This document shows, in pieces, positions 1 through 64,000 of a DNA stretch of 64,000 nucleotides. The stretch's first letter is position 1. Every line of letters begins with the position of its first letter. The notes below the pieces were generated by a model. It saw nothing but the letters and a program-made list of their open reading frames with translations, did no database searches and was not told the origin of the DNA. The DNA is from Epilithonimonas mollis (GTDB taxonomy: Bacteria > Bacteroidota > Bacteroidia > Flavobacteriales > Weeksellaceae): positions 248,001-312,000 of the forward strand of contig NZ_FRAM01000003.1 of NCBI RefSeq assembly GCF_900142325.1, in the 5' to 3' direction. Both the position numbers and the translations under genes were made by a program.

Positions 1-372
1 GTCTGGTGCTTTTCCCGCTCCGTTGATAATAGGTATACCATCTATAACGTACAATGGCTGGCTACTGGAAACCGATTTGTTTCCTCTCATTAAGACTCTT
101 ACGGAACTGCCAACGCCATTGGTTCTATTGATTTGTACGTTTGACACCTTTCCATTGATAGCGTTTAAAAAATTAGGTGTTTTTACCTCTGTCAACTCAT
201 CTCCGCCAATCTGCTGTGCGGAATACGTGAGTGACTTAGCTTGTCTTTTAATGCCTAATGCAGTAACCATAACCTCTTCTATATTAGATGTTTTGGTGGT
301 GTCCTGTAATGTTTCCTGAGCATTAGAACAAAAAGAATAAGCCAGAAAAATTGGAATAATTGCTTTTTTCAT
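1..372 (-). CDS. SusC/RagA-family TonB-dependent receptor, N-terminal part (cut by window edge)
   Basis: The first 124 codons of an outer-membrane receptor are visible; the rest lies outside the window. The ATG at 372 opens a signal peptide (MKKAIIPIFLAYSFCSNAQ). It is followed by a TonB-box-like stretch (NIEEVMVTALGIKR) and the plug domain with the SusC/RagA signatures AINGKVSNVQ, VLMRGNKS and PLYVIDGIPI. SusC-type receptors import large substrates (glycans, peptides, sometimes chelates) with a SusD-like lipoprotein; none is visible here. The N-terminal carboxypeptidase-D-like domain common in SusC proteins is absent, because the plug region follows the signal peptide directly. The AraC gene just upstream on the same strand is a plausible regulator (inference). 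Substrate unknown. Confidence 0.88.
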   Translation of the reverse strand, partial: MKKAIIPIFLAYSFCSNAQETLQDTTKTSNIEEVMVTALGIKRQAKSLTYSAQQIGGDELTEVKTPNFLNAINGKVSNVQINRTNGVGSSVRVLMRGNKSVSSSQPLYVIDGIPIINGAGKAPD

Positions 373-455
373 AGAATTTATTGTTTTTTGATCAGAGATT
401 TAAAATTTTTATTATCATTATTATTAATAATTCATTAATACTTAATTAATAATGA

Positions 456-463
456 CAAATCTA
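456..463 (-). promoter_or_regulatory. -7 element for the SusC-like gene
   Basis: On the minus strand this reads TAGATTTG, a match to the Bacteroidetes -7 consensus TAnnTTTG. It lies about 84 nt before the ATG at 372. No TTG is seen at the expected -33 position, so the call rests on one box. Confidence 0.4.
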
Positions 464-580
464 AATTTTGTTACTGATGTGATGTAATACTATTTTGTCA
501 AAAAAACATATTATTTTTCCCTGTCACAGATCAGCTGATATAATTTTAATATAATAACCCTGAAAAAGCAGAATAAAGAT

Positions 581-1459
581 CTATTGGATTTTCTTCACAC
601 CATTGAACTGTTGTTTAAAAACCGTAGGTGTAACTTTTTTTATCGACTTAAAAGTTTTATTGAAATTAGCAATATTATTAAAGCCCGCTCTGAAGGCTAT
701 TTCAGAAATCGTCAGATTATTCTCCAAAAGCCAGCGTGTCACATAGCTGACTCTGATCTCATTGATATAGTTGATAAACGTTTTTCCACAACGTTTCTTG
801 ATAAACCTGTTGAATGTAACAGTGCTCATATTCACCAATGCTGCACCGTCTTCCAAAGTGATCTTATCCCCGAAGTTTTTATGCGCATAATCATGAATTA
901 TTTTCATTTTATCGTTATCTCCAAAATTTTCATTTTCAACACTATAAGAAGATAGAGGTTTCCTATTTTCCGCTGTGGACAATTCATAAAGAATTTTCAT
1001 AATCTCAATAAAAGAGTCGAAACCCCGCAGGTCGGAAAGATTAAGAAACGATTGCTTCAGCTTCTCAGCCGTACTTTCTGTAAATAAAATGCCAAGATTA
1101 GATTCTTTTAATAAACTATTGATGGACTTGAAAATATTTTTATCCATCAGGCTTTGGCTGAAAAAATCCTGGTTAAACTGTACGGTAATCTCGTGTGTTT
1201 TCTTGTGTTGGCATTCATGATTTGCCCAGCAATGAGGGAGATTCGGACCTATAAGCACCAATTCTATATCCTCAATAATACCTATGTGGTCGCCAACCAA
1301 TCTTTGATATCCTTTTCCCTTTAATATAAAATTGATCTCTACCTCCGAATGAAAATGGTATGGATAATCAAAAGATTTTTTTACACGGTCGAACACAAGA
1401 AAGCTGTCTTGTGGAGAAAGCGGAGTTATTTCTCTTAGAATGTTTTCTAAATTATGCAT
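581..1459 (-). CDS. AraC-family transcriptional regulator
   Basis: 292-residue regulator with an N-terminal cupin-like sensor (residues ~30-90, FHSEVEINFILKGKGYQ and PNLPHCW) and a C-terminal double helix-turn-helix of the HTH_18 type (residues ~190-285). The latter has the typical second-helix sequence ISEIAFRAGFNNIANFNKTFK. Proteins with this layout usually bind a small ligand, often a sugar, and activate nearby genes. It is oriented toward the SusC-like receptor gene 209 bp downstream, so control of that locus is the simplest inference. The ligand cannot be read from sequence. Confidence 0.88.
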   Translation of the reverse strand: MHNLENILREITPLSPQDSFLVFDRVKKSFDYPYHFHSEVEINFILKGKGYQRLVGDHIGIIEDIELVLIGPNLPHCWANHECQHKKTHEITVQFNQDFFSQSLMDKNIFKSINSLLKESNLGILFTESTAEKLKQSFLNLSDLRGFDSFIEIMKILYELSTAENRKPLSSYSVENENFGDNDKMKIIHDYAHKNFGDKITLEDGAALVNMSTVTFNRFIKKRCGKTFINYINEIRVSYVTRWLLENNLTISEIAFRAGFNNIANFNKTFKSIKKVTPTVFKQQFNGVKKIQ

Positions 1460-1979
1460 ATATCTCTTTTAATGTTAATAAATCAACTATTATAACATCT
1501 AGAATCTGTGAAAAAAAGCATAATCCTTGAACAAACGGTTTGGAAATTAAAGATTTTAAGGACAATCATATTAATATTTGTGTTTTTATTGATACTATAC
1601 CATAAGAAAAATAAAATTATGAAAAAATTAATTAAGAGATTTATTTTTTTGCATCAATTAAACGATTGGATTTAAAATAAATATTTCTAATTACGTTTTT
1701 ATCGATCCGGAAACACATTGCCATTTAGAAATAAGTTATAACTGTCAGATTAAATTTCTGTTAACAAATCAGTCAGAATCAAAAATGCGCATACCATCAC
1801 CATTACATTTAAAATACTAATATTCAATCAATTGAATTTAAAATTAAATTATATCAGATGTGTGACTGATTAAAAAATAATAGCTTATTATTAAAAATTT
1901 TGAACTAACATTCAATTATTTTAATAATACATTCAAATATTAACAAAATAAATGTAAATTTGCACAAACCACAAACCTC
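1460..1979. other. AT-rich intergenic region
   Basis: 520 bp between the divergent AraC gene and the secreted-protein gene at 1980. It is very AT-rich with many short T and A runs. Apart from the -7 element at 1955-1962 I see no long ORF, RNA gene or strong repeat. An 18-codon ATG frame near 1619 is too short and unsupported to call. Confidence 0.6.
1955..1962 (+). promoter_or_regulatory. -7 element for the secreted-protein gene at 1980
   Basis: TAAATTTG matches TAnnTTTG and lies 17 nt before the ATG at 1980, which implies a short leader. No -33 TTG is visible at the usual distance. Confidence 0.5.
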
Positions 1980-2549
1980 ATGATGATAAAAAATAACAGG
2001 ATAACACCTCTGTTATCTTTTTTTCTGTTCTTTTTTTTCAATACCATTTACAGTCAGATCTACGTTTCTGAAGGTGCAAGCGTGTATGTAGAAAAAAACA
2101 CCCTTGTAACTCAGAATCTTGAAAATGTAACATCACATTCTAGAAATCTTACTGAAAGTTATTCACAAACAAGCTTATCTACTGAGAAAACAGAAAAAAA
2201 CGAAAAACTTCTCGCTGCAAAGAAAGCAAAATCAAGCCAGCCAAAAAAGCTGATTGCAGCTGACAAAAAAGGACAAAAACCATCTTCAGCCAAAAAAAAA
2301 GAAAAGACATATACATTTTATCACAGGTATACTAATACTGATGACTGTCATTTCACAACATCTGATTCTACTAAAAAACCTATTATATCACCCGACCAGC
2401 ACCTGAAATGGGATGTATCGAAGTCGGGATTTACATTCGCCTCTGTTTGTTTTTATGAAAAAGTGCGGATATTCTATAAAACCAGTTATCTTCATAACCG
2501 AAACAACCAGGCTTTTCGGACGCGGCCTCCCCCAATCTCTTTGTCTTAA
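1980..2549 (+). CDS. Small secreted hypothetical protein, Lys-rich centre
   Basis: 189 residues that I do not recognise as a named family. The N-terminus is a signal peptide with a long Phe-rich core ending near IYSQ, followed by a short segment (IYVSEGASVYV) of a kind seen in exported flavobacterial proteins. Residues ~75-110 are very rich in Lys, Ala and Ser (AAKKAKSSQPKK type) and look disordered. The C-terminal third has four His or Cys residues around TDDCHFTTSD and FASVCFYEK. It lies 118 bp upstream of the large surface protein and may be co-expressed with it. Two ATG codons are adjacent at 1980 and 1983; either could start. Confidence 0.65.
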   Translation: MMIKNNRITPLLSFFLFFFFNTIYSQIYVSEGASVYVEKNTLVTQNLENVTSHSRNLTESYSQTSLSTEKTEKNEKLLAAKKAKSSQPKKLIAADKKGQKPSSAKKKEKTYTFYHRYTNTDDCHFTTSDSTKKPIISPDQHLKWDVSKSGFTFASVCFYEKVRIFYKTSYLHNRNNQAFRTRPPPISLS

Positions 2550-2667
2550 GATTAATATGAATGTATTTTATACATTTTATTAATTAAAACGAAAACTTTT
2601 TGATTATCTATCAGTTATATCCTTCTTTTCGGAATAGATACAGCTATTTTTATTATATAAACGAATA

Positions 2668-5600
2668 ATGAAAAAAAATACTACTTACTCTGCATTTGAA
2701 AAAAGTGCAGCACAAAAGCTACGGCTTTTAATTTTCACACTAGTGATGATATTCAGCTATTTGCCACTTTCGGCACAACAGCCTAATTCCTTTGTTCTTA
2801 CCGTTCCCGGACAGAATCTTAATTTTCTGAATGCTAACCGTACTCTTGTTACAAATGCGGGAAACAATGGTTTATCGGCAGGTTCTGTTTGGCGTTATGA
2901 TAACCTTATTACGACGAATGGTATTACTATTTATGGATTGTTAACCATCAAAGAAATCAATGGCACCGGAACAGTCTTAACCGTGTTGGATGATGAAACA
3001 GCAGGCACCGGTCTTCCTGGCAGATTTCAACCTAGGATTACAACCACAGGAACAGGAGGTAATATTTTATTTGAGCTTGAGTTTTATGAAGTCAAGACCA
3101 ACAACAGAGCCTACATCTCGGAATACTACTTTACAGCAGCTGATATTGACGGAAGCGAGTTTGTAGAAATCGGTGGGTATTCTACTTACCAGATAGATGC
3201 TACCAGCGGACTTACAATTACCCAACAATCTTCCGGACGTACCAGATTCGCAGGTATCAGTACGGAGCTTGACGGAATCAATTTTGAAAATACAGCAGCT
3301 TTTATTGCGCAGTATAAGTTTCCTTACACAAGAGTTACATTTGCATTAGGTAAAAACAATGCCGGAACCAGCCGTCAGTTTTCCCTGCAATTCGGAACCG
3401 CCGGAGGTACATTTACCAACCCTACAACGGTAAGAAACCCTGTAAAACTGATTTATATTACCAAAAAAGCGGACACTGACCATTTTGTTGCAGGAACTAC
3501 CAGGAAGTATACGGTAGAACTGGATAATATTGGATCTACTGCAGAAAATGTAACACTTTCGGATCCTCTGCCCGCTGGAATCACCTACGCTCCAAATACC
3601 ACCACCATTGCTGTACCCGCAATAAGTCTGACAGAAAATGTTGCGGATAACTTCAATTCCGTGTCTTATGCACGTAACAACGGGATGTCCTGGTGGAAAA
3701 ACGAATGGGTAGAAATAGGAGAAACTACAGATCCTGCTGCAGGGCAAATCACAGTTACAAACAATACTCTGCGTTTTCTTACTTTATCGAACGGAAGAGG
3801 TATCGAAAGAAGTGTTGATCTTTCCAAAGCATCTAATGCAACGTTGTCCTTCAATTATACCCAGACTAATGCCACCGGAAGTTTAAGTGTTCAGGCATCC
3901 AAAGATGGATCAACTTACTTCACGATTGGGACAATCAGCGGAAACACCACTAACACGACATTTAGCGCAGTTATCGATCCTTCATATATGGGAGTCGATA
4001 CACGTATACGTCTTGTTAACACAGGCACCACATGGAATACCAAAACAACTACCATAGATGATCTGGTAGTGGCTTATACGCTTTCGCAAGTAGCACAGAA
4101 TAAAACCAATGCATCAGGAGGTACTTTATTAAATGGTGTACCATCTAATGTGATAGTAAGTGGTGATAATATAACGTTACTACCAGGTGCAAAAGCTACC
4201 ATAACCTATGATGTCAATGTGAACTGTAATGCTCAGGGAACCATTGTAAATACAGCAACAGCGTCTGCACCAGGATTATATGAAAATACTATTTCGGCTT
4301 CTCATACTGCCTATGTTAATCCGGTAGATGTCACCGGATCCAGCCGCTGTGATGCAGGTACGGAAACCCTTACAGCAAATGGAGCACAAGGTAACCAGCA
4401 ATATAGATGGTATGCAGCTTCCACCGGAGGATCTCCTCTGGCTACCGGCCAAACTTTTACAACGCCAAACATATCCACTACCACAACCTATTATGTTGCT
4501 TTTTACAATCCTGATACGGGTTGCGAATCCGGACGTACTCCTGTTATCGCTGCCGTATCATCTGCAGGGAGTATAACCGGTACGGGAGTGATCTCTACTA
4601 CCACATCAGGCAATGGAACAACATCAAGTAATACGGGAGATGTAGCAGCGCCAAATACTGCAGCAAATAACAATGCTTCAGGAACAACAGCATGGACTAA
4701 TCTTACAAATGTAGTAAGCAGCAATGATGCAAGAACATCTGCATCTAATATTGCTGCAAATGGCGGAACATCCCAATATCTGGAAATACCTTTCCCAACT
4801 ATTACCATTCCTGCCGGATTGCCTGTGATGGGAATCAGCATCAGTGTAGAAAGAAACGGAACTGCGAGCAGTATAAAAGATAACGTCATTCAGCTTTTGA
4901 AGAATAATGTAGCTGTTGGTAGCAATAAGGCAAATACAGGAATATTCTGGCCTTCTACGGATGGCAATATTATTTATGGCGGCAGCACGGATCTATGGGG
5001 GACATCCTGGAGTGCTTCTGATTTTACAAATACAAAGCTACGTATTCAGGCCATTAATACTGCAGGTGCAACAGCAACTGCGGCGATAGACTATGTATCT
5101 TTTACAGTTTATTATGGCGCATTTGGTGATGATCAGAGCAGTGTAAGCTTTACTATTTCTGGTATTTCTGGCGCTACAGGATATACATGGACTGTACCAA
5201 CTGGTGCTACGATAACTTCAGGCCAGGGATCAGACGCCATTCTTGTTAACTTTAATAATGCGGGACAAAGCGGAACATATAACGTTTGTGCAACACCTAC
5301 AAATGATTGTGGAAGCGGAACTCAGGTTTGCCGTGCGATTGCAATTACCAATAATGTAAATAATGAGATTTCTGGTACTGTTTATAATGATCCGGACGGT
5401 TCCGCAAGCGGACTAAAAGTGGATGGGACACCGATTTCACAAATTGGAGGGAAACAACTGTATGCAATTCTGACTCAAAGTGCCACAACAGGTAGCCCTG
5501 CGACAAACCGCGCAATTTCTTCTGTCACTATTGCCCCTGATGGAACCTATAAATTCTCATACCTTGCCAATACCACGGCAAATTATTATCGTGTTTACAT

Positions 5601-6762
5601 CAAAACAACACCATATGGTGATGGAATTACAGTTCCTGCAGCTTCTGATTTACCCGCAGGAGCAGTATTCAACGGAGCAATTGATAATGATGCTAACAAC
5701 TCTCTTACTGGTGGAAGTTCTACCAATGGCTACCTGAATGTAACAGCCGGAAACAATACCAACAATACCAATGTTAACTTTGGTATAGCAGTAAGTAACC
5801 CTGTAGGAACTCCTGATGTAACCAGTACTCTGGAAGATAATGCGAAAACATTTAATATTTTAACAAATGACATTGCCACTTCGGGAAGCCTGAATGCTGC
5901 TACTGTAGATTTAGATCCAGTTACTGCGGGCAGACAAACCACCATTACAACGGTTAACGGAACCTGGACCGTGGATGACAGCGGCAATGTCACTTTCACC
6001 CCTGTACCGGATTATTTTGGTGACGATTCTATCAATTACACAGTAGAAAACTCTTTGGGATATAAATCCAACTCAACCAGCATCACAATTACTGTAGATC
6101 CTGTGAATGACGTTCCTTCTTTCACAAAAGGAGCTGATCAGGTACAGGCACAAAACAGCTCTGATACGCTTTATACTGTACCCGGATGGGCGACTAATAT
6201 CAGTAAAGGTCCTTCGAATGAGTCTTTACAAAACATCGTTTTCTTGGTGACTAATAACAATAATGCATTGTTTGCAGTTCAGCCTACAATCAATGCTAAT
6301 GGGCAACTGCAATATACTGTAGCCGCCAATGCTACAGGAACCGCTACAGTAAGCGTACGTATCCAGGATGATGGTGGTACAGCAAACGGAGGAGTTGACA
6401 CATCTGCTATACAGACCTTTACAATAACTGTAAATGGTACATTCTGTTACAAACCTGCCGTGACAAATGGGGGAATTAACATTCCTTCCCAACATGGTAT
6501 AACGGCATTATCAAGAGCCGGCGCAAACAATGGTAACTGGCCGATGGTGAGACAAAGTGCATGGACTGTTCTGGAATCTAAAGAAAAAGGATTTGTTATC
6601 AACAGAGTACCAACAACGGCATCTCTTAGTAATATCACGGATCCTGTAGTTGGAATGATGGTTTATGATATCGAGGCAAAATGTCTTAAAATATACGCTG
6701 TTAAATCTGGTGAAACAAACCCTGCATGGCATTGTTTTCAAACGCAGGCTTGCCCGGATTAA
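2668..6762 (+). CDS. Large multi-domain cell-surface protein (DUF11-, Ig- and tandem-95-like modules)
   Basis: 1364-residue exported protein. The signal peptide ends near LSAQQ (residue ~37). A Thr/Gly/Asn-rich N-terminal domain follows. Next come a DUF11-like module (~260-310, TRKYTVELDNIGSTAENVTLSD), an Ig-like module with paired Cys (~551-620, YRWYAASTGGSPLATG), a PKD/Ig-like module (~825-885, GATGYTWTVPTGATITSG) and a tandem-95/cadherin-like module (~1045-1150, LEDNAKTFNILTND then PDYFGDDSINYTVEN and DPVNDVP). Such modules stack into extended stalks in adhesins. No YPNP-type T9SS sorting domain is present. The protein ends in a short module with GMMVYD that also occurs at the end of the next gene's product. 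Surface attachment or adhesion is inferred from the modules only. Confidence 0.75.
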   Translation: MKKNTTYSAFEKSAAQKLRLLIFTLVMIFSYLPLSAQQPNSFVLTVPGQNLNFLNANRTLVTNAGNNGLSAGSVWRYDNLITTNGITIYGLLTIKEINGTGTVLTVLDDETAGTGLPGRFQPRITTTGTGGNILFELEFYEVKTNNRAYISEYYFTAADIDGSEFVEIGGYSTYQIDATSGLTITQQSSGRTRFAGISTELDGINFENTAAFIAQYKFPYTRVTFALGKNNAGTSRQFSLQFGTAGGTFTNPTTVRNPVKLIYITKKADTDHFVAGTTRKYTVELDNIGSTAENVTLSDPLPAGITYAPNTTTIAVPAISLTENVADNFNSVSYARNNGMSWWKNEWVEIGETTDPAAGQITVTNNTLRFLTLSNGRGIERSVDLSKASNATLSFNYTQTNATGSLSVQASKDGSTYFTIGTISGNTTNTTFSAVIDPSYMGVDTRIRLVNTGTTWNTKTTTIDDLVVAYTLSQVAQNKTNASGGTLLNGVPSNVIVSGDNITLLPGAKATITYDVNVNCNAQGTIVNTATASAPGLYENTISASHTAYVNPVDVTGSSRCDAGTETLTANGAQGNQQYRWYAASTGGSPLATGQTFTTPNISTTTTYYVAFYNPDTGCESGRTPVIAAVSSAGSITGTGVISTTTSGNGTTSSNTGDVAAPNTAANNNASGTTAWTNLTNVVSSNDARTSASNIAANGGTSQYLEIPFPTITIPAGLPVMGISISVERNGTASSIKDNVIQLLKNNVAVGSNKANTGIFWPSTDGNIIYGGSTDLWGTSWSASDFTNTKLRIQAINTAGATATAAIDYVSFTVYYGAFGDDQSSVSFTISGISGATGYTWTVPTGATITSGQGSDAILVNFNNAGQSGTYNVCATPTNDCGSGTQVCRAIAITNNVNNEISGTVYNDPDGSASGLKVDGTPISQIGGKQLYAILTQSATTGSPATNRAISSVTIAPDGTYKFSYLANTTANYYRVYIKTTPYGDGITVPAASDLPAGAVFNGAIDNDANNSLTGGSSTNGYLNVTAGNNTNNTNVNFGIAVSNPVGTPDVTSTLEDNAKTFNILTNDIATSGSLNAATVDLDPVTAGRQTTITTVNGTWTVDDSGNVTFTPVPDYFGDDSINYTVENSLGYKSNSTSITITVDPVNDVPSFTKGADQVQAQNSSDTLYTVPGWATNISKGPSNESLQNIVFLVTNNNNALFAVQPTINANGQLQYTVAANATGTATVSVRIQDDGGTANGGVDTSAIQTFTITVNGTFCYKPAVTNGGINIPSQHGITALSRAGANNGNWPMVRQSAWTVLESKEKGFVINRVPTTASLSNITDPVVGMMVYDIEAKCLKIYAVKSGETNPAWHCFQTQACPD

Positions 6763-6900
6763 TACTTTTATATCTCAGGATAACTGGTTCAAATCATCTG
6801 GTTAAGATATATGATCTATTGAAAATCCTGATGTAATGCAATATAACAATCCCCCTTCATAGTCCATAAACTCTGAAGGGGTTAAAAAGATTACTGAAAA

Positions 6901-7560
6901 ATGAAAAATATTATAAATATCACGGCGATAGCCATCATGTTGTCTTTCTCGGCGAAAGCACAAGTAGCTATCGGAAAAAATGAACTTTCCAAAATACAGC
7001 CTGCCAATTTGGTAACCAATCCGAGTATTGCGCTGGAATTTTATGATGCGGCCGATAACAAAAGCGGAATCGTATTACCTTGGACATCTACAGTCAACAA
7101 TCAGCCTGTAGCCTATAACTCAACTACAGGAGCCGGATACAGAGGCATCCAGGGTACTGTAGAAAACGGAACTCTTATTTTTGACCTGTCTGACAAAAAT
7201 GTAAAATACAGAAAAGACGGCGCTTGGTTTGATCTCACTAATGTTACCTATCCTGTCACTGTAAAAAGAGCGGATAACTCTACACAGATCATCAACGCAA
7301 ATAATGCTGTTGACAGTTCTTTGCAGAACAATATAAGAGAATCTGAGAGTGCAAAAATTGCTATAGGTACGAATTCCAACAGTGATACAACACCAGGAAT
7401 TTTGGTCCTTACAGATACAAATCGTGCAATGGTCCTTCCAAAAGTAGCCAGCCCGCATCTGAATATTGTAAATCCGGCTCCCGGTATGATGGTGTTTGAT
7501 ACTGTAAAACAACAATTAGCTGTATTTAACGGAACTGTATGGAGTTTTTGGAAACCATAA
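6901..7560 (+). CDS. Secreted protein with GMMVFD C-terminal module
   Basis: 219 residues with a clear signal peptide (cleavage near SAKAQ). The C-terminal ~35 residues, NPAPGMMVFDTVKQQLAVFNG ending in WSFWKP, resemble the end of the upstream 1364-residue protein (GMMVYDIEAKCLKIYAV). They match a tail frequently seen in flavobacterial surface proteins. The middle contains short Asn/Thr-rich beta-prone stretches. The gene follows the large protein by 138 bp on the same strand, and a strong hairpin terminator follows it. Function is unknown. A role with the large surface protein is inferred from the shared tail and adjacency. Confidence 0.65.
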   Translation: MKNIINITAIAIMLSFSAKAQVAIGKNELSKIQPANLVTNPSIALEFYDAADNKSGIVLPWTSTVNNQPVAYNSTTGAGYRGIQGTVENGTLIFDLSDKNVKYRKDGAWFDLTNVTYPVTVKRADNSTQIINANNAVDSSLQNNIRESESAKIAIGTNSNSDTTPGILVLTDTNRAMVLPKVASPHLNIVNPAPGMMVFDTVKQQLAVFNGTVWSFWKP

Positions 7561-7581
7561 ACTTCTTATACACAAAGAAAG

Positions 7582-7611
7582 AAAGCTGTCTCAAACGAGG
7601 CAGCTTTTTTT
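7582..7611. terminator. Rho-independent terminator after the surface-protein genes
   Basis: An 11-bp stem (7582-7592 with 7597-7607, one G-T pair) with loop AAAC is followed by a T-run. The A-rich left flank makes it plausible in both directions, for the genes converging on it. Confidence 0.8.
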
Positions 7612-7646
7612 GATTAAGTATATTGTTTATTACAATAATACAGTCG

Positions 7647-8225
7647 TCATTTTTGTTTCGTTCCTGATCGTTGTATTTTTTTGAGCCAGGTTTTTCGTTG
7701 ATTTTCATCAGAAGTTTTAATGATACCGATATAGCTTACTTTAACGGGCTTTATTCCACAAAACTCCAAAACGGATTTTTTGAGCTGGTTGACACTCGGT
7801 CTTCCGAAAAACAATCTGTAATAAAAACCAGGCTGATCCAGAGTTGTAATAATATGTGCAGTCTTGCCCTTCAAAAGCTTATCCCACCAGACTGAATTTT
7901 CTCTATATCTGAAGGCGAGTCCTGGCAAAAACAATCTGTCGACAAATCCTTTTGTAATAGCAGGCAAACCACCCCACCAGACCGGATGAATCCATACTAG
8001 ATGATCTGCCCAAAGAATTTTTTCCCATGCCTCAATAAGGTCCGGCTCCAGTTCCATCTTTTTTTGATATCCAAACTGAAGATTAGGATTGAAATTCAGC
8101 TCTGCAATAACAATTTCTTTAATCTCAGCTTCCGATTGTTCAGCGCCCTTTCTATAAGCTGCTGCAATGCCGAAGTTGAAAGAATTTTTATTGGGATGAC
8201 CATTGATAATCAATATTTTTTTCAT
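7647..8225 (-). CDS. NAD(P)H-dependent oxidoreductase, flavodoxin_2 fold
   Basis: 192 residues of the NAD(P)H:quinone oxidoreductase/KefF/MdaB type. The family uses FMN or FAD for two-electron reduction of quinones and electrophiles in the cytoplasm. The phosphate-binding start KKILIINGHPNKNSFN is intact, as is the flavin-contacting stretch HPVWWGGLPAITKGFVDRLFL (~78-98) and a GFYYRLFFGRPSV segment (~130-145). Length is normal for the family. A single gene with its own -7 element; the surface-protein genes converge on it. Exact substrate cannot be assigned. Confidence 0.85.
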   Translation of the reverse strand: MKKILIINGHPNKNSFNFGIAAAYRKGAEQSEAEIKEIVIAELNFNPNLQFGYQKKMELEPDLIEAWEKILWADHLVWIHPVWWGGLPAITKGFVDRLFLPGLAFRYRENSVWWDKLLKGKTAHIITTLDQPGFYYRLFFGRPSVNQLKKSVLEFCGIKPVKVSYIGIIKTSDENQRKTWLKKIQRSGTKQK

Positions 8226-8249
8226 GCCTAATTGTGTTTACCATTCATA

Positions 8250-8257
8250 CAAAATTA
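8250..8257 (-). promoter_or_regulatory. -7 element for the oxidoreductase gene
   Basis: The minus strand reads TAATTTTG, matching TAnnTTTG, 25 nt before the ATG at 8225. There is no clear -33 TTG. Confidence 0.45.
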
Positions 8258-8296
8258 CAAAAACATATCAGGTTATACATTCGATTATCCTATTCC

Positions 8297-8330
8297 ATAA
8301 CATGAGTTTTGCTGGTAAAACTCATGTTAT
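8297..8330 (-). terminator. Perfect 14-bp hairpin overlapping the stop codon of the TonB receptor gene
   Basis: Arms 8297-8310 and 8317-8330 are fully complementary (ATAACATGAGTTTT and its complement) with a 6-nt loop. The distal arm includes the first base of the stop codon. No T-run follows on the minus strand, so it may be a Rho-assisted terminator or a 3'-end stability structure rather than a classic intrinsic terminator. Confidence 0.5.
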
Positions 8331-10360
8331 TAAAATTGAGTTTCAACACCGATTATGAAATTTCTTCCAGCAGCAGGATTATAATACCGCCCGCCAAAAG
8401 CATTGATATCAAAACCGGAAACATAGCCTGTATTGTATAAATTCTGTATATGCAATGACAATCGTATCATTGTATTGTCTACAGCTATAGGCAACCTGAA
8501 ATTGATATGGCTTATAATACTAGAATCTGACCAAACCGAATTAGCATCGTTCAATGGCAGTTTTGATGTATAAAAATGAGAATAATCCACGGACAACTTT
8601 TTGAAAAGGATAAAACTTAACAGCGAGTTTACAGTGGTTGCGGGAACACCTGTCAGGTCATTCCCCGAAAAATCAATACTATTCTGCTCATAGTTCTGAA
8701 ATCTGAACTGATAAAAACTCCCTGAAAAACGTAATTTGAATCGGGTAAAATAGTCATTCCGAAGATAGAAACTTTTGGATTCCAGAAGAAACTCAAAGCC
8801 TTTCTGGACGGTCTCGCCGGCATTGACAAAATATTCTTGCCCAGCTTCATTTTGTCTCCGTACAATAGCATCCTTCATCCGGAAATCAAAATAACTGCCT
8901 TCTAAAAATAATACGTTTCCGAACTGCTTTCTTATGCCAATTTCTTTATTCCAGCCATATTCCGGAGAAAGAGCGGAATTGAATTCCTGTGTTGAGGAAC
9001 GGATTTCTTCGTTGGTCGGTGCCGAATTTCCTCTTCCTACTTTTCCTCTTATTGAGAGATTTTTATCCATAAAATAGCTGAGTCCGAAGTTGGGAAGCCA
9101 TTGGTTTTTGTTACGGACATTTCCATATTCTGCTTGCGGATAAAGCCTTTCCCAGATGTATGAAACGGAATTGAGACTGACGGAAATGTCCGTAAAGAAT
9201 TTTTCATTAATGTTTAGTTTTTGAGAAAGAAAATAAAAACCTGAAGTATTTTTTAATTTGTCAAAATTTTGCGGATCAGCTTCTGTTCCTTTATTATTAT
9301 CGTAGTTCTTCACAACTATGTGATTAATCCCGTCTTCGAATCCGAATCTGTAAGCTAAGAAAATCCGACGCCAGTTTCGCTCATAGTTCAGATGCGTCCG
9401 CAATGCCAGATTATTTTCATAACGGTGCTCATAATTCGTAATAAAGGGGTTTTCAAAATCAACGTAAGAACCCTGAATCAAAATAAAATGAGAAAAATTC
9501 TTACCAAAATCATACTCATTGGAAATCCCACCAAAAGTCATTCTATTTCTGATGCCTGCCCGTTGTTCTTTAGCACCTGGAGTAACTGTAGTTGAAGGTC
9601 TTGCCTGTCTGCTGTCAGACTTCCATTGTTCCACAGTCAGTCCGCCAGGCGTCTGATAATCAAGACCTGAGAACATTATCATGCTTTTCAGGGTACTTTT
9701 TTCAGAATAACGGAATTGATCTTTCAGGAAAATCTGTTTTCTCATCATTCTGGATTGTTCTCTGTAAGAATCCGTCTGATAATAATTTTGGAAGATTTCA
9801 AAGAAATGCTTATTCAATGTCTTTGAAAGGATAAAACTTTGGTTAAAAGTACCATAACTCCCGACAGACAAGCTGGCAGCAATATCTTCCGATTCTTTTG
9901 TTTTCAAAAGCAGTGTTCCGCCGGTTTCTGCTCCATAATCGCCACTTTCCGGTCCTTTATAAAGTTCGATTTGATCGATCAGTTGTGGTGAAATAATATT
10001 GAAATAGGTATTTCCGGATGCGTCAGACAAAATAAAATCATCAAGATAAACTTTGATATTTCTGACACCGAAAGGCGACCTTAACGTGCTGCCCCGCAGT
10101 GATAGTCTGTAACTTCCGGGGGAACGTTCCTCCATCCTTACACCGGCAACCTGATTGACAGCCTCCAGAAGGCGTTCCGGAGGGTTCTGAATCAGAAGAT
10201 CTTTGCGCAACACAGACACCGATTTTGTAGAAGCTATCAAAGATGTCGGTTTTTTATAAGCATCAATCCGCACCTCGGAAATCAGATTTGCAGAATCTAC
10301 AGCCTGAGACCATAGACCTGCAGAAGAATAAAAAAAAAGAAACAGGTAAAATTTTTTCAT
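8330..10360 (-). CDS. TonB-dependent outer-membrane receptor
   Basis: 676 residues. The signal peptide ends near LWSQA. A TonB-box-like stretch (ISEVRIDAYK, ~28-37) is followed by a plug domain (~45-150) with RLSLRGSTLRSPFGVRNIKVYLDDF and IELYKGPESGDYG. The rest is a 22-strand-type barrel ending in a terminal Phe (FIIGVETQF), the usual outer-membrane insertion signal. Family members import iron chelates, cobalamin or other scarce ligands using TonB-ExbBD energy. Size and the lack of a SusD partner point to the siderophore/metal class rather than SusC. A metal-transporter gene lies upstream on the same strand, so metal import is a reasonable guess. The ligand is not readable. Confidence 0.88.
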   Translation of the reverse strand: MKKFYLFLFFYSSAGLWSQAVDSANLISEVRIDAYKKPTSLIASTKSVSVLRKDLLIQNPPERLLEAVNQVAGVRMEERSPGSYRLSLRGSTLRSPFGVRNIKVYLDDFILSDASGNTYFNIISPQLIDQIELYKGPESGDYGAETGGTLLLKTKESEDIAASLSVGSYGTFNQSFILSKTLNKHFFEIFQNYYQTDSYREQSRMMRKQIFLKDQFRYSEKSTLKSMIMFSGLDYQTPGGLTVEQWKSDSRQARPSTTVTPGAKEQRAGIRNRMTFGGISNEYDFGKNFSHFILIQGSYVDFENPFITNYEHRYENNLALRTHLNYERNWRRIFLAYRFGFEDGINHIVVKNYDNNKGTEADPQNFDKLKNTSGFYFLSQKLNINEKFFTDISVSLNSVSYIWERLYPQAEYGNVRNKNQWLPNFGLSYFMDKNLSIRGKVGRGNSAPTNEEIRSSTQEFNSALSPEYGWNKEIGIRKQFGNVLFLEGSYFDFRMKDAIVRRQNEAGQEYFVNAGETVQKGFEFLLESKSFYLRNDYFTRFKLRFSGSFYQFRFQNYEQNSIDFSGNDLTGVPATTVNSLLSFILFKKLSVDYSHFYTSKLPLNDANSVWSDSSIISHINFRLPIAVDNTMIRLSLHIQNLYNTGYVSGFDINAFGGRYYNPAAGRNFIIGVETQF

Positions 10361-10512
10361 TAGATCTGCGAGTGCAAAAACCGTACATTTATCTGTAGAT
10401 AATGTATTATTTAATATTTATGATTATCAAAGGATCAACTATTTTCAAAAATCAACTTATATTTCAGTTAAAATCTTTAGCCAGACTGACACAGGTACAG
10501 ATTGTATTTCAC

Positions 10513-10542
10513 TATCCATGATGCAACCGACGAGCATGGATA
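10513..10542. repeat. Inverted repeat between VIT and TonB-receptor genes
   Basis: TATCCATG at 10513-10520 and CATGGATA at 10535-10542 form an 8-bp perfect inverted repeat with a 14-nt loop. It lies in the 278-bp gap between these two genes. It could be an operator, a 5'-leader structure of the receptor mRNA, or the end of the VIT transcript; the sequence does not decide. Confidence 0.35.
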
Positions 10543-10638
10543 ATAGACAATGAGATACACGCTGTTTTGCAAAAGATCAAATTAAGGATCTTTGTCCATA
10601 TTCAGGAGTTATGAGAAATTATTGTCCCAAAATGTTTT

Positions 10639-11334
10639 TTAGGAAACCGTTACTCCAAAAAGATGTCCGATTAAAGCGGTGATACCCATTGCAACAGTTC
10701 CCCAAAAGCAAATTCTCAATACGGCAATTCCCATTTTTGAACCTCCGGTTTTCGCAGAAATTGCACCTAAGATCATCAGAAAAATAATCGAAAATCCATA
10801 TTGAAAGTAAACCATTTGTTCTATAGGTGCCAAAAGTGAAACCGCAAAAGGCAATATCGCTCCCAGCGCAAATGAACCGAATGATGCAAATGCAGCTAGT
10901 AAAGGCTTGGCCTGAGTTATTTCGTTGATTCCCAATTCGTCGTGGGCATGAGCTGCCAAAGCATCATGATTGGTAAGTTCGGTAGCAACCTGAAGTGCAG
11001 TTTCCTTGCTTACGCCTCTTTTTTCATAGATTTTTGCCAATTCTCTCAGTTCAATTTCAGGCATTTCTTCCAGTTCCCGCTTTTCTCTTAAAAGATCTGC
11101 TTTTTCGGTATCCTCCTGTGAACTGACGGAAACATATTCTCCTGCTGCCATAGACATCGCTCCTGCAATCATTCCTGCCAATGCGGCCAGAATGATGGTA
11201 TTCCTTTCCGGGTTTGCAGCAGCTACACCGATGACAATACTTGTGGTAGACAAGAGTCCGTCATTCGCACCCAAAACAGAGGCGCGAAGCCATCCTACCC
11301 TATTGACGTAATGTTTTTCTAATTGATGGTGCAT
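10639..11334 (-). CDS. VIT1/CCC1-family Fe2+/Mn2+ transporter
   Basis: 231-residue integral membrane protein. Helix 1 carries the family signature RASVLGANDGLLSTTSIVIGVAAA (~18-41) and helix 2 has AGMIAGAMSMAAGEYVSVSSQ (~54-74). A charged cytoplasmic segment rich in Glu (~75-135, metal-binding domain of the family) is followed by three more helices. VIT/CCC1 proteins move Fe2+ or Mn2+ out of the cytoplasm. Full length. Placed upstream of a TonB-dependent receptor, which would fit metal homeostasis, but the 304-bp gap argues against a tight operon. Confidence 0.9.
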   Translation of the reverse strand: MHHQLEKHYVNRVGWLRASVLGANDGLLSTTSIVIGVAAANPERNTIILAALAGMIAGAMSMAAGEYVSVSSQEDTEKADLLREKRELEEMPEIELRELAKIYEKRGVSKETALQVATELTNHDALAAHAHDELGINEITQAKPLLAAFASFGSFALGAILPFAVSLLAPIEQMVYFQYGFSIIFLMILGAISAKTGGSKMGIAVLRICFWGTVAMGITALIGHLFGVTVS

Positions 11335-11434
11335 AATTTTAATTTCTAAACATTTGATCCATTGCTATATAACAATATTGTACATATTTGGATTTCCTTA
11401 AGTTATTTCGGTTAGACAATTATAATGTATCATA

Positions 11435-11442
11435 CAAAAATA
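11435..11442 (-). promoter_or_regulatory. Possible -7 element for the VIT gene
   Basis: The minus strand reads TATTTTTG (TAnnTTTG), about 100 nt before the VIT start codon. Single-box match in AT-rich DNA. Confidence 0.3.
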
Positions 11443-11521
11443 ATAAGATTATCAATGAAAATTTGATATAATTCTGACTTTCAGATATCTCTTCCATGAT
11501 CTGATTAATAAAAGATTCTAA

Positions 11522-11539
11522 ATAGGTACAAATACCTAT
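11522..11539 (+). promoter_or_regulatory. Palindromic operator candidate upstream of the lipoprotein gene
   Basis: ATAGGTA-CAAA-TACCTAT is a perfect 7-bp inverted repeat. It lies 22 nt upstream of the -33 TTG of the next promoter, a position where an activator or repressor could bind. Confidence 0.4.
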
Positions 11540-11561
11540 AAACAAAGTGGGTTTTTCATTA

Positions 11562-11592
11562 TTGAATTGAAAATCAAACCAAAATATCTTTG
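11562..11592 (+). promoter_or_regulatory. Promoter of the small exported protein cluster
   Basis: TTG at 11562-11564, 20 nt spacing, then TATCTTTG at 11585-11592. Both boxes and the spacing fit the Bacteroidetes primary sigma consensus. It lies 31 nt before the ATG at 11623. Confidence 0.65.
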
Positions 11593-11622
11593 CCATATCA
11601 ACAACCAATAAAAATCAATACA

Positions 11623-12165
11623 ATGAAAAAGCTATTCTTTTATCTGTTCGCAGGACTTTTTATGAGTTCTATCTTATTCTCTTGTCACAGAGACGGTGAT
11701 GATGAAAATAACAATGCAAACAATGCCGGCAGCTCAGCCACTCTGACTGCAGAAAATTATGGATTTGATGGCAGCCATGCCGGAAAATTCAGCTCAACAG
11801 CGGCGGGAATCGTTAGGACTTCCGCAGCAGGAATGACAATTGTTACAATTTCGGGAATCCGGGATGGAGGAAAAGAATCGATCAATATGGTTCTGTATGG
11901 CGATGTTGCTGCAAACAAGACTTATACTCTGGGCAACGGTTCTCAAAACGGAATCGTGATCAGAAAAGATTACCAGAACGTAACGGATCAGGCCATGTCT
12001 TACAGCACAGATAATAACGGCACCAATATGACCGGTGGTGGCGAAGTGAAGATCACATCCGTTAATGGTAACAAGGTCGAAGGAACTTTTTATGCAGTTG
12101 GATATAATAATTCCGGGAAAGAGGCTTATGCTGAGCAGGGAAAATTCAGTGGAACGATTAACTAA
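11623..12165 (+). CDS. Putative lipoprotein
   Basis: 180 residues. I chose the ATG at 11623 because it gives a proper lipoprotein signal (MKKLFFYLFAG, lipobox ILFSC with Cys21) and sits just after a good promoter; an upstream in-frame ATG at 11590 overlaps the -7 box. The mature part starts with an acidic Asn-rich linker and continues as beta-prone sequence (IVTISGIRDGGKESINMVLYG, then VEGTFYAVGYNNSGKEAYAEQG). This has the look of the small beta-sandwich lipoproteins common in flavobacteria. Family not recognised. First gene of a run of five small exported proteins. Confidence 0.7.
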   Translation: MKKLFFYLFAGLFMSSILFSCHRDGDDENNNANNAGSSATLTAENYGFDGSHAGKFSSTAAGIVRTSAAGMTIVTISGIRDGGKESINMVLYGDVAANKTYTLGNGSQNGIVIRKDYQNVTDQAMSYSTDNNGTNMTGGGEVKITSVNGNKVEGTFYAVGYNNSGKEAYAEQGKFSGTIN

Positions 12166-12181
12166 AATCCTTATCAATACT

Positions 12182-12799
12182 ATGAAAACTCTTTATAAAA
12201 CTACTGTTGCGATATTTTGCCTCTGTTTATTCAGCAAAGCTACAGCACAACGCCTTGATATTTTGGGTGGAATCAATATGACCGGCATCACTCACGAAAC
12301 ATCACAACAGAAAACCGATCAGTCCGGTAATGTTGGTTACCATGTTGGGATGGCTGTTTTTGTTGCTTTCAATCCGGAAAAATACAAAAAAGATGATGAC
12401 AGAGAAGGTTATGGATTGCTTCCAACCTTGCAGTTTGTAAAAAAAGGAAGCTCAAAAAACAGTGTCATCAACAATTCTGCTGCGGATATCAAGCTGGGTT
12501 TTCTTCAGCTTAATCTTCCTCTGATCTATACTGCCAGCAATATGGATATCGGACTTGGACCTTATGTAGCATATGCATTATCCGGCAGCAAAAAATACAG
12601 AGTTGGCAACGGTGAGAAAGAAAAAATAGATTTCGGGAATGAGCTGGGCAGAATGGATTATGGTTTGGGAATCCAGTTTACTTTATTTATGTTCAAATTT
12701 CAATATGACTATGGATTGGCCAACCTAGCAAAAGGCAATGACAACAAAGCCAACACCCGCAGTTTCAGTCTGAGCGTCAATATTCCTCTCGTCCAATAA
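12182..12799 (+). CDS. PorT-like outer-membrane beta-barrel protein
   Basis: 205 residues from the ATG at 12182, chosen because it begins a signal peptide (MKTLYKTTVAIFCLCLFSKATAQ). The longer frame from 12065 overlaps the preceding gene without a signal. The mature region has alternating hydrophobic strands with Gly and aromatic girdles (LDILGGINMTGI, LGFLQLNLPLIYTASNMDIGLGPYVAYAL, MDYGLGIQFTLFMFKFQYDYGLANL) of the outer-membrane beta-barrel (PorT/OMP_b-brl_2) type. It begins 16 bp after the lipoprotein gene. Role unknown. Confidence 0.72.
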   Translation: MKTLYKTTVAIFCLCLFSKATAQRLDILGGINMTGITHETSQQKTDQSGNVGYHVGMAVFVAFNPEKYKKDDDREGYGLLPTLQFVKKGSSKNSVINNSAADIKLGFLQLNLPLIYTASNMDIGLGPYVAYALSGSKKYRVGNGEKEKIDFGNELGRMDYGLGIQFTLFMFKFQYDYGLANLAKGNDNKANTRSFSLSVNIPLVQ

Positions 12800-12802
12800 T
12801 CC

Positions 12803-13285
12803 ATGACATTACAACATATTTTCATAGGTTTTTCATTATTGGTTTGTAATTTTTCAAATGCACAGCAGAAAGATTACAAACCTTTTCTGGAAACGCTTTT
12901 CGTGCAGGCCAAAAATGATTTTAAGGACATTGCCGGCGAAGAAAATGAAACCAGCATGTTCAGAGATTCTAAATTAAAACCTGAGATTGGGGAGATAAAA
13001 ATCAGCATAATGTCTTATAGTAAGAATTTGACTTGGACGATCCCTTTAGATAAATCCAAAATAGTTCAAAAAGATACTGAAGATTTTATCAAAACGAAAT
13101 TTCCTGCTAATGAGAATTATGTGATTGTGGACAGTGACGACCTGGAAAACGAAAACTTCATGACAAAAAATGTCTATCTGAAACACGGCGACCGAAAACC
13201 GAAACTGATTTTCCAAACATTTTATTACAAGGATAAAGAAGATACTCAGAAAAGCAGTTTCAGCATGATAATATATGGAAAATAA
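12803..13285 (+). CDS. Small exported protein, paralogue 1 of 3
   Basis: 160 residues, starting 3 bp after the beta-barrel gene. The signal peptide ends near FSNAQQ. The mature protein begins with a helical acidic stretch (FLETLFVQAKNDFKDIAGEE). It continues with IKISIMSYSKNLTWTIPLDKSKIV and a C-terminal strand. The pattern of early helix, an xWxIPxDKxK segment and a C-terminal beta strand is repeated in the gene at 13770, which suggests ancient duplication. No known family recognised. Almost certainly co-transcribed with its neighbours. Confidence 0.65.
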   Translation: MTLQHIFIGFSLLVCNFSNAQQKDYKPFLETLFVQAKNDFKDIAGEENETSMFRDSKLKPEIGEIKISIMSYSKNLTWTIPLDKSKIVQKDTEDFIKTKFPANENYVIVDSDDLENENFMTKNVYLKHGDRKPKLIFQTFYYKDKEDTQKSSFSMIIYGK

Positions 13286-13288
13286 TAA

Positions 13289-13756
13289 ATGAAAAAGATG
13301 AAAAAAGTATTATTAAGCCTGATGTTATTAACAATAATGTCTATCCGAGGGCAGATTTCCAAAGACTTTGGGAAAGAAATAAAAGCCCTTCTTGAAGCTG
13401 AAGCTCCAGATCTGATGATGAATGAATTCAAAAGTGAATATGCCTCAACATTTTACCGGACGAATTTGAAACTTGAGGGTTTCGAGATTAATTATATTGT
13501 CAGTGCAATTATTGGTAATGTTCTTTCTGCAAAATATATCAATAAAGGTGATGAAAATATAATGGAATCTATATCCATCCGGCTCAATACAATGTCCTAT
13601 TTGATTTACGACAGTAAGTATGATCCTGAACGATTTAAATTAGATGACAACACATTAAGAAAAATACTCGTAAAAAGTAATACAACAGGAAAAACTCTTC
13701 TTGTTATTACTTTAAGTCAATCTGATGAAATCTATTTCCGATTTGTAAGAATTTAA
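13289..13756 (+). CDS. Small exported protein, paralogue 2 of 3 (divergent)
   Basis: 155 residues, starting 3 bp after the previous gene. Signal peptide MKKMKKVLLSLMLLTIMSIRGQ. The mature part again opens with a helix (FGKEIKALLEAEAPDLMMNEFK), then strand-rich sequence ending in LLVITLSQSDEIYFRFVRI. Similarity to the flanking two genes is in size, layout and the helix-plus-FYRTNLKL type segment (compare FYQPNFKL in the next one) rather than clear identity. Function unknown. Confidence 0.6.
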   Translation: MKKMKKVLLSLMLLTIMSIRGQISKDFGKEIKALLEAEAPDLMMNEFKSEYASTFYRTNLKLEGFEINYIVSAIIGNVLSAKYINKGDENIMESISIRLNTMSYLIYDSKYDPERFKLDDNTLRKILVKSNTTGKTLLVITLSQSDEIYFRFVRI

Positions 13757-13769
13757 TTTCAAAACCTTT

Positions 13770-14273
13770 ATGAAAACTTTAATTATAATTTTCCTGGTTG
13801 CATTCAGTCATATTATTGTCAATGCCCAGACTTTTTCTCAGATCATTTCCAGCCTGGAAAAATATGCCAAAGATGGTTTTAAAAACAGACTCGGAAAAAA
13901 GCTGAATGACAGCGAAGACGGTAAAACTTCTTTTTACCAGCCGAATTTCAAATTACCTTATGGCGATGCACAGATCAGCATCGAAAAAGACCGCAAACTC
14001 TGCATCATCACCTGGATGATACCAATGGATAAAGCAAAAGCCATCATCCCTGAATTTGAAAAAATAATGGAAAATAAAACCAAAAATGATCCTGACTATT
14101 TCATAGAAAATAATGGCAGCAAAACCCAGGGCTATGAGCTAAAGGATCTTTATATGGCGGATGGTTACACTGGCGAAGACTTATTGATGATGAGTGCCGT
14201 ATACTCTATCGATCAGAAAGATGCTTCAAAAGGAAATTATTATATTCAGATTCTTGGCGATATTGAAGAATAA
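13770..14273 (+). CDS. Small exported protein, paralogue 3 of 3
   Basis: 167 residues, 13 bp after the previous gene. The signal peptide ends near IIVNAQ. The mature part has a helix (IISSLEKYAKDGFKNRLGKKL), then TSFYQPNFKLPYGDAQISIE, the segment CIITWMIPMDKAKAII that parallels LTWTIPLDKSKIV in the protein from 12803, and a closing strand YYIQILGDIEE. Family unknown. It ends the run of small exported proteins; the sensor kinase gene downstream has its own -7 element. Confidence 0.63.
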   Translation: MKTLIIIFLVAFSHIIVNAQTFSQIISSLEKYAKDGFKNRLGKKLNDSEDGKTSFYQPNFKLPYGDAQISIEKDRKLCIITWMIPMDKAKAIIPEFEKIMENKTKNDPDYFIENNGSKTQGYELKDLYMADGYTGEDLLMMSAVYSIDQKDASKGNYYIQILGDIEE

Positions 14274-14363
14274 GTTTTAAAAATTTTATATCGATGCTGC
14301 CAAAGTCATTTTACCTACAATAAAAATTTATATCTGACCGCTGATATAAAAAGAGATTTATAA

Positions 14364-14371
14364 TATATTTG
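14364..14371 (+). promoter_or_regulatory. -7 element for the sensor kinase gene
   Basis: TATATTTG matches TAnnTTTG exactly. It ends 16 nt before the GTG at 14387 and overlaps the TTG at 14369, which therefore cannot be the start of translation if this promoter is real. Confidence 0.55.
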
Positions 14372-14386
14372 TGTAAACTTAAACCT

Positions 14387-16051
14387 GTGAGAACCAAACA
14401 CTTTATCCCTATCCTTATTCTTTTTGTAATTATAACATCAAAAGCTCAATCTATATCTGTTCTTAATAAAGAACTTGAAAAAAGTAAATCCTTAAAAGAG
14501 TCATCAAAAATTGAATCTGATCTGGGCAGGATCTATTTTGGCAAAGGTGATTTTTTAACCGCACAAAAATTTTTTTTTGCCGCTCTGGAAAAAGCCGAGA
14601 AAATTAAAAACGATCACTTGATCGCTAGTGCTTGTAATAATATTTCCGCAACATATATGGAAACTGAAAATGATTCTCAAGCTGAAAATTATGCAAAAAG
14701 ATCTATTGATTTTAATAAAAAGATACGAGACCATGAGGGTCTAGCAGATGCATACAATTCCTTGGCAAATGTCTATTACTTTCAGGAAAAGGATCATCTC
14801 AGCCTGCATTATTTTTCTGAGTCTATAAAGGAAAGAAAAATAGTCAAAGATTCTGCAGGCCTTTTTGCGGGGTATAAAAATCTTGGATCAAATCTTTTTG
14901 AAATCGGCAAAACGGACGAGGCCATAAAAACCATTGAACAAAGTCTGAAATATATATCGAAAAAAACAGATTCTGCAAAGTGGATCGGTTCTTATCTTAC
15001 TTTATCACAGGCCTATTTGTACAGTGGAAAATCCGACAAGGCCAAATACTATCTCGATCAGTGCTATCAGTATATTCATAATTATAAAGATAAAAGCAAA
15101 GTCGAAGATTATTATTATACTGTTTCTCAATACTATGAAAAGACAGGAAATACGACTGAAGCATTTAAAAATTTCAAATTATATGCAAAATATAGAGACA
15201 GTGTTATCAGTACTGCAAAAAACAGGCAACTATCTGAACTCAATTTAAAATATGAAACTGAAAAAAAACAAAACCTGATCAATCATCAAAATTTTGAACT
15301 TAAACAAAAGAACACTCTGCTGATTTTCATTGGTGCGTTTTTTCTGATTGCCATAATCGTGGCATATTTCATCTATAAAAATTACCGGTTCAGGCAGGAC
15401 AAAAAACTACAGAAAGAGATTTTCCGTCAGAAAGAAGTGGAGACAAAAGCCCTCTTCGAAGGCGAGCAGAATGAAAGAATCCGCATCGCAAGAGACCTTC
15501 ACGACAGTGTCGGCCAGATGCTTTCCCTGATAAAAATGAATCTTTCTTCACAGGAACAGAATCTGGAGAATGAGAAGGTTCAGAATCTGGTTGATAAAAC
15601 AATCTCGGAAGTCAGAACGATTTCTCATAATCTTATTCCCGAAGAACTGAATTTCGGAATAATCCCTGCTCTGGAAAACCTTGCTGACAAAGTCAATTCC
15701 TCTTCTTCCACAAAAATGGAAATCGATATTCCGGATGAAATCAGAACTTTGGAATTCCAGAAGCAAAATGAACTTTCCATTTATAGAATTGTTCAGGAAG
15801 TTGTCAATAATATGATAAAACATGCAGATGCCACTTCTGTTAATCTATTAATTAAAAAAACGGAAAACATCCTGATTATTAATATCAGGGATAACGGAAA
15901 AGGTCTTGACAACAACTCGATTTCCAATTCTTCTGGCATCGGCTGGAAGAACATCAATGCGAGAGTCCACATGATGGATGGAAAAATAAAAATCGAATCG
16001 GAAAAACTAGCCGGAACTCAAATCGAAATCACTTTGCCTCAAAATGGATAA
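14387..16051 (+). CDS. TPR-containing sensor histidine kinase (HisKA_3/NarL type)
   Basis: 554 residues from GTG at 14387. I prefer this start because it gives the signal peptide MRTKHFIPILILFVIITSKAQ, while the upstream TTG lies inside the -7 box. Residues ~25-280 are tetratricopeptide repeats in the periplasm. One transmembrane helix (TLLIFIGAFFLIAIIVAYFIYK) follows, then the HisKA_3 dimerisation/phosphoacceptor domain with His372 in IARDLHDSVGQ. The C-terminal HATPase_c has IRDNGKGLDNN and SSGIGWKNINARV. It overlaps the NarL-type regulator gene by 8 bp, so the two form a two-component pair. Periplasmic TPR kinases of this type sense unknown cues. Confidence 0.9.
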   Translation: MRTKHFIPILILFVIITSKAQSISVLNKELEKSKSLKESSKIESDLGRIYFGKGDFLTAQKFFFAALEKAEKIKNDHLIASACNNISATYMETENDSQAENYAKRSIDFNKKIRDHEGLADAYNSLANVYYFQEKDHLSLHYFSESIKERKIVKDSAGLFAGYKNLGSNLFEIGKTDEAIKTIEQSLKYISKKTDSAKWIGSYLTLSQAYLYSGKSDKAKYYLDQCYQYIHNYKDKSKVEDYYYTVSQYYEKTGNTTEAFKNFKLYAKYRDSVISTAKNRQLSELNLKYETEKKQNLINHQNFELKQKNTLLIFIGAFFLIAIIVAYFIYKNYRFRQDKKLQKEIFRQKEVETKALFEGEQNERIRIARDLHDSVGQMLSLIKMNLSSQEQNLENEKVQNLVDKTISEVRTISHNLIPEELNFGIIPALENLADKVNSSSSTKMEIDIPDEIRTLEFQKQNELSIYRIVQEVVNNMIKHADATSVNLLIKKTENILIINIRDNGKGLDNNSISNSSGIGWKNINARVHMMDGKIKIESEKLAGTQIEITLPQNG

Positions 16052-16700
16052 TCAGGAAAAAATCAATATACTTTTGGTAGATGATCATCAGATGATGATC
16101 GATGGCATCAGGAATCTACTGTCCAATGAAACGAACTGTAACATCGTGGACGAAGCCAACAACGGACAGGTAGCTTATGAGAAAATTGCCGCAAATCCTA
16201 CAAATTTTGCACTTATACTGACTGACATCAGCATGCCGCTTCTCAGCGGAACAGAACTTTGCAGAATGATCAAAAGCGAATTCCCCCACATCCAGGTTCT
16301 GATCCTCTCGATGTATAACAATTCGACTGCGGTGAAAGAAGCTGTTTTGGCAGAAGCAGACGGTTACATTCTGAAAAATGCCGGGAAAGATGAACTTTTG
16401 AAAGCCATCCACAGGATTTCCAATGGCGGAACATACTTTTCGCAGGATATTATACCGCTGATATACAATCAGTACCATAAAGAAAAATTGCAGCAGGAAC
16501 AATTATCGCTCCTCACAACAAGGGAACGCGAGATTCTCAGTTTGATCATTAAAGAAATGACAAGTGAAGAGATTGCCGAGACATTATTCATCAGCAAAAA
16601 AACAGTGGACAACCACCGTCAGCACCTGCTGGAAAAAACAGGCTGCAAAAGTACAGTCGGACTTGTAAAGTTTGCGATCAAATACGACATCGGGCAGTAA
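16044..16700 (+). CDS. NarL/LuxR-family response regulator
   Basis: 218 residues. Receiver domain ~5-125 with the acidic pair LLVDDHQ, phosphoacceptor Asp61 in LILTDISMP, and Lys in ADGYILKNAGKDE. C-terminal LuxR helix-turn-helix ~150-212 with LLTTREREILSLIIKEMTS and ISKKTVDNHRQHLLEKTG. The start overlaps the kinase gene by 8 bp, implying translational coupling and a cognate pair. Its DNA target cannot be read; the neighbouring dps gene is a candidate but so are distant genes. Confidence 0.93.
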   Translation: MDNQEKINILLVDDHQMMIDGIRNLLSNETNCNIVDEANNGQVAYEKIAANPTNFALILTDISMPLLSGTELCRMIKSEFPHIQVLILSMYNNSTAVKEAVLAEADGYILKNAGKDELLKAIHRISNGGTYFSQDIIPLIYNQYHKEKLQQEQLSLLTTREREILSLIIKEMTSEEIAETLFISKKTVDNHRQHLLEKTGCKSTVGLVKFAIKYDIGQ

Positions 16701-16720
16701 AAAAATCAGACCTCTTCTCA

Positions 16721-16788
16721 TTCACCGATTCATTTTGCCCGTTCGTCGAAAATAATGTCAAAATAATAGGATTTCATCCGACCTTTAC
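16721..16788 (+). promoter_or_regulatory. Direct-repeat operator and promoter of dps
   Basis: Half-sites TTCACCGA (16721-16728) and TTCGTCGA (16742-16749) are 21 bp apart and separated by TTCATTTTGCCCG. A -7-like box (GACCTTTA, 16780-16787) starts 36 bp after the start of the C in the second half-site core; the CTTTAC sequence lies 39 bp from it. The same arrangement precedes the bicupin and alpha/beta hydrolase genes. Also shared with the bicupin leader is an AAGAGCAATA-like stretch (here at ~16797-16806). LytTR regulators bind such 21-bp direct repeats; assignment to the LytTR gene at 17374 is inference. Confidence 0.6.
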
Positions 16789-16830
16789 ATCAGAAAAAGA
16801 GCAATAGTGCTCAAATTAAATCCTACCATT

Positions 16831-17304
16831 ATGAAAACAAAAATCGGAATTACAGAACAAAACACAGAAGCTGTAGCGGAACAATTGGCAAAACTTTTAG
16901 CTGATGAAACCTTGCTCTACATCAAAACAAGAAATGCACACTGGAATGTAACGGGAGATAACTTCCATGCCAACCATATCTTTTTTGAAGAGCAATACAA
17001 ACAATTGGATGATATGATCGACAGCGTTGCGGAACGTATGCGAAAAATCGGACATTATGCTCCAGCTACGATGAAAATCTATCTGGAACTAACACATCTT
17101 ACAGAATACAGCGATAGAACCAATGACGGCTTGGGTTATATGAAAGATTTACTGGCTGACCACGAAAGCATTATCGAATTCCTTAGAGGAAACATCACAC
17201 CTTTTGCCGAAGAATTCAAAGATTACGGAACCAGCGATTTCATCACAGGATTGATGGAAACCCATGAAGAAATGGCCTGGATGATTCGTTCATACTTCAG
17301 ATAA
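16831..17304 (+). CDS. dps: Dps-family DNA-binding/ferritin-like protein
   Basis: 157 residues from the ATG at 16831, which begins the family-typical N-terminus; an upstream in-frame ATG at 16807 adds eight residues with no support. The ferroxidase signature is intact: KTRNAHWNVTGDNFHANHIFFEEQYKQLDDMIDSVAER in parts, ending RMRKIG. Dps dodecamers oxidise Fe2+ with H2O2 and store the iron, protecting DNA in stress or stationary phase. It lies between two regulatory systems, and its promoter carries the shared direct-repeat element, consistent with stress control. Confidence 0.93.
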   Translation: MKTKIGITEQNTEAVAEQLAKLLADETLLYIKTRNAHWNVTGDNFHANHIFFEEQYKQLDDMIDSVAERMRKIGHYAPATMKIYLELTHLTEYSDRTNDGLGYMKDLLADHESIIEFLRGNITPFAEEFKDYGTSDFITGLMETHEEMAWMIRSYFR

Positions 17305-17341
17305 TTTAAACCTGTGTTCATCAAAATCAGAAAAGGATAAT

Positions 17342-17349
17342 TATATTTG
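17342..17349 (+). promoter_or_regulatory. -7 element for the LytTR regulator gene
   Basis: TATATTTG matches TAnnTTTG, 25 nt before the ATG at 17374. No -33 TTG is visible. Confidence 0.5.
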
Positions 17350-17373
17350 TATACATCATAAATAACTACTCCT

Positions 17374-18069
17374 ATGAAAGCTCTGATTGTTGATGACAAC
17401 GATATCGCCAGAACTACTTTGGCACATCTGGCTAAACAGATCCCAAATCTTACGATAGAAAAAGAGTTTAACAATGCGATAGAAGCTTATCATCACCTGC
17501 AGACAAACCATGTGGATTTGATTTTTCTTGACATCGAAATGCCGGAAATGACAGGCATCGAACTCACGAAAAACCTTTCCGGGAAAGATACGCTCATCAT
17601 TTTCACAACCTCGAACAAAGACTATGCACTCGAAGCTTTCGAACTGAATATCGCCGATTATATCCTGAAACCAGTGATGCCTGCAAGATTTTTACAGGCA
17701 GTCAGCAAAGCACAGGCTATTCTCGAAAGCAGAAAAGATAAGGTGGAAATCACAAAAGATGAATTTATTTTCGTCCGGGATTCTAATATCACTAGGCGTC
17801 TGAAGCTCGACGATATTTTTTATGCCGAAGCAATGGGCGACTATGTTAAGTTTTATACAAAAGAGAAAATGTTTGCCATTCACGGAAAGATGAAAACCGC
17901 AGAAGAACGCTTGCCAAAAGAACATTTCATCAGGGTTCATCGCTCTTTCATTATCTCCGTCGGCAAGATAGACACACTCCAGGACGGCGGAATTATGATC
18001 AACGGAAAATTCATTCCCGTCGCAGATGCATACAGAAAAGCACTCAACACGAGAATGAATGTGTTTTAG
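17374..18069 (+). CDS. LytTR-family response regulator
   Basis: 231 residues. Receiver domain ~1-120 with MKALIVDDNDIARTTL, phosphoacceptor Asp53 in DLIFLDIEMPEM, the Thr in IIFTTS and Lys in ADYILKPV. C-terminal LytTR DNA-binding domain ~135-231 with DIFYAEAMGDYVKFYT and HFIRVHRSFIISVGKID. LytTR proteins bind direct repeats about 21 bp apart and usually activate. No kinase gene is adjacent in the LytS sense; the hybrid kinase gene begins 280 bp downstream. The promoters of dps, the bicupin and the hydrolase carry 21-bp direct repeats, so this is the first candidate regulator. Confidence 0.93.
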   Translation: MKALIVDDNDIARTTLAHLAKQIPNLTIEKEFNNAIEAYHHLQTNHVDLIFLDIEMPEMTGIELTKNLSGKDTLIIFTTSNKDYALEAFELNIADYILKPVMPARFLQAVSKAQAILESRKDKVEITKDEFIFVRDSNITRRLKLDDIFYAEAMGDYVKFYTKEKMFAIHGKMKTAEERLPKEHFIRVHRSFIISVGKIDTLQDGGIMINGKFIPVADAYRKALNTRMNVF

Positions 18070-18123
18070 TTTTAGTATTACAGTATTTATTTAGACTGGT
18101 CTGATCTGTCTGGAATTTATCCG

Positions 18124-18141
18124 GAGCCTGTCGAAGTGTCA
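18124..18141 (+). repeat. Fragment of interspersed repeat (GAGCCTGTCGAAGTG type)
   Basis: GAGCCTGTCGAAGTG at ~18124-18138 belongs to the same repeat type as the copy inside thrC (GAGCTTGCCGAAGGATCGAAG). I recognise this as a dispersed sequence in Bacteroidetes genomes. It is only a fragment here. Confidence 0.45.
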
Positions 18142-18263
18142 CCGCTTTTTTTTCATTACGAAAGAGATGAAGCCATCGATAGAACTCTTCAGCAATCGCA
18201 ATAAAAAAACAACTCCATTCAAGCTGGGCTGCAATATCCGAAGTTCCTGTTGCGACGCAAAAA

Positions 18264-18317
18264 TTCCCCTCCTTTGGAGGGGTGGCGAAAATTCAAAGAA
18301 TTTTTGACGGGGTGGTC
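18264..18317 (+). repeat. Interspersed palindromic element in intergenic DNA
   Basis: Two adjacent hairpins: CCCCTCC-TTT-GGAGGGG (18266-18282) and AAAATTC-AAA-GAATTTT (18288-18304), followed by GACGGGGTGG. I recognise this as a dispersed intergenic repeat in flavobacterial genomes. Located in the gap between the LytTR and hybrid kinase genes, where it could form an mRNA structure. Confidence 0.55.
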
Positions 18318-18349
18318 AATAACAATTTGATGCTAAGTACGACATACTT

Positions 18350-20572
18350 ATGAAAAAAATATCTTCAGTAATGAATAACAAGCGGTTCAGCTATTTTATC
18401 ATCCTCACATTTATTGCGGGTTCTGCGTTGTTGATAGTAGTTCAGATCAATTCTGCCAATAACACAAAATCGCTTATCCGGAATAACAACATGTTGCTGA
18501 ACGAGCTTCGTTCCAGCAATCATTTACGACAGATAGACCGCGATATTTTAGGAGTGGAAAGCAGAATCCGTGCATCCATAGCTACCAACGATACAACTCA
18601 CCTGAATGGCGTTGACCAGAAAATTGATGAAGTAGAAAACTTCCTGGATTCGATTTCGGAAGATAATCAGGATGCAGAACTGGAAAAACTGATCCACAGG
18701 CTCAGCATCCTGGCAATGGAAAAAAAATTGGTGAAAGAAAAATTGTTATTGCGCTACAATACTTTGGGAAATATGGATGACCAGACATCCATCGCTAATC
18801 CTAGAGCCAGAAAAATCTCCAATGAAATCACTGAGATCACCGCCAGAATATATGAAACGCGCCGAATGGATATGGTCAAGCTGAGCAAGCAAAGCGAGGA
18901 AATGGGTAGAAAAGCAAGATTGTATGATATTTCGATCTTGTTTTTACTGGTTTTAAGCGGCGGAATTGTAGGTTTTCATATTCTACGACAGTTCAAAAGA
19001 CAGCGTTTACTCATTGAAAAGCTGGATATTGCGGAGAAAAAAGCGTCAGCCGCGGCACAGACCAAAGAGAACTTCCTGGCCAATATGAGCCACGAAATCC
19101 GTACGCCTTTGAGTGGAATCTTAGGTTTTACCAATCTTTTGCAGAAAAGGCCTTTGGACGAAACATCATCCGAATTTGTATCATCGATTCAGCGGTCGGG
19201 CGAAAATCTGATGGCCATTATCAACGATATTTTAGATCTTTCAAAAATCGAAGCGGGAATGATGCGTATCACACCCGGTATTTTCAGCATCAATGGATTG
19301 GTCAATTCGGTAGAGACATTTTTTGTGGAACGAGCCAAAGAAAAAGGATTAACCATCTCCAGCAAAATCGATTCCTCAATCCCTGATACCTTGAATGGCG
19401 ATGCGACCAGACTGACTCAGATCCTTGTCAACCTCATCGGAAATGCTATCAAATTTACGCATCAGGGAAGTATTACTATTGACATTTACAATCAACAGCA
19501 AAACGAAGACGAAGCCGTTATAGGATTCAGAATCTCCGATACCGGAATAGGAATCGACAAAGAAAAGCTGAATGAAGTTTTCGAAAGATTCAACCAGGGC
19601 GAAGATTCTACCACCAGAAATTTTGGAGGAACGGGATTGGGCCTGTCCATCGTGAAAAGTCTGATCCAGCTGCAAAACGGAAATATCGAAGTGACAAGCG
19701 AACAGGGAAAAGGAACGACTTTCCATTTTTACATTCCTTACGGTATTGCAAAAGAACAGATTACAACAATCCCTTCTGTCAATACACAATATTTTAAAGA
19801 TAGATCAAATGCACCCCTGAAAGTTTTGGTTGTTGATGACAATGCCATCAATCAAAGTCTGATGAAACACCTGTTATCGCAATGGAACATTGATTTTGAC
19901 ATCGTCTCAAACGGTTTGGAAGCGGTGGAATATCTTCGGAACAATGCTTCTGATCTGGTTCTAATGGATATTCAGATGCCTCAGATGGACGGTTATGCTG
20001 CCACACAAAAGATCCGGGAAGAATTGAAACTGAAGATCCCCATCATCGCCATGACCGCACATGCTTTGGCCGGCGAACGCGAAAAATGCCTGAGCCGCGG
20101 CATGAACGAATATATTTCTAAACCGATAAAAGAGGAAGAATTATTTAAACTGATTTCCGGTTTCGGATTGCAAGAAAACGGTAAAAAGAATATAGAAACC
20201 GAAGAAACAGTCTCGTATTACAAAGTTATCGACCTCGCCTATATGAAATCCATCAGCAATGGTGATACAGATTTCGAAAAAACGGTTACCCAACAGTTTT
20301 TAGACAAAGTTTCGACGCATTTACAGGAACTGAAATCAGCGTATGACCATAAAGATTTCAAATTACTGAAACTGCGGGCACATGATTTGAAATCGAGTGT
20401 TGCCATTATGGGATTATTGCCTTTGTTAGAAGAAAAACTGAATAATCTGGAATTAACCAACGAGGAGAACACAACTTCAAAACGCGCTTTGGAAGACACA
20501 GAACGTATTTTGCTAAAATCTCTTTATGAAGCCAAGCTGTTTTTGACATCCATCACAGAATCCATTAATTAG
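18350..20572 (+). CDS. Hybrid sensor histidine kinase with receiver and HPt domains
   Basis: 740 residues. Transmembrane helix 1 at ~13-34, a helical periplasmic sensor of ~155 residues with no named domain that I recognise, and helix 2 at ~193-212. Then HisKA with phosphoacceptor His248 (NMSHEIRTPLSGILG), HATPase_c with ILVNLIGNAIKFT, DTGIGIDKEKL and FGGTGLGLSIV, a receiver domain with Asp540 (LVLMDIQMPQMDGY), and a C-terminal HPt with His678 (LRAHDLKSSVAIMG). The His-Asp-His layout needs a separate output regulator; the LytTR protein encoded just upstream is a candidate. The ABM-domain gene begins 13 bp downstream. Confidence 0.93.
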   Translation: MKKISSVMNNKRFSYFIILTFIAGSALLIVVQINSANNTKSLIRNNNMLLNELRSSNHLRQIDRDILGVESRIRASIATNDTTHLNGVDQKIDEVENFLDSISEDNQDAELEKLIHRLSILAMEKKLVKEKLLLRYNTLGNMDDQTSIANPRARKISNEITEITARIYETRRMDMVKLSKQSEEMGRKARLYDISILFLLVLSGGIVGFHILRQFKRQRLLIEKLDIAEKKASAAAQTKENFLANMSHEIRTPLSGILGFTNLLQKRPLDETSSEFVSSIQRSGENLMAIINDILDLSKIEAGMMRITPGIFSINGLVNSVETFFVERAKEKGLTISSKIDSSIPDTLNGDATRLTQILVNLIGNAIKFTHQGSITIDIYNQQQNEDEAVIGFRISDTGIGIDKEKLNEVFERFNQGEDSTTRNFGGTGLGLSIVKSLIQLQNGNIEVTSEQGKGTTFHFYIPYGIAKEQITTIPSVNTQYFKDRSNAPLKVLVVDDNAINQSLMKHLLSQWNIDFDIVSNGLEAVEYLRNNASDLVLMDIQMPQMDGYAATQKIREELKLKIPIIAMTAHALAGEREKCLSRGMNEYISKPIKEEELFKLISGFGLQENGKKNIETEETVSYYKVIDLAYMKSISNGDTDFEKTVTQQFLDKVSTHLQELKSAYDHKDFKLLKLRAHDLKSSVAIMGLLPLLEEKLNNLELTNEENTTSKRALEDTERILLKSLYEAKLFLTSITESIN

Positions 20573-20585
20573 CACCATTTTCATC

Positions 20586-21137
20586 ATGGAAACCCAAGGG
20601 GCATCAGTCGTCATCACACATCACATCCTGGACGGAAAACAAGCAGAATATGAAACATGGCTGGACGAAATATTACCCGTTGCCAAAAATGCCGACGGGT
20701 TTATCGACTGGCAGGTTGTGCGGCCAATTCCAAATCTCACCTTTGTTTACACAGTCATCATCCGATTCGATACCATTGAAAATCTCAAAAACTGGATGGA
20801 GTCTGATGCCCGGAAAAAGCTGATCGACAAAGCGCATCCGTTATTCACAAAAGAGGATAACTACGAAATCAAATCCGGTCTGGATTTTCTTTTCTACGGT
20901 GAAAAGGCTGATATCAAAACACCCGTTCGCTGGAAACAGTATCTGGCCACTTGGTCCGTCATATTTCCTTTGTCTATTCTGATGCAGCTGGTATTGCTGC
21001 CATTTTTGAGACAGCTTGATCTCCCTGCCAATCGGTATCTGGACACCTTTATAAGTACAGGATGCCTGGTTTTTCTGGTGATTTTTGTGGTAATGCCGAA
21101 TTACACAAAGCTGATTAGGAAATGGCTGTTTAAGTAA
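20586..21137 (+). CDS. ABM-domain protein with C-terminal membrane helices
   Basis: 183 residues. Residues 1-95 form an antibiotic-biosynthesis-monooxygenase-like domain (SVVITHHILDGKQAEYETWLDEIL, then DWQVVRPI and YTVIIRFDTIENLKNWM), a ferredoxin-like fold found in small oxygenases and heme-degrading enzymes. It is followed by two predicted transmembrane helices (~117-137 and ~150-172). I recognise this ABM plus two-helix design as a known but uncharacterised arrangement. The gene starts 13 bp after the hybrid kinase, so they are probably co-transcribed. No catalytic residues can be assigned; a sensory or membrane-anchored oxygenase role is conjecture. Confidence 0.78.
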   Translation: METQGASVVITHHILDGKQAEYETWLDEILPVAKNADGFIDWQVVRPIPNLTFVYTVIIRFDTIENLKNWMESDARKKLIDKAHPLFTKEDNYEIKSGLDFLFYGEKADIKTPVRWKQYLATWSVIFPLSILMQLVLLPFLRQLDLPANRYLDTFISTGCLVFLVIFVVMPNYTKLIRKWLFK

Positions 21138-21231
21138 TCATTTTCCAACATCATATTTTACAATCATTGAACCTTTTTCAATGATTTTTTTGTTATAAAG
21201 TTCAAGTGTGAGTGATTGTATAATTGAAATT

Positions 21232-21412
21232 TTTTCTGTTTTGGTTGTGCAGGTCAGATTATACCTAAACAGATTCCTGTTTGCGTTCCGCAGTTTAGAT
21301 TAGACTTTCTCGGATTCCTGTTTGAGTTCCGCAGTTTAGATTAGACCTTCACAGATTTCTGTTTTAATTCCGCAGGTCAGATTAAGCTTAAGCAGATTTC
21401 TGTTTTGGTTAC
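21232..21412 (+). repeat. 41-bp tandem repeat array, about 4.4 copies
   Basis: Four head-to-tail 41-bp units start at 21232, 21273, 21314 and 21355, with a partial fifth from 21396. Each contains TTCTGTTT or TCCTGTTT near its start, then CCGCAG (TGTGCAG in the first) and AGATTA. Units 2 and 3 are nearly identical; units 1 and 4 differ more. There are no unique spacers, so this is a minisatellite-like array and not CRISPR. It lies in the 427-bp gap upstream of the bicupin promoter. Confidence 0.8.
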
Positions 21413-21452
21413 TATCAGGTATTTTTCTTTCAATAATTTTAAATAGTCTAAT

Positions 21453-21520
21453 CTCAACGATTCATTTTGCCCATTCACCGAAAACAACTTCATTACTGAA
21501 CGATTCCGAAGTAGCTTTAC
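21453..21520 (+). promoter_or_regulatory. Direct-repeat operator and promoter of the bicupin gene
   Basis: Half-sites CTCAACGA (21453-21460) and TTCACCGA (21474-21481) are 21 bp apart with TTCATTTTGCCCA between them. A -7-like box TAGCTTTA starts at 21512. CTTTAC is 39 bp from the C of the second half-site, exactly as upstream of dps. The sequence GTAGCTTTACCATAG here is identical to that in front of the alpha/beta hydrolase gene. Confidence 0.62.
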
Positions 21521-21564
21521 CATAGAAATTAAGAGCAATAAATAATTAATCACTAAAAATTAAT

Positions 21565-22614
21565 ATGATGAACCCAGAAAACCTAAGCTTCAAATACGAA
21601 TTGGAAAAAAAAGCACCACGCACCAATGATGGCGGAACAACAAGAGGAGCATCTGTAAAAGAGTTTCCTGCTTCCATAGGCATTGCAGGCGTTTCTATGA
21701 GACTGCAGCCGGGAAGCATGAGAGAGCTGCACTGGCACGCCAACGCCGCCGAGTGGGCTTATGTGATTTCCGGAAAGGTGCGCACCACGATTATTCATCC
21801 TGACGGACACAGCTATACCGATAACTTTGAACCCGGAGATGTATGGTATTTTCCAAAAGGTTACGGCCACTCGATCCAGGCGACAGGAACGGAAGAATGT
21901 CACTTCATTCTGATTTTCGATAACGGAAATTTTTCTGAGGATCACACGTTCAGTGTAACGGATTTTGTTTCAAGTGTCCCTCCTGAAATTGTGGCTCAGA
22001 ATCTGGGTATAACCCTGGAAGAAGTGGCGGCATTACCTCAGAAAGAAGCCTATTTCGCAGCCGGTGTTGTTCCGGATGAACTGTCATCCGTAGCCTTGGC
22101 AAGGCCTGATGAATCTGATATCGAACTGACAAGTTTCCACCGTTATCCTTTGCATGCCCAACAGCCAAGAATCATTCCTGGTGGTGGTCTGCAGAGATTG
22201 GTAACTAGTAAGGAATTTCCAATTAGTACCACCATGGCAGGTTCTGTTTTGGAACTTCAGCCGGGTGCTTTGAGAGAAATGCACTGGCATCCGAATGCGG
22301 ATGAATGGCAGTATTTCATTTCCGGACAGGCGGAGATGTCGGTTTTCCTGGCAGAATCTACAATCGTCACAGAACAGTTCAGGGCAGGAGATGTCGGTTA
22401 TGTGCCGATGGGAGCTGGGCATTATATTAAAAATACTGGCGACACGGTTTGCAAAGTGCTCATTGGCTTCAACAGTGGTGTTTATGAATCCATTGATTTG
22501 AGCGAATGGCTGGCCGGAAATCCTAAAGATGTTGTCGAAACGAATTTCGGTTTGAAAGGAGGGGAAATCGAAAAATTCCCTGGTGAAAAGGTATTCATCC
22601 AACCTGCTAAATAA
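21565..22614 (+). CDS. Bicupin, oxalate decarboxylase family
   Basis: 349 residues with two cupin domains. Cupin 1 (~45-150) has LHWHANAAEWAYVISGKVR and GDVWYFPKGYGHSIQ; cupin 2 (~225-325) has MHWHPNADEWQYFISGQAEM and GDVGYVPMGAGHYIKN. Each carries the H-x-H...E...H metal set. OxdC enzymes use Mn to convert oxalate to formate and CO2 in the cytoplasm. No signal peptide is seen. Whether the lid residues for decarboxylase activity are present cannot be judged, so another small-acid bicupin is possible. First of four tightly spaced genes (to the DsbA-like gene), driven by the shared direct-repeat promoter. ATG codons at 21565 and 21568 are both possible. Confidence 0.85.
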   Translation: MMNPENLSFKYELEKKAPRTNDGGTTRGASVKEFPASIGIAGVSMRLQPGSMRELHWHANAAEWAYVISGKVRTTIIHPDGHSYTDNFEPGDVWYFPKGYGHSIQATGTEECHFILIFDNGNFSEDHTFSVTDFVSSVPPEIVAQNLGITLEEVAALPQKEAYFAAGVVPDELSSVALARPDESDIELTSFHRYPLHAQQPRIIPGGGLQRLVTSKEFPISTTMAGSVLELQPGALREMHWHPNADEWQYFISGQAEMSVFLAESTIVTEQFRAGDVGYVPMGAGHYIKNTGDTVCKVLIGFNSGVYESIDLSEWLAGNPKDVVETNFGLKGGEIEKFPGEKVFIQPAK

Positions 22615-22625
22615 ATATTTTGCTG

Positions 22626-23312
22626 ATGGAAGCTCAGTCTTATGTATCAATTCGTCAAATCAGGAATCAGGAGAAACTGGCGATATTTCTCGCTTTGATC
22701 GCAGGCTATATTGATGCGACAGGATTGATAAAATGGAAAACTTATGTTTCCTTTATGAGTGGTAATACCACACAATTGGGAGCAGCTTTCTTCAGTGACA
22801 AATTTGGAACCGTCATCACATCCTTTACGGTTATCGCCGGGTTTTTTATAGGAATCTACGCAGGAACCTGCCTGTCCTTATGGAAACAGAATAAGAACCC
22901 AATATTAATATTTTGCTTAGTTTCCGGGAATCTGATTTTCTATTCAATTATTGATTATTTTTATAATATCAATAGTGTATTATCCATTTCGATTGTAGGA
23001 TTTGCAATGGGATTGATGAATACGATTGTTACTTCGGTCGGAAACCAAAAGGTAAATACCGACTTCGTGACGGGAACTCTCAATAACCTGGCAAGAAATA
23101 CCGCAATGCTGACTATGACGAAAGATAAAGCAGAAAAAAAGGCATCCCGATCAAATGCGATTCATCTGCTGTTATTATGGATTGGATTTTTTTCAGGCGC
23201 TTTTGCCGCCCCTTTCCTACTCGATGATCTAGGAAAATGGACTTTGATCCTTCCAGCTTTATTACTAATAATTTGCGGATTATATATTTCAAAATTTAAC
23301 TCCAAAAACTAA
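22626..23312 (+). CDS. DUF1275 (YoaK-like) membrane protein
   Basis: 228 residues from the ATG at 22626, 11 bp after the bicupin gene; a TTG six bases upstream is less likely. About six transmembrane helices, with the family features LALIAGYIDATGLIKW, YVSFMSGNTTQLG and a later GLMNTIVTSVGNQKVNTDFVTGTL. DUF1275 proteins are inner-membrane proteins of unknown function. Placement within a run with a peroxiredoxin, a DsbA-like protein and a bicupin suggests a stress context. Confidence 0.85.
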   Translation: MEAQSYVSIRQIRNQEKLAIFLALIAGYIDATGLIKWKTYVSFMSGNTTQLGAAFFSDKFGTVITSFTVIAGFFIGIYAGTCLSLWKQNKNPILIFCLVSGNLIFYSIIDYFYNINSVLSISIVGFAMGLMNTIVTSVGNQKVNTDFVTGTLNNLARNTAMLTMTKDKAEKKASRSNAIHLLLLWIGFFSGAFAAPFLLDDLGKWTLILPALLLIICGLYISKFNSKN

Positions 23313-23317
23313 AAACG

Positions 23318-23779
23318 ATGTTACAGAAAAACGAAGTTGCACCAGGTTTTACATTATATGCAACGCCCGACCAGAAAATCACCCTTTCAGAATTCAAAGG
23401 GAAAAATGTGATCCTTGCTTTTTATCCGGCAGACTGGAGTCCGGTTTGCAGTGACCAGATGGCTTTATACAACGAAACCTTAAAATTTTTCAAACAATAT
23501 GATGCGGAGATTTTCGGAATCTCTGTGGACAGCAAATGGTGTCATTTGGCCTTTTCACAATCCCGGAATTTGCATTTCCCATTATTGGCAGATTTTGAAG
23601 AAAAAGGAGAAACCTCAAAAAAATATGGTGTCTATGACAGCGAAGAAGGTGAATGCAAACGTGCACTTTTCGTCATCAATAAAGAAGGCATCATCGCATG
23701 GAGTTACCTGTCACCAACAGCCATCAATCCTGGTGCAGACGGAATCTTAGACGCTTTAGAAACACTTAACACAAAATAA
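23318..23779 (+). CDS. Peroxiredoxin (AhpC/TSA family)
   Basis: 153 residues, no signal peptide, so cytoplasmic. Thioredoxin fold with the peroxidatic Cys44 in FYPADWSPVCSDQM, where Pro-x-x-x-(T/S)-x-x-Cys is retained as WSPVC. Other Cys residues occur in SKWCH and EGECK. Peroxiredoxins reduce H2O2 and organic peroxides using thiols. The arrangement of resolving Cys is not clear, so it may be an atypical or 1-Cys enzyme. It begins 5 bp after the DUF1275 gene and is followed after 2 bp by a DsbA-like gene that could be a redox partner. Confidence 0.9.
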   Translation: MLQKNEVAPGFTLYATPDQKITLSEFKGKNVILAFYPADWSPVCSDQMALYNETLKFFKQYDAEIFGISVDSKWCHLAFSQSRNLHFPLLADFEEKGETSKKYGVYDSEEGECKRALFVINKEGIIAWSYLSPTAINPGADGILDALETLNTK

Positions 23780-23781
23780 TT

Positions 23782-24297
23782 ATGTCACTAAAACCATCAG
23801 TCAGTGCAACTGACCATACTCAAGGCAACCTAACTGCCGATCTGGTTATCGTAGAATATGGCGATTATCAATGTCCGTATTGTGGCGCCGCTTATCCTGT
23901 TCTTAAAGAATTGATGAAAGAATTTGGGAGTCAGGTGAAATTTGTATTCAGAAATTTTCCGCTTTCGGAGATGCATCAGTATGCGAGAATTGCGGCAATT
24001 GCGGCGGAAGCTGCAAATCTTCAGGGGAAATTCTGGGAAATGCACGATGCAATTTATGAAAATCAAAGAGATTTGAATGAAAATCTGTTGATGAGATTAG
24101 CACAAGAATTAAAATTGAATATGCCTCAGTTTGAAAAAGATCTGGAAAGCACAAAACTAGCCGAAAAGGTAGATTCTGATTTTGAAAGCGGCGTGTTGAG
24201 TGGTGTGAACGGCACACCTTCTTTCTTCGTGAATGGAAATAAATTCAATGGAGGCGCGGAAGATCTGATCGGGCTATTAAGAGAGAATACTGTTTGA
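23782..24297 (+). CDS. DsbA-like thioredoxin-fold protein, cytoplasmic
   Basis: 171 residues. The active-site motif Cys31-Pro-Tyr-Cys34 sits in VEYGDYQCPYCGAAYPVL, the cis-Pro loop in GVNGTPSFFVNG (~145), with the helical DsbA insert between. No signal peptide is present, unlike true periplasmic DsbA, so it more likely acts in the cytoplasm as a disulfide reductase or with the upstream peroxiredoxin (2 bp spacing). Related domains are found in NhaA-associated thioredoxins. Last gene of the run; its 3' end abuts the operator of the hydrolase gene. Confidence 0.85.
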   Translation: MSLKPSVSATDHTQGNLTADLVIVEYGDYQCPYCGAAYPVLKELMKEFGSQVKFVFRNFPLSEMHQYARIAAIAAEAANLQGKFWEMHDAIYENQRDLNENLLMRLAQELKLNMPQFEKDLESTKLAEKVDSDFESGVLSGVNGTPSFFVNGNKFNGGAEDLIGLLRENTV

Positions 24298-24298
24298 T

Positions 24299-24388
24299 CC
24301 CAACGTTAGTTTTTGTCTGTTCAACGACAGTTTTTGCCTTTGCGACAGAAAAAACTGTGACATAGGTCCAAGTGTTTGTAGCTTTACC
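24299..24388 (+). promoter_or_regulatory. Direct-repeat operator and promoter of the alpha/beta hydrolase gene
   Basis: Half-sites CCCAACGT (24299-24306) and TTCAACGA (24320-24327) are 21 bp apart with TAGTTTTTGTCTG between. A further GTTTTTGCC copy starts at 24330, again 21 bp after the first GTTTTTGTC (24309). The -7-like box TAGCTTTA is at 24379-24386; CTTTAC is 60 bp (39+21) from the C of the second half-site. This matches the dps and bicupin promoters with one extra 21-bp register. Confidence 0.58.
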
Positions 24389-24493
24389 ATAGTTAAGTTA
24401 TGAAACGAGAAACAGATTCTGAGATCAGAAAATAAAATTTTAAGACAGGGAACGATTTTAACTTAGGTTAAGATGTAATAAATTTATCCAACC

Positions 24494-24501
24494 TACATTT
24501 G
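24494..24501 (+). promoter_or_regulatory. Second, constitutive-type -7 element for the hydrolase gene
   Basis: TACATTTG matches TAnnTTTG, 65 nt before the ATG at 24566 and downstream of the direct-repeat promoter. This suggests a housekeeping start in addition to the regulated one. No -33 TTG. Confidence 0.4.
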
Positions 24502-24565
24502 CTAAAGAATTAGAACAAAAAAATAATAAACAAATATTAATCACAAACAATTAAAAAAGTAAATT

Positions 24566-25387
24566 ATGAGCACACTAAAATTAAAAGACGGAACAGAGAT
24601 TTTTTACAAAGACCAAGGTGAAGGACCAGTTTTGATGTTTCACCACGGATGGCCATTATCATCAGACGACTGGGATGCGCAGGTGATATTCTTTTTAAAA
24701 AAAGGTTACAGAGTGGTGACACACGACAGAAGAGGACACGGAAGATCAAGCCAGAATATTTACAACCACACCATCGAGCAATATGCTTCTGATGCTGCAG
24801 AACTGGTAGAATTCCTGGATCTGAAAGATGTAGTTCACATCGGTCACTCAACTGGAGGCGGCGAAGTGATCCGTTATGTAAACAAATATGCTAATGGAAG
24901 AGCTAAAAAAGCGGTCCTCATCAGTGCGATACCGCCGGTGATGGTTCAGAGTGACAGCAATCCTGATGGTGTTCCGATGTCTGTTTTTGATGATATCAGA
25001 GACCAGACCATGAACAACAGAAACCAGTTTTATTTTGATTTGACCTTTCCTTTCTACGGTTATAACAGAGAAGGCGCAGATGTGAAAGAAGGTGTACAGA
25101 GAAACTGGTGGAGACAAGGACTGATGGGTGGCATTGTTGCGCATTATGACGGAATAAAAGCATTCTCCGAAACGGATTTGACAGAAGATCTGAAAGCTGT
25201 GGATATTCCGGTTTTGGTAATGCATGGCGAGGATGATCAGATTGTTCCTATTGCCAATGCTGCATTAAAATCAATTAAATTATTGAAAAACGGTAAGATG
25301 ATCACTTATCCTGGCTTCCCACACGGAATGCCCACTACAGAGCATCAAACCATCAACAAAGACCTTTTGGAGTTTATCCAGTCGTAA
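24566..25387 (+). CDS. Alpha/beta hydrolase (non-heme chloroperoxidase-like)
   Basis: 273 residues, no signal peptide. Oxyanion segment MFHHGWPLSSDDWD, nucleophile Ser in IGHSTGGGEVIRYV (~residue 96), acid in VLVMHGEDDQIVP (~220) and His in YPGFPHGMPTTE (~250). This gives a complete Ser-Asp-His triad. The family includes esterases and so-called cofactor-free haloperoxidases that can make peracids; the natural substrate is normally unknown. Its promoter carries the same direct-repeat element as dps and the bicupin gene, which suggests stress-linked expression. A bidirectional terminator follows. Confidence 0.9.
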   Translation: MSTLKLKDGTEIFYKDQGEGPVLMFHHGWPLSSDDWDAQVIFFLKKGYRVVTHDRRGHGRSSQNIYNHTIEQYASDAAELVEFLDLKDVVHIGHSTGGGEVIRYVNKYANGRAKKAVLISAIPPVMVQSDSNPDGVPMSVFDDIRDQTMNNRNQFYFDLTFPFYGYNREGADVKEGVQRNWWRQGLMGGIVAHYDGIKAFSETDLTEDLKAVDIPVLVMHGEDDQIVPIANAALKSIKLLKNGKMITYPGFPHGMPTTEHQTINKDLLEFIQS

Positions 25388-25406
25388 AATTTAATATTAT
25401 AAAAAT

Positions 25407-25435
25407 AAAACCGGAAGTGTGTTTCTTCCGGTTTT
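25407..25435. terminator. Bidirectional terminator between hydrolase gene and pgl
   Basis: A perfect 11-bp stem (AAAACCGGAAG at 25407-25417 with 25425-25435) and 7-nt loop, T-rich on the right and A-rich on the left, serves the two convergent genes. Confidence 0.85.
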
Positions 25436-25457
25436 ATTGTTTTATAACGATAATTAC

Positions 25458-26171
25458 TTATCCGTTCATTGCTTCATTGTCTGTAAAAAAACGAAAGCCT
25501 TCTTTTTCTTTATTGATGAGCTGCATCGGGTATAATTCCGGATTATAATCTCCTTTCAATACCTCATGCAAAGCGTGTCTTTTTGAAGCTCCGAAAGCTA
25601 TTACGAGAATATTTTCCGCTTTATTGATGATTGGTTCTGTAAGTGTGATTCTGAACATATTCTGAGATTCGAGGAAATAAGCGGCCACCCATTTTTCTTT
25701 TTCTCCAAGAACAGATTCGCCGGGAAATAAAGAAGCCGTGTGTCCATCATCTCCCATTCCCAAAAGTATAAAATCAAAAACACCTTCATTTCCAAGAACT
25801 GTTCGGATCTGCTTTTCATACTCTTCAGCATAATCTCCTGGCACTGTTCCGTCCTTATACATCGCAAAGATATGGCTATGATTAACAGGGACTTTATTCA
25901 GAAGTGTTTCAAAGGTCATTTTTGCATTGCTTCTTTCATCGGTCAGAGAAACCCAGCGTTCATCCACCCAGAAGAAATAGATCTTATCCCACTCGATGTC
26001 CGCATAGGCGTCGGTAGCGAGCAATTCGAAAATCGCTTTTGGAGAAGATCCGCCGCTTAAAGCAACTACAAACCGACCATGTTTCTGAACTGATTTCACC
26101 GAAAGGTCGGCAAAAGTGTCAGCAGCCTTTTTATATAGTTCATGCAAATCTTCAAATACTGTGATATTCAT
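25458..26171 (-). CDS. pgl: 6-phosphogluconolactonase
   Basis: 237 residues of the DevB/SOL type. Hydrolyses 6-phosphoglucono-delta-lactone to 6-phosphogluconate, the second step of the oxidative pentose phosphate pathway. Visible motifs are VALSGGSSPKAIFELL (phosphate loop, ~38-53) and LLGMGDDGHTASLFPG (~136-151). Full length, cytoplasmic. Third gene of gnd-zwf-pgl, 26 bp after zwf, and so expressed with the enzymes that act before and after it. Confidence 0.95.
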   Translation of the reverse strand: MNITVFEDLHELYKKAADTFADLSVKSVQKHGRFVVALSGGSSPKAIFELLATDAYADIEWDKIYFFWVDERWVSLTDERSNAKMTFETLLNKVPVNHSHIFAMYKDGTVPGDYAEEYEKQIRTVLGNEGVFDFILLGMGDDGHTASLFPGESVLGEKEKWVAAYFLESQNMFRITLTEPIINKAENILVIAFGASKRHALHEVLKGDYNPELYPMQLINKEKEGFRFFTDNEAMNG

Positions 26172-26197
26172 TTTTCTTTTTTGATTAACTGATTAAA

Positions 26198-27676
26198 CTA
26201 TACCCAGCCATGACCTTGTCTTTCCACTAATGTGAAACTTTCTTCTGGTCCCCAGCTTCCTGCTTTGTAATTTGGGAATGAAGCTTTTTTGTTTTCCCAA
26301 TCCTCCTGAATCGTTGTTACAACATCCCAGGCTTCCTCCACCTGATCAGATCGCATAAATAAAGTGAGATCGCCGATAATGGCATCAAGCAACAAGGTTT
26401 CATAGGCTTCCGGAGTATCTTCTTTGCATGCAAAATAATCAAAGACCATTTCCACAGGTTTCAGTAGCATGGAAAGTCCTTGTTTTTTTGTCATAAACTG
26501 CAGTCTGATATCCATCGATGGCTGAATATTAATAATCAGTCTATTGGCGGAAAGAAGGCTGGAGCTATCAGAAAATGTAGAATGCGGAAGGGGTCTGAAC
26601 TGGACGGTGATATAAGAATGTTTTTCCTTCATTTTTTTTCCGGTGCGGACATAGAAAGGAACATTCTGCCATCTTTCGTTATCAAGATAGAATTTTACAG
26701 CCACAAAAGTCTCTGTGTTAGAGTCCGGAGCAATACCTTCTTCCTGACGGTATGCCTTCTGTTTTTCTCCGTTTATAATGCCTTCTCCGTATTGACCTCT
26801 CACAGCATAGTGGTCTACTCTAGTCGCCGGAATTCTGCGAATCGCCTTCAGGACATCTACTTTTCGGTCTCTGATCTCATCCGATTCCAAAGATGCCGGC
26901 GCTTCCATCGCAACCATACACAGGATCTGCAGCAAGTGGTTCTGAACCATATCTCTCAAGGCGCCGGTCTGCTCATAGAAACCGCCTCTTGTCTCCACAC
27001 CAACCTCTTCCGCCACCGTAATCTGCACAGATTCTATATGCCTGTTATTCCATAAAGGTTCGAAAATCGAATTCCCAAACCTGAAAGCTAGTATGTTCTG
27101 AACTGTTTCCTTTCCAAGATAATGATCGATACGATAAATCTGCTTTTCTTCAAAAGTCTGGGACAAAAGCTGATTCAGCTCTACAGCAGTTTGTTTGTTA
27201 TATCCAAAAGGTTTTTCAATGACGATCCTGTCTTTGTCCGCTTCAGAAGCCAGCGATGTATTCTTGATATGATTAGAGATGGTAGAAACAAAATTAGGCC
27301 CGATGGACAGATAGAACAATCTGTTGCCTCTCATCCCGAAATCTGTGTCAAATTCCTGAAGTTTCTCATTTAGTTTTCTGTAGGAGTCCTCATCATCCAA
27401 CTGGTGTTGTAGATAAAAGATGTGCGGCTGGAAAGCCTGCCACTCATCAGAAGTAATGTTCTTTCTTGAAAAAGCTTCCAGATTGGTTTTGATATAATTT
27501 TTAAAATAATCATGATCATGATCAGACCTTCCCAATGCGATGATGTTAAAATTAGCAGGCATTCTTCCATCAATAAAAAGATTGTAAAAAGCGGGAAAAA
27601 GTTTTCTTTTTGCCAGATCACCAGTTGCGCCAAAAATTACAATATTAGTAGCGTTCAATATACTATTGTCAGTCAT
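26198..27676 (-). CDS. zwf: Glucose-6-phosphate 1-dehydrogenase
   Basis: 492 residues. Oxidises glucose 6-phosphate to the lactone with NADP+. N-terminal Rossmann motif IFGATGDLAKRKLFPAF (~14-30), the active-site signature RIDHYLGKE (His base, ~175-183) and the substrate-contacting VIEKPFG are all present. Length is typical. Starts 10 bp after gnd and ends 26 bp before pgl. NADPH from this operon would support the peroxide-detoxifying enzymes nearby, though that link is inference. Confidence 0.97.
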   Translation of the reverse strand: MTDNSILNATNIVIFGATGDLAKRKLFPAFYNLFIDGRMPANFNIIALGRSDHDHDYFKNYIKTNLEAFSRKNITSDEWQAFQPHIFYLQHQLDDEDSYRKLNEKLQEFDTDFGMRGNRLFYLSIGPNFVSTISNHIKNTSLASEADKDRIVIEKPFGYNKQTAVELNQLLSQTFEEKQIYRIDHYLGKETVQNILAFRFGNSIFEPLWNNRHIESVQITVAEEVGVETRGGFYEQTGALRDMVQNHLLQILCMVAMEAPASLESDEIRDRKVDVLKAIRRIPATRVDHYAVRGQYGEGIINGEKQKAYRQEEGIAPDSNTETFVAVKFYLDNERWQNVPFYVRTGKKMKEKHSYITVQFRPLPHSTFSDSSSLLSANRLIINIQPSMDIRLQFMTKKQGLSMLLKPVEMVFDYFACKEDTPEAYETLLLDAIIGDLTLFMRSDQVEEAWDVVTTIQEDWENKKASFPNYKAGSWGPEESFTLVERQGHGWV

Positions 27677-27686
27677 TCATTCAAGT

Positions 27687-29105
27687 TTAAATATTTGTAC
27701 TATCCCAAGATGTGTGGAAAATACCTTCACGATCTACTCTTTGATACGTGTGTGCTCCAAAATAATCGCGTTGTGCCTGGATCAGGTTTACGGGCAAAAA
27801 TTCTGTTGTGTATGCATCAAAATAACCCAATGCAGTCTGGATTCCCAAGCTTGAGATACCGTTTGAAACGGCATAAGAAGCGGTTTTTCTTAAAGAATGG
27901 GTTTTTGACTTTACGATCTCTGAGATTTCTTCATCCAATAAAATATTAGAAAGATTCGGGTTTCTCGTATAAGCAGAATAAAACTTCTCTAAAAGTACGG
28001 AACGGATGATACAGCCACCTCGCCAGATTTTTACAACATCCTTCAATGGGATATCAAAATCATATTCCTCGGAAGCTTTTACCAATAACGCCAAACCTTG
28101 TGCATAGCTGATCAAAGTTGACAGATAAAGCGCATCACCTACTTCTTTAATAAATATTTTCATATTTTCCGGTGTTGCAACATCATCATTAGGATATAAT
28201 TGAGACGCTTTGATTCTCTCTTCTTTATAAGCTGATAAAATTCTTGATGTCACAGCAATATCAATAGTCGGGATAGAAACCCCTATTTCCATTGCCTGTT
28301 CAGAAGTCCATTTTCCCGTTCCTTTTGCACCGGCTTTGTCCAAAATCATATCGACCAGATAAGCATTGGACAAACTATCTTTTTGCCGGAAAATATCTCT
28401 TGTAATCTCGATTAAGAAAGAATTCATCTCGCCATTGTTCCATTCTTTGAATATTTCGTAAAGCTGATCATTATTTAAATTGGCTCCTCTTTTAAGCAGA
28501 TCATAAGCTTCGCTGATGAGCTGCATGATGGCATATTCGATACCGTTATGAACCATTTTCACATAGTTTCCTGCAGCACTTTTACCCATGTATGCAGTGC
28601 AAGGCTCTCCATCAACTTTTGCTGCTATAGATTCCAGCATAGGTTTCAAGAGCTTGAATGCTTCCAAATCTCCTCCCGGCATTATACTGGGTCCTGTTCT
28701 GGCACCTTTCTCACCTCCGGAAACACCCATTCCCATAAAATGGAGACCTTTTGAAGCTAAATCTGCAATACGTCTTTCTGTATCTCTGAAATAAGAATTT
28801 CCTGCATCGATCACAATATCACCTTTGCCCAAAAGCGGGGTTATATTTTCCAGAACTGCATCTACCGGTTTTCCCGCCGGAACCATCAGGATAATTTTCC
28901 TTGGACTTTCCAATGCTGTCACAAAATCTTCCAAAGATGCTAATCCTTTTATTTCCATACCACCGGTTGCACCTGTATGCAGCTCATCTACTTTTCCTTT
29001 GTCCAGATCAAATCCTGCTACGGAAAAACCGTGATCAGCTATATTATAGAGGAGGTTTCTTCCCATCACTCCGAGGCCGACAACCCCGTAATTGTATCTT
29101 TCCAT
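27687..29105 (-). CDS. gnd: 6-phosphogluconate dehydrogenase, decarboxylating
   Basis: 472 residues. Converts 6-phosphogluconate to ribulose 5-phosphate and CO2 with NADP+. The N-terminal nucleotide-binding motif GVVGLGVMGRNLLYNI, the DAGNSYFRDTERR segment, GVSGGEKGARTGPSIMPGG and the catalytic KMVHNGIEYAIMQ (~183-195) are intact, with a full all-helical C-terminal domain. First gene of the operon; I see no clear -7 box directly upstream. Confidence 0.97.
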   Translation of the reverse strand: MERYNYGVVGLGVMGRNLLYNIADHGFSVAGFDLDKGKVDELHTGATGGMEIKGLASLEDFVTALESPRKIILMVPAGKPVDAVLENITPLLGKGDIVIDAGNSYFRDTERRIADLASKGLHFMGMGVSGGEKGARTGPSIMPGGDLEAFKLLKPMLESIAAKVDGEPCTAYMGKSAAGNYVKMVHNGIEYAIMQLISEAYDLLKRGANLNNDQLYEIFKEWNNGEMNSFLIEITRDIFRQKDSLSNAYLVDMILDKAGAKGTGKWTSEQAMEIGVSIPTIDIAVTSRILSAYKEERIKASQLYPNDDVATPENMKIFIKEVGDALYLSTLISYAQGLALLVKASEEYDFDIPLKDVVKIWRGGCIIRSVLLEKFYSAYTRNPNLSNILLDEEISEIVKSKTHSLRKTASYAVSNGISSLGIQTALGYFDAYTTEFLPVNLIQAQRDYFGAHTYQRVDREGIFHTSWDSTNI

Positions 29106-29369
29106 TCTTTTATAATTAGAAATATTTTAATATTTACAAACAATAAAATTACATAAAAGCTAATCAGTAAAAAAACAAATTGCGAAAAATTAATAATCAC
29201 CATTAGTTTTAATCATTAATGATAAATATCATTTCCAATTATTATAAAATGTCCTTTTTGTCCTATTATGGTTCTTTATATTACTATTACTCAAAACGTT
29301 TATGTCGGACATTTGTAAAGCGTAAAAAGGCTATAAAAAGAACCTTTCCCCCCTCAAACTTTATTATAA

Positions 29370-30812
29370 ATGAACATACAAAATACAATAGAAAACATCT
29401 CAGAACACGAGGAAAAAACATTCCGTGACTCTGTCGGAACCATGGACAGTACAGGAAAAAGAAAATGGGTCTTCCCCCGAAAACCCAAAGGAAATTATAC
29501 TACGAAAAGAAATTATACTAGTTATTTACTTCTTTTAATATTTTTTATTCTGCCGTTTGTTAAGATCAATGGAAATCCATTTTTACTGATCAATATTCTT
29601 GACAGACACTTCTTTATTGCCGGACAGCCATTTTATCCGCAGGATTTTTACATTCTGGCTTTAGCTGCAGTGACAGCCGTTATTTTCGTTATGATTTTTA
29701 CTGTAGTTTTCGGAAGAATATTTTGTGGTTGGCTTTGTCCGCAGACCATTTTTATGGAAATGGTTTTCCGGAAAATAGAATATTGGATCGAAGGCGACCG
29801 TAATAAACAGATGAAACTCGAACGACAGGCCTGGGATGAAGAAAAAATTAGAAAAAGGGTTACAAAATGGTCTATATTTTTACTGATATCAGCTATTATC
29901 AGCCATGTTATGTTTATGTATATTGTAGGCTATGAATCGGTGATCAGAATTATGGAAGAAGGACCGGCGCAACATCCGGGAAATTTTGTAACAATGATTA
30001 TTTTCACAGGAATTTTCTACTTTGTTTTTGCCTGGCTGCGTGAGCAGGTTTGCACTTTGATATGTCCGTACGGAAGATTACAGGGGGTTCTCATCGACAA
30101 AAAAACAGTCAATGTTCACTATGATTTCAAGAGGGGTGAAAACCGTGCAAAATGGCGCAACGGCGAAGACCGAAAAGCTGTGGGAAAGGGTGATTGTATC
30201 GATTGCCTGCAATGTGTTGTGGTCTGCCCTACAGGAATCGACATCAGAAATGGTCAGCAGCTGGAATGTACCAACTGTACTGCCTGTATCGATGCCTGTG
30301 ACGAAGTGATGGTGAAAGTCGGACTGCCAAAAGGTCTGATACGTTATGCGACAGAAGCTGAGATAGAAAATCAGAGCCAGTTCAAATTCACGTCGCGAAT
30401 GAAAATTTCAACTTTTGTATTGTTTTGTTTAGTGGTATTTACCGGATTTCTTTTTCAAGACAGAGGAAGTATGGAAGCAAAATTCATCAAACCTGCGGGA
30501 AGTACTTTTATCAGCCACAATGGTAAAATTACCAATACGTTTACTTATACCTTTCTGAATAAATCCTATCATGACCAGTCCGTTACAATTAAAGTTCTGG
30601 AGCCGCAGCACAGCGAAATTTCTATGCCGAATGGCCGAATTATAAAAGTAAAAGGGAATGAATTATTAAAAGGCAATATCAACATCAGCCTTCCGGAAAA
30701 TGAAGTCCGGTTATATAAGCAGAATATCGAGCTGGGCGTTTATGATAAAGACGGAAAGCTTCTCGATTCCTACAAAACGGTATTTGAAGGGCCTTTTAAA
30801 ATACAGCTTTAA
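29370..30812 (+). CDS. ccoG: Cytochrome c oxidase accessory protein CcoG (FixG/RdxA)
   Basis: 480 residues, membrane ferredoxin. N-terminal helices include YLLLLIFFILPFVKING; FCGWLCPQT and CTLICPYGR are the family's membrane Cys motifs. Two 4Fe-4S clusters are supported by CIDCLQCVVVCP and CTNCTACIDACDE (~273-312). The C-terminal Ig-like FixG domain (~370-480) follows one more helix. CcoG is known as a Cu2+ reductase for cbb3 oxidase assembly. No ccoNOP, ccoS or ccoI genes lie in the window, so it is detached from its usual cluster or the cluster is elsewhere. Confidence 0.93.
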   Translation: MNIQNTIENISEHEEKTFRDSVGTMDSTGKRKWVFPRKPKGNYTTKRNYTSYLLLLIFFILPFVKINGNPFLLINILDRHFFIAGQPFYPQDFYILALAAVTAVIFVMIFTVVFGRIFCGWLCPQTIFMEMVFRKIEYWIEGDRNKQMKLERQAWDEEKIRKRVTKWSIFLLISAIISHVMFMYIVGYESVIRIMEEGPAQHPGNFVTMIIFTGIFYFVFAWLREQVCTLICPYGRLQGVLIDKKTVNVHYDFKRGENRAKWRNGEDRKAVGKGDCIDCLQCVVVCPTGIDIRNGQQLECTNCTACIDACDEVMVKVGLPKGLIRYATEAEIENQSQFKFTSRMKISTFVLFCLVVFTGFLFQDRGSMEAKFIKPAGSTFISHNGKITNTFTYTFLNKSYHDQSVTIKVLEPQHSEISMPNGRIIKVKGNELLKGNINISLPENEVRLYKQNIELGVYDKDGKLLDSYKTVFEGPFKIQL

Positions 30813-30816
30813 GCCT

Positions 30817-31707
30817 TTATACTTTATATCTCTGGCGAAAGCTGACCGGGCTATAACCCGAATGTTTTTTAAAAAGCCTGGCAAAATAGGAATAATCTTC
30901 ATATCCAAGGCTGAAAGCCACATCTACAACATTACTGTCTAAAAAAATAAGCGTCCGTTTTGCTTCCAGGATCAATCTGTCCACAAGCACTTCGGATGCT
31001 TTTTTGCTGATTACGGACTGGGTGATCCTGTTGAGATGCTTGGGAGATATATCAAGCATTTCGGCGTATTGGGAAACCGATTTTATAGTTTTGAAATGTT
31101 TCTCAACCAGATTTTCATAATCATAATAATGTTTAAAATAAGACAGTCTGAGGTCCGTACTGTCGGCTTCCTGATCTGTATAATGTCTTGTAGCGTAGAT
31201 ATATATTATCGTGAGAAGAGCGATGATCAGACATTCTTTCATAAAACCGGAGTCATTATTTTCCTGATCGATTACTTTCAGAAGTGATACTATTTTATCC
31301 AGATCCTTATTTTCAACAACAATTTTCCGGGAAATGTTTGGTGAGCCAAAAAAGGGATAATCCTTTAATCTGAGGTTAACGTAGTGAAAATCATAATATT
31401 CCTGTGATGTAAAAAAAATAAAGCCTTCTGCATCATCAGACAATTCCCAGCTGTGAACCTGCCCTGGTAAAAGAAAAAAAAGGCTACCTTCCGAAATTTC
31501 GTAGCGTGTAAAGTCAATCTCATGAATACCTCGCCCTTTTGTAAAAAGCACCGTTACATAACTATCGTGCCGATGTGGTTTCTCTATATGTTTCCGGTTA
31601 TTTTTCAAATGGTTTTCCAGTGTATTAAAATAAAAGTCATCTTTATTATTCTTATTATTTTGAAAAAACCGGGTGTGAAGAACAGCAATGGAATCCATAG
31701 ATTTCAA
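30817..31707 (-). CDS. AraC-family transcriptional regulator
   Basis: 296 residues. N-terminal cupin-like sensor (~35-110, with RHDSYVTVLFTKGRG and FFLLPGQVHSWEL) and C-terminal HTH_18 (~190-292) with AEMLDISPKHLNRITQ and VAFSLGYEDYSYFARLFKKHSGYSP. It converges on ccoG with only 4 bp between stop codons. The frameshifted alcohol dehydrogenase gene lies upstream on the same strand. Regulatory target unknown. Confidence 0.9.
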   Translation of the reverse strand: MKSMDSIAVLHTRFFQNNKNNKDDFYFNTLENHLKNNRKHIEKPHRHDSYVTVLFTKGRGIHEIDFTRYEISEGSLFFLLPGQVHSWELSDDAEGFIFFTSQEYYDFHYVNLRLKDYPFFGSPNISRKIVVENKDLDKIVSLLKVIDQENNDSGFMKECLIIALLTIIYIYATRHYTDQEADSTDLRLSYFKHYYDYENLVEKHFKTIKSVSQYAEMLDISPKHLNRITQSVISKKASEVLVDRLILEAKRTLIFLDSNVVDVAFSLGYEDYSYFARLFKKHSGYSPVSFRQRYKV

Positions 31708-31748
31708 TTAAATTATTACAATCAAACGAGTTGACTCCTGTCAAAATG

Positions 31749-31776
31749 GCATTGGGAGACTTTTGCCTCCCAATGC
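31749..31776 (-). terminator. Hairpin after the alcohol dehydrogenase gene
   Basis: A 10-bp perfect stem (GCATTGGGAG with its complement) and 8-nt loop is followed on the minus strand by a short TTTT. Weak intrinsic terminator separating it from the AraC gene. Confidence 0.6.
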
Positions 31777-31803
31777 TATCTCAAATCTAATGAATATATG
31801 GTT

Positions 31804-32969
31804 TTACTTCCAAGGATCCAGCACAACTTTCACACAGTTGTCCTCTTTTTTATGGAAAATCTCATAGCCTTTTGCAACTTCATCCAGTGCAAGCCTATGG
31901 GTTATAATATCATCCAGTTTTACCTGCCCTGTTTCTACATACTTCAGAAGTTTGTCGACGATGGCATGCACAGGCGCCTGTCCTGCTTTGATAGTCAATC
32001 CTTTATCGAATATCTGTCCTAATGTAAAATTATCATAATTTACAGGATAAACACCCAGAACAGAGACGGTTCCGCCACGTCGTACAGCACTGAAGCAAGC
32101 TTCTAGAACTTTGACAGATCCTTTTTCAAAATTAAGAACTGCTTTTGCCTTGTCTAATAAGTTACGTTCCGGTTCGAAACCAACAGCATCTATACATAGA
32201 TCTGCGCCTCGTCCGTCCGTCAGATCACGTATTTGCTCTACTGTTTGTTTCGCATCCTGCCAAAGAATGACTTCGCAGCCAGTCAGCTTTCTGATCTGTT
32301 CCAAACGGTACGGAAGCGTATCAATCACAATGATTTTGCCTGCATTATGGAGAATAGCACTTTTGACAGCCATTGACCCCACAGGCCCGGCTCCGAAAAT
32401 CACAACAGACTCCCCGCCCTTCAGCTCACCCCACATCACGCCAGTATAACCAGTAGGGAAAATATCGGTTAAAAATAAAACCTGCTCATCTGTCAGGATA
32501 TCCGGGACTTTTCTAGGTCCGAAATTGGCATAAGGAACCCTAACATATTGTGCCTGTCCACCATTATAGCCGCCATAGAGATCGGTATAACCAAACATAC
32601 CGCCGCCTTTTTCCGTAAGAATCCCTCCTTCGGGCCCATAATGATCTGTGTTGCTGTTTTCACAACCCGAAGGAAGATCATGCTGACAAAAATAACAGCA
32701 TCCACAGGCAATCGGAAACGGGACGACGACCCGGTCACCTTTCTGAAGATGGGAAATATTAGATCCCATTTCTTCAACAATTCCCATGAATTCATGTCCC
32801 ATCACCATGGGCTTCAGCTGGGGCATTCCACCAGAATACATATGCAGATCACTTCCGCAAATGGCTGTTGATGTCACTTGAGAATAATATCATTCGGATC
32901 CTCTATAATAGGATCATCCACTGTGTCGCAGGTAATTTTGCCCGGCATGTGGAAGACTGCTGCTTTCAT
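31804..32969 (-). pseudogene. Zinc-dependent alcohol dehydrogenase (FDH-like), disrupted by a one-base frameshift
   Basis: MDR-family dehydrogenase. Reading from the ATG at 32969, the first 31 codons (MKAAVFHMPGKITCDTVDD, then IIEDPNDIILK) run into a TGA at ~32876-32878. The rest of the protein (357 codons, 32877 to 31804) continues in another frame with TSTAICGSDLHMYSGG. The family reads IILKVTSTAICGSDLH without a break, so one A is missing at about 32878-32880. Catalytic Zn Cys (AICGSD), GHEFMGIVEE, structural-Zn Cys cluster (CGCCYFCQHDLPSGC) and Rossmann VVIFGAGPVGSMAV are intact downstream. A restart at the GTG of 32877 would lack the first strand. Real mutation or sequencing error cannot be told apart. 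Confidence 0.82.
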
Positions 32970-33000
32970 AACTTTAATATTTTAATGGTTGGTAGTTAGA

Positions 33001-33450
33001 TTATTGCTTCTTTGCTGACTTTTTTGCTTCGATATTCTCGTCTGCCCGGTCAATTGAATGGGAAGTGTGGATATCCTCTTCATTTTCACATTCAGAAGAA
33101 ATTTTTTCATAGAACGTATGCAACGTATCAATGTCCTCTTCATTCATATCTTCTACGTCTACGAGCCTGTTGCTCGCTTCTTTGCTGGCCGCAATCAATT
33201 CATTTAATTTCAGCTGAATAGCTTTGGAATCTTTATTTTGAGATTTCTGAATCACAAATACCATCAGAAAAGTAATAATCGTGGTAGTTGTATTGATGAT
33301 CAGCTGCCATGTATCCGAATAATTAAAAACAGGTCCACAGATAAGCCAAAGCACAATCACTCCGGCTGCAAATCCGAAAGCAAAAGAACTCCCGGACCAT
33401 TGTGTAATCTTATCCGCCAGCCATTCGAATTTATTTTTATTCTGTTCCAT
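33001..33450 (-). CDS. Low-affinity iron permease-like (Fet4 family) small membrane protein
   Basis: 149 residues with two transmembrane helices (FAFGFAAGVIVLWLICGPVF, ~23-42, and LIINTTTTIITFLMVFVIQ, ~50-68) followed by QNKDSKAIQLKLNELIAA. These are features of the PF04120 low-affinity iron permease-like family. The C-terminal third is acidic and Lys-rich, probably cytoplasmic. Iron transport has been shown only for the longer yeast protein, so the name is by similarity. It starts 8 bp after the catalase gene and is likely co-transcribed with it. Confidence 0.82.
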   Translation of the reverse strand: MEQNKNKFEWLADKITQWSGSSFAFGFAAGVIVLWLICGPVFNYSDTWQLIINTTTTIITFLMVFVIQKSQNKDSKAIQLKLNELIAASKEASNRLVDVEDMNEEDIDTLHTFYEKISSECENEEDIHTSHSIDRADENIEAKKSAKKQ

Positions 33451-33458
33451 AATCCGGA

Positions 33459-35603
33459 TTACGCTGGATTGTTTCTTTGCTGTTCAAATTCCCAGACTCT
33501 GTGATTGGTTACCGCTTTTATGAAGAGATTATCGCTATTCTTTTCTGTAGCATGTATGATTGCAGAATCCTCATGCTGTTTCAGGCTGATGTTGCTTTCT
33601 GTATAAATCTGATCAGTATCCGAGCCAAAATAGATCGCTTTACAATGTTTATAAGCTTCATTTACAAATAAAAGTGTTCCCGCTTTATTTTCCGGGTTCA
33701 ACAGGTTTTTCGCAGATTCTTTCCCGCCACAGAGATATAATGCATCAAAACAAACGCTGGATGTACTGGTCAAAGAATGTTTCGGCTCGAAGACACTTCC
33801 GTCATCTGCCTTCACGTGGGCAAGACTTCCGGAAATAACCTGAACCATTGCGCCTTCTTTTTCAAGTTTGGTTTTTAAACCATTAACTTCTTTAGCATTC
33901 ACACCATTTTCCATAATAAATCCAATAATCCTGCTTTTGATGGTATCTTTAATGGTATTTGCCATGCTTAAGGCTTCAGAATTCGGAACACTTGGTTCCC
34001 TTTCCTGACTTTGTAAGTTTTTTGGATCTGCGTCAGCGGGGATACTTGCATTAGGCTGCTTTAATTTGACTACGTCGACACCAACTTTCTTAGCTACAAT
34101 CGAGGCTAATTCTTTATTAATGAACAGCAACTGACCAACTAATCTTTCTCTGATGGCAGGAACCGTCACTTTGGACAATTCAAAAATCAATGCGTTCTGA
34201 AGATGTACTTTTTCCGGTTCGGATTGGCTGTTGTAGAACAATTTAGCCTGCGAATAATGATCCACAAAGCTTTGACTTCTTGCGCGGACCTTGTTTCCAT
34301 CCACACGTTCTGCCTGTGAAGTGAAGCCGCCTTCCTTCATCATCGCCTGAAACGGACATCCGCCACCGATTGAGTTGGGTTCATAGCTGACTTTGCCTTT
34401 AACAATCTGCTGACGCATGTGTCCGTCCCGCTGATTGTTATGCACTGTATTGATCGATCTGTTGATCGGAATCTCATGAAAATTCGGCGAGCCTAATCTT
34501 GATAACTGTGTATCAGTATAGGAGAATAGCCGACCCTGCAGCAAAGGATCATTACTAAAATCAATCCCGGGAACCAAGTGTCCGGGATGAAAAGCAACCT
34601 GTTCTGTTTCTGCAAAGAAGTTATCCGGGTTTTTGTTCAGGGTAAGTGTTCCTATCAGCTGAACAGGCACCAGTTCTTCGGGAACTATTTTCGTAGGATC
34701 GAGAAGATCAAAATCGAAGTCATTTTCATTTTCTTCAGGAATCAGCTGAACTCCAAAATCCCATTCAGGAAAAGCACCGTTTTCTATCGCTTCCCAAAGA
34801 TCTCTCCTATGAAAATCGGGATCTTTCCCGGAGATCTTGGTAGCCTCATCCCAGGCTACGGCATGCACGCCAAGTTTCGGTTTGAAATGAAATTTGACAA
34901 AATGAGCATCGCCTTCACTATTGATAAATTTGAATGAGTGAACGCCGAAGCCTTCCATCATTCTGTAACTTCTGGGGATTGCCCTGTCACTCATCAGCCA
35001 CATTATCATGTGCATGCTTTCCGGCATCAGTGAAATAAAATCCCAAAATGTGTCATGCGCAGAAGAAGCTTGTGGAATTTCCATATCAGGTTCCGGTTTA
35101 ACCGCATGAACAAGATCCGGGAACTTGATCGCATCCTGAATAAAAAACACAGGCATATTATTGGCGACGAGATCATAATTACCTTCCTCCGTATAGAATT
35201 TAACCGCAAATCCTCTTACATCTCTTGCCAGGTCGGTGCTTCCCCGAAAGCCGGCAACTGTTGAGAATCTGACAAAAACAGGAGTCTCCTTCCCCACTTC
35301 CGTGAGGAATTTTGCTTTGGTATATTTTTTCAGGCTTTGATTCAGCTTGAAAACGCCGTGGGCACCGGAACCTCTGGCATGGACAATCCTTTCCGGGATT
35401 CTTTCGTGGTCAAAATGTGTGATTTTTTCTCTCAGAATAAAATCCTCCAGTAAGCTTGGACCCCGTTCTCCTGATTTGAGAGAATCCTGATTGTTATTAA
35501 TTTTAAGACCTTGATTTGTGGAGAGTTTCTCACCGTTATTATCCGTTGTATGATCCTGAAGCTGATCCAGCTTGGGATTCGTCAGATTCTTGTTATTTTT
35601 CAT
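33459..35603 (-). CDS. katE: Large-subunit catalase HPII
   Basis: 714 residues, clade 2 monofunctional catalase. Decomposes H2O2 in the cytoplasm. Catalytic His75 in FDHERIPERIVHARGSGAHG, the distal RFSTVAGFRGSTDLARDVRG segment, the catalytic Asn in DLVANNMPVFFIQD and the proximal heme Tyr in RLFSYTDTQLSRLG are present. The C-terminal ~170 residues form the extra DJ-1/PfpI-like domain of large catalases (IIGFIMENGVNAKEV to the end). Followed after 8 bp by the Fet4-like gene. The promoter lacks the direct-repeat element seen upstream of dps. Confidence 0.96.
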   Translation of the reverse strand: MKNNKNLTNPKLDQLQDHTTDNNGEKLSTNQGLKINNNQDSLKSGERGPSLLEDFILREKITHFDHERIPERIVHARGSGAHGVFKLNQSLKKYTKAKFLTEVGKETPVFVRFSTVAGFRGSTDLARDVRGFAVKFYTEEGNYDLVANNMPVFFIQDAIKFPDLVHAVKPEPDMEIPQASSAHDTFWDFISLMPESMHMIMWLMSDRAIPRSYRMMEGFGVHSFKFINSEGDAHFVKFHFKPKLGVHAVAWDEATKISGKDPDFHRRDLWEAIENGAFPEWDFGVQLIPEENENDFDFDLLDPTKIVPEELVPVQLIGTLTLNKNPDNFFAETEQVAFHPGHLVPGIDFSNDPLLQGRLFSYTDTQLSRLGSPNFHEIPINRSINTVHNNQRDGHMRQQIVKGKVSYEPNSIGGGCPFQAMMKEGGFTSQAERVDGNKVRARSQSFVDHYSQAKLFYNSQSEPEKVHLQNALIFELSKVTVPAIRERLVGQLLFINKELASIVAKKVGVDVVKLKQPNASIPADADPKNLQSQEREPSVPNSEALSMANTIKDTIKSRIIGFIMENGVNAKEVNGLKTKLEKEGAMVQVISGSLAHVKADDGSVFEPKHSLTSTSSVCFDALYLCGGKESAKNLLNPENKAGTLLFVNEAYKHCKAIYFGSDTDQIYTESNISLKQHEDSAIIHATEKNSDNLFIKAVTNHRVWEFEQQRNNPA

Positions 35604-35766
35604 AATTTATAGAGATTGGTTGATTAAAAAGAAATTGATATCAGGATCTGAGTTCAGAATCCGAATCAATATTGTCTTATTATTAGAGTGTCAATACAGA
35701 AGAAATAACACCTCCTTATTGATAAAGAAGCATTCAGAATAAATACTAATAAAATAAGGTAAATAC

Positions 35767-36015
35767 TTAGCGAGTTCTTCCAGAATCACGTTTTGGTGTG
35801 GACAAACTATCAGTTCTGGAAGTGTTAGCGGCATCAACATTGTTGATCCCGGAAGAAGCAGTGGTGTCCATATAAGTTCCGCTGTTCTCAGACGCAGAAG
35901 GCTGAGTGTTCATAGATGTACTGTCCGGCGATACCGATTCTGAATTTTCAGAAGACTTATTGCTGTTGCAACTAAACAACAATCCCACTGCGAGGATTAT
36001 TAATAACTTTTTCAT
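35767..36015 (-). CDS. Small putative lipoprotein, Ser/Thr/Asn-rich
   Basis: 82 residues with a lipoprotein signal (MKKLLIILAVGLLFSC, lipid-accepting Cys16) and a mature part that is almost entirely Ser, Thr, Asn, Glu and Asp, probably disordered. It ends RDSGRTR. No family recognised. Own -7 element; located between the catalase and the NADH dehydrogenase genes. Confidence 0.7.
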   Translation of the reverse strand: MKKLLIILAVGLLFSCNSNKSSENSESVSPDSTSMNTQPSASENSGTYMDTTASSGINNVDAANTSRTDSLSTPKRDSGRTR

Positions 36016-36045
36016 AATAATTTATTTTTTGGTATTTGGTATTAT

Positions 36046-36053
36046 CAAAGTTA
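36046..36053 (-). promoter_or_regulatory. -7 element for the small lipoprotein gene
   Basis: The minus strand reads TAACTTTG (TAnnTTTG), 31 nt before the ATG at 36015. No -33 TTG. Confidence 0.5.
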
Positions 36054-36147
36054 TATAGAAGATTATAGCCTGTTTATGATTTGAGTCATAATGATTCATT
36101 CCAATTTGCTGTAATTCATGAATTGAATAATCAGAGTAATATCAAAA

Positions 36148-37419
36148 TTATTTTTTTGAAGGGTCTATGATCATACGAAGCGGCTGATCTCGTGTGATAT
36201 AGGAATTCAGCCAGTTAAAGAAAGTCGTTATTTTATTTCTGACATTAATAAGCGACATCAGATGAACAAAAATCCAGATCAGCCAGGCAAAAAAACCGCT
36301 AAAATGTTTGAATGGTCCCGGAAGATCTGCAACGGCCCGGTTTCTTTTAATAATGGCCATAGATCCTTTATCCTTGTATATAAATGGTTTTTTATCTTTC
36401 TTTTTTTCCTGAGCCACCAAGTTTTTTGCCAACAGTTCAGCCTGCTGTATAGCAACCTGAGCGAGCTGCGGATGACCGTTTGGAAATGCCGGATCTGAAG
36501 TCATAATACACGTATCTCCAATTGCGTAGATATCATTAATACCAATTACCTGGCTGAAGGAATCCACAGCAAGCCGGTTTCCTTTTCCGTAGCAATCTTC
36601 AGGTATTCCTTCGAAGGTTTGTGCCGTTACACCTGCAGTCCATATCAGATTCTCACTAGCTATAGATGTGCCATCTGCAAGATGAACAACACCATCCGCA
36701 TAATCCTTAACCACCTGCCCCAGCTTCACAATCACACCACTTTTCTCAAGAGACTGCTGAGCATATTTTTGTGATTCTTTGCTCATAGGCGCAAGTACTG
36801 TTGGCAAACCATCAATGAGATAAATGTCAAATGCAATATTTTTCAGTTCGGGATAATCCCTAAATAATATATTTTTCCTCAGTTCACTCAGCATGCCGGC
36901 TATTTCGACACCAGTCGGACCGCCGCCTGCAATAACAAAAGTCGTAAGCTTGGCTCTTAGTTCGGCATCTGAGGTTCGGGACGCTTTTTCCAGCCTCTCA
37001 AGGATTTTGTTTTTTAAATTGATAGCATCTGTAATGGTTTTCATGGGAAGCGCATTATCCATGATATTTACGTTGCCAAAATAGTTGGTTACAGTCCCGG
37101 TTGCAATAATCAATTTAGAATAAAAAACATCTCCGCAATTCAGGATGATCTTCTTCCCGTCAGGCATAATTTCTTCCAGGCTTCCCATAATAAATGAAAA
37201 ACCTTTTTTTGAACTGAAATGCTTTCTGAAAGGATAACTGATGTTAGACACATCCAGAAAACCTGTAGCAACCTGATATAGCAACGGCGGGAAAAAATTA
37301 TAATTATTTTTATCAATCAGGATGACATGCGCATCTGTTCCGGAATCCAGTAATCTTTCAGCCAGTTCTACTCCGGCGAAGCCTCCTCCAATAATTACAA
37401 TATTATTTTGATTTTCCAT
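36148..37419 (-). CDS. ndh: Type II NADH dehydrogenase (NDH-2)
   Basis: 423 residues, FAD-dependent. FAD-binding motif IVIIGGGFAGVELAERL (~6-22), NADH-binding FVIAGGGPTGVEIAGML (~161-177) and the second FAD contact YAIGDTC (~300) are present. The C-terminus (FAWLIWIFVHLMSLINVRNK, then a helix) provides the membrane anchor typical of NDH-2. The enzyme passes electrons from NADH to quinone without proton pumping. Single gene with its own -7 element. Confidence 0.92.
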   Translation of the reverse strand: MENQNNIVIIGGGFAGVELAERLLDSGTDAHVILIDKNNYNFFPPLLYQVATGFLDVSNISYPFRKHFSSKKGFSFIMGSLEEIMPDGKKIILNCGDVFYSKLIIATGTVTNYFGNVNIMDNALPMKTITDAINLKNKILERLEKASRTSDAELRAKLTTFVIAGGGPTGVEIAGMLSELRKNILFRDYPELKNIAFDIYLIDGLPTVLAPMSKESQKYAQQSLEKSGVIVKLGQVVKDYADGVVHLADGTSIASENLIWTAGVTAQTFEGIPEDCYGKGNRLAVDSFSQVIGINDIYAIGDTCIMTSDPAFPNGHPQLAQVAIQQAELLAKNLVAQEKKKDKKPFIYKDKGSMAIIKRNRAVADLPGPFKHFSGFFAWLIWIFVHLMSLINVRNKITTFFNWLNSYITRDQPLRMIIDPSKK

Positions 37420-37770
37420 TTTAAAAAATTTAAAGATTACAAACCTATTATCAGGCCAGCTTCTAAAAACATTCGATTTTATACCTGTTACGCTACTTCG
37501 CCTGTTTTCAGATTAATCGTGCATCCGTCTGTCAGGATGATGTATTTCAAAGTTATTAATAGCCTTATAAGGTTTTTATGACTGTGATCATATCCATTTT
37601 TCAATTACCACCTGAATTATTTCTTGATTTTCATTTTTTATTGATAAAACCTGAGATTTTTGATTTGTAATAATGACATAACAATTTATTAATGAATGAT
37701 TTAAAAAAAACAAAGCTAATGTTATAAAAAAACAATAAATTTATGCCCCGACATTTTTAAAAATATTATC
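37420..37770. other. Divergent intergenic region, ndh / endonuclease
   Basis: 351 bp holding the ndh -7 element (37440-37447) and otherwise AT-rich sequence. I see no ORF, RNA gene or repeat of note in it. Confidence 0.55.
37440..37447 (-). promoter_or_regulatory. -7 element for ndh
   Basis: The minus strand reads TAGGTTTG (TAnnTTTG), 21 nt before the ATG at 37419. No clear -33 TTG. Confidence 0.5.
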
Positions 37771-39624
37771 ATGTTAAAAAACTACCTGTTTGCATTTGCT
37801 GTTTTCCCTGTTTTTGCACTATCCCAGATTCCGCAAGGCTATTACACCGGAACCGAAAGTTTATCTGGTTTTGCACTGAAAACAAAACTTCATGACATCA
37901 TCTCTGCAAAAAACTATAATTGGCATTATGATGACCTGAAAACATTATATGGACAGACGGACATTGATAAATATTATGATTACGATGCCACCAATACAAC
38001 CTATCTGCTGGACATCTATTCTAACAATCCTACGGGAACAACAGCTTATCATTACACTCTTGCCAATATTATAGGAAGTGCCAATGCAGAAGGCTTGGGC
38101 TGGAACCGTGAACACATGATGCCCCAAAGTTCCTTCAACAGTGCGTATCCAATGTACTCTGATTTATTTTTTGTAATTCCTACAGATGCAAGAATCAACC
38201 AGCTAAGAAGCAATTACCCTTATGGAAAAGCAGGTTCGACAGTATATTATAATTTTACCAATGGTTCCAAACAAGCCTCTAACGGAACACAGAATGCGAC
38301 TTATACAGGCCGTGTTTTCGAACCGATAGATGAGTTTAAAGGAGATATTGCAAGAGCTCTTCTGTATTTTGCTGTCAGATACGAAGGAAAACTGGGTAGT
38401 TTCAACTTCAGTACAAATGCTGATCCTACAAAAGACCAAAATCCATTAGACGGAACAGAGGAAAAAGCCTATGAAAACTGGTATGTTGCCATGCTCCTGA
38501 ACTGGCATCAGCTGGATCCGGTTTCACAGAGGGAGATTGACAGAAACAATTCTGTTTATAATATTCAGAAAAACAGAAATCCTTTTATCGATCATCCGGA
38601 ATGGGTCAGTATGATATGGAACCAGACGCCGGATAATGTTTCGCCATCTGCGCCTTCACAGCTTTCTCTGGAAAGGAACTCTGCTTATTTTGTAGATCTA
38701 AACTGGCAGGCCAGCCCGGAATCTGATGTTATCGGGTACAAAATCTATCAGGATGGCGTTTTAATAGGCTCCACGAAAACCACTTCTTTTTCAGCAGATC
38801 ATCTGACGCCTGCGACGACCTATAACTTTACTGTGAAAGCTTATGATAATGCTTATCTGGAAAGTGCCCAGAGCAACACGATGAGCGTGACAACACTCAC
38901 AGCAGATATTTTTGCAAAGGATCTTCAGATTGTAAAATACATCGAAGGCTCCGGCAATAACAAAGCTTTCGAAATCGTTAACCGAACTGGTCACAAAGTT
39001 AATCTGAACGGGTACAAATTATACATCCAGTATAAGGGAACCGCCTATTATTTTGGTGAACCCTTCGAACTGGAAGGCAGTATAGAAAATAATCAAAATT
39101 TTGTGGTTATAAATCCAAATGCCAATCTCAGCTGTTTCAATAATTCTAACGCCAAGTTTATAACGGCAGCACCATCACTTACTTTTACCGGTGGACAATA
39201 TGTGGATCTGTCGTACAGATCTGCAACTGTGGATGCCATCGGAATCAAAGGTCAGGATAACAGCAACGGGAACAAATCGCTTTATAGAAAATCAGATTTC
39301 ATAAACCCTACAAACAGTTTTGATATCAATGAATGGATCACACATCCTTCCGACTATTGCATGGGACTGGGCGTTTTGGCAGCTAATGAGGTTAATAAAA
39401 ATGAGACTTTCAATATCTACCCAAATCCTGTCGCAGACGTAATTAATATTAATGGCGATCTGAAAAATGCTGAATCTGCAAAGATTTTTGATATTTCCGG
39501 AAAATTAATTTTAGAAATCAAAAAACCTTTTGCTAATAAAAAAGCAATTGATGTCCATGCTTTACACCCTAATATTTACATACTTAATATTGATGGAAAA
39601 TCTGTGAAATTTATCAAAAAATAA
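37771..39624 (+). CDS. Secreted endonuclease I with FN3 and T9SS sorting domain
   Basis: 617 residues, exported. Signal peptide to ALSQ (~18). Endonuclease I domain (~20-290) with the metal/catalytic motif WNREHMMPQSSF (111-122), SDLFFVIPTDARINQLRSNYPYG, and the later AYENWYVAMLLNWHQLDPVSQ. A fibronectin III domain follows (~300-375, DLNWQASPESDVIGYKIYQDG). A lamin-tail-like domain comes next (~378-520, NNKAFEIVNRTGHKVNLNGY). The T9SS type A domain is at the end (~545-617, FNIYPNPVADVININGD to KSVKFIKK). The enzyme degrades DNA/RNA outside the cell, for nutrients or matrix. Full length. Confidence 0.92.
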   Translation: MLKNYLFAFAVFPVFALSQIPQGYYTGTESLSGFALKTKLHDIISAKNYNWHYDDLKTLYGQTDIDKYYDYDATNTTYLLDIYSNNPTGTTAYHYTLANIIGSANAEGLGWNREHMMPQSSFNSAYPMYSDLFFVIPTDARINQLRSNYPYGKAGSTVYYNFTNGSKQASNGTQNATYTGRVFEPIDEFKGDIARALLYFAVRYEGKLGSFNFSTNADPTKDQNPLDGTEEKAYENWYVAMLLNWHQLDPVSQREIDRNNSVYNIQKNRNPFIDHPEWVSMIWNQTPDNVSPSAPSQLSLERNSAYFVDLNWQASPESDVIGYKIYQDGVLIGSTKTTSFSADHLTPATTYNFTVKAYDNAYLESAQSNTMSVTTLTADIFAKDLQIVKYIEGSGNNKAFEIVNRTGHKVNLNGYKLYIQYKGTAYYFGEPFELEGSIENNQNFVVINPNANLSCFNNSNAKFITAAPSLTFTGGQYVDLSYRSATVDAIGIKGQDNSNGNKSLYRKSDFINPTNSFDINEWITHPSDYCMGLGVLAANEVNKNETFNIYPNPVADVININGDLKNAESAKIFDISGKLILEIKKPFANKKAIDVHALHPNIYILNIDGKSVKFIKK

Positions 39625-39662
39625 TTTTTTGAATTTTAGGTAACAAAAAAGTATTCATAAAA

Positions 39663-39686
39663 AAAGCAACTCAATTGAGTTGCTTT
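39663..39686 (-). terminator. Terminator of rpsO (and endonuclease gene)
   Basis: A perfect 12-bp self-complementary hairpin AAAGCAACTCAA/TTGAGTTGCTTT (no unpaired loop base beyond the turn), flanked by A-runs on the left that become a T-run for the minus-strand rpsO transcript. Confidence 0.75.
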
Positions 39687-39708
39687 AATTTTTTGCCTGA
39701 GCCTGGAA

Positions 39709-39978
39709 TTATTTTCTGATTCCTAATTCAGCGATAATTGCTCTATATCTGTTGATATCTTTTTTCTTCAAATAATCTAAAAGAGCTTTTCTTTTACCTA
39801 CTAACTTTACAAGAGATCTTTCTGTGTTGAAATCTTTGTGGTTAGCTTTCAAGTGCTGAGTCAAGTGGTTGATTCTAAAAGTGAATAGAGCAACCTGTCC
39901 TTCAGCAGTTCCTGTGTCCTGTGCAGATTTACCGTGCTTTGCGAAAATTTCTGCTTTTTTTTCTGTTGTTAAATACAT
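39709..39978 (-). CDS. rpsO: 30S ribosomal protein S15
   Basis: 89 residues, full length for S15. Binds 16S rRNA in the central domain of the small subunit. The N-terminus MYLTTEKKAEIFAKHGKSAQDTGTAEGQ in parts and the signature TFRINHLTQHLKANHKDF with RSLVKLVGKRKALLDYL match the family. Monocistronic with its own -7 element and terminator; no pnp gene is adjacent. In some bacteria S15 regulates its own translation by binding its leader. The 38-nt leader here is too short to show a known S15 motif. Confidence 0.96.
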   Translation of the reverse strand: MYLTTEKKAEIFAKHGKSAQDTGTAEGQVALFTFRINHLTQHLKANHKDFNTERSLVKLVGKRKALLDYLKKKDINRYRAIIAELGIRK

Positions 39979-40015
39979 TCCAATATTGTTTAATGATTAT
40001 TATGTAATTCGGGTG

Positions 40016-40023
40016 CAAAGATA
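40016..40023 (-). promoter_or_regulatory. -7 element for rpsO
   Basis: The minus strand reads TATCTTTG (TAnnTTTG), 38 nt before the ATG at 39978. No -33 TTG in range. Confidence 0.5.
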
Positions 40024-40121
40024 AGATTATTTTTTGGATTGATCACTGATAAGAAAACTATTTATTTAAATAATTCTAAAACCACAAATGAACAAAAGAA
40101 AATTACTTAATTCAAATCTAA

Positions 40122-40173
40122 TTTGTCATTCTGACAGAATCTCGACAGCTCCGTTTAGATTCAAAATGACAAA
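40122..40173. repeat. Interspersed inverted repeat downstream of thrC
   Basis: TTTGTCATTCTGA (40122-40134) pairs with TCAAAATGACAAA (40161-40173) with one G-T-type mismatch, forming a 13-bp stem around a 26-nt loop. The GTCATTCTGA start is of a dispersed repeat type seen in Bacteroidetes. It lies where the thr operon transcript could end. Confidence 0.5.
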
Positions 40174-40214
40174 ATTGTGTTATGAATGTCAAAACTTTGT
40201 TCCTTTTGTGGTTT

Positions 40215-41549
40215 TTACCGCTTCTCCTCCATCAAAAATTGTTTCACCACTTCAAAATCCGCTGGAAATTCCACAGTTTTTTTTTCTTTTTTATTAAAAG
40301 CTTCAAGTTTTTCCGGAATGATAATTTTTTCATTCAAAACCTCTTCCACCACTTCCACAAACTTTGCAGGATGAGCAGTTTCTAATAAAACCCCAACAAA
40401 ATCTCCACTTACTTTGTCACTCTGAGCCAAGCCTGTCCTGAGCTTGCCGAAGGATCGAAGAGCCTCTAATCCCAAATAAGCAACCGCGCCGTGCGGATCA
40501 AGTATATAATTATATTCCTTCTTCACATTTTGCATTGCAATCTCAGTCTCTTTATCGGAAAAAGAATAAGATTCAATTTCTTTTCTGAACTCCGTAACAT
40601 CATCATTGAACAAGCTTTTCATCCGTTCAAAATTACTAGGATTTCCAACGTCCATTGCATTACTGATGGTTTGTTTGGAAGGTTTTGCTTCGTAATTCCC
40701 TGTTACCAAGAACTTAGGAATCACATCATTTTCATTGGTCGATGCAATGAATTGATGAACTGGCAATCCCATTTTTTTTGCAAAAAGTCCAGCGGTAAGG
40801 TTTCCAAAATTCCCGCTTGGAACTGAGAATACAATTGGTTTTCCTAATTTTTGAAGTTGCGCAAAAGCCCAGAAATAATAAAACGATTGCGGAATCAGTC
40901 TGGCGATATTGATACTATTTGCAGATGTCAACGTGAATTTCTGATTCAATTCTTCATCGGACAAAATTTGTTTTGCCAAAGCCTGGCAATCGTCAAAAGT
41001 GCCGTCGATTTCCAGAGCTTTGATATTTCCGCCCCAAGTTGTCAACTGTTTTTCCTGCAACGGACTTACTTTTCCTTTAGGATAAAGAATAAAAACCTCG
41101 ATTCCCGGAACATCAAAAAATCCTGACGCAACAGCACTTCCCGTATCGCCGGAAGTTGCGGCAATCACTTTCATAGGTTTTCCTTCTGAAAAATAAGACA
41201 TCATTCTCGCCATAAATCTTGCGCCGACATCTTTGAAAGCCATCGTCGGACCGTGAAATAATTCCAGAGAATAAATATTCTCAGAGATTTTCACAGCCGG
41301 AATTTCAAAATTTAAAACCTCATTGATGATTTGTTTCAAATTATCGTCCGAAATGGAATCGCCGAGAAATTCCTTTGCTACACGGAAACCGATTTCCTGT
41401 AAAGTGAGATTCGGTAAATTTTCAAAAAAATCAGAATCCAATTTTGGAATATATTCTGGCATAAAAAGTCCGCCGTCATCGGCTAAACCTTTGAGAATTG
41501 CTGTTTTTATATCGGTTTCCTGTCGTTGTCTTGTTGATATATATTTCAT
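40215..41549 (-). CDS. thrC: Threonine synthase
   Basis: 444 residues. PLP enzyme that converts O-phosphohomoserine to threonine, the last step of the pathway. PLP-binding Lys in FHGPTMAFKDVGARF (~95-109), AATSGDTGSAVASGFF (~142-157) and the phosphate-binding SVPSGNFGNL are intact. An unusual segment at ~364-379 (LRSFGKLRTG, then LAQSDKVSG) is the in-frame translation of a dispersed DNA repeat (40431-40460 and flanks). It sits between GLEA and FVGVLLETAHPAKF in the C-terminal part. Last gene of thrABC. Confidence 0.96.
   Translation of the reverse strand: MKYISTRQRQETDIKTAILKGLADDGGLFMPEYIPKLDSDFFENLPNLTLQEIGFRVAKEFLGDSISDDNLKQIINEVLNFEIPAVKISENIYSLELFHGPTMAFKDVGARFMARMMSYFSEGKPMKVIAATSGDTGSAVASGFFDVPGIEVFILYPKGKVSPLQEKQLTTWGGNIKALEIDGTFDDCQALAKQILSDEELNQKFTLTSANSINIARLIPQSFYYFWAFAQLQKLGKPIVFSVPSGNFGNLTAGLFAKKMGLPVHQFIASTNENDVIPKFLVTGNYEAKPSKQTISNAMDVGNPSNFERMKSLFNDDVTEFRKEIESYSFSDKETEIAMQNVKKEYNYILDPHGAVAYLGLEALRSFGKLRTGLAQSDKVSGDFVGVLLETAHPAKFVEVVEEVLNEKIIIPEKLEAFNKKEKKTVEFPADFEVVKQFLMEEKR
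40414..40465 (-). repeat. Interspersed repeat inside thrC
   Basis: Plus strand GCCTGTCCTGAGCTTGCC followed by GAAGGATCGAAG (40431-40460) plus flanking GTCACTCTGAGCC (from ~40416). It is a dispersed Bacteroidetes repeat whose translation SFGKLRTG turns up in many unrelated proteins. Here it keeps the thrC frame open. A fragment of the same type lies at 18124. Confidence 0.6.
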
Positions 41550-41584
41550 TTGTTGATAGTTGATGGTGGATGGTTTTTAGCTTA

Positions 41585-41712
41585 AAATTTTAACACAAAG
41601 CACACTAAGGTTTTTTATTTTAAATTCTATAATTTTAAGTTCACAAGGATTTGACTTCGTCAAATATTATTTGTGATCTTTAAGAAAATCTTTGTGTCTT
41701 TTGTGGTTTAAA
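41585..41712. repeat. Intergenic dispersed-repeat-like sequence between thrB and thrC
   Basis: It contains ACACAAAGCACACTAAGG, a nested hairpin (TCACAA at 41641-41646 with TTGTGA at 41671-41676, enclosing ATTTGAC-TTC-GTCAAAT at 41649-41665) and TTTGTGTCTTTTGTGGTT. Such a series resembles a dispersed intergenic element of flavobacteria. It explains the unusually long 166-bp gap inside the operon. Confidence 0.45.
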
Positions 41713-41715
41713 TTT

Positions 41716-42642
41716 TCAAATAACTCTTGCGCCTTCGTCATTAATTTTCGTTACAAAGGATTCGCTTTCTATATTTTTTTGATTAAGTAATTTCTTGATT
41801 TTGAATGAAATTTCTTCCGCTGTTCCTTTGTTTTTGCACAATGCAAAAACGGAAGGACCGGAACCTGAAATCCCAAAACCAATCGCTCCGTTGTCCAAAG
41901 CGAGCTGTTTCATCTCATAAAAATACGGAATCAGCATCGCACGAACCGGCTCTATGATAACATCTTCCAGACTTCGGCTGACCAAATCCAGATCGTTGGT
42001 GCAGAATCCGGCAACCAAGCCTGCAACATTTCCCCACTGTTGAACAGCGGATTTCAAACTGATTCTATCCTTGATGATTTTCCTCGCCTCGCCTGTCGGA
42101 ACATCCACGTGCGGATGAACGGAAACGACCGACAAATCTTTTGGATAAGGCAATTTCAGCGCATCCAAAGGTTCGTAACTTCTGACTAAAACCAAACCGC
42201 CCAAAAGTGCAGGCGCCACATTGTCGGCGTGAGCATTTCCACAAGCAATTCGTTCGCCTTCCATTGCTAGTGGCAACAATTCTTGTTTTGAGTAAGGTTT
42301 TCCCATCAATTCATTTATGGCGACCAAAGCAGCAACACTGCTCGCTGCGCTGGAGCCCATTCCACTGTTAAGAGGCATTTTTTTGTACAATTCAATATCA
42401 ATTCCCTGGTTAGAATTTATTTTTTCGAGAAATAATCTGATCACGTGAGAAACCACATTTTTAGCAGGATCTTTGGGAAGTTTCCCGCCATCGCCTTCGA
42501 TTTTTGTAATGATGATTTGATTGAAATCGTTCTTCCGCAGGATGATTTCATCACCCGGCTCTTTTATTGCGAAACCTAGAATATCATAACCGCAGACAAC
42601 ATTGGCAACTGTTGCAGGCGCAAAAACTTTTATAGAATCCAT
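41716..42642 (-). CDS. thrB: Homoserine kinase
   Basis: 308 residues, GHMP kinase. Phosphorylates homoserine with ATP. The ATP loop PLNSGMGSSAASSVAAL (~90-106), the N-terminal KVFAPATVANVVCGYDILGFA and the C-terminal AIGFGISGSGPSVFAL are all present. Full length. Second gene of the operon, 67 bp after thrA and 166 bp before thrC. Confidence 0.95.
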   Translation of the reverse strand: MDSIKVFAPATVANVVCGYDILGFAIKEPGDEIILRKNDFNQIIITKIEGDGGKLPKDPAKNVVSHVIRLFLEKINSNQGIDIELYKKMPLNSGMGSSAASSVAALVAINELMGKPYSKQELLPLAMEGERIACGNAHADNVAPALLGGLVLVRSYEPLDALKLPYPKDLSVVSVHPHVDVPTGEARKIIKDRISLKSAVQQWGNVAGLVAGFCTNDLDLVSRSLEDVIIEPVRAMLIPYFYEMKQLALDNGAIGFGISGSGPSVFALCKNKGTAEEISFKIKKLLNQKNIESESFVTKINDEGARVI

Positions 42643-42709
42643 TTTTAATTATTAATTTTTAATGGTAAATTGTTAATTGATTCTTGTTAAAATTAATCAT
42701 TAACAACTA

Positions 42710-45151
42710 TTATTGTGCTGTAACTCTCACCAAATCTGCAAAGACTCCGGCAGCTGTTACTTCTGCACCTGCGCCCGGACCTTTTACAACCAAAGGTGTA
42801 TTTCTGTATCTTGAAGTTGTGAATGAAATGATATTGTCGCTTCCAGACAATCCGAAAAAAGGATGATCCGAATTTACAATCTGAACTTCGATGTTGATTT
42901 TTCCGTGTTCCAAAACACCAATTAATCTCAGTTTTCTGCCAGAACTTTCTGCTTCGTTTTTGAAAGATGAGAAATAATGTTCGTGTTTTTCTAATTCTTC
43001 GTAAAAAGCAGGAATTGATTCTGCTTGGAGACAAGCTTCAGGAAGAAAATCCTTGATACTGACATCGGACATTTCCAATGGCAAGCCAATTTCTCGTCCA
43101 AGAATCAGCATTTTTCGGGAGAAATCCATTCCATTCAGATCATCTCTCGGGTCCGGTTCTGTATATCCTAATTCCTGCGCCGTTCTTACAACTTCGGCAA
43201 AAGTTTTTTCACCAACGTAATTATTAAAAATGTAAGAAATTGTTCCGGATAAAATAGCTTCGATTTTCAAAATTTCGTCACCTGAAATCCACAAATCATT
43301 TAAAGTTCTGATGATTGGAAGTCCTGCTCCAACATTGGTTTCATACAGGAAATTGACATTGTTCTTCTTCGCCAGTCTTTTGAATTTGCTGTATTGCTCA
43401 AACGATGAGGAATTTCCCTTTTTGTTGCAAGTGACAATCGAAATATTATTATTGAATAGATCAGGATAATGTTTCACAACGTCTTCACTGGAAGTATTAT
43501 CGACGAAAACTAGATTCGGTAAATTTTTACTGGCAATTAATTTGATAAACGATTCCAAATCTGTTTTTTGAGAATTTTCATTTTCGATTTCTAAATTAAA
43601 AATGGATTCCGGATTATCAATTAGCTGCATCGTTCGGCTGTTGGAAATCCCAACCACATTGATTTTGATCTGATGATTTTCAGCCAAATTTTTCTTTTCC
43701 CTTTCCAGTTGCCTGAACAATTCCTTGCCAATATTTCCTGTTCCCGCAAACATTACATTGAAGGTTTTCACGTGCGAAAGTAAAAGTGAATCGTGAACAA
43801 CATTTAGTGCTTTCGACAATTCATTTCGTTCAATGACGGCAGAAATATTAAGTTCAGACGAACCTTGTGCAATTGCGATAATATTGATCCCGTTTTTGCC
43901 CAAGGCACTGAAAAATTTACCACTAATCCCTCTTGTTTTCTTCATATTCTCGCCAACAACGGAAATGATACTTAGGTCGTTATCAAATTGCGGTTCATCG
44001 ATTTTGTTGGAATCCAATTCAAATTCAAACTCTTCCCGGATGGCTTTTCCGGCCTTTTTCTCGTCATTAAAATTAACAACAAACGAAATACTATGCTCGG
44101 AACTGGCCTGTGTAATCAGGATGATATTCACGTCATATCTCGCCAGAGCATTGAATAATCTTCCGCTGAAACCCTTCATCCCAATCATCCCGTTTCCGGT
44201 GATATTGATGAGACAGGTTTTCTCGATGGAGACAATTCCTTTGATCAAACCTTTGGAAATTTCGGATTTCTGATGAATTAAAGTTCCTGGATTTTCCGGT
44301 TGAAAAGTATTTCTGATATATATCGGAATCTGATTTTCAATCGCCGGAATCATCGTTGGCGGATAAATCACTTTTGCCCCAAAATACGACATTTCCATCG
44401 CTTCCTGATAGCTGAGTTCGGGTTGAGAAAAAGCATTCTTTACCAATCTTGGGTCAGCCGTTAGAAAACCGTCAACATCTGTCCAGATCTGGATTTCATC
44501 CGCTTTTAACCCTGAAGCTAAAATCGCCGAAGTATAATCTGAACCGCCTCTACCTAGCGTTGTTGTATCTTGATTTTCATCTGATGCGATGAAACCTGTC
44601 ACAACATAGATGTGATTACCGAGTGTCCAATTGTTTAGATTTTCGTTTGTTTTTTTGGAATCAACGTTAGCATTTCCGAAATGAGAATCGGTTTTGATTA
44701 ATTCTCTTGCATCTTGGAAAACGGCAGGAAAACTTTCTGAATTGAGGAAAGCAGTGATGATTTTGCCGGACATTTGTTCGCCGTAAGACAATAATCTGTC
44801 TTTGATCCTGTCTGACAATTCGCCCAAATTTCTGATACTGAAAAGCAAATCTTCAATCTCATTGAAACTCACTTTCACCATCATCAATAACGGATTCTGG
44901 GCAGTTCTTGGCAATAATCCAGAGATAATCTGATAATGTTTCTCTTCTGCAGATTTCAGAATTCTTGAGAAATCATTTTGTTCTAAAGCTTGTTCTGAAG
45001 CTAGAAGAAGCATGTTGGTAATTCCTGACAAGGCAGAACAGACGACAATCAACGGTTCGTTTTGACTGAACTCCTTTTCTACAATTAGCTTTACATTTTG
45101 CAAAGCTTCCAAACTTCCGACTGAAGTTCCTCCGAATTTTAAAATTTTCAT
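42710..45151 (-). CDS. thrA: Bifunctional aspartokinase / homoserine dehydrogenase I
   Basis: 813 residues. N-terminal aspartokinase (~1-290, MKILKFGGTSVGSLEAL and TTLGRGGSDYTSAILA), two ACT regulatory domains (~310-450, with CLINITGNGMIGMKGFSGRLF and ISVVGENMKKTRGISGKFF) and C-terminal homoserine dehydrogenase (~460-813, FAGTGNIGKELFRQL, NVGAGLPIIRTLNDL, and GLPLEMSDVSIKDF). It carries out the first and third steps from aspartate to threonine and is usually feedback-inhibited by threonine through the ACT domains. First structural gene after the leader peptide and attenuator. Confidence 0.97.
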   Translation of the reverse strand: MKILKFGGTSVGSLEALQNVKLIVEKEFSQNEPLIVVCSALSGITNMLLLASEQALEQNDFSRILKSAEEKHYQIISGLLPRTAQNPLLMMVKVSFNEIEDLLFSIRNLGELSDRIKDRLLSYGEQMSGKIITAFLNSESFPAVFQDARELIKTDSHFGNANVDSKKTNENLNNWTLGNHIYVVTGFIASDENQDTTTLGRGGSDYTSAILASGLKADEIQIWTDVDGFLTADPRLVKNAFSQPELSYQEAMEMSYFGAKVIYPPTMIPAIENQIPIYIRNTFQPENPGTLIHQKSEISKGLIKGIVSIEKTCLINITGNGMIGMKGFSGRLFNALARYDVNIILITQASSEHSISFVVNFNDEKKAGKAIREEFEFELDSNKIDEPQFDNDLSIISVVGENMKKTRGISGKFFSALGKNGINIIAIAQGSSELNISAVIERNELSKALNVVHDSLLLSHVKTFNVMFAGTGNIGKELFRQLEREKKNLAENHQIKINVVGISNSRTMQLIDNPESIFNLEIENENSQKTDLESFIKLIASKNLPNLVFVDNTSSEDVVKHYPDLFNNNISIVTCNKKGNSSSFEQYSKFKRLAKKNNVNFLYETNVGAGLPIIRTLNDLWISGDEILKIEAILSGTISYIFNNYVGEKTFAEVVRTAQELGYTEPDPRDDLNGMDFSRKMLILGREIGLPLEMSDVSIKDFLPEACLQAESIPAFYEELEKHEHYFSSFKNEAESSGRKLRLIGVLEHGKINIEVQIVNSDHPFFGLSGSDNIISFTTSRYRNTPLVVKGPGAGAEVTAAGVFADLVRVTAQ

Positions 45152-45172
45152 TGATTATATTTTAAAAACAAA

Positions 45173-45200
45173 AAAGCCTTTCTGAAATCAGAAAGGCTTT
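45173..45200 (-). terminator. Attenuator terminator of the thr operon
   Basis: On the minus strand AAAGCCTTTCTGA (45200-45188) pairs with TCAGAAAGGCTTT (45185-45173), a perfect 13-bp stem with a 2-nt centre (a 4-nt loop in practice), followed by TTTT-G-TTTTT-type run. It lies between the leader stop codon and the thrA ATG, 22 nt before the latter. Confidence 0.85.
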
Positions 45201-45241
45201 GTCATTATTGTTGTATTCAAATTCACAAACGCACCTTCCTG
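45189..45241 (-). promoter_or_regulatory. Antiterminator pairing in the thr leader
   Basis: The last codons of the leader (CAGGAAGG, 45241-45234) can pair with CCTTTCTG in the 5' arm of the terminator (45196-45189) over 8 bp with one G-U. With small bulges the pairing extends by C and TTTGT against ACAAAG. This competes with the terminator stem. A ribosome at the leader stop codon would cover this strand and permit termination; a ribosome stalled at the Thr codons would leave it free. Also, CAACTACA with TGTAGGTTG can form a hairpin across codons 13-20. Confidence 0.65.
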
Positions 45242-45300
45242 CAACCTACAGATGTTGTAGTTGTTGATGTAGAAGTGGTTGTTGTAAATGTGAAATTCAT
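45223..45300 (-). CDS. thrL: Threonine-rich thr operon leader peptide
   Basis: 25-codon ORF from the ATG at 45300 to the TGA at 45225-45223. The peptide starts MNFTFTTTTSTSTTTTS and ends VGCRKVRL. Ten of 25 codons are Thr (ACA, ACC and ACT) and three are Ser, with no Ile. It precedes a terminator and thrA, the classic layout of ribosome-mediated attenuation, where charged tRNA-Thr level sets read-through. The C-terminal codons also form the antiterminator strand. It is named by function and position; no sequence homology to the enterobacterial ThrL is claimed. Confidence 0.82.
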   Translation of the reverse strand: MNFTFTTTTSTSTTTTSVGCRKVRL

Positions 45301-45398
45301 TATTATTTGTAAATCTTTAACGAATGTATGAAAACATTTCTTTACTGCAAATTTTTTGAACTATTTATTTTAATTAATTCGATTCAATTCAATAAATA

Positions 45399-46214
45399 TT
45401 ATGATTTAATCAAATGCGTTGGCGAATAACCGAACTGTTTTTTGAAAGCAAAAGAAAAATGTGAAAGATTCTCAAACCCGGTTTCATAATATACTTCGAC
45501 AGGCTTTTTATTTTTCTCGACAAGTTCGTAATACGCCAATTCCAGACGTTTTTTTGTCAGCCATCTTTGTGGTGTGGAATTGAAAGCTTTATAAAAATCT
45601 CTTTTGAAAGTAGTCAAACTTCGGCCAGTCAAATATCCGAATTTTTCCAGAGACATATTGAACATAAAATTCTTTTCCATAAAAGCCACTAAGTCGATTT
45701 TTCCGGGTTCATCAAAGTTATTAAGAACAGAATCTATATTGACATCAATCGTTCTGAGGATATTGATCGCTTCATTTATTTTCAGAGAAGCAATATTTTC
45801 GGGGAAATTATTCTGCATTTCAAAATACGGAATCAGCGAAGCCAGGCAACTTTCCAATAACGGATGCTTCTCAAAACTGATGATTTTTTCTGTTTTTATT
45901 TTTGATTTAATCGAATTATCAGCATAAAATTCTCTAAGGCGTTTTGCTGATAAATGCATCGCAACCGCTTTGTGTGACATTCCGTCTTTCGGATAATTGA
46001 TGATCGTTGCCAATTGATTTCGCGGAATCAGGAAAGTGCGGCCTGCACCGAAAACAAAGCGTTCGTCTGCCTGGATAATTTTGGTCTCACCGGAAATCAG
46101 CCAAACCAGCAAATGATCTTCAAATGCCGCTTCGGTTTTGAACAACTTACCTTCGTAACAGGAAAGCTTGATTTCCGGAGTGATATAATTAACTTTATAA
46201 TCCATATTGCTCAT
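45399..46214 (-). CDS. AraC-family transcriptional regulator
   Basis: 271 residues. N-terminal cupin-like region (~20-110, VWLISGETKIIQADERFVFGAGRTFLIPRN) and C-terminal HTH_18 (~165-270) with LEKFGYLTGRSLTTFKRDFYKAF, TPQRWLTKKRLELAYYEL and HFSFAFKKQFGYSPTHL. ATG codons at 46214 and 46205 are both possible. A -7 box only 5 nt upstream of the first would favour the second. The gene lies 18 bp after the SDR gene on the same strand, so the two may be functionally linked. Confidence 0.88.
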   Translation of the reverse strand: MSNMDYKVNYITPEIKLSCYEGKLFKTEAAFEDHLLVWLISGETKIIQADERFVFGAGRTFLIPRNQLATIINYPKDGMSHKAVAMHLSAKRLREFYADNSIKSKIKTEKIISFEKHPLLESCLASLIPYFEMQNNFPENIASLKINEAINILRTIDVNIDSVLNNFDEPGKIDLVAFMEKNFMFNMSLEKFGYLTGRSLTTFKRDFYKAFNSTPQRWLTKKRLELAYYELVEKNKKPVEVYYETGFENLSHFSFAFKKQFGYSPTHLIKS

Positions 46215-46218
46215 ATCA

Positions 46219-46226
46219 CAAAGTTA
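46219..46226 (-). promoter_or_regulatory. -7 element for the AraC gene
   Basis: The minus strand reads TAACTTTG (TAnnTTTG) between the SDR stop and the AraC start. Its closeness to the ATG at 46214 means transcription would begin near that codon, supporting the ATG at 46205. Confidence 0.4.
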
Positions 46227-46232
46227 CAAATA

Positions 46233-47222
46233 TCAATGGATGTCAAATGGAATTCCTGTCATTTCTTCACTTAGTTGCCATAATCTTTTGGCATTGGTTT
46301 CATCCAGAGAATAAGGTTTGATTCCGCCTATAGTTTTCACATCGGAACCCAAAGGTGCAATGTCGACATTCTCACAATAAATTCCTCCCAAATCATTTAG
46401 CAAAGGACTTGTTGCACACCAAACTGTTGTAGCTGCACCCTGGGGAATGGTTTTCAAAGATGCTGTAACTTCCGGCAACAACTGTCCTTCCGAATCAACG
46501 TAACCCAATTTTTGAAACAAATCCAACGGTGCTTCTCTCGACAAATCAGTTTCGCCGACTGCACCAGGACATAATGCATAACTTCTGACATTATATTCTT
46601 TTGCACGATTATCCAATTCCATCGAGAAAAGATTGACTGCGGTTTTCGATTGTCCGTAGCCGAGTAATGTTTCATATTCTCGATGGAGAAAATTCGGGTC
46701 TTCAAAATTGAAATCCGAAAACTGATGTCCGCCAGAAGAAACATTTACGATTCTGGCACCGTTTGCTTTTTTCAAAGCGGACCATAATCTTGCCGTTAAC
46801 TGAAAATGGGCCAGATAATTTACAGCTAACTGGGATTCTAAACCACGATCATCTCTGCGAAGGGGCACCCACATTATGCCGGCGTTGTTGATTAATAGAT
46901 GAAGTGGACGTTGGGATTTTAAAAACTTTTCTGCAAAAGTATCAACCGAATTTGGATTGGATAAATCTAATTCTTCCAATTCTACATTCGGGATTCCGGC
47001 GAGATTTTTTTTTGCTTTTTCGATGTCTCTTGCGGGAACGATGACTTTTGCACCAGCTCTTGATAATGTTTTAACTGTTTCCAATCCGATTCCTGAATTT
47101 CCGCCTGTCACGATAGCTACTTTTCTTTCGAGACTGATTCCTTTGATTACTTCTTCTGTTGTAGATCTTGCATTGAAGCCTGAGTTGATGGGTTTTTGTA
47201 ATACACCTTGATAATTGTTCAT
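46233..47222 (-). CDS. Short-chain dehydrogenase/reductase (retinol-dehydrogenase/POR-like)
   Basis: 329 residues. NAD(P)-binding motif AIVTGGNSGIGLETVKTL (~35-52), HLLINNAGIMW, Ser in IVNVSSGGHQ (~155) and the catalytic YGQSKTAVNLF (Tyr~188, Lys~192) are present. The sequence resembles the classical SDR subgroup of RDH/WWOX type oxidoreductases, where substrates vary widely. Cytoplasmic. It is expressed from its own promoter and is followed by an AraC regulator gene that might control it. Confidence 0.9.
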   Translation of the reverse strand: MNNYQGVLQKPINSGFNARSTTEEVIKGISLERKVAIVTGGNSGIGLETVKTLSRAGAKVIVPARDIEKAKKNLAGIPNVELEELDLSNPNSVDTFAEKFLKSQRPLHLLINNAGIMWVPLRRDDRGLESQLAVNYLAHFQLTARLWSALKKANGARIVNVSSGGHQFSDFNFEDPNFLHREYETLLGYGQSKTAVNLFSMELDNRAKEYNVRSYALCPGAVGETDLSREAPLDLFQKLGYVDSEGQLLPEVTASLKTIPQGAATTVWCATSPLLNDLGGIYCENVDIAPLGSDVKTIGGIKPYSLDETNAKRLWQLSEEMTGIPFDIH

Positions 47223-47243
47223 TGCTTTAAATATTTATTGATA

Positions 47244-47271
47244 CAAAATTATACTACAAAAACAGGATCAA
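47244..47271 (-). promoter_or_regulatory. Promoter of the SDR gene
   Basis: On the minus strand TTG (47271-47269), 17 nt, then TAATTTTG (47251-47244), 22 nt before the ATG. Both boxes fit the Bacteroidetes consensus, with spacing at the short end. Confidence 0.5.
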
Positions 47272-47421
47272 TTTTGTTTAAACGTCCGAATTAAGTTTGT
47301 TTAAAAGACCTATAAAAGATTTATTACTGATTATTTGAAATTTAGATTTTTTATTTGTAAAATTTTATAACTGGAAATCAGATAATTAACTATTATTTCT
47401 AAAATTATTTACTACTTTGTA

Positions 47422-47453
47422 TTGCATAATACCATTCTATTTATATATCTTTG
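47422..47453 (+). promoter_or_regulatory. Promoter of the padR-pspC operon
   Basis: TTG at 47422-47424, 21 nt, then TATCTTTG at 47446-47453, a full match to the Bacteroidetes promoter. The leader to the ATG at 47553 is about 95 nt. Confidence 0.65.
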
Positions 47454-47552
47454 CAATGTAAAGTTAGAGAAGTATGTTCGGAGCTTAATAATAACTTAAA
47501 AAATAAAGCACGAGCAATAAACTTTAGAATTTAATTAAACCAAACAATTAAT

Positions 47553-47894
47553 ATGAATACGGAAAACACAAAAGCGCAAATGCGCAAAGGAATTCTGGAA
47601 TTCTGTATTTTGAGCCTGATTCAGCAGCGCGAAATGTATGTTTCCGACCTGATAGAATCTCTCAAAAAAGGAAAACTGGATGTCGTGGAAGGCACTCTTT
47701 ATCCTCTCCTCACAAGATTGAAAAACGGCGAGTTTCTCGCTTACAGATGGGAAGAATCTACAAGCGGACCGCCAAGAAAGTACTATCAGATTACTGATAA
47801 AGGAAGTCTTTTTCTTGCAGAATTGCAAACAACCTGGCAGGAACTGACAGACTCTGTGAACCAAATTACTACAAACTCTCACTCTCAAAATTAA
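47553..47894 (+). CDS. PadR-family transcriptional regulator
   Basis: 113 residues. Winged helix of the PadR type: KGILEFCILSLIQQREMYVSDLIESL, then VVEGTLYPLLTRLKNGEFL and GPPRKYYQITDKGSLFL. Short form without the C-terminal helical extension of PadR proper. It lies 4 bp upstream of the PspC-domain gene, a pairing often seen in Bacteroidetes and Firmicutes, and probably represses its own operon. Confidence 0.92.
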   Translation: MNTENTKAQMRKGILEFCILSLIQQREMYVSDLIESLKKGKLDVVEGTLYPLLTRLKNGEFLAYRWEESTSGPPRKYYQITDKGSLFLAELQTTWQELTDSVNQITTNSHSQN

Positions 47895-47898
47895 TACT

Positions 47899-49620
47899 AT
47901 GAACAAGACATTATCAATAGCACTCGCTGGTTTCTCTTTTATGATAGATGAACAGGCTTACATCAAGCTTAGCGATTATCTGAATGCCTTGAGAAATTCT
48001 CTGGACGCACAGGAAGCAGACGAAGTTATGCACGATATTGAAATCCGAATGGTCGAGATTTTCAAGGAAACACTTTCCAAAAGAGAAGTAATCAACGATT
48101 CTGATGTAGAAAAAGTGATCGCTCAGATCGGAACGCCTGAACAGATTGATGAGCAGGAAGAAGCTTATTACTCAGAAGGAAAACAAAGTAAATCAAAGTC
48201 TTCTACAAGCTACAGCAGCTACAGCAGCAATTCTCAGAAACAACTGTTCCGTGACCCGGAAAGACAAAAGATTGCCGGTGTCTGTGCAGGTTTAGCAGCT
48301 TACTTCGGAATGGATATCACTTGGATGAGACTCATTTGGGTTGGCGCATTTTTGTTCCTTTGGATCGCTCCAGGATCCTCATTTTTAGTAGTCATTCTTT
48401 ATTTCATTCTTTGGGCAGTTTTACCAAAAGCAGAATCAGCATCTGACTTTTTGAAGATGAAAGGAAAACCTTTAAACTTCGACAACTTAAAGGAAGAATC
48501 CAGCAAAATAGTACAGTTTGCCAATGAGACAACCACAAGAGCCGGTGAAATCTACACCGAAAACCGTCCGAAGATCGGTTCTGCAGGAGATTCCATTCTA
48601 AAAATCTTCAGATATTGTCTAGCTGTTTTGCTTGGATTATTGGCAGCGGGATGTTTCATCGGATTGTTCGCAATGACCTTTGCATACGGTTCTGACAAAT
48701 TCGGGATGGACAATAACCTTGGATTCTATCTGGAAGAAAACAATCTTGGATATCTTTTGCTTGCTATTGCTGCTTTACCTACCATCATTTTTGGAGTAGC
48801 GTTCTTACTGCTATCGATCAAGCTGTTTTCGCCAAAAACCAAATTCAATTACATCGGACGCGTTTTGGGAACGTTGGGAATCATCTGGATTATTCTGGTC
48901 GGAATTTTCGCAGCAAGTGCTTCCAAGTTCAACTTTTCGTATAGTGGCGACAATCAGGATTATGAGAATATCTCCATCACAGCACCGAATGATACCATCT
49001 ACCTGGATAGCAAGAAAGTGGCGATTCCTGAGAACTACAAAGCTTATTTTAATAATATTTATTCTGACAAATCCAGAATCTATAAAAGAGATTATGCGAG
49101 CGTAGAAATCACCAGAAGAGATGATATCAAAACCCCTTATCTGATTATTAAGAAAGAAGCAGATGGCTACAATCAGCCTCTTAAAATGAAAGTTCCTGTG
49201 GAAATCACAGGCAACAGAATCTTCTTTCCTAATTACTTTGAATATCCTTATGAATACAAATTCAGAGATTACAGATTGGATTATGAGCTGGTAGTTCCAT
49301 CAACTATGAAAGTCATTAACGAAAAAGAATATGAAATTAATGTACGTGACAATTCTGATGACGATGATAATGATTTCAGCAGCAGCAATCATTCCGGAAT
49401 AACAGTGGAGGAAAACAAAATTAAAATTAACGGAACGACTATCGAATATAATTCTGATGACAGCGATTCTGTTAAAATCAACGGAAAAAACTACTCCAAA
49501 GATTCTGCAGATGTAGTATTAGAAAGGATGAAAATTGACCAGCAGGTAAAAAAAAGCTTCAAAGATATGAACATCAATATCAAAGATGGTAAAAAAGAAA
49601 TCCATATTAAAACTAACTAA
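47899..49620 (+). CDS. PspC-domain membrane protein
   Basis: 573 residues. N-terminal HAAS-like helical region (~1-85). PspC domain (~112-175) with RDPERQKIAGVCAGLAAYFGMDITWMR and a membrane helix. Then two or three more helices (~230-345; ILKIFRYCLAVLLGLLAAGCFIGLF and LGTLGIIWIILVGIFAAS). The C-terminal part (~355-573) is predicted to be extracytoplasmic and beta-rich, ending in acidic and Lys-rich stretches. PspC proteins take part in envelope stress sensing. Gene 4 bp after padR. The substrate or signal is unknown. Confidence 0.88.
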   Translation: MNKTLSIALAGFSFMIDEQAYIKLSDYLNALRNSLDAQEADEVMHDIEIRMVEIFKETLSKREVINDSDVEKVIAQIGTPEQIDEQEEAYYSEGKQSKSKSSTSYSSYSSNSQKQLFRDPERQKIAGVCAGLAAYFGMDITWMRLIWVGAFLFLWIAPGSSFLVVILYFILWAVLPKAESASDFLKMKGKPLNFDNLKEESSKIVQFANETTTRAGEIYTENRPKIGSAGDSILKIFRYCLAVLLGLLAAGCFIGLFAMTFAYGSDKFGMDNNLGFYLEENNLGYLLLAIAALPTIIFGVAFLLLSIKLFSPKTKFNYIGRVLGTLGIIWIILVGIFAASASKFNFSYSGDNQDYENISITAPNDTIYLDSKKVAIPENYKAYFNNIYSDKSRIYKRDYASVEITRRDDIKTPYLIIKKEADGYNQPLKMKVPVEITGNRIFFPNYFEYPYEYKFRDYRLDYELVVPSTMKVINEKEYEINVRDNSDDDDNDFSSSNHSGITVEENKIKINGTTIEYNSDDSDSVKINGKNYSKDSADVVLERMKIDQQVKKSFKDMNINIKDGKKEIHIKTN

Positions 49621-49640
49621 AAATTGAGAGTGGATTAGTT

Positions 49641-49681
49641 GAAAAGCGGGTAAAAAAGTCTTCGGGCTTCCGCTTTTCTTC
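49641..49681 (+). terminator. Hairpin terminator after the pspC-like gene
   Basis: GAAAAGCGG (49641-49649) pairs with CCGCTTTTC (49670-49678); an inner AAGTC-TTCG-GGCTT hairpin with a UUCG loop stabilises it. The following T-rich tract is interrupted. Confidence 0.55.
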
Positions 49682-49708
49682 TAGTTCTTCCAAAGAAAAA
49701 TTAAAACC

Positions 49709-50227
49709 ATGTATTCGAGACTGAAAAGCAATAGCTTGCTAAATTTAATGATAATCGGCATTCGGTTTTTAGTTGGTTTTGCTTTTATTCCTTCAGGCCT
49801 CAAAAAACTTCTTGGAGAAAGATTCACAGCAATTGGAACGGATAATCCCATAGGCTATTTCTTCGAAGCAATGTACAGGACTGGCGACTATTGGGTTTTT
49901 CTCGGATTCTGTCAATTACTCACAGCGTTTTTGTTATTCACTCAGAGATTCGCAACATTAGGAGCAATGATGTTTTTCGGGATCACTCTCAATATTTGCG
50001 TCATCACGATCAGCATGCATTTTACAGGAACCTGGGTTATTACTTCCTTGATGCTTTTTGCCGGAGTAATCTTGCTAGCCTGGGACTGGGACAAATTGAA
50101 ACCGATATTAGAAATTAGAACTGAGATCCAGAAACAGTACAACAGCGTTTCGATATATTGGCAGATCACAGGATTAATCCTTTTCATAATATTGATTACA
50201 GGTTCAATTCTTCTGAAAGCAAATTAA
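49709..50227 (+). CDS. DoxX-like membrane protein
   Basis: 172 residues, four predicted transmembrane helices, with the family features GIRFLVGFAFIPSGLKKLLGE near the N-terminus and GFCQLLTAFLLFTQRFATLGA. The DoxX family includes membrane proteins of thiosulfate oxidation and of a superoxide-linked complex, but most are uncharacterised. Follows the pspC-like gene after a hairpin. Start at the ATG of 49709 is supported by the immediate MYSRLKSNSLLNLMIIGIR start. Confidence 0.8.
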   Translation: MYSRLKSNSLLNLMIIGIRFLVGFAFIPSGLKKLLGERFTAIGTDNPIGYFFEAMYRTGDYWVFLGFCQLLTAFLLFTQRFATLGAMMFFGITLNICVITISMHFTGTWVITSLMLFAGVILLAWDWDKLKPILEIRTEIQKQYNSVSIYWQITGLILFIILITGSILLKAN

Positions 50228-50233
50228 ACTAAT

Positions 50234-50534
50234 ATGAAAATCTTTACTTTTTTATTTTTGCCAGCTTGCAATTTTTTTCGACCTATGCCTCGTACAATAA
50301 AAACATCGAACAGCCGGATAGAAATGAACAGGAATCTGCATCTAGGTATCAATTTTAAAGAATGGTGGAAAGGATATGACAATCTGAGGATTCAGCATTA
50401 TTCTGACATGATCAAGGATAGTGACAACAGCATGACAGTGCCTTTGCCAAAAATATTTTCACGGAAATTATTACCAGAATCCTGGATTACTTGCAAAACT
50501 CATTGTTGAAGATTATCAAAGCTATAAGAAATAA
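50234..50534 (+). pseudogene. Decayed gene for a small secreted protein
   Basis: The frame from 50234 begins like a signal peptide (MKIFTFLFLPACNFF, compare MKIYTFLLLI of the next gene) but turns to unlikely sequence after a run of seven T at 50272-50278. Restoring one base there gives STYASYNKNIEQPDRNEQ. The original frame then reads KEWWKGYDNLRIQHYSDM, NSMTVPLPKIF. In a third frame the end reads NYYQNPGLLAKLIVEDYQ, then SYKK and the stop at 50532-50534. Each segment looks like protein, but in three frames, so two or three indels have broken it. Function unknown. Confidence 0.55.
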
Positions 50535-50562
50535 ACACTGAATCATAAAATAAATTATTAAT

Positions 50563-51393
50563 ATGAAAATCTATACTTTTTTACTCTTGATATTGCTCAC
50601 CACTTTATCAAAAGCACAAACGCACCGCTTTATTTACGAATACAAATTCAAGCCGGATTCAACATCTGCAAACTACAGAAATGTGAATATGGCACTGGAC
50701 ATCAACCCGAAAGATGTTAAGTTCTATCATTACGAAAACATCATCAATGACTCGCTGAATAAAAAAGGCGGCAGGAACTACAACTGGAACGGAACACCAG
50801 CTATAAAAAGAAATAAAAATTCTTACCTGAATACCAACTACGAAATGATGATGGATTACTTTTCCTACACCACCACAGACAAGATGGACTGGAAACTGGA
50901 AAATGAAACCAAAACCTCCGGAAAATATACACTGCAGAAAGCAACTACGGACTTTGGCGGAAGACATTGGACAGCATGGTTTTGTAAAGACATCAGTATC
51001 TCCGAAGGACCATACAAATTCCGTGGATTGCCGGGACTGATTTTCGAGCTGAGTGACAGCAAAGACAATTTTATTTTTAAACTGGTAAAAAGTCAGAAGC
51101 TTGAGAAAACTTATGATACATCAGACTTTCTCGAAGTTTTCGGAGGGAAAAAACCTTTGAACCTGAAAATTGCCGATCTTCATAAAATGATGCTTCAGTT
51201 TTATAATGATCCTATGAAAGAGCTGAGAGAAAAATTCGATGATGTGCCGCCCGGAACGTTCCAGGTTGGCGGGACAAAAATAACGAGCAAAGACCAGTTC
51301 AAAGAAATGGCGAAAGTTATGCAGAATTTCATTGCAAAGAATTACAATCCTTTGGATCTAACCAACGCAGTGATATATCCGCAGATTAATTGA
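50563..51393 (+). CDS. GLPGLI-family secreted protein
   Basis: 276 residues. The signal peptide ends near LSKAQ. The family-defining motif is present as YKFRGLPGLIFELSDSKDNF (~148-167), preceded by the WTAWFCKDISISEGPY stretch. GLPGLI proteins are exported and found throughout Bacteroidetes; their function is unknown. The gene follows the decayed reading frame by 28 bp. No T9SS sorting domain is seen. Confidence 0.9.
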   Translation: MKIYTFLLLILLTTLSKAQTHRFIYEYKFKPDSTSANYRNVNMALDINPKDVKFYHYENIINDSLNKKGGRNYNWNGTPAIKRNKNSYLNTNYEMMMDYFSYTTTDKMDWKLENETKTSGKYTLQKATTDFGGRHWTAWFCKDISISEGPYKFRGLPGLIFELSDSKDNFIFKLVKSQKLEKTYDTSDFLEVFGGKKPLNLKIADLHKMMLQFYNDPMKELREKFDDVPPGTFQVGGTKITSKDQFKEMAKVMQNFIAKNYNPLDLTNAVIYPQIN

Positions 51394-51489
51394 TATTTTA
51401 ATAAAAATTTAACCTTTAAATTATAAAGAAGGCAAAATTATTATTAAATTTATTATAGAAATAAAATCTAACCACCAAAATCTCCGACA

Positions 51490-51552
51490 ATGATACAATT
51501 AGTTATCGAAATCGCCATCAAGATTGTAGATTTCATCAGCAACCTCTTCTAG
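51490..51552 (+). CDS. Possible 20-residue amphipathic peptide
   Basis: ATG at 51490 to TAG at 51550. The peptide begins MIQLVIEIAIKIV and ends DFISNLF. Hydrophobic residues alternate with Glu7, Lys11 and Asp14 so that charges fall on one helical face, similar in style to small membrane-active peptides. It is preceded by a purine-rich CCGACA stretch and not covered by any larger gene. Coding capacity is uncertain since ORFs of this length occur by chance. Confidence 0.3.
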   Translation: MIQLVIEIAIKIVDFISNLF

Positions 51553-51600
51553 ACTGTCAAAGAATATTTTTTATATTTCTTAAAAAATAAACATATTTTG

Positions 51601-51608
51601 TAAATTTG
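51601..51608 (+). promoter_or_regulatory. -7 element for the acyltransferase gene
   Basis: TAAATTTG matches TAnnTTTG. It lies 15 nt before the ATG at 51624 and 33 nt before the ATG at 51642. No -33 TTG. Confidence 0.5.
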
Positions 51609-51641
51609 TAAAGTATAACCGTTATGGTTGTACTTTTTTTT

Positions 51642-52217
51642 ATGAAAAAACTCTTTGCAAAACTTATTCTAAAAATAATCGGATGGAAGGTTGTTCTCCA
51701 GGGCAATGTTGATAATCTAGACAGATGCATACTTGTAGTTGCTCCACACACCCATAACAGCGAATATCTTCTTGGAAATCTTGCCTATTGGTCTTTGGGA
51801 AAAAAGTTAAAAATAATCATCAAAGATGCTCATACCAAAAATCCTTTCTACGGCTGGATTGTAAAGGCAATTGGCGGAATCGGGATTGACCGTTCTCAGA
51901 AGAATAACCTTGTCAATTTTGTGGCGAATGAATTTAAGAAAGATGATTTCAGTCTCGTGATTACTCCGGAAGGTACGAGAAGCCGCGTAGAAAAATGGCG
52001 AAAAGGCTTCTACAATATGGCTTTGGCAGCAAAAGTCCCGATTGTTTTAGCCGGTGGCGATTACAAACGGAAAACCATTAATCTGGGTTATCAAATCCCT
52101 TATGAAAAACTGGAAACTCATTCGTATGAAGAAATCATGCAGGAAATTCAGGATTTTTATATAAAATTTGATATCACTCCGAAAATTCCTGAGAACTGGA
52201 ATCCCCAGATTTACTAG
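51642..52217 (+). CDS. PlsC-like lysophospholipid acyltransferase
   Basis: 191 residues from the ATG at 51642, chosen because MKKLFAKLILKIIGW is a natural start; the upstream in-frame ATG at 51624 adds six residues. Member of the 1-acylglycerol-3-phosphate acyltransferase superfamily with block III TPEGTRSRVEKWRKGFY (~109-125) and a basic, hydrophobic N-terminus for membrane contact. The catalytic H-x4-D motif reads H36-T-H-N-S-E41 here, so Asp is replaced by Glu. Probably acylates a lysolipid; the precise acceptor is unknown. Followed after 28 bp by the thioesterase gene. Confidence 0.82.
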   Translation: MKKLFAKLILKIIGWKVVLQGNVDNLDRCILVVAPHTHNSEYLLGNLAYWSLGKKLKIIIKDAHTKNPFYGWIVKAIGGIGIDRSQKNNLVNFVANEFKKDDFSLVITPEGTRSRVEKWRKGFYNMALAAKVPIVLAGGDYKRKTINLGYQIPYEKLETHSYEEIMQEIQDFYIKFDITPKIPENWNPQIY

Positions 52218-52245
52218 TTGATAGTTGCAAAATTAATTTTACGAA

Positions 52246-52677
52246 ATGGACGACACTAGAAAAAAAGAAATATTAGAGCAGTTGAATAAAGCCAATAAAA
52301 ACACTTTGGGTGAAACTTTAGAAATCGTATACACTGATGTTTCCGATGATTTTCTGACAGCAACGATGCCTGTAAACTCAAGAGTCCATCAGCCTTATGG
52401 TATTCTTCATGGTGGTGCAAGCTGTGTTCTGGCTGAGACCCTGGGTTCCTGTCTTTCGCTGATCAATGTGGATATCAATAAAGTTGTACCCGTGGGGACT
52501 AACATCAACAGCAATCATCTCCGTGCAAAACGTGAGGGTGTTGTAACCGGAACAGCAACCTTCATCAGAAAAGGCAATACAATGCACGTTTCTCAGATCG
52601 AGATTCGGGACGAGAAAGGAAATCTTATCAACCATACGACAATGACGAACAATATTGTTCCGGTCGGGAAAGTTTAA
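52246..52677 (+). CDS. menI: Hotdog-fold thioesterase (PaaI/MenI type)
   Basis: 143 residues. The hotdog signature HQPYGILHGGASCVLAETLGS (~47-67; acidic Glu in the central helix) and VPVGTNINSNHLRAKREG are typical of PaaI-like enzymes including 1,4-dihydroxy-2-naphthoyl-CoA hydrolase. The gene begins 28 bp after plsC-like and ends 16 bp before the isochorismate synthase gene. The pairing with a menaquinone enzyme favours MenI rather than phenylacetate catabolism. Symbol is given on context. Confidence 0.78.
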   Translation: MDDTRKKEILEQLNKANKNTLGETLEIVYTDVSDDFLTATMPVNSRVHQPYGILHGGASCVLAETLGSCLSLINVDINKVVPVGTNINSNHLRAKREGVVTGTATFIRKGNTMHVSQIEIRDEKGNLINHTTMTNNIVPVGKV

Positions 52678-52693
52678 TCTACCTCGAAAATCA

Positions 52694-53671
52694 ATGCTCA
52701 TTTTCAGACTACCCGATTCAGATATTTTCCATACATTGGATCATTCCCAGCAAAAACCTGTTTCTTTCGTAAGCTTCGATACCAAAACGGTTTTGGATTT
52801 CAAAGGAAATATCAGAGAAATATCAAAACAAGATATTGATAGCCAAAATATTTCACCAAAAAGCAAAAGCCAGCTGATAGAAATAGCGAAAGAAACACCG
52901 GAATCCTATGCTCTGAAAATCGCCCAGGCCAAAGAATTCATCGAAAAAAATGAGTTAAAAAAACTGGTGCTTTCCAGACGGAAACTCCTGATGTATCTGG
53001 ACATCACTTCTGAAAAGAAATTATCTTTAACAAAGAGTTTCCTGAAATTCTGTGACAGTTATCCTTCTGCTTTCTGTTATCTCTTTGAGAAAAATGGAGA
53101 GATCTGGATGGGCGGGTTTTCAGAAGTTTTAGGCAAATTTGATAAAAGAAATAATTCTTTCGAAACAATGAGTCTTGCAGGAACGCTTCCTCTCGCTGAG
53201 AGCTGGACTGATAAAGAAATCGAGGAACAAAAGGCTGTGACAGATTATATACAGTCTATTCTCAGAAAATTTTCTTCCAATCTGAAAGTTTCCTCTACAA
53301 AAGATTTGATTTCTGGAAATATCAAACACCTAAAAACTGATTTTTCTGCAGAGATCAGCCCGGAAAGCCTTGACAAAATAATATCCGAACTGCACCCTAC
53401 ACCAGCTGTATGTGGATTTCCAAAAGAACTTTGTGCACAGGGAATTAAAAGCATAGAACACTTTAACCGTGAATTTTACGCCGGTTACATTAAAGTCGAA
53501 ACCGAAGATTTCATCTACTATTTCGTAAATCTAAGATGTGCCAGTTTTTTCAAAAATTATGCATTTCTTTTTGTTGGCGGCGGGATTACTTTGAAAAGTG
53601 ATTCCGAAAAGGAATGGCAGGAAACCGAACTCAAATCTATGGCTGTTCAGAATAATCTGGTTTTCGAATGA
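52694..53671 (+). CDS. menF: Isochorismate synthase
   Basis: 325 residues from the ATG at 52694; a longer frame from 52655 overlaps the thioesterase gene and adds a basic extension without support. Chorismate-binding fold, C-terminal half with LVLSRRKLL (~95), FSEVLGKFD, SLAGTLPLAESWTD (~170), LHPTPAVCGFPKELC (~240) and REFYAGYIKVET. It converts chorismate to isochorismate, the entry to menaquinone synthesis, consistent with the thioesterase beside it. Shorter N-terminus than E. coli MenF, as usual in Bacteroidetes. Confidence 0.88.
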   Translation: MLIFRLPDSDIFHTLDHSQQKPVSFVSFDTKTVLDFKGNIREISKQDIDSQNISPKSKSQLIEIAKETPESYALKIAQAKEFIEKNELKKLVLSRRKLLMYLDITSEKKLSLTKSFLKFCDSYPSAFCYLFEKNGEIWMGGFSEVLGKFDKRNNSFETMSLAGTLPLAESWTDKEIEEQKAVTDYIQSILRKFSSNLKVSSTKDLISGNIKHLKTDFSAEISPESLDKIISELHPTPAVCGFPKELCAQGIKSIEHFNREFYAGYIKVETEDFIYYFVNLRCASFFKNYAFLFVGGGITLKSDSEKEWQETELKSMAVQNNLVFE

Positions 53672-53682
53672 TATCGGATAAT

Positions 53683-53714
53683 AAAAAAGATGACCATTCT
53701 AAGTCATCTTTTTT
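53683..53714. terminator. Bidirectional terminator after menF
   Basis: Arms AAAAAAGATGAC (53683-53694) and GTCATCTTTTTT (53703-53714) are fully complementary with an 8-nt loop, and A/T-runs on each side. Serves the convergent menF and the minus-strand gene ending at 53731. Confidence 0.85.
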
Positions 53715-53730
53715 TATTTTAATTTTAAAT

Positions 53731-54294
53731 CTAATTTAATCCGACCTGGATCTTAAAAGAAGAATTAATTTTTATTTTCATTTGATCCGCTTTATTTTCC
53801 GGTCCTTTAACTTCCAGATATATCGATGCCTGGGTTGACTTTAAGTAACTCATTATTTCAACATTCGGATCCGGAGTGAAACTGAGTGCGGTTTCACTTG
53901 TATTATTCGTCACATTAGCAATGACCTGATCAACCTGCCCAGGTGCAGCAATCCATAATTTTGCATCACTTACTGCTTTCAAAGTAATACCTCCGACAGA
54001 AGATACTTGGCTAATACTGAAGCTTGTCAATTTTGCGGACTTAACGGTTAAGTTACCCTGAAACCTATCTTTAATCTCTTTATCCAGGTCCAAATTCAGT
54101 GGAATATTTGGAGATTTAACATAGTCCGTAGAAACAACAAACGGAATATCAGAATCAATATTTACAGGAATATCAAACGGAACCGGAATGGTAATATCAT
54201 TGATAATGTCCTCAACTTTGCTGCAGCTATTAGCGACACTAATGCCTGTCAGTAAGGAAGAAGCCAGAATTGTATTTGTTATTAACTTTTTCAT
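53731..54294 (-). CDS. Exported hypothetical protein (possible lipoprotein)
   Basis: 187 residues. Signal peptide MKKLITNTILASSLLTGISVA, then NSC with Cys24; the lipobox is weak, so lipidation is uncertain. The mature part is beta-rich with a repeated Pro-Val/Ile pattern early on (IPVPFDIPVNIDSDIPFVV). It later has LTSFSISQVSSVGG, IYLEVKGPENKADQMKIKINSSF. No family recognised. Monocistronic between terminator and promoter. Confidence 0.68.
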   Translation of the reverse strand: MKKLITNTILASSLLTGISVANSCSKVEDIINDITIPVPFDIPVNIDSDIPFVVSTDYVKSPNIPLNLDLDKEIKDRFQGNLTVKSAKLTSFSISQVSSVGGITLKAVSDAKLWIAAPGQVDQVIANVTNNTSETALSFTPDPNVEIMSYLKSTQASIYLEVKGPENKADQMKIKINSSFKIQVGLN

Positions 54295-54319
54295 ATTCTT
54301 TTATTTCTTTTTTTACATT

Positions 54320-54327
54320 CAAATATA
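54320..54327 (-). promoter_or_regulatory. -7 element for the exported hypothetical protein gene
   Basis: The minus strand reads TATATTTG (TAnnTTTG), 26 nt before the ATG at 54294. No -33 TTG; it also lies close to the end of the permease gene. Confidence 0.4.
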
Positions 54328-54337
54328 TGCCAAAAAA

Positions 54338-55717
54338 TTAATGAGAGATATTTTTAACGTCAGCTTCTGAATGTTTGTGCTTGAAAAATATTGCAAAAAG
54401 AATAGAAATCACCAAGGCATAAGCTGCAAAATAAAGCCAGATGTGTGGCCAGTTTTTGACCATCACAACATTAGACAAAGTTCCATCCGGATTGACTACA
54501 GCATTAAAAGAATTCTTCAAAATTCCTATAAATGTAGAATCCGAAGGCGTAGTTTCCAGATATGATGATAATTCGGCGGCTGTGGTAAACTTAAGCGTGA
54601 AGAATCTGTCAATGGCCCAACCGGCAATGTAACTTCCCAAAACGGCTCCAAAACCATTAGTCATCATCATAAATAATCCTTGTGCAGAAGATCTTATTTT
54701 TTTATCGGTGGTTGTTTCTACGAAAAGTGAACCGGAAATATTGAAAAAGTCAAAAGCCATTCCGTAAACTATACATGATAATATAATCATCCAAAGACCA
54801 TTCACAGGATCACCATAAGCAAACAGTCCAAATCGCAGAACCCAGGCCAGCATACTGATAAGCATTACTTTTTTGATCCCGAACTTTCTTAAAAAGAAAG
54901 GAATAGCCAAAATAAACAATGTCTCGGAAATCTGAGAAATAGACATGATTATGGTAGATTTTTCCACTACAATTGAGTTTGCATATTTAGGAAAATGAGC
55001 AAACTCGCTCAGGAAGACATCGCCATAGGCATTGGTCAACTGCAAGGCTGCGCCCAAAAGCATCGAAAATAAAAAGAACAATGCCATTTTGTAATTCGCA
55101 AATAATTTGAAAGCATTGAGCCCCAACTGTTCTGTTAACGGAGCATCTTTGTCTATTAGCTTTTGTGGCGGACATTTGGGAAGCGTCAGCGCATAGATTC
55201 CCAGAAGGATTGCAACACCACCGGCAATATAAAATTGTCCTTCTGTGGCTTTATTTCCTGTAAGATTAGTGATCCACATCGCGACAATGAAGCCTACTGT
55301 TCCCCATACCCTGATTGGCGGGAAGTCTTTTACAACATCCAGATGGCTGTTTTTCAGAATTGTGTAAGAAATGGAATTGGTCAGTGCGATTGTCGGCATG
55401 TAAAAACACATCGCCAGCAGCATGATGTAGAAAAAAGAATTCGGTGTCTGTGTATGTGGCAATACGAAAAGAACCACGCCGTAAAGAATCTGTAAAACTG
55501 AATAGATCCGCTCTGCATTCACCCAACGGTCTGCAATAATCCCTGTGATAGTCGGCATAAAGATGGAAGCAATACCCATTGTTCCGAAAACAGCTCCGAA
55601 CTGAGTTCCGTCCCAGTGTTTTGTTCCAAACCAGAAGTTAGCCATTGTGATTAGCCAAGCTCCCCAAACAAAAAACTGAAGAAAGCTGAGTATTGTTAAT
55701 CGTAATTTTAGATTCAT
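54338..55717 (-). CDS. Nucleoside:H+ symporter (NupG/XapB-like MFS)
   Basis: 459 residues with about 12 transmembrane helices. N-terminal LTILSFLQFFVWGAWLITMANFWF and GIASIFMPTITGIIADRWVNAERIY match the nucleoside permease group of the MFS. Imports nucleosides across the inner membrane using the proton gradient. The extracellular nuclease encoded at 37.8 kb is a possible source of such nucleosides, though not linked. Full length. Confidence 0.85.
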   Translation of the reverse strand: MNLKLRLTILSFLQFFVWGAWLITMANFWFGTKHWDGTQFGAVFGTMGIASIFMPTITGIIADRWVNAERIYSVLQILYGVVLFVLPHTQTPNSFFYIMLLAMCFYMPTIALTNSISYTILKNSHLDVVKDFPPIRVWGTVGFIVAMWITNLTGNKATEGQFYIAGGVAILLGIYALTLPKCPPQKLIDKDAPLTEQLGLNAFKLFANYKMALFFLFSMLLGAALQLTNAYGDVFLSEFAHFPKYANSIVVEKSTIIMSISQISETLFILAIPFFLRKFGIKKVMLISMLAWVLRFGLFAYGDPVNGLWMIILSCIVYGMAFDFFNISGSLFVETTTDKKIRSSAQGLFMMMTNGFGAVLGSYIAGWAIDRFFTLKFTTAAELSSYLETTPSDSTFIGILKNSFNAVVNPDGTLSNVVMVKNWPHIWLYFAAYALVISILFAIFFKHKHSEADVKNISH

Positions 55718-55742
55718 GTGTTTAAAATGATATAATTCGTTT

Positions 55743-56345
55743 TTATTCTATTTTTTTGTTCCTGCGTTTGATTTCCTCCTGTAATCTGAGAGCAGTGTCG
55801 TAATCCTCTTCCTTGACGGCATCACTAAGTAATAGATTCAGCTCTTCCAACGAGACGTCTGACAAATCATTGACATCAGAAACAGACTGATCTGCATTCT
55901 CAGTTTCCGTTTTTGGATTCTCATCAAGTTCCAGTAAAATCCCGGCTTCATTCAGCACCTCAGAAGTTGTGAATATCGGCGCATCAAATCGGACAGCCAT
56001 TGCCACCGCATCAGATGTTCTTGCATCCAGAATAAGTTCATCTTCGGATAACGGATTTTTGAAATTTATATTTGAAAAGAACACACCGTCCTTGATCTGA
56101 TAGATAATAACCGATTCCAGGTTATAACCTGTATTTTTTACGAACTGTGCGAACAGATCATGGGTTAGAGGTCGCGGCGGATTGATATCTTTTTCTAATC
56201 CTAATGAAATGGATTGCGCTTCAAAATTCCCAATAACAACAGGCAGTTTGACCGATGTTTCTTCATGTTCCAGTAACAGCGCATAAGCTCCTGACTGAGT
56301 CTGGCTGTATGAGATCCCTCTGATGATTAATTTTTTATAATCCAT
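55743..56345 (-). CDS. Bifunctional nuclease-like protein with C-terminal UvrB/C motif
   Basis: 200 residues. N-terminal BFN (DUF151) domain (~1-135) with LPVVIGNFEAQSISLGLEKD, PRPLTHDLFAQFV and ARTSDAVAMAVRFDAPIFTT. A linker follows, then a UvrB/UvrC-interaction helix pair (~165-198; SLEELNLLLSDAVKEEDY and TALRLQEEIKRRNKK). BFN proteins have reported DNase/RNase activity in plants and other bacteria; the UVR tail suggests contact with repair or other proteins. Full length. -7 box 5 nt before the ATG implies a near-leaderless mRNA. Confidence 0.85.
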   Translation of the reverse strand: MDYKKLIIRGISYSQTQSGAYALLLEHEETSVKLPVVIGNFEAQSISLGLEKDINPPRPLTHDLFAQFVKNTGYNLESVIIYQIKDGVFFSNINFKNPLSEDELILDARTSDAVAMAVRFDAPIFTTSEVLNEAGILLELDENPKTETENADQSVSDVNDLSDVSLEELNLLLSDAVKEEDYDTALRLQEEIKRRNKKIE

Positions 56346-56349
56346 TTAG

Positions 56350-56357
56350 CAAATATA
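56350..56357 (-). promoter_or_regulatory. -7 element for the bifunctional nuclease gene
   Basis: The minus strand reads TATATTTG (TAnnTTTG). It is only 5 nt upstream of the ATG, so transcription would start at or near the start codon. Confidence 0.45.
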
Positions 56358-56476
56358 AAATTTTTTGTTAATTTTCATTTAGGATTTGTAGATTTTTACG
56401 CTGTTTCCGTTATAAAATCATTATATTTTTTAATTCTCGAAGCCAAAACTTCATCAGCTGGATTTTATAAAATAAA

Positions 56477-56503
56477 AAAACCTGAGTTTAAGGCTCAGGT
56501 TTT
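56477..56503 (-). terminator. Terminator of etfBA
   Basis: A 10-bp stem (AAAACCTGAG with its complement) around a 7-nt loop, followed on the minus strand by a T-rich tract. Confidence 0.8.
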
Positions 56504-56522
56504 ATATATTTTGAAAATATAA

Positions 56523-57470
56523 TTAAGCTTTCAGAGCTTTTATTTTTTCTGTCAATGCAGGGATAATCTGGAAAGCATCACCCACAACTCCATAGTCCGC
56601 AGATTTGAAGAAAGGTGCTTCTGCATCATTGTTGATCACAACAATTGTCTTGGAACTGTTTACACCAGCCAAATGCTGAATTGCACCGGAAATCCCGACA
56701 GCAATATAAAGATTAGGAGAAATCGCTTTTCCTGTCTGTCCAACGTGTTCTGTGTGAGGCCTCCAGCCAATGTCGGAAACCGGTTTGGAACAAGCTGTTG
56801 CTGCACCAAGAACGCTGGCCAGGTCTTCTATCATTCCCCAGTTTTCAGGACCTTTCATTCCTCTGCCCGCAGAAACAACAATTTCCGCTTCTTTAAGATC
56901 AAGTTTTCCTGATGATTGTTCGTGGTTGATCACTTTTGTATCTTCGTTTGCAATGCTCAGTTCTTTGACTTCTTCTGAACCCGAAGCTGGATTTTCTTTG
57001 ACTCCGAATGCATTTTGCGAAACGGTAACAATGACACCGGCCGCATCAGCTTTTGCATGCATAAATCCTTTCCCGGAAAACGCTCTTCTCTTTACCTGGA
57101 AAGGTGAAGTACTCTCGGGAACATCAATCGCATTGGTGATTAAAGAATAATTTTTCTGGATTGCCAACATTGGTGCTACAGAAGATGCATCTGTTGTATG
57201 AGGAAAAATGATAATGTTTCCGTCTGCAATCTGGTTAACTGCTTCTGCATAAGCCTTAGCACTGAAGTTTTTAAGACCTTCATCTTTTACGTTAACTACT
57301 TTATCCGCTCCATATTTGTAAAGTAATTCTGATGAATCCGTAGGATTGACAGAGATTGCGGTCACCGAATCTCCAGTTTTTGCTGCAATAGCTTTTGCAT
57401 AAGAAACTGCCTCAAATGCTGCTTTTTTGTAAACTCCGTTTATATTTTCTGCATATACGAATACTGCCAT
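56523..57470 (-). CDS. etfA: Electron transfer flavoprotein, alpha subunit
   Basis: 315 residues. C-terminal FAD-binding domain with SAGRGMKGPENWGMIEDLASVLGAATACSKPVSD in parts, VGQTGKAISPNLYIAVGISGAIQHLAG and VINNDAEAPFFKSADYGVVGD. With EtfB it carries electrons from acyl-CoA and other dehydrogenases to the membrane quinone pool. Gene 25 bp after etfB in the same operon. Full length. Confidence 0.95.
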   Translation of the reverse strand: MAVFVYAENINGVYKKAAFEAVSYAKAIAAKTGDSVTAISVNPTDSSELLYKYGADKVVNVKDEGLKNFSAKAYAEAVNQIADGNIIIFPHTTDASSVAPMLAIQKNYSLITNAIDVPESTSPFQVKRRAFSGKGFMHAKADAAGVIVTVSQNAFGVKENPASGSEEVKELSIANEDTKVINHEQSSGKLDLKEAEIVVSAGRGMKGPENWGMIEDLASVLGAATACSKPVSDIGWRPHTEHVGQTGKAISPNLYIAVGISGAIQHLAGVNSSKTIVVINNDAEAPFFKSADYGVVGDAFQIIPALTEKIKALKA

Positions 57471-57495
57471 TTTGTTTGATTTTAAAGGTTAAGAA

Positions 57496-58242
57496 TTAAA
57501 TTACTTTCGCTTCTTCGTGAAGTAATCTTACTAACTCGTCAAGATTGTCAGCAGAAACCAATTTCACAGCAGCTCTTGGAGCAACACTATCAAAAGAAAC
57601 CGCTTCCACTTTCACTTCAGTATTCGAAGGTTCAACAACACTAAGAGGTTTTGTTCTGGCAGACATAATACCTCTCATATTCGGAATGATCAAATCTTTC
57701 TCATCAACCAAACCTTTTTGTCCTGCAACTACCGCCGGCAGCTTTACTGCAATTGTTTCCTTACCACCTTCGATTTCTCTGACGGCAGTTACTTCTGAAC
57801 CGCTAACGTCCAGTCCGACAGCAGCATTTACAAAAGCATAGTTCAATAACTGCGCTACCATCCCAGGAACAGCTCCGCCATTATAATCGATGGACTCTTT
57901 TCCTGTAAGAATCAGGTCATAGCCACCATCCTGTGCTACTTTTGCAATTTCTTTGGCTACAGAAAAACTGTCTTTTGCTTCTGTATTTACTCTTTTAGCA
58001 TCATTTGCTCCGATTGCCAAAGCTTTTCTAATAACAGCTTCAGTTCCTGCATCTCCTACATTGACAACCGTTACAGTTGCGCCTTGAGATTCCTGTAATT
58101 TTATTGCTTTTGTCAACGCAAATTCGTCCAAAGGATTTATAACCCACTGAATGCCGTTTTTATCAAAAGCAGATTTGTCCGCTGTGAAATTAATTTTACT
58201 TGTAGTATCCGGAACACTACTGATACAAACTAATATTTTCAT
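57496..58242 (-). CDS. etfB: Electron transfer flavoprotein, beta subunit
   Basis: 248 residues. N-terminal MKILVCISSVPDTTSKINF, the family's nucleotide-binding VVNVGDAGTEAVIRKALAIGANDA and LILTGKESIDYNGGAVPGMVAQLLNY are intact. Forms the heterodimer with EtfA. First gene of etfBA; no clear -7 element in the 268-bp gap upstream. Full length. Confidence 0.95.
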   Translation of the reverse strand: MKILVCISSVPDTTSKINFTADKSAFDKNGIQWVINPLDEFALTKAIKLQESQGATVTVVNVGDAGTEAVIRKALAIGANDAKRVNTEAKDSFSVAKEIAKVAQDGGYDLILTGKESIDYNGGAVPGMVAQLLNYAFVNAAVGLDVSGSEVTAVREIEGGKETIAVKLPAVVAGQKGLVDEKDLIIPNMRGIMSARTKPLSVVEPSNTEVKVEAVSFDSVAPRAAVKLVSADNLDELVRLLHEEAKVI

Positions 58243-58510
58243 CTGTTAAATATATTTTTAATTTAATATTCTGACAGCAAGTCGTCTTTAAAAACGGATT
58301 TCAAAATATCCAGACTCACTGTGTGGCTAATTTATATAAAAAATACTATGCATGCATAATTTATTGCTATTTTATAAATAACATTACAAAACTCTTTATA
58401 CAAAGGATTTCAAAGAAGAATTCCCAAATAAATCCTTACCAGAAACATTACAAAATGATTTTAATCATTCACAATTTTCCGTCTTCAAAAAGCTGATTTC
58501 TCAAAACTAA

Positions 58511-59212
58511 TTATTTCTTGACCTGACTTGGCCTGATTTCGATTTTGCTTGGCAACATTCTCGGGTTCATATTCAGCATATCAAGAATGAGATTTCCGAT
58601 ATCTTCCGGCTGGATTTTCCAGTCATCTTTATGCGAAGGAATATTACCATTAAAATGAGTAGCAACTGAACCCGGCATTATCGTAGAAACTTTGATATTG
58701 TATTTTCTAAGGTCAATCATTGCAGCCTGTGTGAAACCAACAACACCAAATTTGGAAGCGTTATAACCAGCACCGTTCTCAAAAAAATTAGTTCCGGCAA
58801 GACTGGCTATCGTGATGTAATAACCTTCAGTTTTTTTGAGTTCGTCAACAGAACTTTTTAAAGTATAAAAACAGCCGGTCAAATTGGTTTCTATCATAGC
58901 ATTCCAATCTTCAATACTCAGTTCATCAACCGGACCAAATACCCCCAAACCTGCGTTGGCAATAACAACATCGATTTTTCCGAATTTTTCCGAAATTTTA
59001 CGGACAGCATGTTGTTCATCTTCATATTTTCTGACATCAGAACTTACTCCGAAAACACTTTCCGAAATCCTGGCAAGCTCTTCGACTGCTTTGTCGACAT
59101 CTTCCTGCTTTCTTCCGCTGATGGCAACTTTGTGACCATTTTTCAGTAGTACTTCTGCAACTCCGAAACCGATTCCTTTGGTTCCTCCGGTGATGTATAT
59201 AACTTTTGACAT
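58511..59212 (-). CDS. Short-chain dehydrogenase/reductase
   Basis: 233 residues. VIYITGGTKGIGFGVAEVLL (NAD(P)-binding, ~4-23), VIANAGLGVFG, Ser in YITIASLAGTNFF and catalytic YNASKFGVVGF (Tyr~149, Lys~153) are present. Resembles cytoplasmic SDRs annotated as FabG-like, but substrate unknown. Sits between etfB and a T9SS protein gene as a single gene. Confidence 0.9.
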   Translation of the reverse strand: MSKVIYITGGTKGIGFGVAEVLLKNGHKVAISGRKQEDVDKAVEELARISESVFGVSSDVRKYEDEQHAVRKISEKFGKIDVVIANAGLGVFGPVDELSIEDWNAMIETNLTGCFYTLKSSVDELKKTEGYYITIASLAGTNFFENGAGYNASKFGVVGFTQAAMIDLRKYNIKVSTIMPGSVATHFNGNIPSHKDDWKIQPEDIGNLILDMLNMNPRMLPSKIEIRPSQVKK

Positions 59213-59233
59213 AATTTTTTTTAGTACTAAAAT

Positions 59234-59266
59234 AAAAAAAACGCTCTGGATCAGAGCGTTTTTTTT
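59234..59266 (-). terminator. Terminator of the T9SS cargo gene
   Basis: ACGCTCTG (59241-59248) pairs with CAGAGCGT (59252-59259); the stem is extended by seven A and T on either side, with a T-run on the minus strand. Confidence 0.82.
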
Positions 59267-59285
59267 ATGATTTTAAGAGATGTTA

Positions 59286-60287
59286 TTACTTCTTTATGAA
59301 TTTTTTAGTTTCAGTTCCGTTTTCAGTTTCAACATTAATTATGTAAGTTCCCTTAGTAAGGTTTCTTACATCAATTTGGTTGTCAGCAGATTTTTTAGAA
59401 GCTACAGATTTGCCAGAAACATCAATAACGTTTACGCTGATTACTCTTGAAGTAGATTTGATGTTTATATAATCTGCAGTAGGGTTTGGATAGACTGTAA
59501 CATTCGCAGTTTTTTCAATCTGACCAACAGTTACCACTCCCAGAGTTGCTGCGTTTACAGCGTCTGCAACATAGTTATCAACCGCACTTGTTGTTGTAGC
59601 TGTATTACCTGTATTATAATTACTAAGAACATTAAACTGACTTCCATCAAGATTTTTTGTTACAGTTGCTCCGGCTATGGCAAGTGTAGTAGTTACTCCA
59701 TCTATTGTATAAGTAATTACACCATTCACCTTATCGTAAGTGAAACCAACTTTAACCCATGTATTTGCAGGATATGTTACCGCACTAATTCCCGTGATAT
59801 TATAAAAAGCTGGCGTACCATTAACTGTAAGGTTAGCCATTCCTTGAAAAAGTTTTGTAGCTGTGTTGTATTTCAAACCTACAAGTCCTGTAGTAGAGTT
59901 GGTTACGTTAACACCAGGCAAGTTAGTTCCTGTAGAAGTTCCCGTATAAAAATCAAAAGTAACTCTTAGGATGTCATTCCCGGTAGTTCTTGCTGCCCAA
60001 GCTGTGCCAAAACCTAATTTTACGGCTTGCCTGTTAGAAGCTGCAGTCGCTGTAGCACCACCCGTCAACTGAAAAGATTTATCGTGTGTGGCATCTATAT
60101 TTACGATTTGATAATCAGGTGCAGTTCCACCACTGAGATACATACCACCTTGTCCGGGCGCACCAAATGCAAAATTGGATCCGACATCGCCTAATGTATA
60201 GGAATTGTAATTATCTGATTCGATAACCTGTGCAGATAAAAAAGTTGTTGAAAGTGCTATTGCACTTAATAGATAGATTTTCTTCAT
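59286..60287 (-). CDS. Secreted protein with T9SS type A sorting domain
   Basis: 333 residues. Signal peptide to LSAQ (~19). The central ~220 residues are beta-rich and Gly/Thr/Asn-rich and resemble a concanavalin-like or LamG-like sandwich (DILRVTFDFYTGTS, NTWVKVGFTYDKVNGVITYTIDG). The C-terminal T9SS type A domain is at ~262-333 (ANVTVYPNPTADYINIKS ... KGTYIINVET ... KKFIKK). Secreted across the outer membrane by the type IX system. Ligand and function unknown. Confidence 0.85.
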   Translation of the reverse strand: MKKIYLLSAIALSTTFLSAQVIESDNYNSYTLGDVGSNFAFGAPGQGGMYLSGGTAPDYQIVNIDATHDKSFQLTGGATATAASNRQAVKLGFGTAWAARTTGNDILRVTFDFYTGTSTGTNLPGVNVTNSTTGLVGLKYNTATKLFQGMANLTVNGTPAFYNITGISAVTYPANTWVKVGFTYDKVNGVITYTIDGVTTTLAIAGATVTKNLDGSQFNVLSNYNTGNTATTTSAVDNYVADAVNAATLGVVTVGQIEKTANVTVYPNPTADYINIKSTSRVISVNVIDVSGKSVASKKSADNQIDVRNLTKGTYIINVETENGTETKKFIKK

Positions 60288-60374
60288 AATATATATTTAA
60301 AATTTATAAAGCACGAAATTATCAAAAAAATTAGACTATTTATCTTTTTTGCACTAAATTATTAAAAAAAATAT

Positions 60375-61751
60375 TTATTTCGAATAAAATTCGAAGAAAT
60401 AAGGAATACTTTCTATTCCTTTATAATAGTTGTACAAACCATAATGTTCGTTTGGCGAATGGATTGCGTCCGAATCGAGACCAAATCCCATTAAAACAGA
60501 TTTTGCGCCCAGCACTTTTTCAAACAAGGAAGTGATTGGGATACTTCCACCACTTCTATATGGCAGGACTTCTTTTCCAAATGCTTTTTCCATCGCTTTT
60601 TTAGCCGCTAAAAATTCTTTTGTATCACTTTCCAGCACATAAGGCATTCCACCATGATGTGGCGTTACTTTGACTTTCACACTTTTTGGTGCGATCTTTT
60701 CAAAATATTTTGTGAATTTTTCTGTGATTTCTTCCGGCGTCTGATTTGGGACAAGCCTCATTGATATCTTCGCAAAAGCTTTGGAAGCGATAACCGTTTT
60801 TGCACCTTCTCCAGTGTATCCGCCCCAGATTCCGTTGACATCCAACGTAGGTCTGATAGAAGCTCTTTCCAGTGTGGTGTAACCTTCTTCTCCCTGGATA
60901 TCATTCAGCGCGATTGATTTCTTATACGCTTCGGGATCATCTTTCAATTTGTTCATTTCTTTCCGGTCTTCATCGGAAACAATAAGGACGTTGTCATAAA
61001 ATCCATCGATGGTGATGTGTCCTTTGTCATCAATCAAATCACCAATCATCTTTGAAAGAACATTGATGGGATTCGGGACTGCACCGCCATAAAGCCCGGA
61101 ATGCAGATCGCGGTTCGGACCTTCCACCTCTACTTCTACATAGCTCAGACCGCGCAAACCTGTCGTGACTGTCGGCTGCTCATTAGAATAGATATGTGTA
61201 TCAGAGATCAGAATCACATCACAACTCAGTTTCACTTTATTTTCTTCCAGGAAATCTGCCAGACTTGCCGAACCTACTTCCTCTTCCCCTTCAATCAGAA
61301 ATTTGACATTACAAGGCAGCAAATCGGTTTTCATCATGGCTTCAAAAGCTTTCACATGCATGAAGAACTGGCCTTTGTCATCCGCAGATCCTCTTGCGAA
61401 GATGGCACCTTCCGGATGAAGTTCTGTTACTTTCACCACCGGTTCGAAAGGATCACTTGTCCATAATTCTAACGGATCCGCCGGCTGAACGTCATAATGT
61501 CCGTAAACCAAAACTGTCGGTAAACCATTATCAATTATTTTCTCTCCAAAAACGATTGGATATCCTTTCGTTTCAAGGATCTCTACATTGTCTGCGCCAG
61601 CAGTTTTAAGATGTCTCGCTACCTCATCGGCGCATTTCAGAACTTCTGATTTATAAGCAGGATCTGCACTGATGGACGCAATTCTAAGTATATCGAATAA
61701 TTCGTCCAGAAAACGTTGTTTATTTTCCTGGATATATGACTGTGTATTCAT
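60375..61751 (-). CDS. M20-family dipeptidase
   Basis: 458 residues, zinc metallopeptidase of the M20 family. Zn-binding and catalytic motifs: VLVYGHYDVQPADP (~81-94), GSADDKGQFFMHVKAF (~121-136), LIEGEEEVGSASL (~153-165), and DLHSGLYGGAVPNPINVLSKM in the dimerisation domain; late His in DAIHSPNEHYG. Hydrolyses dipeptides or acylated amino acids in the cytoplasm. No signal peptide. Full length. Confidence 0.92.
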   Translation of the reverse strand: MNTQSYIQENKQRFLDELFDILRIASISADPAYKSEVLKCADEVARHLKTAGADNVEILETKGYPIVFGEKIIDNGLPTVLVYGHYDVQPADPLELWTSDPFEPVVKVTELHPEGAIFARGSADDKGQFFMHVKAFEAMMKTDLLPCNVKFLIEGEEEVGSASLADFLEENKVKLSCDVILISDTHIYSNEQPTVTTGLRGLSYVEVEVEGPNRDLHSGLYGGAVPNPINVLSKMIGDLIDDKGHITIDGFYDNVLIVSDEDRKEMNKLKDDPEAYKKSIALNDIQGEEGYTTLERASIRPTLDVNGIWGGYTGEGAKTVIASKAFAKISMRLVPNQTPEEITEKFTKYFEKIAPKSVKVKVTPHHGGMPYVLESDTKEFLAAKKAMEKAFGKEVLPYRSGGSIPITSLFEKVLGAKSVLMGFGLDSDAIHSPNEHYGLYNYYKGIESIPYFFEFYSK

Positions 61752-61833
61752 TTTTAATATTTAATGATAAATGATTGATAATAGTTTAAAACTTTCAGAA
61801 GATTTGATCTTTAAAAGTAAGGTTCGTAAAAGT

Positions 61834-61866
61834 AAAAAATGTCCTGCAAACGCAAGACATTTTTTG
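61834..61866 (-). terminator. Terminator of the small lipoprotein gene
   Basis: AAAAAATGTC pairs with GACATTTTTT around an inner TGC/GCA pair with one C-A mismatch; T-run on the minus strand. It separates the lipoprotein gene from the peptidase gene. Confidence 0.7.
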
Positions 61867-61890
61867 TTATAATATTTTTATAAAATCTTA

Positions 61891-62145
61891 TTAATGCTGG
61901 GTTTTCGGCTCTTCTGCTACAGCTGGCTTCGCTTCCGGCTTCACGGCTTTTGCAGAATCCATCACGACATGCTGAGCAGCTTTTGCCGTATCTGCAGCAG
62001 GTTTGTAAGTTCCGTGTGGCGCATTCTGATCATCATATCGTACAACATCACCTTCTTTTTTCAAACGGCCTTTGTTCCCGCCAACAGGCACGTCACAAGA
62101 AATTACAAGAATAGCAGAAGCTAACAATATCACTGATTTTTTCAT
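61891..62145 (-). CDS. Small lipoprotein
   Basis: 84 residues. Lipoprotein signal MKKSVILLASAILVISC with Cys17, then a short DVPVGGNKGRLKKEGDVV segment and an Ala/Lys/Pro-rich, probably disordered tail ending EEPKTQH. No recognised family. Own -7 element and terminator. Confidence 0.7.
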   Translation of the reverse strand: MKKSVILLASAILVISCDVPVGGNKGRLKKEGDVVRYDDQNAPHGTYKPAADTAKAAQHVVMDSAKAVKPEAKPAVAEEPKTQH

Positions 62146-62164
62146 GTATTTAAATTTGATGGGT

Positions 62165-62172
62165 CAAAAGTA
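62165..62172 (-). promoter_or_regulatory. -7 element for the small lipoprotein gene
   Basis: The minus strand reads TACTTTTG (TAnnTTTG), 20 nt before the ATG at 62145. No -33 TTG. Confidence 0.5.
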
Positions 62173-62247
62173 GTAAAATTGAGATTTTCTACAAAATGTT
62201 TTTATTAATTATTAATGGGAGTTGGTAATTTGAAAGCTAATCTTCAA

Positions 62248-62375
62248 TTTTGCGAAGCGCGCCCCGACTTGAACGGAGCTCTTTTTCTGTCATTGCGAGT
62301 GCCAAAATTTCTTTTGATCGCTTCGCGCCATTCGCAATGGCAGAAAAAAGCGGGAGTGGAAGGCGGATAAAGGCG
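62248..62375. repeat. Interspersed palindromic element between clpP and the lipoprotein gene
   Basis: TTTTTCTGTCATTGCGAGTG (62282-62301) is inverted, with two differences, as CATTCGCAATGGCAGAAAAA (62328-62347), around a 26-nt loop. The GCGAAGCGCGCC segment before it and the GC-rich part after it (GGAGTGGAAGGCGGA) make it stand out from the AT-rich surroundings. Its look is that of dispersed flavobacterial intergenic repeats. The 310-bp gap holds no gene. Confidence 0.6.
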
Positions 62376-62422
62376 CCCAAATTAATGATTTGAGAAAACT
62401 GAGAGTTTGAGGGGAAAATAAA

Positions 62423-62448
62423 AAACCTGACTCGGATGAATCAGGTTT
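62423..62448 (-). terminator. Terminator of clpP
   Basis: AAACCTGA (62423-62430) pairs with TCAGGTTT (62441-62448) around a 10-nt loop, followed on the minus strand by a T-rich run. Confidence 0.75.
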
Positions 62449-62455
62449 ATAAATT

Positions 62456-63133
62456 TTATTTTTTTCTTTCGAGAACTTCGTCTACCATCCCGAATTCTTT
62501 GGCTTCGGTTGATGTCATCCAGTAATCTCTGTCAGAGGCTTTTTCTACCCATTCGTACGTCTGTCCGGAATGATTTGAAATGATATCATAAAGCTCTTTT
62601 TTCAGCTTCAGCATCTCTCTCAGATTGATTTCCATATCAGAAGCTACACCCTGTGCACCACCGGAAGGCTGGTGGATCATCACTCGAGAGTGTTTCAAAG
62701 CAGAACGTTTACCTTTTTCTCCCGCAACCAAAAGTACGGCTCCCATAGAAGCGGCAATCCCTGTACAGATGGTTGCCACATCCGGCTTGATGATCTGCAT
62801 GGTATCATAAATCCCTAATCCTGCATAAACGCTTCCTCCTGGAGAATTGATGTAAATCTGGATATCTTTCGCAGAATCTGAACTTTCCAAGAATAATAAT
62901 TGTGCTGTAATAATGTTCGCAACCTGGTCATCGATGCCTGTTCCTAAGAAAATGATTCTGTCCATCATCAATCTTGAAAAAACGTCCATCTGTGCAACAT
63001 TCATTCTTCTTTCCTCCATGATGTAAGGTGTAAGATTGGTCGGGTTGAACATACCCATATATTGATCGGTTACCAGACCATTGTTTCCCATATGTTTTAC
63101 TGAGAAATCTCTGAATTCTTTTTTAATGTCCAT
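62456..63133 (-). CDS. clpP: ATP-dependent Clp protease proteolytic subunit
   Basis: 225 residues. Serine peptidase of the ClpP family with catalytic Ser129 in GIAASMGAVLLVAG, His154 in SRVMIHQPSGGAQG and an Asp in the SDRDYW region. It forms tetradecamers and degrades proteins fed by ClpX or ClpA/C. The N-terminal ~35 residues are a longer extension than in E. coli, as common in Bacteroidetes, and may be a propeptide. No clpX or tig gene is adjacent here. Own -7 element. Confidence 0.96.
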   Translation of the reverse strand: MDIKKEFRDFSVKHMGNNGLVTDQYMGMFNPTNLTPYIMEERRMNVAQMDVFSRLMMDRIIFLGTGIDDQVANIITAQLLFLESSDSAKDIQIYINSPGGSVYAGLGIYDTMQIIKPDVATICTGIAASMGAVLLVAGEKGKRSALKHSRVMIHQPSGGAQGVASDMEINLREMLKLKKELYDIISNHSGQTYEWVEKASDRDYWMTSTEAKEFGMVDEVLERKK

Positions 63134-63182
63134 ATTAAGATGTGTCTAATTTTCTTTTTTATTTGACTAATATCGTTCCAAA

Positions 63183-63190
63183 CAAATGTA
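63183..63190 (-). promoter_or_regulatory. -7 element for clpP
   Basis: The minus strand reads TACATTTG (TAnnTTTG), 50 nt before the ATG at 63133. No -33 TTG. Confidence 0.45.
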
Positions 63191-63260
63191 AGGACATTAT
63201 GGCAGAAAAGGAAAATTATTATTCGAAAAATAGTTAGATGCTAGTTATTTCACTCCATTT

Positions 63261-63830
63261 TTAGTTAAGACTTTGGTATTTGTGAAACTTTGCTCCTGCA
63301 TTTTTTACAGTTTTATACATGTTCCACATCAGTTCTTCCTCTTTGGAGCCTGGGAACTTCTTAGTCCAGTATTCTTTTTCTTCATATACATAATCCATAA
63401 TATTCATCCCATCAATATCATCTGCCAAATCCAATGGATAGTGATAAACCTGGATTGCTCTTCGTAAAAAATCCAAATTACCTGTTGCAACAGCGACTTT
63501 TAACAGAGAAATTTGTTCTTTTCTTGTCCGTAGGGTATTACAGATCATACAACTCATGCATTTGGTAACATATGCATTGATTTTCTTGATGTATAACTCT
63601 TCACTGTCCTTACTATAATCTGCTTTTGCGAGTCTTGCCAATTCTTCTTCATATTCATAAGTATAAGGCGATTCTTCATCTTCTACAGTAGAATTGACTT
63701 CCAACGTCCTGCAGAGTTTAGCATATCCTAAAAGTTTTTTTTCACAGGTATAATCAGGAATTGCATTTTCCTGAGCGTACAGATCACAAAATCCACTTAT
63801 TAAAAACAGTATTGAAATTATTATTCTCAT
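63261..63830 (-). CDS. Exported hypothetical protein
   Basis: 189 residues. The signal peptide ends near DLYAQ. The mature part has an acidic helical region with several Cys (YTCEKKLLGYAKLCRTLEV, and later TKCMSCMICNTLR) and an ankyrin-like helical pair (LLKVAVATGNLDFLRRAIQ, then DIDGMNIMDYVYEEKEYW). I do not recognise a family. The Cys pairs could form disulfides in the periplasm. No promoter was recognised upstream; the last 170 bp of the window show no further gene. Confidence 0.65.
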   Translation of the reverse strand: MRIIISILFLISGFCDLYAQENAIPDYTCEKKLLGYAKLCRTLEVNSTVEDEESPYTYEYEEELARLAKADYSKDSEELYIKKINAYVTKCMSCMICNTLRTRKEQISLLKVAVATGNLDFLRRAIQVYHYPLDLADDIDGMNIMDYVYEEKEYWTKKFPGSKEEELMWNMYKTVKNAGAKFHKYQSLN

Positions 63831-64000
63831 TTTTCGATCCCTGATAAATATAATATTAACCTATTGATGTATGACCGGTAAATTTATAATGTTTTCCTCC
63901 TAATCGTTTTATCAGAATATAAAATTCTTTGAGTTTCTTTTCTTTCTAACTTCCAGGGAATGTCATTGGGTAATATTATAATCTATTCCTTATTTGTTCT

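Follow-up and report, generated by a model that had tools for sequence, protein, structure and literature searches.

The thr operon on the 64,000-nucleotide stretch of Epilithonimonas mollis DNA analyzed here (the window) is highly likely to be controlled by a ribosome-mediated transcription attenuator, whose antiterminator strand lies inside the end of a threonine-rich leader ORF. The operon, encoded on the minus strand like all leader elements described below, consists of thrA, coding for bifunctional aspartate kinase/homoserine dehydrogenase I (42710..45151; NF006959, 1002.7 bits), thrB, coding for homoserine kinase (41716..42642; NF002288 and TIGR00191, both over cut-off), and thrC, coding for threonine synthase (40215..41549; TIGR00260, 296.8 bits), with identities assigned by NCBIfam. 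Upstream of thrA we confirmed the short ORF pointed out in the preliminary description (45223..45300), which encodes the peptide MNFTFTTTTSTSTTTTSVGCRKVRL and carries a run of codons for the product of the operon. Ten of its 25 codons specify Thr, and all of them fall within codons 4 to 16 (45253..45291; segment 1, the sensor run). Ten Thr in 13 codons is an extreme density, the runner-up among 2367 combinations of start codon and ORF (12-50 codons) in the window having 5. The stop codon is followed after 22 nt by an intrinsic terminator (45173..45200), found by both sequence scan and folding, with the T-rich tract TTTGTTTTTA (45163..45172) 3′ of its stem, and then by thrA, thrB and thrC. The terminator had been described as a perfect 13-bp stem with a T-run. 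Its arms are indeed inverted repeats of 13 bases separated by 2 bases, but a 13th pair would reduce the loop to 2 nt, so that the stem effectively comprises 12 bp with a 4-nt loop, ATTT; the hairpin and the T tract themselves hold. The leader RNA of the window is more stable than all 200 of its dinucleotide shuffles (z −4.4).

The antiterminator strand CAGGAAGGT (45233..45241; segment 2) is located within the ORF tail and begins 16 nt 5′ of the stop codon. Its partner GCCTTTCTG (45189..45197; segment 3) forms the core of the 5′ arm of the terminator and is thus common to antiterminator and terminator. More precisely, CAGGAAGG (45234-45241) is complementary to CCTTTCTG (45189-45196), and adding the next base yields 9 bp, two of them G-U. 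When the leader is shuffled with its dinucleotide composition preserved, 13 of 5000 versions attain a pairing of this length, so that on its own it is moderately unlikely to arise by chance.

From this arrangement we infer leader translation, actual termination, its relief by threonine shortage and, altogether, the function of a switch. RNA polymerase would start some 10-20 nt 5′ of the leader ORF, as judged from a promoter match. When charged Thr-tRNA is scarce, the ribosome would stall within the Thr run, leaving segment 2 free to pair with segment 3, and thrABC would be transcribed. When Thr-tRNA is ample, the ribosome would reach the stop codon and mask segment 2; segments 3 and 4 would then form the terminator and transcription would stop 5′ of thrA. 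If the leader is not translated, segments 1 and 2 (Thr run and tail) may pair with each other, and in the window this 1:2 pairing would shift the outcome towards termination. Where relatives are able to synthesize isoleucine, their runs usually contain Ile codons too, and the operon would also respond to Ile.

To place the window leader among its relatives, thrA homologs were searched in 197 genomes of the family, including that of E. mollis itself, and a scan of named genomes was added. We inspected 70 family loci (L002-L071) out of the 91 full-length thrA matches listed at at least 44% identity; locus L082, found by the scan of named genomes, is the 71st of these 91. Leaders whose ORF contains Thr codons, alone or together with Ile codons, and is followed by a terminator (type I) are present at 33 of the 70 loci. 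Together with L081 and L082 this gives 35 loci, namely, 23 of the Epilithonimonas type (the window counted) and 12 from three other genera. In all 35 type I loci scored, which were chosen by their leader and four of which (L025, L037, L040 and L044) had their leader starts placed by hand, leader ORF, antiterminator and terminator are present together, and a looser terminator scan also marks all 35. Every Epilithonimonas-type leader (23/23) has 8-10 Thr codons, with varying synonyms. At the remaining family loci, a different Thr-run leader (type II, see below) was recognized in 22 of the 70 by script and in a 23rd (L050) by eye, and neither type is in view at 13 (nine loci of g16, L068, L070, L012, which lies at a contig end, and L015). 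At L051 (G063) the 3′ part of a type II leader is kept but the Thr run is gone, so that it looks like a decayed leader. At L015 (G169, a genome of another genus) a transposase gene is situated between a terminator-like hairpin and thrA, the latter 88% identical to the thrA of the window; this gene is a possible candidate for transfer.

The pairing between leader tail and terminator arm recurs in these relatives. The antiterminator strand begins exactly 16 nt 5′ of the stop codon in all 23 Epilithonimonas-type loci (in L082 the longest match begins one base later), a recurrence that is stronger evidence than the shuffle result and bears out the complementarity proposed at the outset. All nine pairs are kept in 22 of these 23 loci, compared with 37-66% paired cells when the strand is slid by 1-5 bases as a control. 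Strand variants CAGAAAGG, CAGGAAGG, CGGAAAGG, CGGGAAGG and TAGAAAGG occur among them, and AAGAAAGG breaks one pair; end pairs are lost in L082 and in L030. In four loci of g23 the strand CAGAAGGG begins 21 nt 5′ of the stop codon, i.e. in a frame different from that in Epilithonimonas, and L030, also of g23, retains seven pairs. In g29 (L025) an 11-bp match starts within the stop codon, at its second base, and TAGAGAGG, immediately 3′ of the stop, is complementary to CCTCTCTA. Compared with Epilithonimonas, one C-G pair has become U-A and one A-U pair G-C (CAGAAAGG::CCUUUCUG versus UAGAGAGG::CCUCUCUA), two compensatory double changes at a single locus, the register of which was set by hand. 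Strand 2 of g29 is still fully complementary, via G-U, to strand 3 of Epilithonimonas, and only the reverse swap drops to 7/9. In g21 the antiterminator is short (6-8 bp): GAGGAG or GGGAAG, whose first base is the third of the stop codon, pairs with CTTCTC (CUUCUC in RNA), and in L040 TTAGAAGA pairs with TCTTCTAA (as RNA, UUAGAAGA::UCUUCUAA). In the slid control the g21 register does not stand out: with a fixed window the nominal register has 67% paired cells versus 77% and 81% one base to either side. Pairs were counted on hand-anchored blocks, as the MAFFT alignment of type I tails shifts the g29 motif by about three columns. Antiterminator and terminator are mutually exclusive in all 35 loci, with segment 3 common to both. 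Since segment 3 pairs with both partners, any change in it needs matched changes in segments 2 and 4, and this double pairing would explain its constancy within the genus.

Conservation of the tail might instead operate at the level of the peptide, the C-terminal CRKVC acting in trans or stalling the ribosome by its own sequence, and the near constancy of SCRKVCL across much of Epilithonimonas is what one would cite for this. Yet g23 reads the RNA motif in another frame, as LPQKGC, g29 and g21 place it at or after the stop codon, and within the genus R has been replaced by G (CRGK in L018 and L021, CGK in L022) through an A-to-G change which retains the pair as G-U. Peptide-level conservation is quite improbable in light of these differences. 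Because the motif stands in another frame, or at or beyond the stop codon, in other genera, the leader tail is probably kept for RNA reasons, as had been suggested before any relatives were compared; the Thr-rich ORF and the pairing proved conserved in them, with the compensatory changes coming from the one g29 locus.

Folding with a ribosome at different positions fits the attenuator. In these computations only RNA downstream of the ribosome was allowed to fold, and the ribosome edge was assumed to lie at a distance of 12 nt from where the A-site codon begins. When a Thr codon, whichever it is, occupies the A-site, segment 3 is paired upstream with a probability of 0.86-0.99 in the 23 Epilithonimonas-type loci; the corresponding values are 0.99 in four of the five g23 loci (0.71-0.76 in the fifth) and 0.85-0.96 in g29. 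When the stop codon occupies the A-site, the antiterminator probability is 0.00-0.17 in all these loci; in the Epilithonimonas type it starts dropping at or just past the last Thr codon. Values for g21 are 0.24-0.66 at the first Thr codon, 0.55-0.84 in the middle and 0.01-0.23 at the last one, which adjoins the stop. Thus, in the computed folds a stalled ribosome frees the antiterminator and a ribosome at the stop codon blocks it, clearly in Epilithonimonas, g23 and g29 and more weakly in g21. Folding without a ribosome varies among loci, the antiterminator probability ranging over 0.04-0.99 overall and 0.11-0.99 in the 23 Epilithonimonas-type loci. It is 0.19 in the window, which indicates that there the tail is held by upstream RNA. 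Before segment 3 is transcribed, pairing between the tail and upstream RNA amounts to 0.45-0.79 in Epilithonimonas-type and g23 loci and to 0.06-0.14 in g21 and g29. Pairing of segments 1:2 stands out from shuffles of synonymous Thr codons (at most 5 of 100) only in L016, L017, L082, four near-identical g23 loci and L040. A 1:2 hairpin as an obligatory third state everywhere was dropped, since it beats the synonymous shuffles at so few loci. In Epilithonimonas the models nevertheless make it likely that a third, untranslated state exists beside the main switch. The compact two-state switch originally envisaged is therefore retained as the main switch but is not strictly two-state, because the tail also pairs with the Thr run.

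A promoter is predicted 20 nt 5′ of the leader start in the window, where TTG-N19-TACATTCG (45321..45350), which we take to be the Bacteroidota-type consensus, is matched. A flavobacterial-type match of this kind is found 16-22 nt 5′ of the leader ATG in all 23 Epilithonimonas-type loci; 5′ of the leader none was found in the five g23 loci or in L037, and L025 has a loose one. Transcripts starting between leader and thrA would have spoken against attenuation. A pattern scan for the flavobacterial-type promoter found no match there in any of the 35 loci, and a scan with a sigma-70 consensus, which is that of E. coli, found weak matches (9 of 12). These results also bear on a second alternative, according to which the terminator serves only the gene upstream of the leader, while the Thr-rich reading frame has arisen by chance or belongs to a small gene with no part in the matter. 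That gene, coding for an AraC-type regulator with an ExsA_N domain (45399-46214), does lie on the same strand directly 5′ of the leader, ending about 100 nt before it. However, the promoter match separates the two, the Thr run is too extreme among the ORFs of the window for a chance reading, and the AraC-type gene was found in just 10 of 32 loci searched (about 1.5 kb each, shorter near contig ends; 9 of 22 Epilithonimonas-type loci, excluding the window itself), while leader, pairing and terminator persist in type I loci. This second alternative is highly improbable.

Attenuation by a threonine-binding riboswitch, a T-box or an RNA-binding protein instead of a translating ribosome would equally fit a terminator with an alternative structure, but it is extremely improbable, since no Rfam family reaches its gathering score within the leader, little is conserved across genera beyond Thr/Ile codons, antiterminator and terminator, and the codon content of the leader tracks the pathway. 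The closest family, RF00506 (Thr_leader), has a gathering score of 55 bits; its score of 23.5 bits in the window leaves the leader outside that class, and in L027 it reaches 27.5 bits, half of the gathering score. Apart from the latter, a search of 17 relatives' loci at E-values up to 1 retrieved only a chance-level STnc220 match (L063) and a sub-threshold Flavo-1 match (L018); the Flavo-1 match (L018:4978-5061, minus strand, 40 versus a gathering score of 42 bits) is far from the leader. Elsewhere in the window, at 39976-40023 (minus strand), there is an S15-Flavobacteria ribosomal protein leader (RF03161, 54.7 bits). The Rfam search of the window found no match to Bacteroid-trp RNA (RF01692), whose link to trp genes we take from its name. 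A table in PMC2864571 presents RF01692 as a candidate cis-regulatory RNA of Bacteroidetes.

The window leader is like the E. coli thr attenuator (thrL) in having a short ORF with Thr codons followed by a terminator 5′ of thrABC. It is unlike thrL in that the antiterminator strand is inside the ORF end, the promoter is of flavobacterial type and the start lacks a Shine-Dalgarno sequence, the last two presumably being habits of the phylum. Most relatives of the window leader also share Ile codons with thrL, for which an excerpt of PMC12925634 gives eight Thr and four Ile codons. Actinobacterial trp and leuS attenuators and cys leaders, as far as the consulted part of PMC1262725 describes them, similarly combine leader peptides containing regulatory codons with mutually exclusive hairpins, but belong to another phylum, concern other amino acids and have no sequence in common with the window. 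Our literature searches found no description of a flavobacterial thr attenuator. Work of Vitreschak and colleagues from 2004 reportedly touches on Bacteroidetes/Chlorobi. In Flavobacterium psychrophilum, clues of leader-peptide attenuation have been reported, although the passage concerned (PMC9723704) specifies no operon, codons or structure, unlike the case of the window. The thr attenuator of the window is very probably genuine, and the notion that no such scheme had been described in flavobacteria holds, as far as our searches go, for the thr case but not for leader-peptide attenuation in general; the novelty is tempered both by that passage and by how widely such leaders occur among related genomes.

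That occurrence became apparent in a survey of his, trp and ilv operons in 10 genomes (that of E. mollis, two more of the genus and seven of other genera). His-run leaders precede hisG in all nine hisG loci, leaders with WWW precede trpE in all ten loci examined (those of the ten top-scoring chorismate-binding hits), and six of nine ilvD loci have leaders judged by eye to be Ile/Val-rich. The script found a terminator in 24 of these 25 leaders. When the ribosome occupies the last regulatory codon, the antiterminator probability is at least 0.63 in 22 of the 24; the two exceptions (L124 and L132) arise at least in part from which terminator or last codon the script selected. When it occupies the stop codon, the probability is 0.00-0.71, and the contrast is not as sharp as in thr leaders. 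RNA behind the ribosome is ignored by the masked fold, a point of importance for trp leaders, several of which have the antiterminator strand 36-20 nt 5′ of the stop. Overall, the antiterminator strands range from 36 nt 5′ to 17 nt 3′ of the start of the stop codon. Predicted antiterminators within or across the end of the leader ORF are thus common in related genomes and not specific to thr. It had been proposed to look for similar tails before other amino-acid operons. A DNA search of the E. mollis genome with the 20-base leader tail, allowing up to 3 mismatches and thus blind to similar peptide tails encoded by different codons, found no copy besides the leader itself, but the trp leader of this genome (L144, G000:C10, 5′ of trpE; MKLMNNKNWWWLSNSLSGLKRLSVF, with the WWW run) has a tail of its own for the same purpose, the antiterminator strand lying 30-20 nt 5′ of the stop. 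The thr and trp leaders are still present in this genome, in which no match to hisG, ilvD or ilvC was found; E. mollis is predicted to be auxotrophic for histidine and branched-chain amino acids. As a separate observation, made by eye, a TTTACTC(A/G)GAC-like stretch 3′ of the his terminator in L116, L117, L119, L122 and L123 (5′ of hisG) shows complementarity both to the loop region of that terminator, GTCTGAGTAA, and to the start of hisG, ATGAGTAAA, and could add control of translation start.

The Ile codons of thr leaders appear to vary with the capacity for isoleucine synthesis. ilvD and ilvC are both missing from the same 7 of 23 genomes of the genus, including that of E. mollis; one of the seven, G078, is without fused thrA. 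The comparison within the genus covers the 21 genomes with a readable leader and omits G078, G153 (leader cut by a contig end; L082, from a 73% complete MAG, is the second copy for this genome) and L184/L185. The total number of Ile codons is 0, 1, 1, 0, 0 and 0 in the six ilvD-less genomes and 1-4 in the fifteen with ilvD, 14 of which have at least 2. Likewise, when the densest 13-codon stretch is considered in each of 72 leaders, types I and II combined, the seven ilvD-less genomes (six of the genus and G175, tested for ilvD alone) have 0, 1, 1, 0, 0, 0 and 0 Ile codons, and the 65 leaders of genomes with ilvD have none in 5 cases, one in 10 and two or more in 50. On the thrA tree of the genus there are three ilvD changes, each with low Ile, and one extra Ile change (L019). 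These events may be counted as two or three, as the placement of L002 apart from L003/L005/L008 may be wrong, their leaders being nearly identical. Outside the genus, G175 contrasts with its genus mate G161 (5 Ile codons). A naive permutation within the genus gives 3 of 54264 but ignores relatedness, and the thrA tree provides just 2 well-supported independent pairs, too few for significance. The association of Ile codons in the thr leader with ilvD/ilvC is accordingly suggestive, not proven, and it is one-sided, because five leaders in genomes with ilvD are Ile-free.

In type II leaders (L046-L050, L052-L067, L069, L071, L094, L097-L101, L106, L110 and L167-L187, all upstream of thrA) the Thr run adjoins the stop codon, where a short putative hairpin ACCCC..GGGGT is followed by a conserved ATTTTCACATAT-like stretch, and an evident intrinsic terminator is missing. 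They occur in g20, g26 and further genera of this family, in a second family of the same order, and in Tenacibaculum records. Scanning 148 genomes of the order with a model built from 24 leaders gave 23 matches, distributed over 22 genomes; 21 of these matches lie within about 170 nt 5′ of thrA and the other two are weak. RNAalifold found just three invariant pairs and no covariation in the hairpin, and an Rfam search of 13 type II loci at E-values up to 1 retrieved a single chance-level sRNA match. Of 31 type II loci, 7 are picked up by the looser terminator scan, compared with 35 of 35 for type I, always at the 6-bp hairpin of the stop codon with a weak T tract; this hairpin may be a weak terminator in some loci. 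One idea, by analogy with mycobacterial cys leaders, is that type II could act by Rho-dependent termination after ribosome release: according to PMC1262725, those leaders have their codons near the stop and no conserved terminator, and in this they resemble type II leaders.

The window provides a specific, testable leader-peptide attenuator for a phylum in which such control has been mentioned (PMC9723704) and for which our literature searches found no dissection, together with evidence for a leader-peptide tail conserved as RNA while frames differ between genera. Type II leaders are candidates for a second mechanism and, if the idea is right, their device would represent an undescribed route of attenuation, e.g. 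Rho-dependent or through polymerase pausing. The link between Ile codons and ilvD/ilvC would be a natural experiment on attenuator sensing and might allow auxotrophy to be predicted from leaders. We tentatively propose, while thinking it somewhat more apt to fail than to hold, that thr leaders consist of an evolvable codon sensor, which sheds Ile as isoleucine synthesis is lost, joined to two unrelated output devices (types I and II). If this is true, the codon content of the leader would record what the pathway still feeds.
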